Source: Bremia lactucae
Taxonomy: Eukaryota > Oomycota > Peronosporomycetes > Peronosporales > Peronosporaceae
Direction of reading: 5' to 3'
NCBI RefSeq assembly: GCF_004359215.1
Contig: NW_027152022.1
Span: forward strand, 27,273-91,272
Length of the DNA: 64,000 nucleotides
Shown here piece after piece: positions 1 to 64,000 of this stretch (the stretch's first letter is position 1; each line of letters begins with the position of its first letter). Made by a program: the position numbers and the translations under genes. Under the pieces are notes generated by a model. That model saw only the letters and a program-made list of their open reading frames with translations. It made no database searches and had not been told where the DNA came from.

Positions 1-35
1 TGTGGTCCTTGGACGGACTACAAAGTGCTACCAGG
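1..35 (-). other. 5' leader and primer binding site of element A0
   Basis: Read on the minus strand this stretch holds CC followed by TGGTAGCACT, the primer-binding-site motif seen after every LTR in this window, then a leader matching the one after the A1 5' LTR at 46334-46383. The LTR at 36-485 is therefore the 5' LTR of a minus-strand family A element whose gag-pol lies beyond the left edge. Confidence 0.75.
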
Positions 36-485
36 TGTAACGGGGCACTGCGACTTGTACTGTTTCAGTACAAGTCCACTTCACACTGCTTCAGATGTGA
101 GTGGTGCCTCTCGTTAGGTGACGTACACTGTACGTATAGAGGAAGACTTCTCTTAAGGCAAGTTAGCTTAAGAGTGTAAAATGAAAACTGTATTAATATA
201 GTTAAGTGTCTTGTTAATCTATCTTTGTAAATGTTGTCTTAACTATAAACTAATACTAAACATGTAAATGAATTCTTATCTATCTTATCTCGTAACTCTC
301 TTTGATTACTTCTACAGCTGATTAGTCTGCGGAATAAATAGACATAATGGTCTATACCTATTTATGGATAAGAATTCAGGAAATTACTATTTAAAGTAAT
401 TTCCTCCAAATATTATCTATCTATTAGATAATATTAATTAACAACCTTTTAGTGTTAATTTCATGTAACGATACACCCCGTTACA
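36..485 (-). repeat. LTR, family A (A0)
   Basis: A 450 bp LTR in minus orientation. On the minus strand it starts TGTAACGGGGTGTATCG and ends GTGCCCCGTTACA. It matches the A1 5' LTR (45890-46333) along its length. It interrupts a family B LTR: the sequence resuming at 486 is the 3' part of LTR B. The 5 bp at 486-490 (aggat) should be one target-site copy; its partner lies off the window. Confidence 0.88.
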
Positions 486-614
486 AGGATTCCTTAAGCT
501 TGAATAGCTTGTAGGACTCCCTGAGTTGTTAAACCGATTAGTTCAATAGAACTAAGTGACTCTTTGAGTCTGAAAGTCTTCTTTTGACTTTAGGAGCGAG
601 GTAGCTCCGCTACA
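486..614 (+). repeat. 5' LTR fragment, family B (B1)
   Basis: Matches the last 129 bp of the B1 3' LTR (2972-3455), ending GCTCCGCTACA. The upstream part was split away by insertion of A0. Confidence 0.9.
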
Positions 615-616
615 CC

Positions 617-633
617 TGGTAGCACTCGTAGTC
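617..633 (+). other. Primer binding site of B1
   Basis: TGGTAGCACTCGTAGTC starts two bases after the LTR end. The TGG is complementary to a tRNA CCA tail. Families A and B share TGGTAGCACTC; C and D have close variants, so they probably use the same or a related tRNA primer. I cannot name the tRNA. Confidence 0.75.
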
Positions 634-674
634 AATCTACGCCTGAGTCACTTCGAGACTAAACCCCCACGAAA

Positions 675-1277
675 ATGGAAGAGGTTCCAGAATTGTCAAA
701 TGACAAGGTCAAAACCTTATTTGGGCTTGAGCACGTGAAATTTATTATCTCCCAGGGACCAGAGGTCCTGCATGCAAGGCTTGAAGCTTTCATGCGGTAC
801 GAAGCCTCCCTGATCGGTCAGGTACAGGACCATTTAGCGGCATCTATGCCAACCCGGTACATCTCTGTACCTGACTCAGAGCCGAGAGCTCGCCCTCTAA
901 CTGTAAATGTGAAGACATGTTAGGGAAAAGAGGGAGAAAATCTCCTTTTTTGGATAAAATGTCAATTGATTCCGCCTTGTTCTTAACAGAACGGCAAAAG
1001 GTGGCTATGCCCATTTCCAAACTTGGAGGTAGAGCCATGGAGTGGGCACTATCGTGCAGCACGTCCATAAACGACGCTTTTCCCTCATGGGACGCTAAAA
1101 AAGCAAATGACCAGCATGTATGCACCACCTGGTTAGGCTTTTGGCATGCGAGCACGGCTCCTAGCGACTCGACAGGGTAAAAGAACCCTAGGAGACTTTG
1201 TCCAGGAGTTGAGAACTCTCGTTGCATCTATGCATCAAGACCCGGTGCAAGAAGCAATTGTAGTAACCATCTTTATG
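675..1277 (+). pseudogene. Truncated gag, family B (B1)
   Basis: Gag is the structural protein that packages the element RNA. The start ATG at 675 gives MEEVPELSNDKVKTLFGLEH, matching B2 and B3 gag starts, with a few residues lost near codon 9. Frames shift near 915, 1110 and 1150, but the blocks LFLTERQKVAM, SKLGGRAMEWAL and LGDFVQELRTLVASMHQDP show the retrotransposon Gag core. The zinc knuckle end is deleted: the sequence jumps from the VVTIFM codons at about 1277 straight into pol spacer. It cannot make a working Gag. Confidence 0.85.
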
Positions 1278-2575
1278 AAGCTGCACTTAGTGCGCGAAAT
1301 GGGTCATCGATCCTTAAAGATCCTACGGATCCCTTTATTCCTTGATTAAGGAATTCCAAGATGTGGTATGTAATAATCCACCATTTGTTTTACCTCCCGA
1401 CAGAGGTGTTCGTCATGAAATCGACTTGGTTCCGGGAACCAAATACTGTGTCACAAGACAATCGCCTTTACCAAGGAAGCAGTGTGACGTCATTGACGAT
1501 CTCTTCCGTGCTAAGCACGGGGCTGGAATAATACGAGAGAGCAACTCTCCTCATTCGACACCGACATTTTGTGTCAAAAAGCCAAATGGTAAATGGCGCA
1601 TTGTACATGCTTATAATAAGCTTAATGCTGTCACTATACCCATTTATGTTCTTCAAAACAATATGCTGGGATGTACAATGTACAGTGCATTGGACTTAGT
1701 CGATGGTACTACCAATTGCTCGTGCGAGCTAGCGATATCCCGCTTGCAGCGGTTAGCACCCCAAGCGGCATTTAATGGAAGTGGCTGGTTATGCCACAAG
1801 GGCTTTCCAATGCCCCGGTAACATTTAATCGTCTAGTGACGCAACTGTTTCGCCCTCATCGAGGTTATGCACAGACTTATTTCGATGATATTTGTCCCTA
1901 GTCGTGCGGAGCAGGGTCGGTCGGATATGATAAACCATTTAGACCATTTGCGAGCAGTGCTCGAGTGTATGCGCACAAATAAATTGTGTGCCAATGCATC
2001 TAAATGCATTTTTGGTGCAGACGAATAGAATGCTTCATTGGAAAGCGAGGCCTTAGAGCGGACCCCGCTAAGGTAAAAGCCATAATAGATTGGCCGGTTC
2101 CTAAAAGCCAAAAGGATTTGCGTAAGTGGTTGGGTCTCGCCAATCATTTACACAAATATAGCGAAAATTACGCTGATATGGCTAGGCCATTATCTAATCT
2201 CCTTAAAAGGGATACAGAATGGTGCTAGACTAGCACCGAAAATAATGTTTTTCGAGCAGTTAAGGATAGTCTTATCCATGTCCCGATTCTGGCACTGCCG
2301 AACCAAATTGGCCTTTCAGTGTCGTCTGTGACGCAGCAGACTTTGCCATTGGCAGTGCTCTGTCACAAACAGATGTTGATGGGCATGAACGTGTTATTGC
2401 GTTCGAACCTAGACAGCTTAAAGCTGCGGAAAAGAACTACCCACTTCATGACAAAGAGTTACTTGCTATGAAGTATGCTCTCGTCAAATTCAGAGCTCAT
2501 CTGCTCGGCTCTAAGCCGTTTGTGATATATACAGATCACGCGTCATTACGCACGGTGACTAAGTCGCCCCATTAA
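1278..2575 (+). pseudogene. Reverse transcriptase and RNase H remnant, family B (B1)
   Basis: RT copies element RNA into DNA. An open stretch at 1342-1821 covers the spacer end and RT start, with EIDLVPGTKYCVTRQ, PTFCVKKPNGKWRIVHAYNK and motif A as YSALDLVDG. A 1 bp deletion right after motif A throws the frame, and about 21 bp are missing before it. Later blocks in other frames include the tether motif (DWPVPKSQKDLRKWLGLANH, about 2088-2147) and RNase H (KNYPLHDKELLAMKYALVKF in conceptual frame, 2435-2495). It stops at the deletion junction near 2575. The same two lesions occur in B2. Confidence 0.87.
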
Positions 2576-2576
2576 G

Positions 2577-2943
2577 CGGAGTGAACCTATTCACTATAAG
2601 CTTTAGCTTTCGCTATCTCGGCAGCCCGACGACGAGCTCTTTCCTCTATGAGGATTAGCCGCTCTTGCTCTTCATCGAGCGGATTCGTAATGATGTTGGA
2701 CTCAGGGTCCCGTGTCCTGCTTAATGCAGTTAAGACATCAGCGGCACCACGTTCTGGGGACGGATTCGGGGCCCGCCGACGTTCATCCGGACGGACGAGA
2801 TAGCGTGAGAGAACGACGCTCTTTCTCCTCCTCCTGTGATGGAGAGTGACTTTCAAAGTCCACCATTCCCTCTTTGTCGAGGAACGTGCTACGAGTCTGT
2901 GACTCACGCTTGATTGTAAAAAAAATGCAGCGAATGTTGTCAC
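2577..2943 (-). pseudogene. Antisense ORF remnant, N-terminal half (B1)
   Basis: Open on the minus strand, opposite to gag-pol. From about residue 48 it reads RPDERRRAPNPSPERGAADV, then SRTRDPESNIITNPLDEEQE and a Glu/Arg/Ala-rich helix (ERLILIEERARRRAAEIAK). It is nearly identical to the first 120 codons of the antisense gene of B2 (18713 onward). The original ATG segment is lost through a small deletion at about 2922, and the gene is cut at 2577 by the deletion that removed integrase. The function is unknown. Confidence 0.7.
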
Positions 2944-2971
2944 TCGGTATCAACAGTCTGATGGGAAGGGG

Positions 2972-3455
2972 TGTAGTGGGGCTACATCGGTTAGAGAACC
3001 GTTGTTGTGGGACCTCTACTTTATGGGTAAAATTTTCTTTTATCTAACTTTTAAACTAGTTAGTTACTTAAATCTCAGTTATTATGGGTAAAAATGTGGT
3101 CGCCGCAAGATATAAATCTGGCGGCCACAATCAATTTTAAATTAGCTAGGGTAAGGTTTTTAGATATAAATAATTAAATAAAGTGCAGTTCCCCTTTTGA
3201 TCTTAAAGCTCTAAGTGCCTTTCTAAGGCTTGCGCATTGATCTGTAAAAGAAAGAAGCCGTTCTGAGGTATATCCTCTTGGGCACTAATTGCCACTTGGT
3301 TCTACGAACCCCTAAATTCTTGAACTAGGATTCCTTAATCTTTTATAGCTTGCTGGACTCCCTGAGTTGTTAAACCCATTAGTTCAATAGAACTAAGTGA
3401 CTCTCTGAGTCTGAAAGTCTTCCTCTGACTTTAGGAGCGAGGTAGCTCCGCTACA
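2972..3455 (+). repeat. 3' LTR, family B (B1)
   Basis: A 484 bp LTR from TGTAGTGGGGCTACATCGG to GCTCCGCTACA, preceded by a purine-rich tract at 2961-2971 (atgggaagggg), the plus-strand priming site. It matches the B2 and B3 LTRs, which are in minus orientation. The likely right target-site copy is 3456-3460 (gtggt). Confidence 0.92.
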
Positions 3456-4427
3456 GTGGTGGTGTCTTTGATGACAAAATATTTCGACTGGTCTCAGATC
3501 GAGACTCCAGATTCACGGCGGACTTTTGGCAATTTGTGTTTAAATCTGTTTAAAATGTCAACTTCTGACCTTCCTGATACAGATGGTCAGACAGAACGTA
3601 CAGATCGTATCCTCGAAGAGATACTTCGCGAATACATCCACTCTTTTAGGAGTTAGAGCGAGTTCTTGCCGATAGTAAAGTTTGCCATCAAAAATTTAGT
3701 GCATGCTTCTACAAAGCATACATTATTTTTCGTGTACGGCTTACGCGATCCACGCATACTTACCTTGCTTGAGAGTAGCATTTATTCAAGGAAGGGAGGG
3801 ACTCGCTCGAGTAAATAACAATCTAGCTCTTGCTCATCACGTTTGAACCAACGTTCAATGCGAAGGATACCAATGTTGATTCAATCTACATTGAAGCGGA
3901 CAAACTTAGTAATAGCGATAACGGTATTGCTGCCTTTAGTGACGATGCTGAAATACTCAGCATCGAAACCAATGATATTAGTGAGAGCAGTAATGCTCTC
4001 AATAGTAAGGAGAATGACATCTCCGCAGTGAGCACCAGTCACACTAAAGACAAAAACAAAACCGAGTCAGCAGGAGAATTCCTGCTGGCTAGAGAAACAG
4101 TGGTCCATTTTGTACAGGATTATATCGCTGACGCGGTGGGCCGACATAATCGGAACTCTGACAAATTGGAAGAGCAAAATTGTTTCATTTAATGTTTACG
4201 ACCTAGTCCTACTGGCTACAGTTAATCTACATAAACATGTAGTGACGGATGTGGGCAGCAATAAATTACTGCCCAGGCATGTCGGCTCGTTTCGTGTACT
4301 ACATCGCCAACGCAGCGCGTACACGATCGATCTGCCTCGTAAGATTCGTAAACATTCTACATTTTATGTCGGGCGTCTCCACCCGTACCATCAGTACGAC
4401 GCTTCTCCCGATTGTGAATCACCCTAG
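3456..4427 (+). pseudogene. Integrase C-terminal half, family D/A (D0)
   Basis: Integrase inserts the DNA copy into the genome. The fragment starts inside the catalytic core (VSLMTKYFDWSQIETPDSR matches the D-D region around SDRDxRFTAEFW of A1), keeps DTDGQTERTDRILEEILRE including the catalytic Glu, then has a long Ser/Asp-rich linker open at 3830-4192, then the GPY/F domain at 4200-4400 (DLVLLATVNLHKHVVTDVGS, FRVLHRQRSAYTIDL, TFYVGRLHPYHQY). At least three frameshifts. B1 is inserted at its left edge. Confidence 0.87.
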
Positions 4428-5042
4428 AACGGTCTAGGGCGTCTGTCAAAGCCTGATGTTCCCAAGCTAAAGCATGGTAGTCTCGGGCAGAGCTTGGTTC
4501 TCAGAAATTAGAGGTTCTACCGCATCGTCCAAGGATGAGATCTTTTTTCGAGATTTCACCAGCTCGTTTTGAAGAAACTGATATGTCCATTCGTTTACCC
4601 GTTGATTAGCCGCAAGTTGACGACAGTTTTTCAACAATAATGGAGGACGTAATCCAAGTCACGGTGTTGACTCGGGTTCGGCGAATGAGGCGAGCCCAAA
4701 TTTCCTCCCCCTCCACATCCATTAACAAATCTGAGTGGAGAGTCGTTTCTTCTTGAACGCTTCTCGAACCATGTGATCTGAGAGGTATTCGAACGAGTTA
4801 TCTCGTTCGTTCGCGAGGGTTTCCACCCTCGCATGGGTAGTTGAAAATCTCGTATTCAACTGATGATGGACGTTGCAAGTCTCGTTCGACCGTACGACGA
4901 GACCCTTCCTCCTTGACAGAAGGTCCATCATAGAACGAGCGCTCTCCACGCTAGTAAAAGGATTAAAGGTTCTCAATCCCTTCGCGCATTTCACAAGAGA
5001 TGAGCGTCGTCCGATGATGCTTAAGAAGATTATGCCTCCTTA
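4357..5042 (-). pseudogene. Antisense ORF, family D (D0)
   Basis: Minus-strand ORF downstream of and overlapping the D0 integrase. From high to low coordinate it has KCAKGLRTFNPFTSVESAR, homologous to SRCAMRLMFCNRFTGARGA of A1, a Glu/Asn/Leu-rich probable coiled coil (NQRVNEWTYQFLQNELVKS), and ends RRTDGTGGDARHKM and TAG at 4357-4359. That stop lies opposite the pol codons for TFYVG, the same place as in A2 (56153) and A1. The antisense frame is one base out of register with pol (low coordinate = pol codon + 1). One frameshift near 4470. The N-terminal half is lost at the junction near 5045. Confidence 0.65.
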
Positions 5043-5055
5043 GGGCCTTAGGGGC

Positions 5056-5832
5056 ATGAGGCGCGAAAGGGCATCAGCGACGACATTAAGTTGTCCTGGT
5101 TTATATTCCACGGAGAAGCAGTACGCCGCGAAGAAAGACAACCATCTCGCCATTCTTTGCGAGGAGTGCATATTTCATGGAAAGAGTTCCTTGTCATGCA
5201 CTGGATAACTGCGTTCAGTGGTTGACGCTGACGCATATGATAGCAGACGACGCGCTCTGCGACGTCTGGGTCATATTCCATTCACGCACAGACGATTGCA
5301 AAATCGCTGGCGCAACAGACCACATAAAATGGCCTGTCTTGGTCCGCAATCGCCAGGATTGGCGATTGCAACAAGTTTTGCTTGATCCTTTCAAAGGAAC
5401 GCTGACAATCGGCGTTCCACGACCACTTAACATTTTTCTTCATCAAAGAAGAAAGATGTACTGTCTTGCGGGAGTCCTTGGGTTAGCACGCCGCTAAGCC
5501 GAGGGACTTTCGAAGTCCCTTTACATCGACTGGTACAAGCCAGTCGGTGATCGCCTTTATATTTTTTCGGATCAGGGCGCACACCGTGGCTACCCACGAT
5601 GCCCTAAAGAAGTTGTACTTCGTCTGCAGGCGACTATAGACTTCTTGAGATTTGCATACAAGTTATGCTTAAGCACAAGTGTAAGAATCTTTCGGACTTG
5701 GTAACGATGATTTCAACGTCCGACTTTCCGCCTGGGCCTGCTATGAACGAAGACATCATCAAATACTCGGTGTGAAATCGTGCACCGATCTCAACAGATT
5801 GGTTTCGCATCTATTGAATGTCGCTAACCCAT
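5056..5832 (-). pseudogene. RT to RNase H fragment, family A/D
   Basis: Reading leftward from 5832: TFNRCETNLLRSVHDFTPSI (RT palm), a YFDD-like site broken by a 1 bp deletion, the tether region, then RNase H (RSFERIKQNLLQSPILAI, ADQDRPFYVVC, then YDPDVAERVVCYHMRQRQP) and VEYKPGQLNVVADALSR at the left end. Part of RNase H between about 5130 and 5160 is deleted. At 5832 it is joined directly to an integrase core fragment; at about 5050 it abuts the D0 antisense ORF. Both are recombination joints. Confidence 0.8.
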
Positions 5833-5834
5833 GG

Positions 5835-6082
5835 AATCGAAATATCGTGTCACTAAAGACACGATCACAGCTTTTGGCTGCGTTCGACTTTGGGACGGCA
5901 GCAAGATGTACCATCTTGCTAAAACGGTAAAAAAACAGCAATATCATTATTCTTGTGGGTGTCTTCGGGGAAGCCGAAGACGAAGTCCATAGATACGGAC
6001 TGCCAACACTCTGCCAGAACAGGCATATATTGTAACGGATCACGGGATGAAGGGCTGGGCTTTACTCGTTGACAAACTGCCA
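5835..6082 (-). pseudogene. Integrase catalytic core start (D1 block d)
   Basis: On the minus strand: CQ..N..SPALHP, then CQSVGSPYLWTSSSASPKTP (frameshifted form of WQSVSVDFVFGFPED), FYRFSKMVHLAAVPKSNAAK and SDTIFRFHGLA. It corresponds to A1 51250-51500. It begins exactly where the plus-strand zinc-binding block ends in the ancestral order (GCTTGC-AAG then GTTTGTCAACG). Confidence 0.8.
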
Positions 6083-6235
6083 TAATGATTTGCACTACGC
6101 ATCATGTTTGAGTACAACAATGCACCAATAAGTGGTCATCGTGGACGTGAGAAGACTTATCTCACGATAAGTCGCGACTTCTACTGGCCACGCCAGTATG
6201 AGTTCGTCCGCAAGTACATACATGCTTGCAAAGAA
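6083..6235 (+). pseudogene. Integrase zinc-binding domain (D1 block e, inverted)
   Basis: NDLHYASCLSTTM region then NAPISGHRGREKTYLTISRD and FYWPRQYEFVRKYIHAC: the H-H half and first Cys of the integrase HHCC domain, on the plus strand although the rest of D1 is minus. The second Cys lies across the breakpoint in block d. Confidence 0.82.
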
Positions 6236-6629
6236 AGCAGCCCACACCTCTCGCAAAGAATGGCGAGATGGTTGTCTTTCTTTGCGGAGTATAATTTCTA
6301 CGTGGAGTATAAACCAGGACGACTTAAAAGTCGTCGCTGATGCCATTTAGCGTCGGCTGCGCAAATCAACAGTGAGCATAAGGCCACTGTTGCAACAATA
6401 AGTGTTCTGTCGTTAGCATTACTCGACGACGTTAGAAGATTTTATCAAGAAGAAAAGGCTCTTAAAGGGTTAATGGATAATATTAGAAATCCATCCCAAC
6501 AATCTTTAAAAGGATTGTCGAGATTGTATCGATCCTCAACAGATCGACATAAAACACGCAATGGTTTATTGTTTTATACAGACGTTGCTGGCGACACACC
6601 TCGTGTCATCAACCCTATTGCAAATTCGC
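6236..6629 (+). pseudogene. RNase H end and integrase start (D1 block f, inverted)
   Basis: Plus strand: SSPHLSQRMARWLSFFAEYN, FYVEYKPGRLK (RNase H C-terminal end), then a spacer and SLKGLSRLYRSSTDRHKTRN, GLLFYTDVAGDTPRVI (integrase N-terminal extension). It ends in CATCAACCC, which in A1 would be followed by the block e sequence AATGATTTGC. Confidence 0.82.
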
Positions 6630-7196
6630 TGGTATCACAGACCACATGCAAAGGTCAGTCCTGGTTTGCAATCACCAGGATTGGCGATTGCATCAAGCTT
6701 TTCTTGATGCCCTCGAAGGAACGCTGGCAATCAACGTTCCATGACCACTTTACATTTTCTTTAACAAAGAAGAAGGATGTACCGTCATTTTGGCATAATT
6801 GCGAGAGTACTTGTGCAGGTACGCCGCGAAACCGAGAAGCTTTATCAGTTTCTTTACATCAATTGGTACAGGCCAATCGGTTATCGCCTTGATCTTTTTT
6901 GGATCCAAGCGTACACCATGTTTACCCACGATGCACTTAAGAAGTGGTATTTCGCTTGCAGCGATTATACACTTCTTGAGGTTTGCATACAACTTATACT
7001 TACACATAAGTGTAAGAACCTGACGAGCGTAAGTTTTATGAGCTTCCACGTCCGTCTTTCTGTCCATGGCCCGGCTATGAACGAAGACATCACCAAAATA
7101 GCTCGGTGCAAAATCCCGCACCGACCTCAAAGATTGATTACACATGTTAAATGTCGCAGGGGCATTACTAAGTCCCTGTGGCATGACTAGTGACCC
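6630..7196 (-). pseudogene. RT palm to RNase H start (D1 block g)
   Basis: Minus strand: MPQGLSNAPATFNMCNQSLR, SYFGDVFVHSRAMD, then KAITDWPVPIDVKKLIKLLG, SLLKKM and the RNase H start (DRPLHVVCDTSEFAIG). The catalytic YFDD box reads YFGD, with Asp to Gly, as in the copy at 43670. The block starts at CTAGTCATGCC, the direct continuation of ATGCTATGGGA that ends block i at 7407. Confidence 0.85.
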
Positions 7197-7406
7197 GGCT
7201 CTGCGTTAATGCAATATGACACAGACGGCGCAGAGCGCGTCGTCTGTTATCAGTCGCGTCAGCTTCAACCAGCCAAACGCAACTATCCAGGGCATGACAA
7301 GGAAATCTTGCCATGAAATATGTACTGGCTAAGTTTAGGGTCTATCTCTTGGGAGATAGACCGTTCATATGCACGGACCATGCGTCCTTACTCACGGCCG
7401 TTCCCA
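7197..7406 (+). pseudogene. RNase H middle (D1 block h, inverted)
   Basis: Plus strand: SALMQYDTDGAERVVCYQSR, LQPAKRNYPGHDKEILP, WEIDRSYARTMRPYSR (frameshifted form of GDRPFIVYTDHASLRTAV). Its left end continues EFAIG of block g and its right end (ACGGCCGT) continues into SPHLSQRMARW of block f. Confidence 0.82.
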
Positions 7407-8722
7407 TAGCATATTGATCGGGGTATAATGATTTGATAGAATCCATCCATCACATCCATTGACAATAGAAGATAGTGCTGTTTGACAAGCCATCAATGAT
7501 TACGTCTTTTCGTGGTATCGGTGTTTATGCCGGTACAGTTGCAGCGTTCAGTTTACTGAATGCATGCACTATCCGCCATCCTCCAGTTGCTTTACGCAAC
7601 CGAAGGTCGGAGAGCTATGTGGGGAAGTTGATTCCCTCACATGGCCCGCTGCTAAGCGTTCGGCAAGAATTTGTCGATGGCTATTACTTGTTCACGAGAC
7701 AATGGCCATTGCTTCATGACACAGTATTTCGAACTGGGATTAGGTCGATTTCGTATCGAGTGCCTCTTAGACAACTCGCACAGGTCTGATTCAGGGAAGA
7801 CATACTTAAAATTTTATTAGATCCTTATATGTAGGGTTTGTCTATAAAGGCTCTCAGGATTGGGACGTAAAGCATTCAATCCGAGTCTTCTCATCGAGGA
7901 CACTTTCGTCCATCGATGAGTTACTGAGAATCCATTTGTTCTCCGGAAATTCTACTGCCGACCGAATATCGGCCACGCAGTTGTCATCTGTGACAAGTAC
8001 GCACATCTGCTTGACTTTGTCACTACGCAGATCACGCAAAAACCGTTTCGGCTCTAGCGTTGGCAATTCAGTTATTCCCGATGTTAACTTCGTAGGCGCA
8101 ATAGATCAAGTCTATAAGCGCCTACACTTGATTTATTGCTCACTAAAACATTGATCATCTCAGTTTCTTATTTGAACTTATTTCCGAAGGTACCTGGAAC
8201 CTTTGAACCGCAGGTTTCCAGGGCCTTAGTCCTGAAGATTCTTAGAGACTTATTCCCAGAGAAATAATTTGGGGGGTATCCTCCCCAACTGCCTCTAGCT
8301 GTGGTTGCGCTACCACAGCGAGATCCCCTACGATCGACTCTCCAGTCGATCTAGGACTTTCGCACTGTCTCTTATAGACTAGCGTCTTAAACTTTCTTGG
8401 ATGTTGCTTCATAAGCAAGCATGCTTGTTTCGTACCACCCAACTTATTCGAGTGGTCGAACTTCGACACTGTATGTGCTTGTGCACAGCCGTCGGCAATT
8501 ATATTCACATCACAATGGTGGACCATCGACGCTGTCTGTGCTTGTGCACAGCGTCGGGATCTAACGCCACAATGTGTTGGGTATCACACTGAGGTATTGT
8601 GCAGTCATGATAACGACCGTACCACAAGTGGGGCCATTGCACTCGCTCGTAGGACATCCACACGCTTGTGGACGCCCCAAAACGTTCATCAGGTGACCAT
8701 CTGTTGAACAAGAGACAAACAT
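7407..8722 (-). pseudogene. Protease C-terminal spacer to RT start (D1 block i)
   Basis: Minus strand: SDGHLMNVLGRPQACGCPTS-type spacer (8720-8560), LPTLEPKRFLRDLRSDKVKQ with NKWILSNSSMDESVLDEKTR (8090-7854), then RT N-terminal blocks with WMDSIKSLYPDQYAM as a frameshifted form of MDGFYQI...GML. The same spacer is found in A1 at 49240-49560. The retropepsin core itself is missing: gag is joined to the spacer at about 8722. Confidence 0.82.
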
Positions 8723-9267
8723 CGTCATGGAATGGATTGTGAAGCTTGAGTTCCAAGGCCCAAGATTTGGCACGTCCGGCTAAGTTGGACATGCCCAAAT
8801 TTCACTTTCGTCGCATCACTAATACGACGAGCTTCTATGGCGTCGTCTAACTCGACGAACCATCTTAGAAAGGTGTCGCCTTCGACTGCCTTAAACTTAG
8901 ATATTTCTATCTGTAAGCTTTCGGCACGACGGCGGAAGCGTCGGTCCATTAGTAGCATATACATGCTGCTGTCTCAATAGTTCCAACTGTTGAGCACCCT
9001 ATTCTTTCAACACCTCTGTGTATTGATAGCCTTGTTGGAGAAGCGGGCCCCGTCGAGTTCGTGTTGAATGAACTCGGCCATGGCCGCAAGCTGTTCATCT
9101 CTGCCCAGAGTGTACAGCATAGCGCCAACGGCTGGCCCGTCTACGACCGAACTCATTCGTTCGATCTCTTTATTCTAGGTCAATCAAATGAGGAAATCTC
9201 TCACAAGTTGCGTGATAACCTTCTTGGGGGCTTGTAAGCTCTCTCCTTTTTCATCCAACTTGTCCAT
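8723..9267 (-). pseudogene. gag, family D (D1)
   Basis: ATG at 9267 gives MDKLDEKGESL. Further on come IERMSSVVDGPAVGAMLYTL and AAMAEFIQHELDG, matching ERMSLTVRSDAILAMLSGL and IAYFIKHELDE of A1 gag, then LQIEISKFKAVEGDTFLRWF with VELDDAIEARRISDATKVKF (Gag core) and LAGRAKSWALELKLHNPF in a shifted frame. The C-terminal half and zinc knuckle are deleted. It follows the LTR and primer binding site at the expected distance. Confidence 0.8.
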
Positions 9268-9750
9268 GTTGAATAGAACGTGCGTGGGCCGTTTACCGGA
9301 CTACGAAGCGCTACCAGGTATAACGGGGCACCTATCACTAGTACTAGTAAGTACTAGTTAACCTTACGCTGATTACAGTGTAGGTAGGGCTCCTCGAAAC
9401 TTCACGTACACAAGAGTACAGAGGAAGGCTTTTAGGTAGCTAAGGGTCTTTAGCTACCGAGATGGAATTCAATGGATTTGGAATTAGGGATAAGTAAAAC
9501 TTTATTCATATAATTAGTTTCCTACGTAGCGATCTTCTATCTACCACTGAACTTCTTGTATTAATATCTATGTATGGCGCCTCCTTGCACACCGCACAAT
9601 CGCGTCTTGAAACGGTTGGCGGGGTCAATATATACTTAAATCAGCCAATCAATAGAGCTAATGTCTTATTGCACCAATAATACCAAATTTGACATTATTG
9701 GAACTTTTCAAGTCAAAATGAATAAAGATAATAATTTTGCACTTCTTTAT

Positions 9751-9912
9751 TATTTCCTCGTAAAGGAAATAATATTTATCATTCCTCGTGTAGGAAATAA
9801 TATTTATTATTCCTCGTATAGAATAAAATAATTATTATTCCTCGTGTAGGAAATAATTTTTATTATTCCTCGTATAGGAAAAATATTCGTTATTCCTCGT
9901 ATAAGAAATAAT
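9751..9912. repeat. Tandem palindromic repeats in the D1 LTR
   Basis: About six units of 27-31 bp, each centred on a short inverted repeat of the form TTCCTCGTATAGGAA followed by an AT-rich spacer. The D2 LTR (27255-27300) and the D LTR at 42000-42045 have only one or two recognisable units, so the array grew in this copy. The U3 position suggests, but does not show, a promoter or enhancer role. Confidence 0.8.
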
Positions 9913-9931
9913 ACTAATGTAACGGGACACT

Positions 9932-9936
9932 CCGTT
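9932..9936. repeat. Left target-site duplication of C1
   Basis: ccgtt, matched by ctgtt at 17874-17878 with one substitution. The bases after the right copy (aca) complete the D1 LTR end. Confidence 0.75.
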
Positions 9937-10481
9937 TGTAACGGGATAAAGTTGCCCTATGTTACATAGTCCCCGTTAAGTACACTTGGTATACTTAAAG
10001 GGAACTTTGTAACGTAGGGTAACTTTAGCCTTTAATGGTCAATAACTTAAATAAAGTAATTAGACCCGGTTTACATTTGTGACCCACCCTTGTGTATGAG
10101 ATGCACATAGGTGCAATCACATTAGGAGGGATGACGCCTAGCGTCATCCGCTACGCGAGGTATCTAGAAAGATACACTCGTAATACATTGTTAATGTTAT
10201 CTACAGAGATGACATTTTTGATTGGTAAAAATAGGTATTTATATTTAATGGATAAATATAAATCAGTCTGAAAACTGCTTTCTACTTAGTAAGTGCGCAC
10301 GAGGAGCGGATCACCGCTTTCGTGACGACACTTTAGAGTACCTAGTGCGTTGGGTGAAGGCCGCTAAGGCGCCCACCACATCTACCTCACTGCACGCAAG
10401 AAAAGACGGCCTAACCGTTTCCTCGCTGTACTAAGGTGCGTGTCTAAGTAGAGCGTGACCGCAAAGACGTGCCCGCCTACA
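9937..10481 (+). repeat. 5' LTR, family C (C1)
   Basis: TGTAACGGGATAAAGTTGCC to GTGCCCGCCTACA, 545 bp. It matches the minus-strand LTR at 35951-36450 end to end and the 3' LTR of C1 from about 10110 onward. Confidence 0.88.
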
Positions 10482-10483
10482 CT

Positions 10484-10500
10484 TGGTAACACTTGAAATC
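10484..10500 (+). other. Primer binding site of C1
   Basis: TGGTAACACTTGAAATC, two bases after the LTR. It is a variant of the TGGTAGCACTC site of families A and B. Confidence 0.6.
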
Positions 10501-10593
10501 CTTCCCACGACCCGCATCTCTGCGTGTGTACGTGAGAATGAGCCTCAACATTGACTGGGCTCATTTCCCCCACCTCTCCAAACATCATCGGGA

Positions 10594-11592
10594 GTGGCAG
10601 GGCACTTGGCGCATGGACTTGGTGAACAAGCCCTGGCCAGGCTTGTAGGCAGTCCTCCTGAGCAACATGTTGCTCAGTTGGAGCAGTTTAAGGCATTTTT
10701 GCTCGGACAGCGCAGAGCCGCGTCCGAGGCACAGAGCCATACTGCGGCGGAGTCCGTCACTCAGACTCAGGATGAGCTGAGGCATGACTAGGCTCGGTGC
10801 GAGGCTCTCAACAGGACTGTTGAGATGCTCTCTGCCCGGCCGCATCAGCCGAGGCCCATTCGGATGGACCCTACCAAGTTCGATGGAACTGCAGCGCACA
10901 CGATTGTATACTGGCTGTTGCGCAGCTCATCGAGGACGACAGCCGGATGTGTTGTACGCTATATCACATCTGCACGGTAAGGCCTCAGAGTGGGCTTACT
11001 CGGCGTTTATGGCGGACAGAAAGCGTTCCCTACATGGGCGATCTTTAAGAAAAAGATTCGCGCCATGTACCAGCCGCCGAACAACGAAGTGTTGCTTTAG
11101 GCGCGCTTCTTTGGAGCGCGACAGGCGAAGCGATCTCTGCAAGAATATGTGCAGGAGATGCGCTCGCTGTCGGCGTCCACTACCGTAGGTCCGATTCCAG
11201 AGCACATTAAGGTACCCACATTTATGAACGGACTACGACATGGCCCATCGCGACAGACCTTTCAGAAAGGTGCCGTGGACGATGGAAGAGGCAATTTAGT
11301 TAAGGAGCGATCCCACAACAGTGCATTTGCGACAGCTTGGTATAAGCCGTCGGCCGAGAGGTTAGATGCCACTCCCATGGAGTTGGGCAATGCAGACGTT
11401 GTCTCCTATAAATGCGGCAAGCGCGGCCATAGGATGGCTCGCTGCTATGCCAGGGTCCCTGCTGGGGCAAAGGTGCCCAGTAAGACGACCCCCTTCCCAA
11501 AGGGCGATGGCAAGAACCAGCGTGCAAAACGCATGAGTTCGGCATCGACCACTAAGGGGTCGGGAAATGCAGGAGCGCAGCAGGGACTCTGA
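10594..11592 (+). pseudogene. gag, family C (C1)
   Basis: Most of the Gag lies in one frame, with four in-frame stops and a shifted central patch. Blocks: LEQFKAFLLGQRRAASEAQS, PIRMDPTKFDGTAAHTIVYW, then (shifted frame) VLYAISHLHGKASEWAYSAF, then AMYQPPNNEVLL, GARQAKRSLQEYVQEMRSLS and MNGLRHGPSRQTFQKGAV. The zinc knuckle at about 11405-11445 reads SYKCGKRGHRMARC, where the first Cys of C-x2-C-x4-H-x4-C is replaced by Ser. A basic tail follows. The start at 10594 is the first in-frame Met; the true start is uncertain. Confidence 0.8.
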
Positions 11593-11599
11593 AGCTACC

Positions 11600-12030
11600 T
11601 TTAAGATCAGAATTATCGAACAAACGGTTAGCATAGTCCCTGAGGTTCCGAAAGCTTGGACCTCAACTCTGCTGGTCTATAGCGCTTGAGTACGAGGCTA
11701 TGACCATGTGATGATTCTTGTCGTGGATTCAGGCGCATCGCAGAATTTCGTAGAACTCGCGGCTCTGTGAAAGAGACCGGCGATGTTTGAGTCGCTTTGC
11801 CAGGATGACAAGCGAGAAGAGGCGACCGATCATTAGCGAACGGCGCGCTCGTAAGATCTGAGGGAGTTCAATTCGAACTCGCCTTCAGCTATAATGACTT
11901 CTCTTGTAAAGAAACGTTGACAGTGCTATGTATGGATAGTCCAGTCCGTATGACCTCATCCTAAGCATGCCATGGTTGGCAAAGTACCAACCATGAATAG
12001 ACTAGCGTACACGCACAGTTGCGAACTCTA
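11600..12030 (+). pseudogene. Retropepsin-type protease, family C (C1)
   Basis: The aspartic protease active site VMILVVDSGASQNFVELAAL lies at 11708-11767, with the D-S-G-A signature. A later block in another frame corresponds to the LGMPWL-type end of the fold (about 11960-11985). Its frame at the active site is +1 relative to gag. Several stops. Confidence 0.75.
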
Positions 12031-12050
12031 CGCAGGACACCGGGAAGAAT

Positions 12051-12587
12051 GTGCTCCTGCGAGAGGCGTATGCAACTGATGTCGTGTCGAACACAGTTGA
12101 GGGTGCGTTGACGGTATGTCAAACGTCACCAATTCCTACCCAGCTCGTGGAGACTGAGGTAGTGAATAGGACGATGACAAGTAGTCATGCGTCCGAATGT
12201 CCTGCACAGAGCCGAGAGCCTGTGGCAGTAGACGGCGAGCTGACAGGAAGTCATGCGTCGCATAAACCGGCACAGTGCCAAGAGCCTGGTGCGGTTGGAA
12301 GGGGTGCGTTAGCCAGGAGTGCAACGGCACCCGCTTCCCAGAAAAAGGTCGTGGTGACTCGAAGAACGAGTACCCGACAGATTAGGACGATCAAAGGCAC
12401 ATCTAAACGAGTGACCTTTGGATCAGTTCTTATTGAAGAGGACGGGCCTTCGAACGAGGTGTTTGAGGCCGTCAAAGACAAAATTGCGGAGGCATCCTCA
12501 GCTGAGGTGCTCCGGCAAGTCTTTAAATCTGCCAAGGGGATAGTAAATCTATTGGAGATGTCGCGGATCTGTTCCTTGCCGAATTAA
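12051..12587 (+). pseudogene. Protease-RT spacer, family C (C1)
   Basis: An open reading frame of 178 codons between protease and RT. It holds a short repeated Ser/His/Ala/Pro block (MTSSHASECPAQSREPVAVD, then LTGSHASHKPAQCQEPGAVG, an imperfect tandem duplication of about 25 residues) followed by a basic stretch (KKVVVTRRTSTRQIRTIKG). I recognise no domain. By position it is a polyprotein linker. Confidence 0.6.
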
Positions 12588-12632
12588 AAAATTAAGATCC
12601 ACGAAATAGTCACACCAGTTCTAGAAGAGAAC

Positions 12633-13860
12633 TTGGTGGACTGTTGCTCGTCGTCCGCAATGGATGAGAGCGTCCTAGAAACGGACAAAAATAAACGAAT
12701 CGCTGCTCAAGGCTGGGAGGCCTTGAGAGACAGTCCGTTCTTTGAGATTTTGTGGAAACATCGCGGTGCGTTCTCAGGAGATGTGCCGAGCCGCCTATCA
12801 GTAGATAGGGACATCGGGAACGAAATAGACCTCGAATCTGGCACCAAATATTGTGTGACCAGGAAATGGTCGTTGCCGAAAGAACAAGTCGATTATATCG
12901 ATGAGTTCTTCGATAATTGAGCCAAGGCGGAACATGTGCGTGAGAGCAAATCGCCTCACTGCAGCCCGACCTTTTGTGTGCGTAAAACCACAGGTGGATG
13001 GCGCGTGGCTCTTGCTTACAATAAACTAAACACGGCGACCATACCGGCTCAAACGCCAATCCCGCGGAAAGTTGTTTTGTTGAGCTCCATGGGAAACTTA
13101 ACTATCTTTTCCGCGTTGTATCAAAAGGATGGCTACTATCAGGTACTCATGAGAGAGTCCGATGTAGCCAAAACGGCATTTAGCCCCCCAAGCGGTATGC
13201 TTTGAGAGTGGATTGCGATGCCCCAAGGTTTGAAAAACGCACCAGCGACATATAACCGAATGGTGGCTCACGTGATGCGTCAGCACCGTGCCTACGCGCC
13301 CATTACTTTGACGATGTATTCGTGCATAGGGCCGAGGACGGGCTGAGCGCAAAAGAGTCACACAAGCGTCATTTAGACGCTGTGTTGCGGACTTTGAAGA
13401 ATGTACGTCAACTTGCAAAAGTGCGTCATAGGGGTCCCCGAGTTACCTGTGCCGGGCGGCATCGTAGGTACACATGGTGTACGACAGAACCAGACAAGGT
13501 AAAATAGGTAAAGGAATGGCCGTTCCCCCGGCATGTGAAGGATTTGCGCCAATTCCTAGAGCTCGCTAATTACTTGCATAAATATAGCAAGAATAATGCG
13601 GAGAAAACTAAACCATTATCTGACCTCCTTAAAAAGGGCGCAGAATGGGTTTGGTTAAAAGAACAAGATGATGTTTTCACATCTGTGAAGCAATCTCTTG
13701 TAGAGGCACCGGTCTTGCATTTCCAGACGCGGATAAGCCCTTTAGCGTCGTCTGCGATGCAAGTAATTTTGCAATCGGCAGCGCGCTCATGTAGAAGGAT
13801 GACGACGGCGTTAACCGCGTCATCTCTTATCAGTCCCGGCTTTTAAAAGCCGCGGAACTG
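12633..13860 (+). pseudogene. Reverse transcriptase, family C (C1)
   Basis: RT domain with EIDLESGTKYCVTRKWSLPK, SPTFCVRKTTGGWRVALAYN, IPAQTPIPRK, FSALYQKDGYYQVL, MPQGLKNAPATYNRMV and YFDDVFVH (about 13304). Motif A normally reads SALDL; here the catalytic Asp is Tyr. The YFDD box is kept. The tether motif VKEWPFPRHVKDLRQFLELA and LSDLLKKGAEWVW follow at 13505-13660. Stops at about 12918, 13204 and 13505; a frameshift near 13300. Confidence 0.87.
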
Positions 13861-14112
13861 ATTTAATCCGTGCATGACAAAGAGCTACTTCCAATAAAGT
13901 ATGCTCTTGTCAAGTTTCGTGTGCACCTATCGGTTTTTAAGGATCACGCATCACTGCGGACCGCAATAAACTCACCGCACTTCTCGCCTAGAATGGCGAG
14001 ACGGCTTACATTCTTCTCTGCATTTAATTTCATGTTGAATACAAGCCGGTAAGTCAAATGTCTTGGCTGGCGCTTTATCGCGCAGACCAGACTTTGAGGT
14101 TAGACATCAGGA
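13861..14112 (+). pseudogene. RNase H, family C (C1)
   Basis: VHDKELLPIKYALVKFRVHL, then DHASLRTAINSPHFSPRMAR and LTFFSAFNF, ending in LAGALSRRPDFEV. The first part of RNase H (13700-13850) is frameshifted. Ancestrally it was continuous with RT. Confidence 0.8.
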
Positions 14113-15575
14113 AAGTGTGTCTAGTGCTAAAGCACAAATTCAGCCGTCAACGTTGGCAGCCATGAAGGCATACCACGTGACGAGCTCAGTAGCCTCTGAA
14201 ATAAAAGAGAGCTACAGTCAGGACAAACCATTGTCACCTGCTGTTGGATCACTTTGGAGGACGAAATGTAACCCTTCCGTCGCACTTAAAAGCTAAGCTA
14301 AATCGCTTTAGCTACAGCGATGACCCGTTATGGCATCAGCTGTCACCTTGTAATATCTTGAGAATCTATGTACAGATCTCAAGCTTATGATGTTTCACGA
14401 GCTCCAAAATTCGCCATCAAGCGGGCATCTGGGCCGTGAAAAGATATTCTTACAAGTGTCAGAGGAACTTTGGGTGCCCCACCTATATAGATGGTTGGCC
14501 AACTATATTCGCTCTTGCGAACAGTGTCAGCGCATTCAGCCTGCACCGATCAGCAGCGCGCCACGGAAGCCGCTACCGATTCCAACAAACTGTTGGAAGT
14601 TACTAAGTCTGGACTACATGTTTGGCATGCCGCCCGATCATAAGGGTCGGACGGGCTCATCGTCTTTGTAGACAGACAGAGCAAAATGGTAAATTTAGCA
14701 CCATGTCAAACATCGATCACAGGCAAGGAGGCAGCTCTCTAGTTCCTTGATCATGTTTACCGGCTACACCGGATGCCCGAGTCCATAGTATCGGACCAAG
14801 ACCCGCAATTTACGTCTGGTTTCTGGCGACATGTGTTTGAGCTGCTAGGTAGCAAGCTTCACATGTCGACTGCAGATCATCCCCAGACTGATGGCTAAAC
14901 AGAACGTGCCAACCAATTCGTGTCGGATGTCTTACGCACTATAGCAGCTCACAAAAAATGGAGCAAGCAATTGTTCTTTGTGAAGTTCGCTTTGTATAAC
15001 AGTGTCCACGCTAGTACGGGTGAGACACCGTTTTATATCAGCGGACTGCGCCATCCTCGGACGCCAGTCTCGTTTGTGCGCAGCCCGAGTCTTAGTGGGG
15101 GAGGGCCCCTCACTATGCTCGGTGTGAAAGAAGGAGATAGTTTCGTCAATATGACGATGACCCGCGAGGGTATCTTCTCAAATAAAAAAACTTGCCCTAG
15201 TGGCCCTGCCAGTATAGCAGTGGTCAATAAAACTACGTCCTTTGACCGACCTCTCGGCGGTGTCATTGGCGAGCTTGATGCTCAACGCTTTGTGGATGAG
15301 CGATTAGCCATCACACCTAAAGTCCGTGACGCGATGGCAAGCGCACAGGATAAGCAAAAAGAATATGCAGTCGCAAAATAATGAACGCTTCAGAGTGGAT
15401 GAAAAAGTACTATTAAGTACTACTAACCTACCTAGAAATGCAATTTCTGTACTACTTGGAGGTACTGCGAAGTTGTTGCCGCGTTTCATTAAGCCCTTTA
15501 CGATGATAGAAGAGGTTGGAGACCTAACATTATAGGCTCACTCTCCCCCCGTATATGAAGACGCACCCTGTATTT
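14113..15575 (+). pseudogene. Integrase, family C (C1)
   Basis: Zinc-binding HHCC domain at 14387-14535 (MMFHELQNSPSSGHLGREKI with CEQCQ), catalytic core with LDYMFGMPPDHKGR, SDQDPQFTSGFWRHVFELL and STADHPQTDG-stop-TERAN (the D, D, E residues are all present, but a TAG lies before the Glu), then NSVHASTGETPFYISGLRHP, a linker (VVNKTTSFDRPLGGVIGELD) and the GPY/F domain (about 15390-15600) ending HPVFYVGRLKRY. Four or more frameshifts and stops. Confidence 0.87.
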
Positions 15576-15984
15576 TACGTGGGTCGTCTGAAACGGTATG
15601 TAGACCCAATTACCCCCATCCGTCTAAGGAGACAGATGGTGACGCCGACTGTGAGTCGAGCATCGTTCGGGTGAGGGAGACGGAGAAAGCAAAAATTTAT
15701 TAGCCGACCGACTCCTCCCACCACAACAAGGACATCAAGCGAGTAATGCGGATCTCTCAGCATTATCCGCTCAAAAAGGTCCAAGCGAGTCTTCAGGCGT
15801 TCATATCCCTGACGAGCCTTCGCTCGGACATCACAAAGATCCGAGGCCAGTCGCGAGACTTGACCCTCGAGATCCGCAATACGTCGTTCAGAAGCGCTTA
15901 ACGCCTGTGACTAACCGAAAAGGTAACGCAGCCGCGAGAAGGTGGACGAAATTGCCACTCCTATCGGGCGCCGCCTGCACTGAT

Positions 15985-16440
15985 GGGTGCGGGTGGGAAT
16001 CAACGCTTTCTTGTTGGAAGGTTGCTTGCCCACCGCTCCAGTAGGGCCGAGGACGGGCTGAGCGAAGTGAGTGCTTCTAGATAACAAGCTATGACGTGAT
16101 AGTGTACTGGATCTTGTAAAGTTTTCGGAATTTGTTAATATTTGTGTGTGAGAACAGCTTTCGCTGATACCCTCCAAATAGTACTTCGTAAAGTAATATT
16201 CTTCAAATATTATCTACCTTTTCGATAATATATTAATTGACAGTCTATAAGTCTTAACTAGATAAGACGTAATCATAGATGGTATGTCTAAGTGAGGAAA
16301 AGTTATCAGATCCTCGTCCAATAGAAATGTTACCCGAAGAGTTTCGACGCTTGGGAACCGATTGATACCCTACGTATTGATGTGCCCGGCTTCGTGGCTG
16401 ACTATGAATAGGAGCACCAGCTGAGGCCTCTTCGCTAGTT
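15985..16440 (+). pseudogene. Chromodomain of pol, interrupted (C1)
   Basis: QRFLVGRLLAHR at about 16007-16040, then foreign filler at 16042-16305, then the domain resumes as ILVQ..YPKSFDAWEPIDTL and IDVPGFVADYE. C2 carries the uninterrupted form (31430-31625). Chromodomains at the end of integrase direct insertion toward marked chromatin. Confidence 0.8.
16042..16305. other. Patchwork filler inside the C1 chromodomain
   Basis: About 264 bp with no place in the chromodomain. It starts with 23 bp identical to C1 RT 13327-13349, includes a piece of family A LTR in minus orientation (about 16190-16258) and 23 bp matching family A RT (16265-16287; compare 43650 and 49813). The rest, including 16065-16185, I cannot assign. 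Confidence 0.65.
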
Positions 16441-17493
16441 TCAAATAGACTAGCAGAAGCAGCGTTGTGAGACGAAACAGGGGGTACAGTTCCGCCCATA
16501 ATCTCTTTCACACGCAAGCGGGTGAAATTAATTCGTTGCGACCGCTGTTCATCGCATCGGAACTCGGATGAATGCGACAAAAGAATATCGCCTCGTATTG
16601 GTCGGGCGTTTCATTCGAACGCAACACGACCGGGATCGTGAAAATACGCCTAAGCGTTTTTCCTGAGCCCTCCATGACTTGAAGACGCCATAATATTTAT
16701 GTGCGTCTAGAAGAGCGCGCTCTAGGAGCGACGCTCTTGGCCCGTTTAAACGAGGCCATTTAGATGGAGGGGGCATCTTTGGAATGCCACCCGTCACATA
16801 GCCACGTTCTAAACGACTGGCTTGTGACATCGACTGAGCACGTTCACGTGTCGTCGGCGGAGCTTTAGGCTCAGAATCCTCTATGTCAGAACCATTATGG
16901 ATAATGGTCTGAGCATAAGGCGTTGTGGTTTTACCCAACAAAGAAGCTGCTGCGCCTTTATGGGCAGCGCTCTCGTTACCTGTCGTTTGTGCTATCCAGC
17001 GCAGAACGAGACAGCATTCGTAAATGTTGCTGTTTCCATGTTGTGAGCCATGAGAGAAGTTTGGATGGGCAATAATGCGCCACCATCCTTCCTCATGAGC
17101 TCGTTTTCCGTATCAATACTATGAGGTGACGGCAACGGTGTCGACTCATTGTAGTCAACAATGGGCGACGAATCAGCATCCTAACTGTTAAAGTGGGACG
17201 GATCCTTTAGCCCCATTAACGCGACAGCAGCAGTAGCTGTCCACGTCTCGACTAAGGCATTGGACGCGGCCGGCGAGTTAACGTGGCGCGTGCGCTTAGC
17301 GCGAGGTTGAGTGGGCGTCTTCTCAGACGACCCACCAACATTGCCTCTTTTAAATGGCATCTTTGGCGCCGTGTATGAAAACACAGGTCGCTCGAGTGAA
17401 TGAGAGAACTAGCGGCGCGTTAAGCAGCTCGCAGTTCCTCCTTCCTCTTTGACGAAATTTTGAATGTAAATTCGTTCATAAAGGGGGAGATGG

Positions 17494-17873
17494 TGTAACA
17501 TTCACATTAGGGGGACGACATGTCGCGTCATCCGTCTAGAAAGGTATGCTCGCAATACATTGTTAATGTTATCTACAGAGATGACATTTTTGATTGGTAA
17601 AAATAGGTATTTATATTTAATGGATTATTATAAATCAGTCTGAAAACTGCTTTCTACTTAGTAAGTGCGCACGAGGAGCGGATTACCGCTTTCGTGACGA
17701 CACTTTACTAGAGTACCTAGTGCGTTGGGTGAGGTCGCTAAGGCGCCCACCACAGCTTCCTCACTGCACGCAAGAATAGACGGCCTGACCGTTTCCTCGC
17801 TAAGCTAGGGTGTGGGTCTATGTAGAGCGTGGCCGCATTAAGACGTGGCCGCATTAAGACGTGCCCGCCCACA
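17494..17873 (+). repeat. 3' LTR, family C (C1)
   Basis: TGTAACATTCACATTAGGG to GTGCCCGCCCACA, 380 bp, after a polypurine tract (aaagggggagatgg, 17480-17493). Compared with the 5' LTR an internal block after TGTAAC is missing; a 20-bp motif (ggccgcattaagacgtg) is tandemly duplicated near 17830-17865. Confidence 0.85.
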
Positions 17874-18153
17874 CTGTTACAACACCTTCCTAGTCTTCCG
17901 TTATCGTCAGCCTTCGTGCGTAATTTCTTCGTTGAAAAACCTTCTTGCCACGCAAAGTTTTGTTTTGCCTCCATCGCTTTCTCATTGTCTCATGAATGTG
18001 TTCTGGGGGTTGAGCAATCGGCATGATGAAGCCCGAGTATTAATGTTGGCGGATTTGTAGCGATGCACACCCTGGAAAAACTCAAATAAATTTTACGTTG
18101 TAACAAAACCTGTTTCCTATTGTAATTTATTTTTTGTGGAATGTGGCTATAAC
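17874..18153. other. Right target copy of C1, D1 LTR end, and unassigned flank
   Basis: 17874-17878 (ctgtt) is the right target-site copy of C1 and 17879-17881 (aca) is the end of the D1 LTR, so 17882 onward is the sequence into which D1 inserted (its target copy should start acacc). The remaining 270 bp matches nothing else I recognise here. An open frame at 17829-18026 shows no domain. Confidence 0.6.
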
Positions 18154-18636
18154 TGTAGCGGGGCTACCTTGTTCCTAAAGTGAGAGGAAGACTTTCAGAC
18201 TCAGAGTCACTTAGTTCTATTGAACTAATGGTTTTAACAACTCAGGGAGTCGTACAAGCTATCAAAGCTTAAGAAATCCTAGTTCAAGAGATTCAGGGGT
18301 TCGTAGAACCAAGTGGCAGCTAGTGCCCAAGAGGATATACCTTAGAAAGGATTCTTTCTCGTACAGATCAATGCGCAAGCCTTAGAAAGGCACTTAGCGC
18401 TTTAACGTCAAATGGGGAACTGCACTTTATTTAATTATTTAAATCTAAAAACCTTACCCTAGCTAATTTAAAATTGATTTGGCCGCCAGATTAATATCTG
18501 GCGGCGACCACATTTGTTTCCCATAGTAAATGGGATTTAAGTAATTAAACTATTCTAAATTAGATAAAAGAGTATTTTACCGATAAAGTTAAGGTACCAC
18601 AACAACGGTTCTCGAACCGATGTGTGCCCCATTACA
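18154..18636 (-). repeat. 3' LTR, family B (B2)
   Basis: A 483 bp minus-orientation LTR, TGTAATGGGGCACACATCGG to GGGGCTACA... on the minus strand, flanked at its high end by the polypurine tract cagtctgatgggaaaggg (minus strand). It aligns along its whole length with 25190-25676. Confidence 0.92.
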
Positions 18637-18712
18637 CCCTTTCCCATCAGACTGTTGATACCGAGTGACAACATTCGCTTCATTTCCTCTTTGAGGTTGG
18701 AACCTAAACAGC

Positions 18713-20153
18713 TTGTGTTTTTCATTCCTTTGTCTCATGACAATCAAGCGTGAGTCACCGACTCGTAGCACCATCCTCGACGATGAGGGAATGGTGGACT
18801 TTGAAAGTCACCCTCCATCACAGGAGGAGGAGAAAGAGCGTCGTTCTCTCACGCTTTCTCGTCCGGATGAACGTCGGCGGGCCCCGAATCCGTTCCCAGA
18901 ACGTGGTGCCGCTGATGGCTTAACTGCATTAAGCAGGACACGGGACCCTGAGTCCAACATCATTACGAATCCGCTCGATGAAGAGCAAGAGCGGCTAATC
19001 CTCATAGAGGAAAGAGCTCGTCGTCGGGCTGCCGAGATAGCGAAAGCTAGAGCTTATAGTGAATATAGGTTCACTCCGCTTAGTGCGGACGAGCGTCTCA
19101 AAGAGATAGCAGGTCACAGCTTGGGCACCTGGATCTAGGGTGACCCGGCGAGGACGCCGGAGGAGATCGCTGCCCGCGACGCTCTTTATGAGCAATACCT
19201 TACGGCAAAGTTAATGACGCGAAGCCAGTTTTTGACGCGTTGACGTAATCAAGCCCGTGGGGCTTCGGTGACCTCCATGAGAGAAATTCCGATCGTTTTG
19301 TTCCCAAACGAAACAAGGAGTGAAAATGAAGTCTCATTTGAGAACTGGGTCCACCGGGCCCGCCGACTTCGTAATATTTAGAATATCAGAGAGCCTGCGG
19401 ATAGAGGTGATGTTTGTTTGAAACGGAAGCTTCGCTTCGATTTCGCTAAGCTTTAGGCCAAAGGTCAGTTACGTTCGGAATTTATGCCACAAAACGAAGA
19501 AAGGCCTAGCCGATATTTCAGTGCTTTGGTTGACCGTACAACCATGGATCGAAGCCGCACTGAGGCAATAGATACACCTTATCACACGTTAAGTGATGGG
19601 AAGCGTCGTTTGACGCGAGTTGATCCTGAGCTTGGCGCTGAAAACGTCAACGGCGTACGTGCAATCTTGCCGAAGAGGTACCTCGAACTCCCAAGAGTTT
19701 TCAGAACAGGGGTCCCCTAGCCACTTCACCAGATACTGGTATTTACCTTTACGACAACGTCGCTTTAAAAGTTTCTTCACATGAAACTGAAGGTTCCCCC
19801 GCACATCAAGCAGCGCGGGAGGGAGCCAAAATTATGGCGGAAGCATTAGATGCTCTACGACACGAGGTGCAACTTCTTCGTGAGGTCCTTGCTCGAATTG
19901 AGAGCTATTTTGAGGCGGTTCGGGACCGTCTTTCGACGCCGGAGCGTCAGCAGCCTCGTTTAGAGGGCCAGCTAAATATCCTGGTGAGGATGCAGCAAAC
20001 TGCGGCACGTCCGCCTGTCTCGGCGTGCCTTCAAGTCCACGTGGAAAGGGTCCCGATATGGCTTAAGCAAGCCAACGTAGAACACTGGGTGTGTACGCAG
20101 CTTGCTGGGAAGGATTAGCGTATAAGCTAGGCCCTTCTTGGCCACGACCGTAA
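18713..20153 (+). pseudogene. Antisense ORF, family B (B2)
   Basis: Opposite to B2 gag-pol, about 480 codons before decay. An ATG at 18713 or 18737 starts the N-terminal part: acidic SQEEEKERRS, RPDERRRAPNPFPERGAADG, SRTRDPESNIITNPLDEEQE, a charged helix (IEERARRRAAEIAKARAYSE) and PLSADERLKEIAGHS. Then come ARTPEEIAARDALYEQYLTA, the IPIVLFPNE motif (19286-19312), SFENWVHRARRLRNI, and a coiled coil (LRHEVQLLREVLARIESYFE, 19858-19917). It ends EGLAYKLGPSWPRP with TAA at 20151-20153, the same stop position as B3. It overlaps chromodomain, linker and GPY/F of pol. About four lesions. The function is unknown. Confidence 0.75.
19589..19804 (-). pseudogene. Chromodomain of pol (B2)
   Basis: Minus strand: KKLLKRRCRKGKYQYLVKWL, GDPCSENSWEFEVPLRQDC. 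The aromatic residues (Y-x-Y-L-V-K-W, then N-S-W-E) match the chromodomain of chromovirus integrases. It lies downstream of GPY/F but in another frame. The plus-strand antisense ORF covers the same bases. Confidence 0.8.
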
Positions 20154-21000
20154 ATGATCCAATAAAGTGCGGGCGCAATTTGATCTTGAAGACCGCGGAA
20201 ACCAAGTTGGTAGGTTGATTTTTTAGCGTTTAGTAAAACTCGGTCTCCGACCATACAAAAATTAACATAGCTTCTGCCTTTGGCATCTGCTTGTTCTTTT
20301 TATTTGTCTTGGCTATCAGCCATCGTATCCCTTACATGTCTTGAGACACTAAATCGCGTCGCGAGAAACTCGCTTACTTGTTTCCGAACGGTAACAGGGC
20401 TGACATCAGCAAGCCTATCGGCTAATTCCCCCACCAAGCCCTGAATCACGCAGTGGTATCGTTAATGGAACGCGTGGGTGAGTAATACCGTTTACATAGA
20501 ACGGAGAATAGCCTGCAGAGGCATGTACAGCGTTATTCAACGCAAATTCCACCACTGGGAGGATTGATCTCCAGCGCTTTGGTGTCTGAGCACACACGCT
20601 GCGTAAAACGTCTGACGTGATTGACACGTTCAGTTCGACTATCGGTCTGCGGGTGGTCCGCAGTGGACATATCCAATCTGGTGCCAAGCACTCGGAAATT
20701 GATTTCCAGAATTTACCCGTGAAACAGGGGTCCCGATCAGAGACAATCGCCACTGGCAAACCATGTTGTCGAAACACGCGATCAATAAACAGCCTTGCTG
20801 TACCTTCACCATAAATGGAATCCGGCACGGCCGCTAAGTGAGCCAGTTTGCTCAATCGGTCACCAAAGACCACTATGCCGGAGTTACCGGCTGAATCTTT
20901 CGGTAGACCGAAAACAAATTTATAGTAATGGACTCCCAGCCAGCTATGGGACGGGAAGGCTCGCCAGTGGCGCAGCAGCATGCGCCGAGGGTTTAACCCG
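19972..21000 (-). pseudogene. Integrase core and GPY/F domain (B2)
   Basis: Minus strand: VFGLPKDSAGNSGIVVFGDR, LSKLAHLAAVPDSIYGEGTA, SDRDPCFTGKFWKSI, PVVEFALNNAVHASAGYSPF, YVNGITHPRVPLT and then GPY/F (LRPHFIGSFTVVAKKGLAYT, HPVFYVGLLKPY). The first catalytic Asp (SMDFVFG in relatives, codon GAT in B3) is AAA here, giving YKFVFG. The block with the catalytic Glu is frameshifted (WICPLRTTRRPIVEL). It would be inactive. Confidence 0.87.
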
Positions 21001-21839
21001 TTAGCAAGTTTTGCATGTGCGAACATATGTGCTGACCCATTGACAAAGTTTGGGCCACCAATAACTCTGGCTTATAGAGCCGTAGGTCTTTTCTCTACCG
21101 AGATGACCACCAAGGACAGTATCATGTGCCTCTAAGAGGTTTCGGTACTTCGAATCCTCATCACGATGAACAACGACACGCGGATGGTCCGCGATGTCTC
21201 TGCAATAAAGCAACGGGTCGTTATCGATAGAAAATCGATGTAACCTTGCACGCAAACGTGCCGGCAATTTAATACCTAAATCAGAGTTCTTTAAAGCTCG
21301 TAGCAGAGCTACACTCTGCTTATCCTTGGTGTAGGCCGAAGGGATTGTTTCAGGAATAGGCGCTAAGATGGTCGTTAAATGAGAAAGCTCATAATCCGGC
21401 CTGCGTGATAACGCATCGGCCAAAGCATTCTGCTTGCCGGGCTTATACTTCACCTCGAAGTTGTATTCCGCGAAAAAGGATAAGCATCGGGCCATTTTCT
21501 GTGAGAGATGGGGCGACTTAGTTACCGTGCGTAATGACGCGTGATCTGTATATATCACAAACGGCTTAGAGCCGAGCAGATGAACTCTGAATTTGACGGG
21601 AGCATACTTCATAGCAAGTAACTCTTTGTCATGAAGTGGGTAGTTCTTTTCCGCAGATTTAAGCTGTCTAGACTAGAACGCAATATCACGTTCATGCCCA
21701 TCAACATCTGTTTGTAACAGAGCACTGCCAATGGCAAAGTCTGATGCGTCACAGACGACACTGAAAGGCCAATTTGGGTTTGGCAGTGCCAGAAATGGGG
21801 CATGGATAAGACTATTCTTAACTGCTCGAAAAGCATTAT
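21001..21839 (-). pseudogene. RNase H and integrase zinc-binding domain (B2)
   Basis: From 21839 leftward: RNase H start in a shifted frame, then an open 203-codon stretch (21001-21612) with MKYAPVKFRVHLLGSKPFVI, YTDHASLRTVTKSPHLSQKM, FEVKYKPGKQNALADALSRR, a spacer (LGIKLPARLRARLHRFSIDN) and the zinc-binding domain (HDTVLGGHLGREKTY, WWPKLCQWVSTYVRTCKTC) with the H-H and C-C pairs intact. It is the best-preserved part of B2. Confidence 0.87.
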
Positions 21840-22735
21840 TTTCGGTGCTAGTCTAGCACCATTCTGTATCCCTTTTAAGGAGATTAGATAATGGCCTAGC
21901 CATATCAGCGTAATTTTCGCTATATTTGTGTAAATGATTGGCGAGACCCAACCACTTACGCAAATCCTTTTGGCTTTTAGGAACCGGCCAATCTATATGG
22001 CTTTTACCTTAGCGGGGTCCGCTCTAAGGCCTCGCTTTCCAATGAAGCATTCTATTCGTCTGCACCAAAAATGCATTTAGATGCATTGGCACACAATTTA
22101 TTTGTGCGCATACACTCGAGCACTGCTCGCAAATGGTCTAAATGGTTTATCAAATCCGACCGACCCTGCTCCGCACGACTATGGACAAAAATTTCATCGA
22201 AATAAGTCTGTGCATAACCTCGATGAGGGCGAAACAGTTGCGTCACTAGACGATTAAATGTTACCGGGGCATTGGAAAGCCCTTGTGGCATAACCAGCCA
22301 CTTCCATTAAATGCCGCTTGGGGTGCTAACCGCTGCAAGCGGGATATCGCTAGCTCGCACGAGCAATTGGTAGTACCATCGACTAAGTCCAATGCACTGT
22401 ACATTGTACATCCCAGCATATTGTTTTGAAGAACATAAATGGGTATAGTGACAGCATTAAGCTTATTAAAAGCATGTACAATGTGCCATTCACCATTTGG
22501 CTCTTTGACACAAAATATTGGTGTCGAATGAGGAGGTTTGCTCTCTCGTACCATTCCAGCCTCGTGCTTAGCACGGAAGAAATCGTCAATGACGTCACAC
22601 TGCTTCCTTGGTAAAGGCCATTGTCTTGTGATACAGTATTTGGTTCCCGGAACCAAGTCAATTTCATGACGAACACCTCTATCCGGAGGTAAAAATTTAT
22701 TACATACCACATCTTGGAATTTCTTAATCAAGGAA
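21840..22735 (-). pseudogene. Reverse transcriptase (B2)
   Basis: EIDLVPGTKYCITRQWPLPR, PIFCVKEPNGEWHIVHAFNK, then YSALDLVDG and a frame change caused by a missing T right after motif A; IPIYVLQNNM marks the loss of about 21 bp. The same lesions occur in B1. Further on, in another frame: MPQGLSNAPVTFNRLVTQLF, TYFDEIFVHSRAEQGR (YFDD box altered to YFDE), and the tether region (22000-21930). Catalysis is probably lost. Confidence 0.87.
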
Positions 22736-24085
22736 TAAAAGGGATCCGTAGGATCTTTAAGGATCGATGACCCATTTCGCGCACTAAGTGCAGCTTTTGT
22801 GTCATCCAGGACAGCTTCGTCTAGAAGTGACGATGAGTTTTACTCCATTGTTGGTCGAATGACCACCATTTCAGATAAGTCGCCAGCCTTTAAGGCTCGG
22901 CCGCACTCATCAATAGACATTTCGTCTAGCTCTAAAAGAGCATGTAACGAAGGGATTGCCGCAAGGCTAACTTCCCCCTCAATGTTACCGGTTACACCAT
23001 TTACAAGCGTATGTAATTGCTCACTCGTATCACTTTGTGAGGGTATACACGCTTCGTGTCCATCCTGTCTTGGAGTGGAGACAATACGCCTCTTAGAGGC
23101 CGCGACATTCACGCCCCCGGAGTTTTCAGCCTGAATTGGTTCTATTCAAGACATGATGTCTAATTTGACATCCGACAAAGAGTTAGGTAACTAAACTTCC
23201 TTATCCAGCGAACGTTTACGTGTCGCTTCGCGTGCATTGGAAGGGTTTGACCCAAAATGCCCTGGCGAACCGCCAGTAGTGTCACTATTGACACTCAGTA
23301 TGGTGCCACCTCGGCCGACCACACACGGTGGAGTTAGACGTGCCACTCCACGTATCTCAGGGATATTGCACCCTTGATGATTCGGCCTTAAGCCAACAAT
23401 GCTTTCAGCATTCAGTGAATCGTTATTACAACGAGTGTCACTCGACGGAGTACGTGCCGATCCACTTATTTCTGCTGAGTCGGGCTCGTAATTAATGTTT
23501 TTGACAGAAGAGTATATTAACTCAGACATGCCAATGTCTAAAACACTGACAGATTCATTCAATGATCCGCGCCGATAGCGCTTTGTCGCCTAGCAAAGGT
23601 GGGTTCATGACTCTTCAAAAGTTTGCTAGGAACATTGCGCGTAGCGCCTAAGGTCTTAGACCTCCAATCGATCCATGGCTCATGGTGTTATTACCAGGCC
23701 ATACCAAGGATGAGATCATATCTCGAACCAAATCAAGGACGAGACAGCGTTCCATACTGTCAAAGTCCACAAACTTTATACCTAAGTTCAATGGAACTTT
23801 GGGAACAGTTACACGAGTCCCAGTCGCTAACGAACAGTGATTGTATCACCTTTATGCGCTTTAAGCGCCTCAACGTATTGCTGACTTCCTTCAAGGGAAA
23901 GGCGTCGAGCATAATTGGAAGACGCTCCTGAGTCAATTAAAATCGACCACGGCTTATCAAAGCCCTTTACAGTCGCTTGAGCGACTAGCAAGCCAGGCTT
24001 GTACTCTCACCCCGTGCAATTAAGCACCAAGCTAGCTGGGGCTAGGTTCTGCTTATTCTCACCTTCTAGAGGTTCAACAGAGCCT
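22736..24085 (-). pseudogene. Protease and protease-RT spacer (B2)
   Basis: Retropepsin at about 24010-23590: WSILIDSGASSNYARRLSLE around 23935 carries the D-S-G-A active site. The spacer follows: SEISGSARTPSSDTR, RGVARLTPPCVVGRGGTILS, REATRKRSLDKEV (stop), then [20 protein letters not shown] and [20 protein letters not shown] to 22840. The same spacer is open for 268 codons in B3 (60342-61148). Confidence 0.78.
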
Positions 24086-25129
24086 AGGTCTTCCCCAGTA
24101 GGGCTGCCCCGCACCTACTGGGTATCGACGTTTTCCCGCACCGTACCAGATCTCTGGTTTAGGTCGGAGTTGGAGCTCTTTCGAGCTTTACGCGAATTTC
24201 GTAGGGGGCAGGCCGGAAATGTTTCGTACTTCCGCAAATATAAAATCTACGGATGGTCTTACGCTGTTCCACAGCTTGATGAGCCTCATCTCCTTCCTCA
24301 ACGAGGCTTAAATCCATGGGTTCCGCTCTATTAGACGGAACCCATGTGCTCGAAGAGCTTGTTCGGTAAACAGGCGTGCTAACGCGAGCAGACTTAAAGT
24401 CGAACTCGGCGCGTAGCGCTATGGCAACTGCCTATTCGAAAGTACCAGGATGAGATCGGAATAATTTCGTCCGGGCAACGCCTTCATTGAGACCCCCCCA
24501 TAAAGATGGTTACTACAATGCCTCTTGCACCGGATCTTGATGCTTAGATGCAATGAGAGTTCCCAGCTCTTGGACAAAGTCTCCTAGGGTTGTTCTACCC
24601 TGTCGAGTCGATAGGAGCCGTGCTCGCATGCGAAAAGCCTGATCAGGCGGTGCATAAATGCTGGTCATTTGCTGTTTCAAAAAATCCCATGAGGGATTAG
24701 CTTCGTTATGGACGTGATGCACGATAGTGCCCACTCCATGGCTCTACCTCCAAGTTTGGAAATGGCCATAGCCACCTTTTGCCGTTCTGTTAAGAATAAG
24801 GCGGAGTCAATTAATTTTTTCATTTGCTTAATCCAAAAAGGGAGATTTTCTCCCTCTTTTCCCTCAAATGTCTTCACATTTACAGTTAGAGGGCGAGCTC
24901 TCGGCTCTAAGTCAAGTACAGAGATGTACCGGGTTGGCATAGATCCCGCTAAGTGGTCCTGTACCTGACCGATCAGGGAGGCTTCGTACCGCATGAAGGC
25001 TTCAAGCCTTGCATGTACGACCTCTGGTCCCTGGGAGATGAAAAATTTCACGTGTTCAAGCCCAAAGAAGGTTTTGAGCTTGTCACAAGCGGCATGTTGC
25101 GCTTCTGACAATTCTCGAACCTCTTCCAT
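24086..25129 (-). pseudogene. gag, family B (B2)
   Basis: ATG at 25129 gives MEEVRELSEAQHAACDKLKT, then [61 protein letters not shown] frameshift near 24720 moves to the frame with APPDQAFRMRARLLSTRQGR and LGDFVQELGTLIASKHQDP. The C-terminal knuckle (about 24215-24250) reads FYICGSTKHFRPA, with the first Cys replaced by Phe and the last Cys shifted out of frame. Relatives have CYVCGSTKHLRPAC-like sequence. Confidence 0.85.
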
Positions 25130-25189
25130 TTTCGTGAAGGTTTAGTCTTGTAAAGACTCAGGCATAGATTGACTACGAGTGCTACCAGG

Positions 25190-25676
25190 TGTAGCGAAGC
25201 TACTTCGCTCCTAAAGTCAGACGAAGACTTTTAGACTCAGAGAGTCACTTAGTTCTATTGAACTTATGGTTTTAACAACTCAGGGAGTCCTAGAAGCTAC
25301 TAAAGCTTAAGGAATCCTAGTTCAAGGGATTCAGGGTTCGTAGAACCAAGTGGCAACTAGTGCCCAAGAGGATATACCTTAGAAAGGCTTCTATCTCTTA
25401 CAGATCAATGCGCAAGCCTTAGAAAGGCACTTAACGCTTTGAGATCAAAAGGGGAACTGAACTTTATTTAATTATTTAAATCTAAAAACCTTACCCTAGC
25501 TAATTAAAATAACAGATTTTGGCCGCCAGTTTTATATCTGGCGGCGACCACATTTGTTACCCATAATAAATGGGATTTAAGTAATTAACTATTTAGATAT
25601 AGGATAAAAGGGTATTTATTTCATAAAGTAAATGTACCAGAACAGCGGTTCTCCAACCGATGTGTGCCCCATTACA
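25190..25676 (-). repeat. 5' LTR, family B (B2)
   Basis: A 487 bp minus-orientation LTR. The low end TGTAGCGAAGCTAC abuts CC and the primer binding site (25171-25187); the high end is GTGTGCCCCATTACA. Confidence 0.92.
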
Positions 25677-26343
25677 ACTAGAGCCGTTGGCTGTAATCGA
25701 CATCGGGACTGCAGTGTTTGTTGATCTTTTCAGTAAGATGGCACATCTTGCTGAAAAGATCAACAAACACAAGAATACCATTATTCTTCTGTTCGTCTTC
25801 GGAAAATCCGAAAACGAAGTCCATTGATATGGACTGCCGACACTCTACCAGCACAGCAGAGATTGCAACGGGGGACGGGATAAAGGACTCAGGTTTAACC
25901 GTTCACAAACTTCACAAGCACGTATTAAGTTGCGGACGAAATCATTCTGGCGTGGCTAGTAGAAGTTGCGACTTTTTGTAAGATAGGTCTTCTCACGTCC
26001 ACGGTGACCATTTATTGGTGCATCGTGGCCCTCATACATGATCGTAAACGCAAATCACTATGGGTGGGGATGACGACGCGAGGTGTGTCGCTAGCAACGA
26101 CTGTGTATTACAGTAAACCATTGCGTGTTGTGTGTCGATCCGTTGAATATCGATACAATTTTGACAATCCTTTTAAGGATTGTTTGATGTATTTTTAAGG
26201 TAATCCCTTATTTTTTAATGACCTAATTACTGATAAGCTCCTCTAACGCCATCAAGTGATGTTGACGATGAGACAGTTATTGTTGCAACAGTGGACCTTA
26301 TCCTCACTGTTGTTTTGTGCAGCCGGCTCAAAATTGGGCTCCC
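25677..26343 (-). pseudogene. RNase H end and integrase fragment, family A/D
   Basis: From 26343 leftward: REPNFEPAAQNNSEDKVHCC (RNase H end and spacer), SLKGLSKLYRYSTDRHTTRN, TPRVVIPTHSDLRLR, a frameshifted zinc-binding domain, then VECRQSISMDFVFGFSEN and the VFVDLFSKM equivalent at about 25750. It is truncated at 25677 by the B2 5' LTR and joined at 26343 to the D2 antisense ORF. Confidence 0.8.
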
Positions 26344-26344
26344 G

Positions 26345-27022
26345 CACCCTTAAAACAACTTGGGCATGAGTCCCCCCACGAGAGGCAAGGCATCCCTGTC
26401 TCTCTATACAAACAGTGCAGCTTGTAGCGCGCACCGACTACGGTACGTTTTTTTACCGGTCATGGAAAGCATCCAGTTTGTCAAGCCAGGCCTCGCAGCA
26501 TATGCTTGTACATTCTGTACAAATGCTTCCCAAGCTTAGAACGAAGGAGTGACATCCTTTGCCCGCTTACATGCGTACCACCGATGCCGTAAAAATGCAT
26601 CGATGAAGGATTCCGTTTTGCCCTCACCAGGCTTGTGAAGCCTGGATGAGTCGAATAACGAAATATGTTATCGATCATTAATCATACCAGACCAACGAGT
26701 AAGGTTGCTCTTAAAGGGCATCCTGGGCTTCTTCTGGGGAGCGAACATCAAAACATTGCGGTCCCTCTCCCGCTGGTTTATGTTAACGTTAATGCTAACA
26801 TTACTCCTGGAGTAATCCTTAGAATCACTCGTCCCGAGCGATGCATTCTAGCACCACCAGTAGCATGCTTTCCGAAGTGACCTTTACGAAGACTTTGTTC
26901 CTGGTGATGCATACTGACATCACCAGAGTTATCGTGGTCCATAGAGTCATCACAAGATGACTCCGCACCAAAAGGTCTGACAAAGTATCAAACAACTTCG
27001 TCATCACCTCCTTGGTTGTCAT
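26345..27022 (-). pseudogene. Antisense ORF, family D (D2)
   Basis: Upstream of the plus-strand D LTR and on the opposite strand, as in A1. It holds NPSSMHFYGIGGTHVSGQRM with LLRSKLGKHLYRMYKHMLRG, in the position of the A1 block DALFKHRWYCGTNRRDKSSL with LMQAWNAFIRNVKDIGREAL, then GARYKLHCLYRETGMPCLSW with GDSCPSCF, clearly homologous to GARFKLHRLSREAGLPCLTW of A1. The first 120 codons (27022-26680) are acidic and Ser/Asp-rich in one frame. The coiled-coil end is missing at the 26343 junction. At least two stops. Confidence 0.62.
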
Positions 27023-27216
27023 GTTACGCCTGTAAGTTTAACGGACGTGGCCCCAATTAATTCGGAGGCCTTAATAGTTGCCACCGAGTCGGGGGATGAC
27101 ACCGACTCGCGCAATCAAAAATTGGAATCAAAATAAAACGAACAGGTGCTAAATTACAGAGAGAGACATATTAGGACTCTCTGTCACTTTACATAAGTCA
27201 CTAAAGTGACTGGTGT

Positions 27217-27228
27217 TTAGGGGGGTGA
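27217..27228 (+). other. Polypurine tract of D2
   Basis: ttaggggggtga immediately before the LTR; the expected plus-strand primer. Confidence 0.7.
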
Positions 27229-27736
27229 TGTAATGAGGTGTCCCGTCACATAAATATTATTTCCTATAAGAGGAATAATAAATATTTTTTCGATGAGAGA
27301 AAATAAATCAAGCAGTACAAAATTATAATCTTTTTATTAATTTGACTTAATAGTTCCAATATTTCCAAATTTAGTAATAATGACGCAATAAAGCATTAGT
27401 TCTATCAATTAGTCAATTTAAGTTTAAATCAACCCCGCCAATCGTTACAAAACAGGATTAGGCGTTGCGCAAGGAGGCGCATTGCAAAGTTATCCATTAA
27501 ATAAATAGGCCAGTAGATAGAAGATCGTTATGAAGGAACTTAATAGATTCGTACAGTTTTATTTTTCTCTATTCTAAAGCCTTAGAATTTACCTTTAGTA
27601 GCTAAGACTTCTTAGCTACTCAGAATCTTCCTCTGCACGTCCTGTACGTGAAGTAGTTGAGGCGCTTCACCTTCACTGTAATCAGTGTAGGTTGACTAAT
27701 ACTGTCAACAGCACTAGCATAGGGTGCCCCGTTACA
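27229..27736 (+). repeat. 3' LTR, family D (D2)
   Basis: TGTAATGAGGTGTCCCG to GTGCCCCGTTACA, 508 bp. It aligns in reverse with the D1 LTR (9319-9936). It is preceded by a polypurine tract and not followed by a primer binding site, so it is a 3' LTR. Two units of the palindromic repeat seen expanded in D1 are present near 27255-27300. Confidence 0.87.
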
Positions 27737-28020
27737 AAAATGATTCATTAGGTCTATTCATATTTCTCTTATAGTGAAAAGATGTATTGCCTCTTCCAGA
27801 TTTAGCCAAAACACATTCAACAGATTAGGATAGCCGTAAGCATATAGTTTACGCTCACATCTTTAACAGTGGATAACGTTCACGTGGCTCCAATTTGCCT
27901 TACGGTGTATATTTAAGTACGCTTTATACTAGCTAATAGCCACTTCAAGTTTATCTTTACTAACGCTTCCTCCTGTGCGAACCTGTCCCGCTTGATTGTA
28001 AATTGTCTCCATTTGGCAAC
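27737..28020. other. Unassigned flank
   Basis: AT-rich sequence after the D2 LTR with no open frame over 60 codons and no match I recognise elsewhere in the window. It may hold the end of the minus-strand copia fragment to its right. Confidence 0.4.
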
Positions 28021-28515
28021 AGGCATTCTTCGTCGCACACCACTGCATCGTAAAGCTGCGACGATTTTGTCACAAGGTGACGGCTTAACCCACTATCCAG
28101 TATCCACTGGCAGTGGCGTCGATTTCTCCCGCAACGGTCAAAACAGATTCCAGCTTAGCTTCATTTCTGCAGTCGCCCTTGTAGTGACCTTCCTTGCCAC
28201 ACGGAATAGGTACCGGGTTTCTTGTGCTGGTCTGCATACTTACTATGGCGCCCGGCGCCAGTGGCTCTGACAGAAGCCATGCTGGCTTGCTCACGAGCCA
28301 AACGTTTGGATCATGTAAATGTGCTAATTCATCTTCTTAACGCAGGCAATCTTCTCACTGATTCGAGACGGCCAATAACAATCCTGAAAATTGCTTGAAT
28401 GACTAGCGAACTTGACAATATTCTCAGCACCTCCGACAGCTTCGCTCAACTCCATTGGGTTCAGCATGTAGTCATTCGTGAGCTGTGGCGTAACCCTTTT
28501 CTTCGACGAAAACAA
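28021..28515 (-). pseudogene. Ty1/copia gag-protease fragment (P1)
   Basis: Minus strand: a Gag stretch (LTNDYMLNPMELSEAVGGAE, 28500-28400), then PCGKEGHYKGDCRNEA, a CCHC zinc knuckle whose first Cys is lost, then ATASGYWIVG leading into what would be the protease active site. The order and spacing are those of a copia polyprotein. Short and broken. Confidence 0.65.
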
Positions 28516-29000
28516 CTAAAATGCTTGCGACTTGGAAATTTTGGGGCCGAACTTACTCCTCAGTCGGTCCATCAAGTACCATACTTAGATATTTTGCATT
28601 ACCAAATGTCCACCAGGATGGGAAATGCTGGCCAGTTTTCCGTTAAGTGCCGACTGAGAACATCCAATTAGTTTCCTCGGACCTTATGCAACTATTAGAC
28701 ATTGCATTATTCTAGTGTTGGCTAAATCGTTCCACGCTAGTTATGAACATGCTTGAAGAGGCGTGGTGATGTAGGTGAAGTAGTGGCTAACGCCTTAGCG
28801 CCGGTAGTATTAAAAACTTCGGTCAGCTTCGGCTGTACTAAATTCGGGCAAGTGGTGATTATGGTTAATGCTGCGTTTCATCGCTTACAGAAAGAACAAG
28901 GATTTTATTGAACTACTTCTTGCAGGATAATTTCTTGACGAAATTAGCTCGGATGGACATGAGAGGAAGAGAGGTGATACAGATAATGCAAAAAGAATAA
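28516..29000. other. Unassigned stretch between copia fragments
   Basis: No retroelement domain is recognised. The open frame at 28399-28671 (+) shows no domain and overlaps the minus-strand copia gag, so I treat it as a shadow. It may contain the LTR or leader of the copia element that starts at 29109. Confidence 0.4.
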
Positions 29001-29108
29001 GTGCAGAATCCTCTTGTCGGAGAGCTACCGACTTCCTCTTTTACACTAAGCACGATTGCTAACAAACAGGTTATGAGGTCAAGCTCAGAGAAGAAATATA
29101 ACGTCGAT

Positions 29109-30745
29109 ATGGCACAGGCACCGCCGTCGACCAGTCACGAAAGGGCTGCGTCGGAGCCTCCTGGGATCGTTCCTCCTCCCGCTGACGAAAGGAGCGCGGA
29201 CACTAATGCGCTTAAGAAGGTTCTCACGATGCTGAGCGGCGTGGACGACTGCATTAAGACGATGGAACTGTTGCATGCGAGGATTGCTGTAGACGAGCGC
29301 ATGCGATGCGCTGCTGACAGGGGCTTGTTTAGCTTAACGATTGCATTTTACATCCAGACGCTCTCGACTGATTGGACTTGCGAAACCACCAAGCGCCGCG
29401 CCCGGCGATGAAAAGGCTTGATGGTTTTAGGCCGAAGTACATCAAGCTGCGTCGCAGTGCGTACAGCCGCCACCTCGACCACCTGCACACGATCTCAAAA
29501 TGAGTTTTAGTCTTGTTGTCAGTACAAGATCATAGGAGACTCAGTATCGGACTCTCGATGCCTGGTACCACAAGCTTGCGATTCGCAAACTCGATTGGAA
29601 TGAGGTTTATTTTGGAGTTGGATTTTTGTGTGACTGGGGCAAGAATTGTTAGAGATAGGTAAGCATGGCTCAAGAGTCGTGTGAATTCTCTGGACCGAAA
29701 ATTTGATGACAGATGTACTGGGGCAGTAGTTGTCCGGCACTGTGGAGCGCTATTTTGACAAGCAAGTCGACACTTGGTGGGCTATGCTATCCACTACGTA
29801 GAACGTGATGCAGCGTATGCTTGACGCGTTTAAGACCAACATCACTGCGGCTCAAGCGCTGGAGCTATTTGCAACAAAAACTGACTTCAAGCGCTCGTGG
29901 CCGGAACATTATCTCTACCTCGTCGCGGTCAGTGATGCAGCTGAAGGTGCCTAGCAGCATGTGCTCAACCACAGCGTACGCTACGCATCGCCTAATCTTT
30001 AACAATTATGATGGAGAAGTACCGAACGCATCGCGCCGACTACCTCGTGCATGCTGAAGACCTTAAGCACTTCGCGAAGACGATTGGGATCGAATCTCGA
30101 TCATGGCGTGCTTTTGGAAGAGAAGTGGTCGCTCATGTGGAAGAGTCGACGTTGCGTAGGAGGCACGTACCTGACATGGATGTGAAAATGCAGAACACCT
30201 TAGGTTGATTGTTAAAGCAAAAAATTGGCAACACAAGTGGAGGCCGTCGAGGCAAGCGCGGTGGAAATATTGTGCTCCAATTGGCGAAGACACAAGTACG
30301 AAGAAGCAGCAACATACTTAGTTGGCCAAATACTGGCGATTAAGAGCATCATTGATCGTGGTGGCGACGAAGAAATTCTGGACAGTGGATCCAGTCGCCA
30401 CATAGTCAGCAATTCGTCTCAGTTACAAACTGCAAGATTATACGAACATGAGTACGATCCGGCTAATGGGTGGTCAGTCAAGCTGTCATGTGTCGGTAGC
30501 GTGTTACTTATTGTGTTAGTTGGAGGTCAATAGAAAGACGTTACGTTGACGGATGTCTACCACGCGCCAGAGCTCTCATACAATATTATTATTATCTCGT
30601 ACGGTAAGTTCAAGGGCAAGGGGTACGGATTCGTGTAGGATGACACAAAGCAAGGCGCAGCGATGGTGAAGCCAAACTTGACAAATTATAGATATTAATT
30701 TACGTTACGTGAAGACAGTGGAACTTGTCCGCAGTTTAAGCAGTC
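29109..30745 (+). pseudogene. Ty1/copia gag-protease region (P2)
   Basis: ATG at 29109 (MAQAPPSTSHERAASEPPGI) starts a copia-type Gag. Blocks in changing frames: LDAWYHKLAIRKLDWNEVYF, FKTNITAAQALELFATKTDF with RSWPEHYLYLVAVSDA, MEKYRTHRADYLVHAEDLKH with FAKTIGIESRSWRAFGREVV, then the protease motif ILDSGSSRHIVSNSSQL (30385-30435) and DVTLTDVYHAPELSYNIII (30538-30594), the typical copia segment before integrase. It ends at about 30745 where family C sequence begins. Many stops. Confidence 0.8.
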
Positions 30746-30769
30746 ATAGTGGCGCATGTTAAGCAAAAC

Positions 30770-31632
30770 AATATGTTTACGCTTTAGAGTGGGAGAAAAA
30801 GTACTATTAAGTAATGCTATCCTACCTAAAAATGCAGTTTTTATTCGTAAACGGCTATATAAAATGCGGCAATTATTTACCCGGAGGTACTACGAAATAA
30901 TTTCCGCATTTTTTATAGCCGTTTACGGTTGTCGAAGAGGTTGGAGACCTAAACTATAGGTTCACCTTTCCCCCATATATGGAGACGCACCGTATTTCAC
31001 GTGAGTCGTCTGAAACGGTACATTGATCCAGGAGAGATCACACATACCCATCCGTCCAAGGAGACCTATGGTGACGCCGACTGTGAGTCGAGCGTCGATC
31101 TGGTAATGGAGACGGGGAAGATGAAAAACTTTCAGCGAATGACTCTTCCGACCACTATACGGGCTTGAACAGCGAGGAATATCACGCAGGTAACGCGGAC
31201 CCCTCAGCATCAACTTTTCAAAAAGGTCCAGCCGAAGTTTCAGGCGTCCGTAACCCTGACGATCCTTTGCGCGGACATCGTGAAGATCCGAAGTCAGTCG
31301 CGAGACTTGACTTTCGAGATCCCCGATACGTCGATCAGCAGCGCTCAGCGCCTGCGACTGAACAGATGCGGGATAGGCTGCCGCAAATAGATAAGCGAAA
31401 TCGCCGCTCCTATCGGGCGCCACTTGCACTGACGAATGCTACTGGGAACCAACGCTTCCTTGTTGGAAGGCTGGTTGCTCACCGTTTCGTGCTGCGTAAA
31501 GATCAAATTCTTGTCCAGTGGAAAGGATACCCAAAGCGCTTTGACTCTTGGGAACCGGTCGACACCCTGCGCGTCGACGTACCGGGTCTGGTGTCTGCCT
31601 ACGAGAAGGAGCACCAGTTGTCGCTTCGGTAG
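30770..31632 (+). pseudogene. Integrase GPY/F, linker and chromodomain (C2)
   Basis: FRVGEKVLLSNAILPKNAVF starts the GPY/F domain, interrupted by an inverted duplication (30846-30927). The linker and chromodomain are open at 31165-31632: SVARLDFRDPRYVDQQRSAP, then NQRFLVGRLVAHRFVLRKDQ, ILVQWKGYPKRFDSWEPVDT and VPGLVSAYEKEHQL. The chromodomain aromatic cage residues are present. In the same 31165-31632 interval the minus strand is also open apart from one TAG. C1 shows the same overlap. Confidence 0.87.
30846..30927. repeat. Inverted duplication (palindrome) in the C2 integrase
   Basis: Arms 30846-30878 and 30895-30927 (33 bp, about 3 mismatches) around a 16 bp loop. The right arm corresponds to the native integrase sequence (compare 63800-63838); the left arm is a reversed copy that replaced native bases. 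Confidence 0.9.
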
Positions 31633-32566
31633 TTTCGTATGGACTAGCAGGAGCGGCCTGATGAGTTAAAACAGGGGGCAGAGTACCGCCCATGATTTCT
31701 CTCACACGCAAGCAAGCGAAGTTAAGTTAAGTCGCTGCGACCATTGTTCTACCACATTGGAATGTGGCTGAAAGCGGCACAGAAGTTCCGCTTCGTAATA
31801 GTCGGTTGATTCATTCGAATGCAACACGACCGGGATCGTAGATACACGACCAAGTGATTCCACTTGAGCCTTCCACGGACTAGAGATGCAATAATAATTA
31901 TGTGCATCTAGAGAAGCGCGCTCTAGGAGCGACGCACTCGTTCTTTCCGAATAAGGTCATTCGGATGGAGGTGCATCGGTGGTATGCCACCAGTCACATA
32001 GCCACGTTCAATTCGATTGGCTTATGACACCGACCGGACACGCTCAGTTGCCGTCGGTAGAACTTATGCTGAGGCTCTTCTGCGCAGACCCATTGTAATT
32101 TATGGTCTGAACGGCAGATGTTGTGGCTCTTCCCAATTGAGAAGCAGCTGCGCCTTTATGGGCAGCGCTCTCATGAATGGTCGGTGCGCTAGCTAGCGCA
32201 GATGACGAGATAGTTGCTTTGTTGACGTAAGGCAAGTTGGTTTTCGCAACGTTGGATGAGCGAAGTTTGAATGGACAATTCAGCGCTATCATTCTTCCTC
32301 ATGAGCTCGCTGTACTCATCACTATCATGAGGTGATGGCAGCGGTGTCGACTCATTGCAGTCAACAGTGACCGACGGGTCTACATCCTCACAGTGAAAGT
32401 GGGATTGATTTGTAAGTCCAGTTAGCGCGCCAGCAGCAGTAGCTGTCGGCGTTGTAACTGTGGCACTGAGCGACGGCGGTGTGTTAACGCGGCGCGTACG
32501 CTTCGTGCGTGGTTGTGAGGTCGTCTTTGCAGACGACTCACCATCTTTGCCCTTTCAAGGTGGCAT
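30962..32566 (-). pseudogene. Antisense ORF, family C (C2)
   Basis: Second copy of the C1 antisense gene. ATG at 32566 (MPP, then a TGA at codon 4), KGKDGESSAKTTSQPRTKRT, RRVNTPPS, TATAAGALTGL, VTVDCNESTPLPSPHDSDEY, SELMRK, all aligned with C1. The middle has RIERGYVTGGIPPMH, TIPVVLHSNES and REIMGGTLPPVLTHQAAPAS. The end is the coiled coil DRRIGDLESQVSRLTSDLHD with RLKLRLDLFEKLMLRGPRY. Conserved spacing and the few frame breaks over 1.6 kb argue that it was a real gene. The frame is pol codon + 1, as in C1. Confidence 0.72.
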
Positions 32567-32581
32567 GGTTGGCGCCGTGTG

Positions 32582-34522
32582 GGTCAAAGTAATGGACTTT
32601 GACAGTATGGAACGCTGTCTTGTCATTGATTTAAATTGGAGACATGATCTCATCCTTGGTATGGCTTGGCTTGCATGTCATGCATGAGCCATGGATTTAT
32701 TGGAGGTCTAAGACGTTAGGCGCCACGTGCAATGTTTCTAGCGAGGCTTTTATAAGTCATGAGCCCACCTTCGCTAGGCAACAAAAGCGTTATTGGCGTG
32801 ATCCACCGACAGAATCTGTCAGTGTGCCAGACATTGAGATGTCTGAGTTAATTCACTCCAATGTTGAGGACATTAGTGAGCGTAACTAATTACTTGTTGG
32901 TGAAACGGCACGTACTCCGTTGATTGAGACTCGTTGTGATAACAAATCACTGAATGCTGAAATCATTGTGGGCCTAGGGCCGGTGTAATTTTTCAGAGTA
33001 CGTGGAGTGGCACGTTGTGAGGTCGGCCGAGGAGGCAGTTGTGACACTATTGGTAATTTGCCAAGGCATTCCGAGCTAGACACGTCAGATGCACGTGAAG
33101 TGGCACGTAAACGGTCACTGGACAAGAAGTTTGAGTTACGTACTCCTCGTCGGATGCCGGTTGTCGGATTGGCCTTCGCTCCTGTATAGAGCTAACTAAA
33201 GTTATATAGCCTGTAAAATCTGGAAACATGGATGTTTCGACCTCTCGGAGACGTTTATGGTATCAACATCAATACAGCAGAGACCAAAGTTGAATACGGC
33301 GAAACGCGAATTGTCTGTAATATCACAAAGTGATACTAGCGAACAACTGTATACGCTTGTTGATCATATGACTGGTAATGCCGAGGGGGAGTTAGCCTTG
33401 AGACAATCCCTCCGTTACATGCTCTCTTGAAGCTAAAGAAAACATTTTTTGATGAGTTTGGCCAGGCCGTGAAGGCTGGTGACTTATCTGAGATGGTGGT
33501 CATTTGACCAGATATTGAATTAAACTCATCGTCGCTTCTGGATGAAGCAGTCCTTGAAGAAATGGAGGCGGCACATAGTTCACGGACTGGATCGTCGTTC
33601 CTTGAAGATCCCTCGGATTCTTTCTATTTCTTAGTAAGGAAATGTCAAGACGTAGTGTGTCAAAAACCACCGCCTGTTTTACCTCGGGATAGAGGTGTAC
33701 GTCATGAAATTGACTTGGTTCCTGGAACCAAATATCGTGTTACACGGCAGTGGCCTCTATCAAAGAGTGCGACTCCATTGACGATTTCTTCCGTGCTAAG
33801 CACGAGGTTGACAGGGTAAGAGAAAGTAAATCTCCCCAGACAACACCGATATTATGTGTAAAAAACCGATGGGAAATGGCACATTCCGCATGCTAATAAT
33901 AAGCTGAATGCTGTTACTATACCAGCACAGACTCCCATTCCTAGAAAGGACGTTCTTTAGAACAAAATGGTGGATGCACAATGTATAGTGCGCCCGACTT
34001 AATGATGGTTAGTATCAGTTGCTCATGCGAGCTAGGACACCCCGCTTACAGCGGTTAGCACCCCAAGCGGCATGTTATGGGAGTGGTTGGTAATGTCACA
34101 AGAGCCTTCCAATGTCCCGGACACTCTAACCGTCTAGTGACGCAGCTGTTCCTCCTTATCGAGGTTATGCACATACTTACTTAGATGACGTTTTCGTCCA
34201 TAGTTGCGCAGAACATGGTCGATCGATGTGGAGAACTTTATCTCCCATTGACGAGCTGTGCTCGAGTGCATGTGCATAAATGAGTTGTGTACCAACGCTT
34301 CAGAACGCATCTTCGGTGCGGAAGAAATTCCCTTTTTAGGCTGCTCCATTAAGCACAGCGGCCTTAGAACAGACCGTGACAATTTCAAAGCCATAGTCGA
34401 TTGGCTAGTTTCTGAAAACAAAAGGACTTATGTAAGTAGCTAGGCCTAGCCAACTACTTGCACAAGTACAGCGAAAATTACGCTGATATGGCTCGGCCAT
34501 TATCTAACCTTCTTAAGAAGGA
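32582..34522 (+). pseudogene. Protease end, spacer and RT, family B fragment (B4)
   Basis: It starts inside the retropepsin (VMDFDSMERCLVIDL, DLILGMAWLACHA), continues with SVSVPDIEMSELIHSNVEDI, REVARKRSLDKKFELRTPRR, the spacer, then RT: SSFLEDPSDSFYFLVRKCQD at 33594 with HEIDLVPGTKYRVTRQWPLS, and later blocks in other frames (LVTQLF, AEEIPFLGCSIKHSGLRTDR, ANYLHKYSENYADMARPL to 34510). Many frameshifts. It ends at a junction with a minus-strand gag fragment at 34522. Confidence 0.8.
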
Positions 34523-34890
34523 GGCGCCACTTTCTAACTTTGAGATGGTCATGGCCACCTTTTGTCATTTTGTTAAGAACATGTCTTAATATTGACAACA
34601 AGAGGGCGAGCCTTAGATTCTGGATCTGGCACATAAATGTACCGAGTCGGCATAGATGCCGCTATGTGGTCCTGAACTTGTTCAATAAGAGAGAATTCGT
34701 ATTGCATAAAGGCTTCAAGTCTTGAATCCAGAACCTCTGGTCCCTGGGACATGATGAGCTAAACGTTTTCTAGCCAATCAAGGTTTATGAGCTTCTCAAA
34801 CACTACACAATTCACCACTGAACTTCGCGAAAGGCATCCATTTCAGCAAAGGCTAATTCTTATAACAACGAAGGTGTAGACTGACTACTA
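34523..34890 (-). pseudogene. gag fragment, family B, minus strand
   Basis: Minus strand reading toward 34523: HVHMPDPESKARPL-type blocks matching B gag ([40 protein letters not shown] in conceptual frame). It precedes the minus LTR at 34902, so this is the 5' end of a minus-strand B element, cut at 34523. Confidence 0.72.
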
Positions 34891-34901
34891 ATGCTACCAG
34901 G

Positions 34902-35359
34902 TGTAAGCGGATCTACCTCGCTCCTTAAGTCAGAGGATGACTTTCAGTCTCACAGAGTCACTTTATTCTACGGAACTGATAAGTATAATGACCTTATGAG
35001 TCGTACAAGCTCGTAAAGCTTACTGGAATCTATTTCAAAAGACTCAGTGATTCGTAGAGCCAAGTGGCAAATAGTGCCCGAGAGTATATACCTTAGGAAG
35101 GCTTCTTACTCCACGCATCGCAGCGCAAGCCTTAGGAAGGCGCTAGACATTCTTACCAAGAAGGGAACTAAACTTTCTTTTAAAATGTTTCGATGATACA
35201 AACATACCCTCAATAATTTTAAATAGATTTAGGCCACCAGATCTATATTTGGTGGCCGCCACATCTATTAATCATTGATACCTATTCAAAATAGAACAAA
35301 GGGTATTTTAACTATAAGTAACGTACCACAAAAATGGTTCACAAAATGATGTGTGACCG
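34902..35359 (-). repeat. Diverged LTR, family B
   Basis: Minus-orientation LTR starting TGTAAGCGGATCTACC after CC and a primer-binding-site match (actactaatgctaccagg). It follows the B2 LTR throughout but is clearly more diverged. The far end (gatgtgtgac) lacks the final CCCATTACA, so it is truncated. Confidence 0.8.
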
Positions 35360-35439
35360 AGAACAAGGCGCGCAAATGGGCGGTAAGCAATGAGTCGTGA
35401 TACATGCTCAGATAAAGATATCTATCCAAATATATATTA

Positions 35440-35672
35440 TGTCAGTTAAAGAAGATAGCAATACGTAGGAACATAATTATATTGATACAGATTTACTTTG
35501 TTCTTATACTAAGTTCTTCCTTAGTATTGATTCAGTTGCTAAAAACTCTAAGCTTGAATACCTTCCTCTATACGTCGTGTACATGAAGTATTCGGAGGCA
35601 CATATAGCTTCACTGTTATCAGTGTAGGGTAGGTAGTACTGAGGCAGTACTAGCGAGAGGTGCCCTGTTACA
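35440..35672 (+). repeat. LTR fragment, family D, plus orientation
   Basis: It matches the last half of the D2 LTR, including CTTCCTCTATACGTCGTGTA, ending GTGCCCTGTTACA. Confidence 0.75.
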
Positions 35673-35794
35673 TTTTTTTGCGTGGTATTAAAATTGCTGC
35701 CTTGGATTATTTTAATAACGTGGTGCTGATGTGTGTTTCGAGTCCTTTACTACGCCCAGGCGCAGGCTTCGCAACGGAGCATCCTTTGCTAGTA
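35673..35794. other. Unassigned spacer
   Basis: About 120 bp between two D LTR pieces. I see no recognisable feature. Confidence 0.4.
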
Positions 35795-35950
35795 CTGATA
35801 ACAGTAGTAGTCAACCTACACTGATTACAGTGAAGGTGGGGCGCCTCGACTACTTCACGTACACGACGTGCAGAGGAAGGTTCTAAGTAGCTAAGAGGGC
35901 TTAGCTACTAAAGGTAAATTCTAAGACTTTAATATAGAGAAAAGTAAAGC
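35795..35950 (-). repeat. LTR fragment, family D, minus orientation
   Basis: It matches D1 LTR 9345-9500 in the same orientation (tactagtaagtac, gattacagtgtaggt, gtgcagaggaagg, gtagctaagagg). It is cut at 35950 by the family C LTR. Confidence 0.75.
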
Positions 35951-36450
35951 TTTAGGCGAGCGCTACTATATCAGCCACGCTCTACTTACGCACACACCTT
36001 CAGGCCCAGTGAGGTATCTTGGGGGGCGCCTTAGCGATCTCACCGAACGAACTTGAAACCTTTAAGTGACATCACGGGAACGGTAATCCGGCTGCACGTG
36101 CGCACTTGTCAACTAGGAAGTATAGTAGTTTTCAGATTGATATATATTTAACCGTGCTAAATATACATATCCATTATTAACCGAACATAAATTCCATCTC
36201 TGTAGATATGCACTGATATGTATTGCGAGCGTATAATTTTGGATACCTCGTCTTTCGGATGACGCTAGTCGTCATACCCGTTATTAATGTGAATGCCCTC
36301 AGGTGCATCACATACACAAGGGTGGCTCACAATGTGAGCCACACCCAAGCGGTGGATTAATTACTTCACTTAAGTAATTTACCATCGCTCAAGTACACAA
36401 TGTGTGCTTAGCGGGGATTTTGTAGCATAGGGCAACTTTAGCCCGTTACA
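35951..36450 (-). repeat. LTR, family C (C3)
   Basis: Minus-orientation LTR of about 500 bp. Its high end (minus strand TGTAACGGGCTAAAGTTGCC) adjoins a polypurine run (36451-36472), so it is a 3' LTR of a minus-strand element. It contains the ACACAAGGGTGGGTCACA-like block and the ACGCTCTACTTA block of the C1 5' LTR. Sequence up to about 36570 is family C internal 3' end. Confidence 0.82.
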
Positions 36451-36589
36451 GCATCCCCCATCCCCCCTTTAAGAACGAATTTACATTTTGCGAATTCGTC
36501 AAAGAGGAACGAGGGACAGCGAGCTGCTTTACTCGCCGCTCTAGTTCTCTCAGTCACCCTAGCGACCTGTCTGCATACCTAAGCTTGAA

Positions 36590-37562
36590 GGAAATTTAGG
36601 TACGGTGACACGACCCCCACTCGCTAAGCGAACTGTGATCGAATCATCTTCATGCGCTTTAAGCGCTTCAGCATATCGCTATTCCCTTCAAGGGAACGAC
36701 GTCGAGCATAATAGGAAGACGTTTCTAAATCAATTAAGATTGACCATGGCTTATTAAAGCCCTTAACAGTCGCATTCGCGACTAAAGAGCCGGGCTTGTA
36801 TTCACGCCCCGTACTGTTAAGCACGAAGCTTTTTGGGGCTAGGCTCTGTTGACGTTCACCTCCTAGAGTGTCCACAGAGCCTACTTCTGCCCAAGTAGGG
36901 CGCCCTACCGCTACTCGGTATCTGCGTTTCTTGCACCGTTCCGGGTTTCTGGTATGAGATGGGGTCATTGCTCTTTCGAGCTTTGCGCACGTTGTGTTAG
37001 GGACAAGTCGGGCGTAAGTGTTTCGTGCTCCCGCACATAAAACATCTTCGAATGTTCTTGTGCTGTTCCACAGCTTGAAACTATTGTCCTCCCTCCTCAA
37101 CGAGGCTTAGATCCAAGGGTTCCGGTCTATTAGACAAAGCAGGTGTGCTCGAAAAGCTTGTACGGTAAACGGGCGTACTAACACGAGCGGACTTAAAGTC
37201 GAATTCAGCGTGTAGCGCTATGGCAAATACCTCATCAAAAGTGACGGGATTGGATCGATACAATTCCGTCCGGGCGACGCCCTCATTGAGACCCCCCATA
37301 ACAACGGTAACTAAAATCGCTTTTTCCACTAGGTCTTGATGCATAGCAGCAAAAAGAGTTCTTAACTCCCGGAGATAGTCCTCAAAGGTTCGTTTACCCT
37401 GACAAGTCGCTATGAGTCACGAAAGCCTGATCAGGTGGTGCAAACATGCTAGTAATTTGCTTTTTCAGCGAGTTCCGCGTGGGAATAGCGTCGCTTATAG
37501 ACGTGCTGCACGTGAGTGCCCATTTCATGGCTTCAAAATGAGCGATACCTTACTCCCACGAT
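36590..37562 (-). pseudogene. gag and protease fragment, family B (B5)
   Basis: Minus strand: Gag core remnants (37560-37400), MHQDLVEKAILVTVVMGGLN with EGVARTELYRSNPVTFDEVF (37344-37250), LSNRPEPLDLSLVEEGGQ, a broken knuckle near 37030, then VANATVKGFNKPWSILIDLE (36790-36730), the protease active site with D-S-G changed to D-L-E. It is joined at 36590 to family C 3' sequence and at about 37562 to integrase. Confidence 0.8.
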
Positions 37563-37599
37563 TATGACGCCACGTCAGTATTCAGCGCGTCTGCGAAGT

Positions 37600-38060
37600 C
37601 AAGCACGTGGTGCGTCCACAAGGGCTGATTTCAGCAAGCCGGTCGGCTAACCCTCTCCCACCAAGCCCTGAACTACGTGGTGGTAGCGATAAAAGAGTGC
37701 GTGGCTGTGTAGGCCGTTCACGTACAACGGAAGATAACCTGTAGAGGCATGTACAGCGTTGTTTAACGCAAACCGGACAACCGGGAGCATTATGCTCCAG
37801 CGCTTTAGTGTCACATCACCAAGCTGAGCAGCACGTCCTCAATGACGCAATGAACACGCTCAGTTTGACCATCGGTCTGCGGATGATCCGCCGTGGACAT
37901 GTCCAACCTGGTGCCAAGCACTCGGAATAACGACTTCCAGAACGTACCCGTGAAACAGGGGTCTCGATCGAAGAAAATTGCTACTGGCAACCCGTGTTGA
38001 CGTAACACACGACACACAGCCGATAAGTAGGCGATTTTGCTCAACTGTCAACAAAAATCA
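37600..38060 (-). pseudogene. Integrase core fragment, family B
   Basis: Minus strand: LSKIAYLSAVCRVLRQHGLP, FDRDPCFTGTFWKSLFRVLG, STADHPQTDGQTERVHCVIE and then a frameshifted end (37800-37620). It keeps the second Asp and the Glu. In a normal minus element, integrase would lie at lower coordinates than gag; here it lies above B5 gag, so this is a rearranged joint. Confidence 0.85.
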
Positions 38061-38084
38061 CGATGCCCGTGTAAATCGATAAAA

Positions 38085-38230
38085 AGTAAAACTGTATTAA
38101 TCTATCAAGTTCCTAACGTAACGGTAATATATCGACTGACTTTAACATGTTAACGACTAACGAAGCAAAGCGCCTTCTTGCGCACCGCCTAGTCGTGCCT
38201 TGTAACGATTAATGATTGTGCGGTCGTACA
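38085..38230 (-). repeat. LTR fragment, family D
   Basis: It matches the middle of the D1 LTR (aaagtaaaactgtattaat, gcgccttcttgcgcaccgc). Ends are undefined. Confidence 0.65.
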
Positions 38231-38640
38231 AATTCTGTCGATACAGATCTAGTATGGGGTTTGTCTTCTACGTCGATGCTTGTTCTCTATTCCGATACGT
38301 GCTTCTGAAACTCGTTCTATTTTTCACTCCGCCTAATCCATCACATAGACTTGGATGATACGCTGGATTCGAAATGCGCAAACTCATCGCATGATTACAC
38401 TTCTTGTTAACTCACCTGTAGTTCATAGAGTATGAAGCAAATTATTCTGCATACGATGTCTCTATACTTCGCAATTCAAAAGATTTTGCAACGATTTGTT
38501 CATCAACAGATGTTGTAATGAAATTAGAGAATGCCGCTTCCCAAGCGAACGCTATGCAGTGCCGTTTTTAATTTTAAGCAACCGCGATTTGTTGCAAATG
38601 CCTTTGACAAAGCGTTGATGCTCTTTATGACTGTAATGCT
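38231..38640. other. Unassigned stretch
   Basis: No long open frame and no domain I can name. It may be a decayed copia segment, given the copia RT that follows. Confidence 0.4.
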
Positions 38641-40060
38641 CATAAATGAAGAATACATCGGAGTGTGCTATAATAGTACAGCAAATTAGTTAAGAAATAC
38701 GAAGCGGATGCGTTTATTCATAAATGTCGAATTTTCAAGATACAAGCATCCGAACATTCGACTGTGTCTGAGTGTGGCAGGGCCAAAGAATGATAAGTAT
38801 GTTTGGGAACCAATTCATGATGACAACAGCACCTCAGATGTGTAAATATTTCTCTATTGGATCTTCCATAAAAGTGGATGCATTCTAGCACAACCTTGCT
38901 ATTAAAATCGACTCTACCTTTGGAGCGAATTTCTGAGCACGAAATTGATGGAGAATGGGTTCACTCGCTGCTTGTCAGACGCGTATCTGTACATTAATTA
39001 CGAAATGGACGACATGATCATTGTCGGTGTGTATATGGATGATTTGTTGGTCATGGTAGACAAGGTCAAATACTTTTTTGAAGCTTAAGTGTTATTTTAT
39101 AAGGACTTGTGCGATGCGAAGTCAACAAGTTCTTAAGTATGTGAGTTACTTCAAATAATGCAACGACTTACACGATTGGTCAAATCGCAGCTGTTTTGGA
39201 GATGCTGAGCCAAAATGGGCTGATGCAAGCAAATGGCGTGAAGGTGCAAATCGGTGAAGATAGTAACGTCAACGAATCAGAACCAGTGTATAGAAACAAA
39301 ACGGGGCAAACATGGCGAGCCAACTGAACAAGAGTATCACTCACTTGTTGGAAAGTCTCCTCGGGAAGGCCCGCTGTTCGAGACCTGGCATAAGTTTTGC
39401 AGCCCACAATGCAACAAGGCGTATGCACCAGTCAGCATCAGCGACTGAGAGACGGCGAAGCGCGTTGCCGGATATCTGAAGACAACAAATGACACAAACT
39501 TATAGTGAGCATTGGACTAAGGATGACAAAACAAGCTTACAAGCTGGAGTGCTTCAAACTTCGCGGCAAATAAGTCGGATCGAAAATTGATCACTGAAGG
39601 GGTACTTACCATGAACGAAGTAATCGTGTAGTGGATCTTCAAAGCTTAGACTATAGTAATCCAATCCACCATGGACGCATAATTTACCTCGGAGATGCTG
39701 GAATTGCTGGAGATGCTAAAAGAGAGTGGTCTTCTTGTGACGGAACCAATGAGCATGCTGATAAACAATCAAGCAGCAATCAGACATGTAGAGTGTCAAC
39801 GAAGCACGTCGAGCACAAAATACGTGGATACGCGCATGAAATTCATCTGCGATTCTGCAAAAAGGTAAAGTTAAACCTGGTTCCGTGGAGTCGAAGCTCA
39901 TGAAGGCGGACCTGTCAACAAAAACTTTGCCGGCGTCCAGAGTTGCAGAACACGATGAGTATTAACCTTATGTGATTACTGCAGGTGAATTGGCCAAAGC
40001 GCGTTGTCCGAGGAAGATTATTCAAAAGCGACAGTCGCTGTGAAAACGTTTTCGTCGGCC
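38640..40060 (+). pseudogene. Ty1/copia RT and RNase H fragment (P3)
   Basis: RT end: LYINYEMDDMIIVGVYMDDL (38988-39047), where YMDD is the catalytic box, followed by LVMVDKVKYFF. RNase H: EMLKESGLLVTEPMSMLINN with QAAIRHVECQRSTSSTKYVD at 39692-39820 and FICDSAK, then the typical copia end PGSVESKLMKADLSTKTLPA at about 39878-39940 with SRVAEHDEY. The frame changes several times. Its LTR is not recognised. Confidence 0.8.
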
Positions 40061-40484
40061 TACCACTTGGGTATCAAGGGCGTTTTTGTTCGGATTGATT
40101 AGAAAAAATTAGGCGAATGTGATCTGCTGCGAAGAGATCTAACCACGCAGCAGGTAACAAGTACAAATGACAATTTACTTCTACTTGGCATCAATCAGAT
40201 TAATACCATCGTATTAATTTGCAACTGGTCACAACATTTGTTTCTGTTAATACAAAATCGAGCGAAGGCGTGCACTGTGCACCAGGACGCCACGAACAAG
40301 TTTTTGGGCGTGCGCGGTAATGAGGTCTGATTATAGGTAAAGTGATGAGTATAAGAAATATCGGGGGTATATACCAGGCAACAAGATCGTGGTGGTGACA
40401 TAACACGTTAAAATGTTGAGATACTGAGCAAAAAGCTAGCATTACGTCTTAAAATATGTTTTACGGGCTTAAATAAGCAGGTCG
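40061..40484. other. Unassigned stretch after the copia fragment
   Basis: Contains a local inverted repeat (gatctgctgcgaagagatctaaccacgcagcag). It may be the copia 3' end and LTR, but there is no second copy here to define it. Confidence 0.35.
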
Positions 40485-40763
40485 TTTTGAAGGTGAGGTG
40501 TCTCGATACTTCACTTGAACCTGACACCCCTGTTGATCTGCGGCAGAGGAAGATTTAAGTAGCTAAGTTGTCTTAGCTACTCCAGGTCGTGCAGACGAAG
40601 GTTTTAAGTAGCTAGCTTACTTTAGGTCAATACTAAGCTTTAGTATAGGGGAAAGTAAAGCTGTACTAATAGATTAAGTTCCTACGTAATGATCTTATAT
40701 CTACTACTTTAACGTATTAATAACCACCTATGTAAAGCGCCTCCTTGTGCACCAAGTAATCGT

Positions 40764-40982
40764 GCCAGGGTTCGAACCCCTATAGGACCGTGGTGGCCCT
40801 CTTTGCTTCTATTCAAAAGTAGCGATTATATCTCAATAATAAAAAGATCTAAAGATATGTTAACTTGAAGTCCCCAATATACGTTGATGCCGGGTATAAA
40901 TATATCGACGGATTTTACATGATGAGCATTAGCTCAAACAGATGAGGCCAGGGTTTGAACCCCTATAGGACCGTGGTGGCCC
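40764..40982. repeat. Pair of 36 bp direct repeats with a B-box-like core
   Basis: 40764-40799 and 40947-40982 are identical except for one base, each containing the self-complementary GGTTCGAACC (or GGTTTGAACC). The core resembles a pol III B box or tRNA T-arm, but I find no A box or cloverleaf. It is possibly a trace of a SINE. Confidence 0.5.
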
Positions 40983-41406
40983 ACTTGTCAGACGCAAGTT
41001 TAATGTTCATGTCGAGCTTGGGCTAGGACCTGTTTTTCCTCACCTCCTAGAGGTTCAACAGCCTTAGTACTTACTCAACAGGGCGCTTGCCCCTACTGGG
41101 TGTCGGTGTTTTGCCGCGCCGCAGCAGATTTCTGGTGTGTTACACCGGCCTTGCCCTTCAATTGATGATTGGTTAGATTTGTATTTCTAATCATATACAC
41201 CTTTTGGGTGCACAGGACAAGACCACCTCCCATTATGCTTTGGAGGATTTGTCGGCCCCGGGAATCGAACCCAGGACCTCCCGGTCCTGAAGTGAGTGGC
41301 GGACCACTACACCACCAGGATCGGCCATAGGAGATTTCTGGTATGAGGTGGGGTTGTTGCTCTTTCGAGCTTTGCGCTAAGAGATATACGTATTTTCGCA
41401 GCTTGA
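40983..41406 (-). pseudogene. gag-protease fragment, family B (B6), hosting a SINE
   Basis: Minus strand, it matches B2 24010-24210 (the region after the zinc knuckle into protease). It is split by the SINE at 41137-41331. Short, with no useful open frame. Confidence 0.7.
41137..41331 (-). mobile_element. tRNA-derived SINE with target-site duplication
   Basis: A 195 bp element in minus orientation. Its 5' head carries a pol III A box TGGTGTAGTGG (41304-41314) and B box GGTTCGATTCC (41261-41271), about 33 bp apart, in tRNA-like context. The 3' end reads GGCAAGGCCGGTGTAACAC on the minus strand. Both sides carry the 11 bp direct repeat agatttctggt (41126-41136 and 41332-41342), the expected result of LINE-mediated insertion. 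It is inserted in the B6 gag fragment. Confidence 0.9.
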
Positions 41407-41879
41407 ACCTTTATCAGATTTGCAGGCGTTTTGAAGTTCGTTTGTATAAGGCGGAGCTAGGTAGCGTTTCAAATGATGAAAGGTAAAAAATACTCGAAAT
41501 TGTGAGATGTGATGTCAGTGGTTCTTAGCTATTTATAGAAAAGTGTAAGTGGTCTCAAGATATCTAAGAAAGTGTCGAGCTTTTGGAAGGGTCGGCGCGA
41601 CCATCAAGCTTTAAAGGTGGGAAAGTGCTCTCACGATGACGTGTGTGAAACTCATGAGCCGAAGATTGGTGAGGTTATGGCAACACCGCACCTTTAAGCA
41701 AACGTACTTACGATTGGCATTTCGAATTTATAATTGCATGGATCAACCAAAGGAGAGGTTTATCACAAGAAAGCAAAGCAAATATCTCAACAATATATTT
41801 TATATAGTTTTCCATTGTTAGATTACCACGCACCGCCCAAAAAAGCTCTTTTGGTGGTAAAGACTAAGCGCTAGCTAAA
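41407..41879. other. Unassigned stretch
   Basis: About 470 bp with a 61-codon open frame (41636-41821) that shows no domain. No match elsewhere in the window. Confidence 0.4.
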
Positions 41880-42239
41880 ACTTAAATAAACCAATTAACA
41901 GAGCTTAAGTCTAGTTGCCTAAAAAGTATTACTAAATCTGGCAATATAAGAAATATAAAGTCAAAATTATTAATAATTTTATATTGCTTTATTATTTCCC
42001 TATTATCTGAAATATTTTTTTGTTATTCCTCCTGAAGAAAATAATGTTTATGTATCGGGACACCCCGTTACATCCCCCCCTAACTAGCAGTCACTATAGT
42101 TTTTGGCGTAGGGTGGCAGAGAGTACTATTGTGTCTCTCTTTAAATTAGCACTTGTTCGTTTTTTTTCCATGCCAAATTTTAATTGCGCATGGTATCGAA
42201 ACCCGTGCGCGTAGCCTGTGAAGCCGCAAAGCTGGCAGC

Positions 42240-43631
42240 TGCACGGACGTACTCTGTTTAGTGACATTTGTTGCGTTAACTAATCACATAATGCTAAGAG
42301 CATTGGAGGCCTAGAGCCGAGTCATCAAGTAAACAATTCTCATGCGCGTGGAATGGCATGTTTAAGCTCACCGAGTGAGGTCGCCAGAGGTGGCACCAGA
42401 CCGAGTGTCAGGATACTGTCGGCAATATTGCCTACCCGTCTGATGCACATGAAGTGACTTATCGACGGTCAATGGACAGGAAGTTTAATCTACGTTACTA
42501 CTCGTCGGATGTCGGATTAGACATTGGCTTTTGTATAGAGCAAACTAAGGTTGTAGAACCTGTAAGACCTGGAAACATGGACGTTCTGGCTTTCGAGAGG
42601 TGTATGGTCTCGACATACGAGACAGCACGGAGTGATACCATGAACAGTTGTATACGCTTGTTAATAGTGTGATCGGTATCGTAGATAGGATAGTTAGCCT
42701 TGATGCAATCCCTTTGCTACGTGCTCTTTTAGAGCTGGGTGGTATGCCTGTCATGGTCGGTCAGGCCTTAAAGGTTGGTGGCATATCTGAGATGGGGGTC
42801 ATTTGACCAGATATGGAGTTAAACTCACCATAGCTTCTGGATGTAGCCGTCGTGGAGGACACGAAGGCGGCACTTGGTGCGCGGAGTGGCTAATCGATTC
42901 TTAAGAATCCCAGCGATCCATTCTTTCCTTAGTTAAGGAATTCCGGGACGCGTTTTGTACCAATCCACCACCGTTTTCTTTACCCCCGAATAAAGGGTTA
43001 TCTTATGAAATCGACTTGGTCCCTGGAGCTAAATACTGTGTTACACGACAATAACCTTTACCAAAGGACCAAGCGAAGTCATCGACGATTTGTTACGTGC
43101 TAAGCTCGAGGCTGAAATAGTACGCGAAAGTAATTCTCCCCATTCGACACCGGGATTTTTTGTCACAAAGCCAAAGTAAAAAAAGATGGCGCATTGTGCA
43201 TGCTTACGACAACATTATGCTGCTACTATACCAGCACAACTGCCATTCATGGAAAGGATACTCTTCAGAACAATATGGTGGGATGTACGATGACTTAGTC
43301 GATGGTAATTATCAGCTGCTCATGAGAGCTACTGATATCCCGCTTACAGTGGGTAGCACCCCAAGCGGTATGCTGTGGAAGTGAATGGTTATACGACAAG
43401 GGCCTTCCAATCTCCGGCAACGTTTATTTGCTAGTGACGCAACTGTTCCGTCCTCATCGAGGCTTATTGCGATGACATTTCTGTCATATTCGTGCGGAGC
43501 AGGGTCGCTCGGAGTGAAAACCACACAAACCATATCTAGGCGCGCTCGAGTTTATGCGTGCAAATAATTTGTATTTCAATGCATCTAAATGCACCTTCGG
43601 TGCGGAGAATTTCATTTTGAGGGACCGAATT
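42240..43631 (+). pseudogene. Protease-RT spacer and RT, family B (B7), fused to A4
   Basis: Spacer blocks YRRSMDRKFNLRYYSSDVGL (compare REATRKRSLDKEVEF of B3), NMDVLAFERCMVSTYETARS; then RT: HEIDLVPGTKYCVT-type block near 43010-43050, ESNSPHSTPGFFVTKPK, LVDGNYQLLMRATDIPLTVG, STPSGMLWK, and AFGAENFIL-type block at 43595-43615. At 43632 the sequence switches to family A RT, starting again upstream of motif A, so part of the palm occurs twice. Confidence 0.8.
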
Positions 43632-45889
43632 AAACGCCGATACCACGTTAAGACGTAATCATTGATGGTATGTCAAAGAGCACCATCTTTCCATCACTAG
43701 ATCTGGTGAATGGATTTTATCAGATCCTACTGCGTGAACAGGATATCTTGTTCACAGCAGTAAGTACACCAAGCGGAATGCTATGGGAGTGGCTAGTGAT
43801 GCCACAGGGGCTTAGTATTGCCCCTGCAACATTCAATAGATGTGTAACCAATCTGTTGAGATTGTTGCGGGATTTCGCATCGAGCTATTTTGGTGACGTC
43901 TTCGTTCATAGCAGAGCCATGAGCGGAAAGCCGGACGTTGAAATACATCGTTCTCACGTCCGAAAGGTTCTTAAACTTATGCGCAAGCATAAGTCGTATG
44001 AAATCTCAAGAAGCGTATATTCGCTGCAAGCGATATACCACTTCTTGGGTGCATCGTGGGTAAACATTGTATACGCCCTGATCCGAAAAAGACCAAGGCG
44101 ATCATCGACTGGCTTGTGTCAGTCGATGTAATAAGAACTTCAACCAGCTTAACGCAACTACCCAGTGCGTGATAAGGAACTCATTACCTTGAATACGAAC
44201 TGGCTAAGTTTGGGGCCTATCTCTTGGGAGATAGACCGCTCGTTGTTTATACTAATCATGCATCTTTACGCACGGCCGTAAATAGTCCAGACCTCTCACA
44301 AAGAATGGCGAGATGGTTGCCTCTCTTCGCGGACTATAATAACTTCTCCGTGGAATACAAACCAGGACGACTTAAAGTCGTCGCTGATGCCCTTTCGCAC
44401 CGGCTAGATTTTAATCCGACTGCGCAATCAACAGTGAGATAAACCCACTGTTGCAACAATCGACAATGAGCATAAGCTCAATGTTGCAACAATAAGTATT
44501 CTGTCGTCGACATTACTTGACGACGTTAGAAAGACCTATCACGAAGATAAGGCTCTTAAAGATTTGATAAATCATCTTAGAAATCCATCACAACAATCCT
44601 TACAAAAATTGTCGAAATTGTATTGATCTTAAATAGATCGATTCACAACACACATTGGCTTACTGTATTACACAGCCATTGTTAGCGACAAACCTCCGTC
44701 GTCATCCTCACCCATAATGATTTGCGTTTACGCATCATATATGAGCCCACGATGCACCAATAGTGGGCAGTGTGGACGTGAGAGAACCTATTTCACAAAA
44801 AGCCGCGATTTTTACTGACCATGCCAGTATAAATTCGTTCGCAAGCACGTATGTACTTGCGAACTGTAGCGGAGCACGGGATGAAGCACTAGGCTTCACC
44901 TTGTGCTCCGTTACAACCTCTGTCTGTTCCGGCGTAGTGCTGGCAGTACGTTTCGATGGACATCGTCTTCGGATGTCCCGAAGACGACCATAAGCATATT
45001 GTTGATCGCTTCAGCAAAATGATTCAGTTTGCTGCATTTCCCAGAGTTTATCGGAGCCGAAGTCTGTGCTCATGTCTTTATTGACACGATATTTCGACTG
45101 CATGGTTATCCCGAGAAAAGGTCTCAGATCGAGACCCCCGGTTCATGGCGGAGTTTATTTTTAACAGTATTTGTTTAAATCACTCCGAACAAGGTTGAAA
45201 ATGTCAACTTCTGACCATCCTGAAACCGATGGTCAGACAAAATGTGCAAGCCGTACCTCGAAAAATTTATTTGCGAATACGTTCACTCGTTTACAAGTTG
45301 GAGCTAGATTTTGCCGATGGTTGAATTTGCCATCAACAACTCGGTGCATGCCTCAACAAAGCATGCACCGTTTTTCTTGAATGGATTACGCTATCCATGT
45401 ATGCCCACCTTGTTTAAGAGTGACTCGAATACAAGAGAGGAGGCACTCGTTCGAGCAAAGAACTATCTAACTCTTGCTCATCACGCATTCACTCAACAGT
45501 CAATGCGAATACCAATGTTGGTTCAAAAACATTGAGGAAGACACAGTGATTAGGCTATTGCTGACTTTGATAATAACGATGCTGACACACTCAGCATCGA
45601 AAACAATATTACAAGTGCGAAAAATGATGCTCTCATAATCGACGGGAACGATTCTCCGCAGTGCGCACTAAAAACAAAACAAAACGGAGTCAGCAAGAGA
45701 ATTATTGCTGGCTCGAGAAGCAGTGGTTCGTTTCGTGCCGAGTTCCTTCGCTGATGCGGTGGACCGACAAAACGGAGCTTGGACAAAAATGGAATCTTTC
45801 ATTGACGGTTAATGATCTAGTCCTACTGTCTACGGTAAATCTACCGAAACATGTAGTGACTAATGTGGGCAGTTAAAATTTGCTGCCCA
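43632..45889 (+). pseudogene. RT, RNase H and integrase, family A (A4)
   Basis: RT: STIFPSLDLVNGFYQILLRE, TPSGMLWEWLVMPQGLSIAP, SYFGDVFVHSRAMSGKPDVE (catalytic YFDD changed to YFGD). RNase H: GDRPLVVYTNHASLRTAVNS and FSVEYKPGRLKVVADALSHR (44224-44410). Integrase: broken zinc-binding domain with a palindrome (44865-44915), FIDTIFRLHGYP-type block, STSDHPETDGQTKCASRTSK (catalytic Glu changed to Lys), then EFAINNSVHASTKHAPFFLN, linker, and NDLVLLSTVNLPKHVVTNVG, where A1 cuts in at 45890. Confidence 0.87.
44865..44915. repeat. Inverted duplication in the A4 integrase
   Basis: Arms 44865-44887 and 44893-44915 (23 bp, 4 mismatches) around a 5 bp loop. The right arm corresponds to native integrase sequence (TTCATCCCGTGCACCTCTCC in A2); the left arm is a reversed copy that replaced native bases. 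Confidence 0.8.
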
Positions 45890-46333
45890 TGTAACGGGGT
45901 GTATCGTTACATGAAATAAACACTTAAAGGTTGTTAATTAATATATTATCTAAAAGGTAGATAATACTTGGAGAATATTAATTTATATAGTAATGTTCAG
46001 AAATCTTATCCATAAATAGGTATGGGCCATTATATCTATTTATCCCGCAGACTAACCAGCTGTAAACGTAAAGAAATAGAAAGAGACAGATAGGATTTCA
46101 ATTGCGTGTTTATTATTAGCTTATAATTACGTTAGCAACAACAGATGGAAAGAAGAGATACTTAATTATATTAATACAGTTTTCATTTAACCCTCTCAAA
46201 GTTTGTTGTCTTAAAGAGAAATCTTCCTCTGCACGTACTAGTGTACGTGAAGTGACGTAAGGCACCACTCGCAACTGAAGCAGTGCGAAGTGAACTTGTA
46301 CTGAAGCAGTACAAGTCGTAGTGCTCCGTTACA
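45890..46333 (+). repeat. 5' LTR, family A (A1)
   Basis: TGTAACGGGGTGTATCG to AGTGCTCCGTTACA, 444 bp, interrupting the GPY/F domain of A4. CC and the primer binding site TGGTAGCACTCTGTAGT follow. Confidence 0.92.
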
Positions 46334-46383
46334 CCTGGTAGCACTCTGTAGTCCGTCCAAGGACCACATTTCCTTCATCTAAC

Positions 46384-47506
46384 ATGGAAATGTTAGATGA
46401 TGGTGGGAATACGCATCACGTTTCGCATGATAGCTACTCCTTTCTAAGTGACATTGAAAGGAGTGCGGTCGAACGAATGAGTTTGACCGTAAGGAGTGAT
46501 GCCATCCTGGCCATGCTGTCCGGTTTGAACAGAGATGACCTCCATTCAGCCATCGCCTACTTCATAAAACATGAACTTGACGAGATGAAGGAGAAAGTAG
46601 CCTTGCTGAATCAGCAAGGCTCTCAACAGGCAGAACCGTTGAGGTTACAACAGGTACAGACCCCTGTACCTGGGATGACGAATACGCGTCGTCTCGAAAC
46701 CTTAAAGATTGACATCTCTAAGTATAGGGGAAGAGAGGAAGACTCCCCCTTAAAATGGTTTGTCGAGTTGGACGATGCCATAAGGGCACGTCACATTATC
46801 GACGAGCAAATGGAAGTCGCATTCGCTCAATCAAATTTGGCAGGTCGTGCCAAAACTTGGGCACTAGGCCTTAAGTTGCGCAACCCATATGTCTTTGGGT
46901 CGCTAGAGGATTTTAAAGCCTGGCTCAAACAGACGTTTGAACCGCCTAGGGCTGAGTTCAGATCTCTATCAGAGCTTTAAAAACTCAAGCAAGGCAAGCG
47001 CGATGTTCACGCATACGCCCAGCACATACGATTCTTAGCGAGTTGTATTACAAAAAAAAAGTCCATGAACACACGTTGATTACGGGGTTCATGCAAGTCT
47101 TACGGACGGTCCCGTAAAGACCCACCTGTTCCGCTTGGAAGTGGATACGCTTGAAGAAGCAATATCCGTCGCGGAACAGGAGGACTTTAGCTTGAGACAG
47201 GCTCAAGCTAGTTTGTCATCGTATCGTCCTCCAAGACGACACGAGATAGGAGGTCCAGAACCCATGGACCTCTCTTACGTCGAAAGCGAGAGACCTCGCT
47301 TTTCGAACAATAAGCGATTGCAGAAATACCATCGCTGCGAAAAGTTAGGACACTACGCTCATGAGTGTAGTGCCCCACGCCCAGTACCGAAAGGTACTGA
47401 TCGTAATTTTGGACCGAATGCTAAAAAAGGCAACGGTCGCGGGTCCGACGTTGTTGCGAAATCGCAACAGCGAGGTGGACCGCCAAAAAACGGTCGGAGT
47501 CAGTAG
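46384..47506 (+). pseudogene. gag, family A (A1)
   Basis: ATG at 46384 (MEMLDDGGNTHHVSHDSYSF). Open to a TAA at 46978-46980: LEKMSL-type region, HELDEMKEKVALLNQQGSQQ, LKIDISKYRGREEDSPLKWF, VELDDAIRARHIIDEQ, NLAGRAKTWALGLKLRNPYV, DFKAWLKQTFEPPRAEFRSL. In the same frame it continues past the stop (KLKQGKRDVHAYAQHIRFLA), shifts at a run of nine A (about 47050) and again near 47098, then EVDTLEEAISVAEQEDFSLR, and a zinc knuckle YHRCEKLGHYAHEC (47327-47370) with the first Cys replaced by Tyr. Near-complete but dead. Confidence 0.9.
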
Positions 47507-48284
47507 GAGCGCAACGCCCTACTGTCCAGCAACCTCAAGAGAATTTGCAGATCTCTTGACTAAAGTTGCTCCAGATACACAATCATTATGTGTCTCTGCA
47601 CCTGGTGATGAGGTATCCCTCATCACCTTGAAGTTAAAAGTGACAAATGATTTGTCACTTAGAGCCCTAGTGGATTGCGGAGCGTCGAATAACTTTATTC
47701 GTCGCCAGTCACTAGAGGGTCGTAGGCTCAAATATGTTGAGCGCGACATCCCTCCAACGAGGATGACGGTGCGTCTAGCGACAGGAGCATCGATAACAGT
47801 CGCGAAACGGGCAGTAAAATTTCACTACACGTTAAAAGATTTACAGTACGATGATGATTTCATCCTACTGGATTTGGATGAAAAATTTGATGTCATCCTA
47901 GGTCTACCTTGGCTCAGAAACTATGAGCCAAGGATCAGCTGGCAGCATCGATCCGTGAAGATGCCTGCCACTTGTTTATCAGATGGCCATCTGATGAACG
48001 TCTTAGAGCGTCCACAAACGTGTGGATGTACTACGAGTGAGTGCGATGGCATCACTTGTGGTTCGGTCGTTAGTACGACTGCACAAGATCACAGTGTGAT
48101 TACTTATCACCCTGTGGAGTCAGCTGCCGGCGGCTGTGCGAATGCACAGGCAGCGCCGAAGTTCCACCACTCGAAGAAGTCGAGTGGATTGAGACATGAA
48201 TGTACGCCTAGCGGGCGACATTCAAGTAGTATGCCGGTTGCCCCAAAGGGACAACACGATGATTCTAGGCCGAGTAGAGAGTAG
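47361..48284 (+). pseudogene. Protease and start of spacer, family A (A1)
   Basis: A 308-codon open frame in the +1 frame relative to gag, overlapping the gag end by about 145 bp. The retropepsin core has LRALVDCGASNNFIRRQSLE (active site D-C-G-A, 47660-47720), TRMTVRLATGASITVAKRAV, and FDVILGLPWLRNYEPRISWQ (47890-47945). After the fold comes a Cys/Ser-rich spacer (LSDGHLMNVLERPQTCGCTT) also seen in D1. The first 60 codons before the protease are gag out-of-frame sequence. It is the longest intact stretch of A1. Confidence 0.87.
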
Positions 48285-48379
48285 ATCGAGAGGACCCGAC
48301 TGAGATAGCGCAATCTCAGTCGGAAGACGTTGAGGGAATAAGTCCCACGTACTTGATGAGAAATCTCCTCAAATAGTTA

Positions 48380-49060
48380 ATTTGGATGGATTTTATCAGA
48401 TCCGTATGCGTGAACGGTGTGCGAGTAGTGCGGCGCCTTCGGCACGGCCAGGTGCCATATTCGTTTTATTAAGACAGTATACTAGAAGTCAGTTTTGATC
48501 TTAAAAAGCGATCTCCATCACAGTCTTACGCATTGGACTGAGATTGTTTCTTACAGCGCGTGTGAAAATTGATAGTATTTATTCTTCTTTAGAATAAGGT
48601 GGTTCCTGCATTATGCGGAACGACATGACGGATGGCATCATCAATCATGGTTTCCGCCTGGTCTTGCCCAAAAGGAAAGCTCGCATCAGCGACGATATTA
48701 AGTCGCCCTGGTTTATATTGTCTGAAAAGTCTACTCCTCACAATAAATATTCCTTAATGCTCATCACGCGTCGAAGTTAACAACGACGCGAGTGATATCG
48801 ATGTCAAAGAAATCGACATCGAACACCTGTGGTGCATAGTGCATCCACGTTTACCTCGTACTGTAATCGGCAATCACATTTGAATTTTGCCAACCGTTTT
48901 ACAAGACGTGGAGCATGTCAGCTTCTTGCCATCCACGTAACTATCTTTCTTAACGAAGCTAATAAAAATACCGCTCTTATGCTTATCTTTCAAGCCTCGA
49001 CTTCTGCAATGAGCTCGACTGGACCTTGTTGCAATTTGTGGTTGGTCCGTTGAAACGAGG
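48380..49060. other. Filler tract within the A1 spacer
   Basis: About 680 bp that breaks the pro-RT spacer. It contains about 40 bp of RT (LDGFYQIRMRER, 48370-48417, plus), an RNase H end on the minus strand (YKPGRLNIVADA, 48690-48720), a piece of integrase linker (48750-48830, plus) and unassigned sequence. Confidence 0.65.
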
Positions 49061-49063
49061 CCA

Positions 49064-50384
49064 TTGAGATGGAGGGGCCAGGTTGGAGTAACTAGACTTC
49101 AAGATCCCGAGGGATTAATCCCTCGGCAGCCTGTGGATAAATCCCAGGAAGAAACCGAGACATTAAATGTCTTGGTTAATAACGGTTCAAGAGTAGGCGC
49201 TTATACTCTTGATCTGTATGCGCCTCCGAAGTTAACTTCGGAGATAACTCAATTACCAACCCTAGAACCTAAGCGGTTCTTGAGAGATCTGCATGGTGGT
49301 AAAATCAAGCAGATCTGCGTACTCGTCACAGAGGACGATTACGTAACCGACATTCGGTCAGCGGTAATTTTTGCAGAGAACGAACGGGTTCTCAGCAGCT
49401 CATCGATGGACGAAAGTGCCCTCGATGAGAAGACTCGGATTGAGAGATATACTTCTCAATCCTGGGAGTCACTTAAGACAAATTTTGTATGTTTAGATTT
49501 GATTGAATCAAGGGATGTATTTCCTGAAGTAGTTTCATGCGAGTTGCCTAAGGATAAAGCACTCGACATGAGATCACAAACCGGTTTCAAAGTACTGTGT
49601 CATGAAGCAGTGGCCACTGCCTCGTGAACTAGTACTTGCAACTAAAATATTATTTATCGTTCGATTAAAAGCGGGCCATATAATGAAGCCAACCTCCCCA
49701 CATAGATCTCCGATCTTCTGTGTGGGAAAGGCCACAGGAGTGTGGCGAATAGGGCACGCATTCAACAAACTGAATGCTGCAACGGTACCGGCTCAAACGC
49801 CGATACCAAAACAGACGTAATCATAGATGGTATGTTTAAGAGTACCATTCTTTCGTCTATGGATCTGATGGATGGATTTAATCAGATCCTTATGTGTGAA
49901 CGGGACATCCCGTACACAGCAGTGAGCACTCCCATTGGGATGCTCTGGGAATAGCACAGGGGCTTAGAAACGCCCCTGCAACATTCAACAAATGCGAGAA
50001 TTCACACCAAGTTATTTCGACGATGTATTCGTCCATAGCCGGGCGATGGACGGAAAGACGGACGTGGAAGCTCATAAAACTCACGTTCATCAGGTTCTTA
50101 TACTTACGCTTAAGCATAAGATATACGCATAAAAAATCTGAAGGAGTGTATATTCGCTGCAAGCGAAATACCATTTCTTGGGTGCATCGTCGGTAAACAC
50201 GGCGTGCGCCCCGATCCCGAAAAGATCAAGGCAATCACCGACTGGCCAGTTCCAGTCGATGTCAAGGGACTTAGAAAGTTCCTAAAGCTAGCCGCGTACT
50301 TGCACAAGTACTCACGCAAATATGGTGGGATGACAGTTCATCTCTCTCGTATCTTAAAAAAAGACGAGATATGCTTATAGAACG
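49064..50384 (+). pseudogene. Spacer end and RT, family A (A1)
   Basis: The spacer is open to 49627: LPTLEPKRFLRDLHGGKIKQ, VLSSSSMDESALDEKTRIER. RT blocks: MKQWPLPRELV, IFCVGKATGVWRIGHAFNKL, VPAQTPIPK, STILSSMDLMDGFNQILMCE, STPIGMLWE, then after a deletion the catalytic SYFDDVFVHSRAMDGKTDVE (intact YFDD, about 50008), AITDWPVPVDVKGLRKFLKL. Four or more frame changes. Confidence 0.87.
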
Positions 50385-51000
50385 CTGATTGTCAGCGTTC
50401 CTTTGAAGGTATCAAGCAAAGCTTGATGCAATCGCCCATCTTGGCGATTGTAGATCAAGACAGACCATTCCATGTGGTCTGTGACGCCAGCGATTTCGCA
50501 ATCGGCTGTGCGCTAATGCAATACGATTCAGACGGCACGGAGCGCGTCGTCTTTACCAATCACTTCAGCTGCACCAGCTGAACGCAATTACCCAGTGCAT
50601 GAAAAGAAATCCTTGCCCATGAAATACGCACTAGCTACATTTAGGGCCTATCTCGAGGAGATAGACCGTTCATCGTATATAAGGAGCATGCGTCATTACG
50701 CCCGAAAACAGCCCACACCTCTCGCGAAGAATGGCGAGGTGGCTATCCTTCTTCGCGGAGTATAATTTCTCCGTGGAATATAAACCAAGACAGCTTAATG
50801 TCGTCGCTGATGCGTTATCACGCCGACCCGATTTCGGGCCGGCTGCGCACTCCAACAGTGAAATTAACTTCACTGTTGCAACACTCATTTCAAGTGCTCC
50901 ATCATCAACCTTATTTGATGTAAAGAAAGCCTACGCAGAGGAATTAGGACCTTCTGCGTTTATTGGATCATCTGATGAATCCATCCGAGAAATCTTTTAA
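50385..51000 (+). pseudogene. RNase H, family A (A1)
   Basis: SFEGIKQSLMQSPILAIVDQ, RPFHVVCDASDFAIGCALMQ, YDSDGTERVV; a damaged middle; then open at 50731-51000 with MARWLSFFAEYNFSVEYKPR and LNVVADALSRRPDFGPAAHS. The middle DHASLRT block (50680-50720) lacks a few bases. Confidence 0.85.
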
Positions 51001-51895
51001 AAAATTACCGGCTTTATATCGATCGTCATCCGATCGATACACAACACGCAATGGCTTATTGTATTACACAGCCGTTGCCGACGACACTCCACGTGTCGTC
51101 GTCCCAACTCACAATGATTTGCTTTTGCGCATCATGTATGAGTGTCACGATGCACCAACAAGTTGGCATCGTGGACGTGAGAAAACTTATCTCACAATAA
51201 GTCGCGACTTTTACTGGCCTTGCTAGTATCAGTTCGTGCGCAAGTACATTCGTGCTTGCGAGGTATGTCAACAGATGAAGCGTAGCCCTTCATCCCGTGC
51301 ACCTCACCACCGAATGTTGGCAGTCCGTATCGATGTACTTTCGTCTTCGAATTTCCCGAAGAGATCACAAAAGCAAAGGAATCCTTATTTTTGTAGACAG
51401 ATTCAGCAGTTACATCTTGTTGCAGTACCAAAGTCAATCACGGCTCCGAGCTGTGCCCGTGTCTTTATCGACACGGTATTCAAATTCCATGGGTTACCCC
51501 GTGAGTTGGTCTCGGATAGAGATCCACGATTCACGGCGGAGTTCTGGCAATCCGGTTTCCGATCTCTCGGAACAGGGCTGACTATGTCAGCATCCGATCA
51601 GCCAGAAACGGATGGTCAAACAGAACGCGTAAATCGCGTCCTCGAAGAGATACTTCGAGGTCACGTCCAATCGTATCCGGATTGGAGCGAGTTTTTACCG
51701 ATGGTCGAATTCGCCATCAACAATTCGATGCATGTGTCGACAACGCATACATCGTTCTTCATGAATGGCTTACGCCATCCTCGCATACCCACCCAATCAG
51801 AGGGATCCTCTAGTTTAAGGGGGGTGGACTCGCACGAGCAAAATCACTTCTGGCTCATGCTCATCACGCGTCGAAGTTGCCAACGACGCGAATGA
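50963..51895 (+). pseudogene. Integrase zinc-binding domain and core, family A (A1)
   Basis: N-terminal extension KLPALYRSSSDRYTTRNGLL, zinc-binding domain HDAPTSWHRGREKTYLTISR with a stop in the WPxQYQF block, YIRACEVCQQMK; core SVRIDVL-type first Asp, AVPKSITAPSCARVFIDTVF, ELVSDRDPRFTAEFWQSGFR, DQPETDGQTERVNRVLEEIL, EFLPMVEFAINNSMHVSTTH. The D, D and E residues are all present; frameshifts occur in the first third. The linker and GPY/F that should follow are inverted (51897-52390). Confidence 0.88.
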
Positions 51896-51896
51896 G

Positions 51897-52390
51897 GGTG
51901 AGAGTCTGGTGTGTGATCACAAAGGGATGGTCATATCCGTCCGCGGAAGAAACCGCGTACTGATGGTACGGGCGGAGCCCACCAACGTAAAACGTAGGAT
52001 GCGTTCGCGTCCTACGTGGCAATTCTATTGTGTACGCATTGCCTCTGCGATGCAGTACACGGAAAGAACCAATGAACTTGGGTGTAGTTTTCTGCTACCC
52101 ACATTAGTGACTACACGCTTAGGTAGGTCTTACCGTAGAGAGTAGCACTAGATCATTAATTTTAAATGAATGAACATTTGCTCTTCCATGTTTGTCTGCA
52201 TTCCGTTTCGGACGGTCCACTCCGTTAGCAATAAAATCCTGTACGAAACGGATTACTGATTCTCGAGTCAGCAGAAATTCCTTTGCTGACTCATTTGTTT
52301 TGACTTTTTCAGTGCGCAATGTGCGCACTGTCATGAGATCTTTCTCTTCTTCGATGTCGATTGCTTCGATATCGACATCTGGATATTCTC
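51897..52390 (-). pseudogene. Inverted integrase linker and GPY/F segment (A1)
   Basis: On the minus strand: TEKVKTNESAKEFLLTRESV, IRFVQDFIANGVDRPKRNAD, INDLVLLSTV, then the GPY/F end antisense to plus-strand sequence at 51960-52020. It matches A2 55780-56210 in reverse. The left end of the segment on the plus strand reads SLVCDH, the continuation of antisense ORF residues that stop at the right breakpoint (HEN), which proves the segment was flipped in place. Confidence 0.85.
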
Positions 52391-53919
52391 ATGCATAATC
52401 CGAAGTTTCTCTAAATCCCGTCGAGCTGACGACAGTTCGTCACGAAGAGCGTGATACTTCCGTACGTACTCCAACATTGAGTACGCACTTTTCGAACGGT
52501 CTTCCAACCGTTCGATACGGTGAGTACGCACCGTCTGTTCCAACGAGTGACGCTTACCGCGATAGTGATAAAGACCTCCTCCGATACATGGAGGTAGTGG
52601 TCGAGTTTGTCTATCTTCGACTCTAGATCCGATACATAGGTTGGATCTAATTTTGCCTCCTCCACTACAACCATTGGTGGATTCCCACGGTGGTCAACGT
52701 TCTCTTGTGGATCGTATTGTAAACCACCGTGATGTGAAGGGACAGCAGACGAGTTATCTTGTTCGCTGACGCTGTTATTCACCTTCGCATGACAGCTGGG
52801 AGCATCGTTGAGGGCCTCCGTCAGTATGACGAGACCCATCCTATAAATCAGAAAATCGATCGGAAAACTCGCGCCCCTAGCGCCTGTAAATCGATTGCAA
52901 AACATCAATCGCATCGCGCATCTCGATAGAGATGCGAGCTCTCCCCAGGGCGATGAAAGTGAATAAACATCCCCTTTCACTCGTTTCGTATTGTCGACAC
53001 AAAACTGACAGGGATCACCCCACGTGAGGCATGGAAGTCCTGCCTCACGAGACAACCTATGCAGCTTAAATCGTGCACCGGTTGGAGTTCTTTTTATAAA
53101 ACTTAACGCAATTCTCGTTAAGTCTTTGAAGCAAGGCTTCGCGTCCAATGTCTTTGACGTTGCGAATAAACGCGTTCCAGGCTTGCATCAACGAGCTTTT
53201 ATCTCGCCTGTTGGTGCCACAATACCATCGATGCTTAAATAAAGCATCGAGATAAAAATCTTTTTCAGCGCGAAAGTTCTTCGCGCTAAGATCAAGGCCA
53301 TGTAGCCTTGTCGCAATAAATAAGGGATATTTATTGTGAGGAGTAGTCTCTCCAGACAAGCTATTAATTAGCTGTTCGGGCAGAAGCCACGGCTTCTTCT
53401 CAGAGGCAAGACGAGACATTTTAGTGTCTACGATCCTCTGGGTGGTACCCACTGAAGCAAAGGTGCCACAAGAACTTTATTACGATGGCTTACGCCATCG
53501 TCATCACCACACACAGGAACCAGTCCGGGTGACGGCACGGGAGACGGTGCTGGCGATGGGAAGTCATCCTCATCATCGGAACTAAACATGCTATAGCTTA
53601 TGCTATTAGCATGTCTACCCGATTGAGCCCCCTCATTTGAAGGCTCACAGTCAGCCGCCTGACGACGTCCACGCGACTGTTCCGCTCTCCCCTAGTCGGC
53701 CATCTCGTCCTGCCCGCATTCATAGTCGACCGCCAAAGAGGGTTCGCATTCACGTGGTGACTCACCACGTGCACCCGCAACATTTAGTGTTGCGGGAGAA
53801 GATGACACTGCGGCAGAGGCCCTGGCTGCCGCAAGAGACAATAATGCGTCGCCTGCGGCTGCATGTACCGCAGCCGAAGAAGCCGCACTATTCGCACACC
53901 GCCTGGACTCGTTTACCAT
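52391..53919 (-). pseudogene. Antisense ORF, family A (A1)
   Basis: ATG at 53919 (MVNESRRCANSAASSAAVHA) begins an Ala-rich N-terminus, then Ser/Asp/Pro-rich MFSSDDEDDFPSPAPSPVPS, then a conserved middle: RLASEKKPWLLPEQLINSLS, FRAEKDFYLDALFKHRWYCG, SLMQAWNAFIRNVKDIGREA, GARFKLHRLSREAGLPCLTW, SRCAMRLMFCNRFTGARGAS, and a C-terminal coiled coil (HRIERLEDRSKSAYSMLEYV, KYHALRDELSSARRDLEKLR). One TAG near 53691 and frameshifts near 53455, 53090 and 52560. The last part is carried by the inverted segment. About 590 codons originally. The function is unknown. Confidence 0.75.
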
Positions 53920-54035
53920 GCATTAGAATTAAAAATGATGGTTCTGACCAATCAATATCGTTTTAATTAAGTGGTCTTATAGTGACCACTCTATTCAATG
54001 ACAGCCAGAGTGATTATCGTTTAAGGGAGGTGTGA

Positions 54036-54469
54036 TGTAACGGGGTGTTCTGTTTCAAGAAATAAAGCTTAAAGATTGTTAATTAATACTTTATTCAAAA
54101 GGTAGATATGTTTGGAGAATATTACTTTGCGTAGTAATATTCGGAAAGCTTATACATAAGTAGATATAGGCCATTATATCTACTTGCTCCGCGGTCCAGT
54201 CAGCACTGGACGCGCGCAAGGAGAGAGACAGATAAGACTTAACTCGATGTTTTGTATTAGTTTATACTTAAGTTAGTAGTTAATAGATGGAAACAGAAGA
54301 GCTTAATTACATAAGATACAATTTACTTTTAACCCTCTTTAGCGCAAGTGTTTTGAAGAGAGTCTTCCTTTGCACGTCACGTACTAGTTCACTTGAGGCA
54401 CCACTAGTACTGAAGCAGTGCGAAGTGGACATGTACTGAAGCAGTACAAGTCGACAGCGCCTCGTTACA
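54036..54469 (+). repeat. 3' LTR, family A (A1)
   Basis: TGTAACGGGGTGTTCTG to GCGCCTCGTTACA, 434 bp, after the purine-rich taagggaggtgtga. Confidence 0.88.
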
Positions 54470-54605
54470 GGATGCCTTGGACCGTGCCGGCTTAATTCGG
54501 AACCCAAGAGGCCTCATACTGATGGTACGGGCGGAGATGCCCCTATTGACACGATCAAGGGAGCCCGAAGCCGTAATCGACTCTGGTACTGCAGCCAGAT
54601 GTACC
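54470..54605. other. Patchwork filler after A1
   Basis: Short pieces: antisense-ORF end (actgatggtacgggcgga, plus), and a minus-strand integrase piece (gtaatcgactctggtactgc, 54571-54600). The rest is unassigned. It joins A1's LTR to the A2 RNase H end. Confidence 0.6.
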
Positions 54606-56643
54606 ATCTCGCTATCCTTCTTCGCGGAGTATAATTTCTCCGTCGAATATAAACCAGGACGGCTTAATGTCGTCGCTGATGCGTTATCACGCCGGCCCGA
54701 TTTCGAGTCAGCAGTGCACTCCAACAGTGAGATTAATCCCACTGTTGCAACACTCACTACGAATGTTCCGTCATCAACCTTAGTTGATGACATAAAGTAA
54801 GCCTACACAGAAGATAAAGACCTTCTATGTTTAAAGGATCATCTAATGACTCCGTTCGATAACTCGTTTAAAGATTTACCGGCTTTATATCGATCGTCAT
54901 CCGATCGATACACAACACGCAACGGCTTATTGTATTACACAGCCGTTGCCGGCGACACTCCACGTGTCGTCGTCCCAAATCACAATGATTTGCACTTGCG
55001 CATCATGTATGAGCGTCACGATGCACCAATAACTGGGCATCGTGGACGTGAGAAAACTTAACTCACAGTAAGTCGCGACTTTTATTGGCCCCGCCAGTAT
55101 CAGTTTATGCGCAAGTACGTTCGTGCTTGCGAAGTATGTCAACGGGTGAAGCCCAGCCCTTCATCCCGTGCACCTCTCCAACCTCTACAACTTCCAGCAG
55201 AGTGTTGGCAGTCCGTATCTGTGGACTTCGTCTTCGGATTTCCCGAAAACGACCACAAAAATAATGGAATCCTTGTTTTTGTAGACAGATTCAGCAAGAT
55301 GGTGCACCTTGCTGCGGTACCAGAGTCGATTACGGCTCCGGGTTGTGCCCGTGTCTTTATCGACACGGTATTCAAATTCCACGGTTTACTCCGTGAACTG
55401 GTCTCGGATAGAGATCCACCGTTATCGGCGGAGTTTGGCAATCCGTATTCTGATCTCTCGGAACACGGCTGACTATGTCAACATCCGATCACCCAGAAAC
55501 GGATAATCAAACAGCGTCCTCGAAGAGATACTTCGAGGTTACGTCCAATCGTATCCGAATTGGAGCGAGTTTTTACCGATGGTCGAATTCGCCATCAATA
55601 ATTCGGTGCATGCGTCTACAACGCATACACCGTTCTTTGTGAATGGCTTACGCCATCCTCGCATACCGACCCAATTAGAGGGATCCTCTAGTCTAAGGGG
55701 GGGGGACTCGCAGGAGCAAAACCAATTCTGGCTCATGCTCAACACGCGTCGAAAATAACAACGACGCGAGTGATGTCAATGTCGAAGAAAACGACATCGA
55801 AAATGAGATTGATCTCATGGCAGTACGCACTAAGCGTACTGAAAAAGACAAAACAAATGAGTTAGCGGAAGAGTTTCTGCTAACTCGAGAATCAATTATC
55901 CGTTTCGTTCAGGATTCTATTGCTAACGCAGTGGACCGACAGAAATGGAATGCAGACAAACATGGAAGAGCAAATGTTAATTCATTCAAATTAATGATCT
56001 AGTGCTACTCTCTACGGTAAACTTACCTAAACGATTAGTCACTAATGTGGGTAGCATTAAACTACTACCCAAGTTCATTGGGCCTTTCCGTGTACTGCAT
56101 CGAAGAGGCAATGCGTACACAATAGAATTGCGACGTAGGATGCGAACGCATCCTACGTTTTACGTTGGTCGGCTCCGGCCGTACCATCAGTACGCGGCTT
56201 CTTCCGAGGACGGATTTGACCACTCTTTACAAGAATACCCAAAAGATTATTGTGATCGCGAACCAGATTTTCATGTTGAACCTGAAGTTTCTCAGGCCGG
56301 TTTCGAAGATCCTCGAAGCTACGATGAGCTGACGACAGCTCATCGCGGACAGCATGATACTTCCGCTCGTACTCCAACAAGGAGTACGCACTCTTCGAAC
56401 GGTCTTCCAACCGCTCGATATGGTGAGCCTGCACCGTCTGCTCCAACGAGCGACGCTTACCGCGCTCGTGGTCAAGTCCCTCCTCCAAATCATGGAGGAA
56501 GCGATCGAGTTTGTCGACCATCGACACTAGATCCGACACATGGGTCGGATTTAATTTTCACTCCTCCGCCACAACCATTGGTGAATTTCCAAGGCTGTCA
56601 ACGTTTCCTTGTGGAACGTATACTCCGTGATGTGAAGGGGTAG
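54606..56643 (+). pseudogene. RNase H end and integrase, family A (A2)
   Basis: LSFFAEYNFSVEYKPGRLNV, ALSRRPDFESAVHSN, LPALYRSSSDRYTTRNGLLY, zinc-binding MYERHDAPITGHRGREKT (stop) and YVRACEVCQRVKPSPSSRAP; core WQSVSVDFVFGFPENDHKNN, GILVFVDRFSKMVHLAAVPE, SDRDPPLSAEF. A 14 bp deletion near 55515 removes the catalytic Glu codon (QTERVNR). The linker (55817-56000), then an open frame 56002-56643: TVNLPKRLVTNVGSIKLLPK, FRVLHRRGNAYTIELRRRMR, TFYVGRLRPYHQY, a linker and CQRFLVERIL, the start of a chromodomain. Confidence 0.9.
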
Positions 56644-56872
56644 CGAACAAGTTATCTTGTTCGCTGGTGCGGTTTACAACCTTCACATGACAGCAGGGAG
56701 CCTCGTTCCCAGCTGGTTGTTGACGTTGAGAGCCTCGTCCGTCAGTATGACGAGACCCATCCAATGGATCATAAGGTCTATCAGAAAACACGCGCCTCTG
56801 GCGCCTGTAAATCGATGGCAAAACGTCAATCTCATCGCGCATCTCGATAGAGATGCGAGCCCTTCCCCTGGA
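56153..56872 (-). pseudogene. Antisense ORF, C-terminal half, family A (A2)
   Basis: Minus strand: SRCAMRLTFCHRFTGARGAC (frame 56683-56934), then NRTSEQDNLFATPSHHG, then an open 129-codon stretch (56153-56539) with MSDLVSMVDKLDRFLHDLEE and coiled coil (HHIERLEDRSKSAYSLLEYE, KYHAVRDELSSAHRSFEDLR), ending PRKKPRTDGTAGADQRKT and TAG at 56153-56155. The plus strand is open for pol over 56153-56539 as well. It ends at the junction with B3 near 56874. Confidence 0.75.
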
Positions 56873-56877
56873 TCACT

Positions 56878-57874
56878 GGTGACCCGGCGAGGACGCCGGA
56901 GGAGATCGCTGCCCGCGACGCTCTTCATGAGCATTACCTTACGCCGAAGGTAATGACGCGAAGCCAGTATCTGACGCGTTTACGTGATCAAGCTTGTGGG
57001 GCTTCGGTGACCTGCATGAGAAAGATTCTGATCGTTTTGTTTCCAAACGAAACAAGGAGTGAAAACGAAGTCTCATTTGAGAACTGGGTTCACCGGGCCC
57101 GCAAACTCCGTAATATCTGGAATATCAGAGAGTCTGCGGATTAAGGTGAAGCTTCGCTTCGACTTCGCTAAGCTTTAGGCCAAAGGCCAGTTACGTTCAG
57201 CATTTATGCCACAAAACGAAGTAAGGCTAGCCGATATTTCAGTGCTACGGTTGACCGTACAACCAAGGATCGAAGCCGCACTGAGGCTTTAGATCCACCT
57301 AATCCCACGTTTAGTAGTGGGAAGCGACGTTTGACGCGAGTTGACCCTCAGCTTGGAGCTCAAAAATGTCAACGTTGTACGGGCAATCTTGCCGAAGAGG
57401 TACCTCGAACTCCCAAGAGTTTTTGGAAGAGGGTTACCCTAGCCACTTCACCAGATACTAGTATTGACCCTCACGACGACGTCGCTTTAAAAGTTTCTCC
57501 ACATGAAACTGAAGGTTTCCCCGCGCATCAAGCGGTGCGGGAGGGGGCCGAAATTTCGGCGGAAGCATTTGATGCTCAACGACACGAGGTGCAACTTCTT
57601 CGTGAGGTCCTTGCTCGGGTTGGGAGCTCTTTTGAGGCGGTTCGGGCGTCTTTCGCCGAAATCGCTTTTACCACGTAAAGAGGGCCAGTTGGATATCCTG
57701 GTGAGGATGCAACAATCTGCGGCACGACCGCCTGTCTCGGCGCAAGCGCCTTCAAGTCCAAGTGGGAAGGGTCCCGATATGGCTAAAGCAAGCCAACGTA
57801 AAACACTGGATGTGTACGCAGCTTGTTGGGAAGGTTTAGCGTATAAGCTAGGCCCTTCTTGGCCACGAACGTAA
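56878..57874 (+). pseudogene. Antisense ORF, C-terminal part, family B (B3)
   Basis: Plus strand, opposite to B3 gag-pol: GDPARTPEEIAARDALHEHY, ILIVLFPNETRSENEVSFEN with WVHRARKLRNIWNIRES (56962-57140), a damaged patch, then open 57331-57678: EVPRTPKSFWKRVTLATSPD, SAEAFDAQRHEVQLLREVLA (coiled coil), and in the 57503 frame REGQLDILVRMQQSAARPPV, KASQRKTLDVYAACWEGLAY, GPSWPRT, TAA 57872-57874. It aligns with B2. It overlaps the pol chromodomain region and GPY/F on the minus strand. The codon phase relative to pol equals that in A2, C1 and C2. Confidence 0.73.
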
Positions 57875-59040
57875 ATGGTCCAATAAAGCGCGGGCGAAAT
57901 TTGGTCTTGAAGACCGCGGATACCAAGTTGGTAGGTAGGTTCTTAGCGTTTAGTAAAACTCGGTCTCCGACCATATACGAATTAATACAGTTTCTGCTTT
58001 TGGCATCTGCTTCTTGTTTTTGTTTGTCTTGGCTATCAGCCATCGTATCTCTTACATGTCTTAAGATACTAAATCGCGTCGCGAGAAACTCGCTTACTTG
58101 TTTCCGAACGGTAACAGGGCTGATATCAGCAAGCCTATCGGCCGATTCTCCCCCACCAAGCCCTTAACCCTGCAGTGGTATCGTTAATGGAACGCGCGGT
58201 TGGTAAGACCGTTTACATAGAACACAGTATAGCCTGTAGAGGCATGAACAGCGTCATTGAACGCAAACTCCACTACTGGGAGCATTGAGCTCCAGCGCTT
58301 TGGTGTCTGAGCACACACGCTGCGTTAAACGTCTTCAATGACGCGATTGACAAGTTCAGTTCGACCATCGGTCTGTGGATGGTCCGCAGTGGACATCTCC
58401 AATCTGGTTATAAGCACTCGGAAAATTGATTTCCAGATTTACCCGTAAAATCGGGGATCCCGATCAGAGATAATTGCCACTGGCAAACCATGTTTTCGAA
58501 ACACGCGATCGATGAACAGCTTAGCTGTACCGTCTCCATCAATGGAATCTGGCACGGCTGCTTAGTAAGCCATTTTGCTCAAACGGTCAACAAAGACCAC
58601 TATACCGGAGTTACCGGCTGAATCTTTCGGTAGCCCAAAGACGAAATCCATACTAATGGACTCCCACAATCCTATGGGGACGGGAAGACTCGCCAGTGGC
58701 GCAGCAGCATGTGTCGAGGGTTTAATCCGTTGGCACGTTTCGCATGTGCGAATATATGTGCTGACCCATTTTTAAAGTTTGGGCCACCGACTCTGGCCTA
58801 TGAAGCCGTAGGTCTTTTCTCAAGCGAGATGACCACCAAGGACAGTATCGTGTGCCTCATATTGGATCCGGTACTTCACCTCCTCATCATGAGGAACAAT
58901 GACACGCGGAGGGTCCGCGATGTTTGTGCAACAGGTTGTTATCGATAGAAATCGATGTAACCTTGCACGCAAACGTGCCGCCAATTTAATACCCAATTTG
59001 AGTCCTATAACGCTCGTAGCAGAGCTGCACACTGTTTATC
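57400..59040 (-). pseudogene. Integrase, family B (B3)
   Basis: From 59040 leftward: a spacer with LGIKLAARLRARLHRFLSIT, zinc-binding HDTVLGGHLA, frameshifts; core with ISMDFVFGLPKDSAG-type block at 58600-58670 (first Asp kept), AVPDSI near 58550, SDRDPRF-type near 58460, TADHPQTDG-type near 58380, then linker, and GPY/F open at 57783-58043: ADSQDKQKQEADAKSRNCIN, MVGDRVLLNAKNLPTNLVSA, FRPRFIGPFTFVAKKGLAYT, HPVFYVGLL. The chromodomain region is at about 57400-57590, frameshifted. Confidence 0.85.
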
Positions 59041-60345
59041 CTTGGCGTAAGCCGAACTGATTAATTCAGGAATAGGTGACGAGATAGTCGTTGAATGAGA
59101 ATCTCATAATCCGGCCTGCGTGATAACGCGTCGGCCAAAGCATTTTGCTTGCCGGGCTTATACTTCACCACGAAGTTGGATTCCGCAAAAAAAGATAGTT
59201 ATCGGGCCATTTTCTGTGAGAGATGGGGCGACTTAGTCGCCGTGCGCAATGATGTGTGATCTGTAAAAATCACAAACGGCTTAGAGCCGAGTGGATGACC
59301 TCTGAATTTGACGAGAGCATACTTCATAACAAGGAACTCTTTGTCATGAACTGGGTAGTTCTTTTCCGCAGCTTTAAGCTTTTTAGACTCGAACGCAATA
59401 ACACGTTGATGCCCATCAACATCTGTTTGTAACAGAGCACTGCCAATGGCAAAATCTGATGCGTCAAAGACGATACTGAAAGGCCAATTTGGGTTTGGCA
59501 GTACCAGAATCGGGGCATGGATAAGACTACCCTTAACTGCTCGAAAAGCATTATTTTCGGTGCTAGTCCAGCACCATTCTATATCTTTCTTTAGGAGTTT
59601 AGATAATGGCCTAGCCATATCAGCGTAATTTTTGCTATATTTGTGTAAATAATTGGCGAGACCCAACCACTTAAGCAAATCCTTTTGGTTTTTAGGAACC
59701 GGCCAATCTACTATGGCTTTTACCTTAGCGGAATCGCTCTAAGGCATCGCTTTCCAATGAAGTTTTCTAAAGAAGGAATTTCGTCTGCGCCAAAAATGCA
59801 TTTAGATGCATTGGCATACAATTTTTTTGTGCGCATGCATTCGAGCACTGCTCGCAAATGGTCTAAATGGTTTTCCATATCCGACCGACCCTGCTCCGCA
59901 CGACTATGGACAAAAATGTCATCGAAATAAGTCTGTGCATAACCTCGATGAGGGCGAAACAGTTGCGTCACTAGACGATTAAATGTTGCCGGGGCGTTGG
60001 AAAGCCATTGTGGAAAACCAGCCACTCCCATTACATGCCGCTTTGGGTGCTAACCGCTGTAAGCGGGATATCACTAGCTCGCATAAGCACTTGGTAGTAA
60101 CCATTGACTAAGTCCAATGCACTGTACATTGTACATCCCACCATATTGTTCTAAAGAACATCTTTTCTAGGAATGGGGGTTTGGGCTGGTATAGTGGCAG
60201 CCTTAAGCTTATTATAAGCATGTACAATGCGCCATTTACCATTTGGCTTTTTGACACAAAAATGTCGGTGTCGAATGAGGAGATTTGTTCTCTCGTAACA
60301 TTTCAGCCTCGTGCTTTGCATGGAAGAAATCGTCAATGACGTCAC
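59041..60345 (-). pseudogene. RT and RNase H, family B (B3)
   Basis: RT: FFHAKHEAEMLRE-type start at 60340, RHFCVKKPNGKWRIVHAYNK, LKAATIPAQTPIPRKDVL; motif A region (60090-60130) with GYYQVLMRASDIPLTAVST in conceptual frame; NAPATFNRLVTQLFRPHRGY, TYFDDIFVHSRAEQGRSDME (intact YFDD, 59931-59900). RNase H open at 59199-59678: LKWLGLANYLHKYSKNYADM, PFSIVFDASDFAIGSALLQT, AEKNYPVHDKEFLVMKYALV, FTDHTSLRTATKSPHLSQKM. Unlike B1 and B2 it has no deletion after motif A. Confidence 0.87.
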
Positions 60346-61148
60346 ACTGCTCCTTTGGTAAAAGCCATTGTTCTTGTGACACAGTATTTGGTTCCCATTA
60401 CTAAGTCAATTTCATGATGAACACTTCTATCCGGAGCTAAAACAGATGGTGGGTTATTACATACCTTATCTTGGAATTCCTTAATTAAGGAATAAAAAGG
60501 ATCCGTAGGATCTTCCAGGATCGGTGACCCATTTCGCGCACAAAGTGCACCTTTTGTGTCATCCAGGACAGCTTCGTCTAGAAGTGACGATGAGTTTAAC
60601 TCAACCATAGGTCGAATGACCATCATTTCAGATAAGTCACCAGTTTTTAAGACTCGACCGCACTCATCAATAGACATTTCGTCTAGCTCTAAAAGAGCAT
60701 GTAACGAGAGGATTGCCGCAAGGCTTACTTCCCCCTCAATGTTACCGGTTACGCCATTTACAAGCGTATGTACTTGCTCACTCGTATCACTTTGTGAGGG
60801 TATACACGCTTCGTGTCCATCCTGTCTTGGAGTGAAGATGAAGACAATACGCCTTTTAGAGGCCGGGACATTCACGTCCCCAGGGTTTTCAGCCTGTATT
60901 GGTTCTATACAAGACATGGTGTCTAATTTGACATCCGATAAAGAGTTAAAAAACTCAACTTCCTTATCCAGCGAACGTTTACGTGTCGCCTCACGTGCAT
61001 TAGGAGGATTTGACCCAAAATGCCCTGGCGAACCGCCAATAGTGTCACTATTGACACTTAGGATGGTGCCACCTCGGCCGACCATACTCGGTGGACTTAG
61101 ACGTGCCACTCCACGTATCTCAGGGATATTGCACGCTGCTTTCAGCAT
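60342..61148 (-). pseudogene. Protease-RT spacer, open (B3)
   Basis: A 268-codon open frame: [92 protein letters not shown], then PTDPFYSLIKEFQDKVCNNP and the RT start EIDLVMGTKYCVT. I recognise no domain before the RT start; corresponding sequence occurs in B1, B2, B4 and B7, so it is a normal part of the family B polyprotein. Confidence 0.7.
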
Positions 61149-61930
61149 TTAGTGAATCGTTAGTATAGCGAGTGTTACTCGACGAAGTACGTGCCGTTTT
61201 ACTTATTTCTGCTCAGTCGGGCTCAAAATTAATGTTTTTAACATTAGAGTTTATTAACTCAGACATGCCAATGTCTAAAACAGTGACAGACTCATTCTTG
61301 GTATGGCCTGGCTAGAACATCATGAACCGAATTAGTAATATTTATTGTGAGGAGTAGCTTCTCCAGACAAGCTATTGATAAGCCTTTCTGGCAAAAGCCA
61401 CGGCTTCTTTTCAGGGGCGAGATGAGACATTTTACTGTCTTCACTCCCCTGACCGTGGATCAATTGGAAGTCTAAGACCTTAGGCGCCACGCGCAATATT
61501 CCTAGCAAAGTTTTGGAGAGTCATGGACCCACCTTTGCTAGGCAACAAATGAGATCATATCTCGAATCCAAATCAAGGACGAGACAGCGTTCCATACTGT
61601 CAAAGTCCAGAAACTTTATACCTAAGTTCAATGGAACTTTGGGAACAGTGACCCGAGTCCCTGTCCCTAAGCAAACAGTGTTATTGTATTATCTCCATGC
61701 GCTCTAAGTACCTCCACGTATTGTTGATTTCCCTCAATAGAAAGGCGTCGAGCATAATTGCAAGACACTCCTGAGTCAATTAAAATTGACCACGGCTTAC
61801 CAAAGCCCTTTACAATCGAAATGAGCACCAAGCTAATTGGGGCAAGGTTCTATTTATTCTCACCTCCTTGAGGTTTAACCGAGCCTAGGTCTTCCCCAGA
61901 AGGGCGCCCCGCATCTACTGGGTATCGACG
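61149..61930 (-). pseudogene. Protease, family B (B3)
   Basis: The active site WSILIDSGVSCNYARRLSIE at about 61790-61735 (D-S-G-V instead of D-S-G-A), then FDSMERCLVLDLDSRYDLI-type sequence near 61550-61590, and HHEP at 61318. A 118 bp insert (61333-61450) of family A antisense ORF breaks the domain end. Confidence 0.75.
61333..61450 (-). other. Transplanted piece of the family A antisense ORF
   Basis: It matches A1 53325-53443 at roughly 85% by eye and in the same orientation (minus-strand KMSHLAPEKKPWLLPERL). No LTR, primer site or clear target duplication comes with it. Confidence 0.8.
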
Positions 61931-62933
61931 TTTCCCCGCACCGTACCAGATCTCTGGTATAGGTCGGAGTTGGAGCTCTTTCGGGCTTTACGCAAATTTC
62001 GAAGTGGGCAGGCAGGGCGTAAATGTTTCGTGCATTCGCGCACATAACATCTACGGATGGTCTTATGCTGTTCCACAGCTTGAAGAGCCTCTTCTCCTTC
62101 CTCAACGAGGCTTATAAACATAGGTTCCGCTCTATTAGACGGAACCCATGTGCTCGAAGAGCTTGTTCGGTAAACAGGCGTGCTAACGCGGGCAGACTTA
62201 AAGTCAAAGTCGGCGCGTAGCGCTATGGCAACTGCCTCTTCGAACGTAGCCGGATGAGATCGGAACAATTCCGTCCGGGCAATGCCTTCATTGAGACCCC
62301 CCATAAAAAAGGTCACTACAATTGCCTCTTGCACCGGGTCTTGATGCATAGATGCAATGAGAGTTCTCAACTCCTGGACAAAGACCCCCAGGGTTCTTTT
62401 ACCCTGCCGAGTCGCTAGGAGTCGTGCTCGCATGCAAAAAGCCTGATCAGGCGGTGCAAACATGCTGGTCACTTGCTGTTTCAGCGAATCCCATGAGGGG
62501 AAAGCGTCGTTTATGGATGTGCTGCACATTAATGCCCACTCTATGGCTCTACCTCCAAGTTTGGACATGGCCATAGCCACATTTGCCTTTCTGGTAAGAA
62601 CAAGACGTAATCAATGGACATTTCCATTTGCTCAATTCAAAAAGGGAGATTTTCTCCCTCTTTTCCCTCATTTTTTTTTACATTTACAGTTAGAGGGCGA
62701 GCCCTCGGCTCTGAGTCAGGTACGGAGATGTACCGGGTAGGCATAGATGCCGCTAAAGGGTCCTGTACCTGACCGATCAGGGAGGCTTTGTACCGCATGA
62801 AAGCTTCAAGCCTTGCATGCAGGACCTCTGGTCCCTGGGAAATAATAAATTCCACGTGCTCAAGCCCGAATAAGATTTTGAGCTTGTCATAAGCGGCGCG
62901 TTGCGCTTCTGACAATTCTGGAACCTCTTTCAC
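61915..62933 (-). pseudogene. gag, family B (B3)
   Basis: ATG at 62933 ([20 protein letters not shown]), open to 62637; then after a frame change 62580-61915: VAMAMSKLGGRAIEWALMCS, WDSLKQQVTSMFAPPDQAFC, MRARLLATRQGKRTLGVFVQ, MGGLNEGIARTELFRSHPAT, LRADFDFKSARVSTPVYRTS, and the knuckle RRCYVRECTKHLRPAC, where the second Cys of C-x2-C is Arg. This is the most complete family B Gag here; only one frameshift separates two long halves. Confidence 0.9.
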
Positions 62934-62993
62934 TGTCGTAAAAAATAAGTCTTGTAAAGACTCAGGCGTAGGTTGACTACGAGTGCTACCAGG

Positions 62994-63478
62994 TGTAGCG
63001 GAGCTATCACGCTCCTAAAGTCAGAGAAAGACTCTCAGACTCAGAGAGTCACTTAGTTCTATTGAGCTTATGGGTTTAACAACTCTGGGAGTCGTACATG
63101 CTATTAAAGCTTAAGGAATCCTAGTTCAAGGGATTCAGGGGTTCGTAAAGCCAAGTGGCAACTAGTGCCCAAGAGGATATACCTTAGAAAGGCTTCTATC
63201 TCTTACAAATCAATGCGCAAGCCTTAGGAAGGCACTTAACGCTTTAAGATCAATGAGGAACTGCACTTTATTTAATTATTTAAATCTAAAAACCTTACCC
63301 TAGCTAATTTAAAATAGATTTCGGCCCCAGATTTATATCTGGCGGCGACCACATAATTATTGCCCATATTTAATGGGATTTAAGCAACTAACTATTTTAA
63401 AATTAGATAAAGGGTATTTTACCCATTTAGTAAATGTACCACAACAACGGTTCTCCAACCGATGTGTGCCCCATTACA
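62994..63478 (-). repeat. 5' LTR, family B (B3)
   Basis: A 485 bp minus-orientation LTR, TGTAGCGGAGC at the low end next to the primer binding site, GTGTGCCCCATTACA at the high end. The likely target copy is 63479-63483 (ctatc). Confidence 0.92.
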
Positions 63479-63948
63479 CTATCAGCTTAAAGACATGAAC
63501 TTTCCCTAGTGACCCTGCCAGTTTAGCAGTGGTCAATAAAACTACGTCCTATGACCGACCTCTCGGCGGTATCATAGGCGAGTTTGATGCTAAAAGCGTG
63601 AGCGAGGCTCAACGCTTTTTGATTAAGCGATTAGCCATCACACGAAAAGTCCGTGACGAGATGGCAAGCGCACAGGACAAGCAAAAAGAATATGCTGACC
63701 GAAATGGTCTCAAAATTAACGAACGCTTTAAAGTGGGTGAAAAAGTACTATTAAGTATTGCTACCCTACCTAAAAATGCAATTTTTGTACTACCTGGAGG
63801 TACTACGAAGTTGTTGCACCGTTTCATTGGGCCCTTTAAGGTGGTAATAGAGGTTGGTGACTCAAATTATAGGCTCACCCTTCCCTCGTATATAAAGACG
63901 CGCCGTATTTTAAGTGGGTCGTCTGAAACGGTATGTAGACTCAAATGA
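63479..63948 (+). pseudogene. Integrase linker and GPY/F domain, family C (C4)
   Basis: Open at 63529-63948: VNKTTSYDRPLGGIIGEFDA, RFLIKRLAITRKVRDEMASA, QDKQKEYADRNGLKINERFK, VGEKVLLSIATLPKNAIFVL, HRFIGPFKVVIEVGDSNYRL. The last block (HPVFYVGRLKRY in C1) is frameshifted near 63900. It is the best-preserved family C GPY/F in the window and serves as reference for C1 and C2. Sequence to 64000 continues into the pol linker. Confidence 0.87.
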
Positions 63949-64000
63949 GCCTCATACCCCCATTCGTCGAAGAAGACGATGGTGACGCCGACTGTGAGTC

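What the first reader, a model, noticed from the sequence alone, without database searches (positions are those of the whole stretch)
15575..17360. Family C carries a long antisense gene behind pol
C1 and C2 (30962-32566) each keep the same minus-strand gene of about 1.7 kb, starting MP after GGCGCCAA, with a basic KRTR[HR]VN segment, NESTPLPSPH, TIPVVLxSNE, EIMGGT and a C-terminal coiled coil in the same order. The two copies differ by many substitutions, yet the frame is readable throughout with about one stop and few shifts each. An accidental open frame would not keep motif order and spacing. I know no description of such a gene in oomycete elements; antisense ORFs between pol and the 3' LTR are known from some plant Ty3/gypsy elements (for example RIRE2 and Grande).
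Basis: partly seen in the sequence, partly recalled or inferred. Interest (0 to 1): 0.88.

Follow-up and report, generated by a model that had tools for sequence, protein, structure and literature searches.

The report
Antisense gene overlapping a retrotransposon's pol
A very common retrotransposon of a downy-mildew-like oomycete carries a real extra protein gene on its opposite strand, whose last third shares its DNA with the end of the element's own enzyme gene; such antisense genes are known from some plant and fungal elements, but this protein family and this overlap appear to be new.

Summary
C1 and C2 are decayed copies of a chromodomain Ty3/Gypsy element in a 116-Mb oomycete genome. Both keep remains of one minus-strand gene of about 480-500 codons. 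Some other copies carry it open as they stand (L029: 429 aa; C8:79985-81460: full length, no stop). Full-length relatives (48-75% identical) occur in Peronospora effusa and unnamed assemblies.

The antisense frame is under purifying selection. Between the C1 and C2 subfamilies net dN/dS is 0.45 over the part outside pol, and that frame has 0.94 stops per 300 codons against 12-23 in the other five (18 copies).

Its last ~575 nt (measured in L054) overlap the end of pol tail to tail, including the pol chromodomain. Constraint changes strand there: pol 0.15 in the chromodomain, antisense 0.38 in the coiled-coil/arginine-rich part, where pol is about 1.8.

The protein looks nuclear: basic start, acidic disordered region, helical core, long C-terminal helix, RS-rich tail. 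Best guess: an accessory nucleic-acid- or chromatin-binding regulator, in the manner of plant antisense aORFs or HTLV HBZ. Transcription and function are untested.

The parts
15624..17360 (-). Antisense gene of copy C1 (decayed: several frame changes, stops, one insert); ATG 17358-17360, stop of the start frame 15624-15626
   Evidence: homologues
16040..16292 (.). AT-rich insert of about 253 bp that interrupts both the antisense gene and the pol chromodomain; among 40 copies scored, shared only with copy C220:458984-459225
17361..17493 (-). Leader between antisense ATG and 3' LTR, alike among C1-type copies; Inr-like TCATTC at -43 in C1, TCACTC near -38 (mostly also -46) in 9 other C1-type copies, none in 3 C2-type sequences: candidate antisense start region (inference)
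17494..17881 (+). 3' LTR (TG...CA ends are an inference; aligned part 17499-17852 matches 10114-10476 at 87.5%)
10114..10476 (+). Aligned part of the 5' LTR (its true start probably lies further upstream)
11101..11592 (+). gag piece (Retrotrans_gag, just below cut-off; CCHC knuckle weak)
12921..13205 (+). Reverse transcriptase piece (RVT_1, weak, decayed)
13508..14052 (+). RNase H pieces (RT_RNaseH_2, RT_RNaseH; weak, decayed)
14354..14671 (+). Integrase zinc-binding domain (Integrase_H2C2, 1.2e-12)
15536..16044 (+). pol tail: end of integrase (VFYVGRLKRY), spacer and beginning of the chromodomain (read by eye; no Pfam hit for piece 15655-16044 in C1), antiparallel to the antisense gene
   Evidence: intact layout in L029:
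31060..32566 (-). Antisense gene of copy C2 (decayed)
31165..31632 (+). pol tail of C2 with chromodomain (Chromo, 2e-7, at about 31462-31608), inside the antisense gene on the other strand

Best explanation
The element family carries a genuine antisense gene for a protein of about 480-500 aa. Shown here: it starts about 130 bp from the 3' LTR (C1), runs against pol, and ends over the pol tail, so that about 575 nt are coding on both strands (L054). Selection keeps the antisense reading in its first 300 codons and in its coiled-coil/RS part, and keeps the pol reading in the chromodomain. Inferred: it is transcribed from a promoter in the leader or 3' LTR. The protein enters the nucleus through its basic ends, oligomerises through its long C-terminal helix (coiled coil) and binds nucleic acid or chromatin through its basic core and RS tail. 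There it regulates the element's own transcription, RNA handling or integration, as retroviral and plant antisense accessory proteins are thought to do.
For: Gene is real: five homologues of 480-559 aa cover the whole query at 48-75% identity, one of them from Peronospora effusa; P. farinosa has a 447-aa relative over 70% of it (further hits). Net dN/dS 0.45 (bootstrap 0.30-0.65) in the part outside pol; four other frames 0.80-1.25. 0.94 stops per 300 codons in this frame against 11.6-23.1 in the other five, 18 copies. Overlap is real: L029 has an open pol tail with chromodomain and an open antisense ORF on the same DNA; only these two frames are nearly open there in 15 copies (1.07 stops each, others 6.9-11.2). 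Constraint changes strand: chromodomain segment pol 0.15 (0.05-0.33), antisense 3.2; coiled-coil/RS segment antisense 0.38 (0.21-0.69), pol 1.82 (0.94-3.60). The raw ratios point the same way for all 5 C2-type copies taken singly. Given the pol protein, about 5 antisense stops are expected by synonymous resampling; 1.07 are seen. The P. farinosa protein ends in 60 residues that match (65%, 4e-22) the strand opposite the pol integrase end, so the arrangement is the same there. Nuclear character, in 5 homologues: net charge +4 to +9 in residues 1-30, -11 to -16 in 31-150, +4 to +11 in the C-terminal tail, SP/RS-rich; AlphaFold helix 372-441 (pLDDT 90-96 from about 391 to 440), helices in 199-275, little structure elsewhere.
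Against: No transcript, protein or localisation data were available. Within the C1 subfamily dN/dS is only mildly below 1 (medians 0.68-0.91 over 300 pairs per region), and 27 of 30 copies picked by DNA have no single open frame across the first 300 codons. The mirror frame on the opposite strand shows the same low ratio (0.46 in the first 300 codons, 0.32 in the coiled-coil/RS part), because its third positions coincide; it is excluded only by its stops. In the pooled overlap the antisense ratio is 0.85 (0.46-1.63). Six copies identical over 1701 bp have a broken antisense frame, so the protein may not be needed in cis, unless this is an assembly artefact. The Inr-like hexamer is absent from the three C2-type leaders. 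No domain or fold match supports the functional guess, and no coiled-coil or NLS predictor was run.
Confidence: 0.6

Rival explanations
1. The protein is real but acts in the particle or in nuclear import of the integration complex (a Gag helper, packaging or trafficking factor) rather than as a regulator of expression.
For: A long C-terminal helix and arginine-rich tail also suit an RNA-packaging protein; PMC7264820 section 7 discusses a role in moving the pre-integration complex for plant aORFs.
Against: Antisense transcription would separate its dosage from Gag-Pol; no relation to a gag piece of the element by profile comparison. Neither point is strong.
Confidence: 0.25
2. The antisense RNA matters (double-stranded RNA, silencing or interference with sense transcription) and the ORF is secondary.
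For: Sense and antisense small RNAs map along Gypsy elements in Phytophthora infestans (PMC3522703, passages seen); tail-to-tail overlap would give dsRNA.
Against: Amino-acid-level constraint and stop avoidance in two separate segments, and full-length protein conservation across genera, are not explained by RNA alone.
Confidence: 0.1
3. The antisense open frame is a by-product of base composition or of pol constraint on the other strand.
For: Overlap with pol exists, and overlapped frames can stay open by chance; within-subfamily dN/dS is not far from 1.
Against: The first 300 codons have no open frame on the opposite strand; in the spacer the antisense frame is constrained and pol is not; resampling predicts about 5 stops; conserved homologues.
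Confidence: 0.04

Closest known systems
Antisense additional ORFs (aORF-3R) of plant Ty3/Gypsy elements: maize Grande gene23, rice RIRE2, Silene Retand, PvRetro13 (PMC7264820, abstract and sections 5-8 read)
   Same: Antisense ORF between pol and 3' LTR region, carried by a family and shared by several species, no known function, nuclear character suspected (GENE23 reported nuclear)
   Different: This one overlaps the pol tail and chromodomain; host is an oomycete; no sequence of the plant proteins was compared, apart from the Pfam model of Retand's domain
Retand elements with TRP28 (PF04195) antisense proteins (PMC11963269: abstract, discussion and passages read)
   Same: Conserved antisense protein in recently active Gypsy elements, suggested DNA binding
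   Different: No PF04195 match in the 9 proteins scanned, and no place in this genome reaches the family cut-off; Retand is non-chromovirus with a 2.9-6.6 kb POL-3'LTR region; the word overlap does not occur in that paper's main text
Boty/BcGypsy1 of Botrytis cinerea with antisense gene brtn (mentioned in PMC7264820 section 5 and in PMC8365987 passages; the original paper was not read)
   Same: Antisense extra gene in a Gypsy element of a filamentous plant pathogen
   Different: No sequence comparison was made
Chronos elements of oomycetes (PMC5348765, abstract, section 5 and passages read)
   Same: Oomycete Ty3/Gypsy with a chromodomain at the pol end, in Peronosporales
   Different: Chronos has a second, archaeal-type RNase H; none was recognised in the C1 pieces scanned; the paper's main text has no occurrence of antisense
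HTLV-1 HBZ (nuclear antisense protein according to PMC11963269 passages; its domain layout is recalled)
   Same: Antisense nuclear-type protein with acidic N-terminal part, basic centre and coiled coil towards the end
   Different: No bZIP match in the Pfam scan, no sequence relation seen; analogy only

Membership tests
Plant-type antisense aORF-3R (class by position) | Antisense ORF between pol and 3' LTR | tested here: met
   First 300 codons lie beyond the pol stop and before the 3' LTR. The last third overlaps pol, a departure.
Plant-type antisense aORF-3R (class by position) | Present in most copies of the element family | tested here: inconclusive
   The copies examined were found through this region, so copies without it would not appear
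Plant-type antisense aORF-3R (class by position) | Sequence homology to Grande/RIRE2 proteins | not tested
   No sequence of these proteins was at hand
Retand / TRP28 | PF04195 domain in the antisense protein | tested here: not met
   hmmscan of 9 proteins at E up to 10: no PF04195; six-frame genome search: 1 match, 16.7 bits, below the 26.2 cut-off
Chronos | Chromodomain at the pol 3' end | tested here: met
   PF00385 in L029 pol tail (6.7e-7) and in C2 (2e-7)
Chronos | Dual RNase H with an archaeal-type aRNH | tested here: inconclusive
   No second RNase H among the 10 C1 pieces scanned; C1 is decayed, pieces 14039-14296 and 14205-14390 were not scanned and no RT tree was built
Ty3/Gypsy LTR retrotransposon | LTR pair and gag, RT, RNase H, integrase in Gypsy order | tested here: met
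   LTR match 87.5% over 368 columns; Retrotrans_gag 1.1e-4, RVT_1 0.013, RT_RNaseH 2.7e-4, Integrase_H2C2 1.2e-12 in order; the first three are below Pfam cut-offs, no protease was recognised
HBZ-like antisense regulator | Nuclear location and control of sense transcription | not testable with these tools
   Only composition and predicted helices

The most novel reading that the evidence does not exclude
The antisense protein and the pol chromodomain form a dual-coded pair of chromatin-directed parts: the element steers integration with the chromodomain on one strand and limits or times its own expression with the antisense regulator on the other. Because they share DNA tail to tail, antisense transcription and pol-tail synthesis exclude each other, which makes a built-in copy-number switch.
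Probability: 0.15. Interest if true: 0.82.

Novelty: new variant of a known kind. Interest (0 to 1): 0.62.

Why it matters
Antisense genes of LTR retrotransposons are known from some plant and fungal elements, and their function is an open question. This is a further case in an unrelated host group, with its own protein family, many copies and a measurable selection signal. The overlap is unusual: on about 575 nt two proteins are encoded on opposite strands and the constraint passes from one to the other at the chromodomain border, which gives an internal control for selection on both. If the genome is Bremia lactucae (inferred), Gypsy elements make up over half of its contig sequence (PMC6570648, passages seen), so a protein of such a family may matter for genome growth.

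Tried and rejected

Origin from gag is not supported, on weak ground: hhalign probability 0.3% against one gag piece. No relatives were confirmed in viral contigs or prokaryote genomes. The third protein search, with a distant relative as query, again named only Peronospora; each search scores the 8000 candidates that share most 5-residue words, so Phytophthora is not excluded.

Within-subfamily dN/dS was too close to 1 to decide anything; the subfamily comparison decided it. A count of intact frames per copy failed through a wrong option and was dropped; the count is used instead. A TCACTC hexamer in the leader is suggestive of an oomycete initiator only; that consensus is recalled.

Sets: 25 in-frame C1-type copies were used (of 30 loci fetched); 10 of those 25, chosen for few stops or length, (ratios); 18 of the 25 in the stop count, 15. 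C2-type copies were the window's C2 and 4 fetched ones of the 40 scored.

Full report
What is there. The window is part of an unnamed 115.9-Mb genome. Size and homologues point to the lettuce downy mildew Bremia lactucae, whose published assembly is 115 Mb with 53 Mb of Gypsy elements (PMC6570648, passages seen); this identity is an inference. C1 is a decayed Ty3/Gypsy element: LTR pair, gag, reverse transcriptase, RNase H and integrase pieces in order, most of them weak. The antisense gene starts at 17360 and runs to about 15624; in C2 from 32566 to about 31060. Both are pseudogenes: C1 has one stop, four frame changes and a 253-bp insert in the matched pieces, C2 two frame changes and five stops.

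Copies. DNA searches scored 40 places each for C1 and C2, the window copies included; both are lower bounds. A protein search scored 89 candidate places and reported 97 matches. Some copies are open as they stand: L029 has a 429-aa ORF, L010 is open to a run of N, and C8:79985-81460 matches the full length without a stop. Of 30 copies picked by DNA similarity, 3 have one open frame across the first 300 codons.

Homologues. With the L010 protein as query, 16 proteins were found, with an alignment 23, with a distant one 14 including the query. Five of 480-559 aa cover the whole query, 48-75% identical to it. The named ones are all Peronospora effusa or P. farinosa, listed as unnamed protein products; the rest come from unnamed assemblies. 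No named hit fell outside Peronospora, but each search scores only the candidates that share most words.

The overlap. In L029 the sense strand has an open pol end with SH3_Tf2-1 and chromodomain whose stop lies at antisense residue 309; the antisense frame of the same copy runs to a stop at residue 501, with one earlier stop at 430 (L054). The overlap is about 575 nt. In 15 copies this stretch has two nearly open frames, one on each strand (1.07 stops each; others 6.9-11.2). First positions of the two frames face each other, and the second position of pol faces the third of the antisense gene (worked out from the coordinates). The P. farinosa protein P0014 ends in 60 residues that match the reverse strand of the pol integrase end (65%, 4e-22), so the same arrangement exists in another genus.

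Selection. Ten C1-type and five C2-type copies were compared by the Nei-Gojobori method, with within-group change subtracted (60 bootstraps). Residues 1-300: antisense frame 0.45 (0.30-0.65); four other frames 0.80-1.25. The mirror frame gives 0.46, because its third positions coincide with those of the antisense frame, but it has 14.7 stops per 300 codons. Chromodomain segment (54-56 codons): pol 0.15 (0.05-0.33), its own mirror 0.34, antisense 3.2 (1.5-29). Coiled-coil/RS segment (121 codons): antisense 0.38 (0.21-0.69), its mirror 0.32, pol 1.82 (0.94-3.60). Each C2-type copy taken alone gives the same pattern in raw ratios, weakest for pol in L072 (0.90 in the coiled-coil/RS part). Taken as one block, the overlap gives 0.85 for the antisense frame (0.46-1.63), because the two segments differ. 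Keeping the pol protein and redrawing synonymous codons, about 5 antisense stops are expected per copy and 1.07 seen, with P below 0.05 in 10 of 15 copies under either codon model; these copies were found through the antisense protein, which biases this count. Within the C1 subfamily the median ratios are 0.68-0.91, as expected for mostly dead copies.

The protein. Basic first 30 residues, acidic and serine/proline-rich 31-150, basic core with the conserved PIPVVL..NET.D.YE and RSQR..FA, linker, long helix, arginine/serine-rich end. AlphaFold gives a helix 372-441 (pLDDT 90-96 from about 391 to 440), three moderate helices in 199-275 and little structure elsewhere; that the long helix is a coiled coil is an inference from it and from weak Pfam look-alikes. 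No known family was recognised.

How it may work. A nuclear, oligomeric nucleic-acid- or chromatin-binding accessory protein, expressed from an antisense promoter in the leader or 3' LTR, is the reading that fits best. The coding status is shown by sequence evidence; promoter, location and function are inferred. The closest known things are the plant antisense aORFs and brtn of Boty (PMC7264820, sections 5-8; PMC8365987, passages). I found no paper on such a gene in oomycetes among the listings of eight searches of the open-access library; subscription papers are mostly not held there.

Noticed in passing
window 16040-16292: AT-rich insert of about 253 bp inside the antisense gene and chromodomain of C1, shared with only one other of the copies scored (C220, 91%); about 85 bp of it recur at many places (39 further matches listed). 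A copy already interrupted was apparently copied on.
   Followed up: partly
L069 (G000:C164:786600-788300): Six copies of the C2 type are 100% identical over 1701 bp on six contigs, next nearest 83%, although the longest open frame on its antisense strand is 234 aa: a very recent burst of a broken copy, or duplication by the assembler.
   Followed up: partly
L054, about positions 2700-2890 and 3570-3790: The pol-tail/antisense-tail region occurs twice, about 900 nt apart, near the contig start.
   Followed up: no
window 13328-13349 and 16043-16064: 22 identical bases occur in the RT region and at the left end of the C1 insert; possibly a template switch.
   Followed up: no
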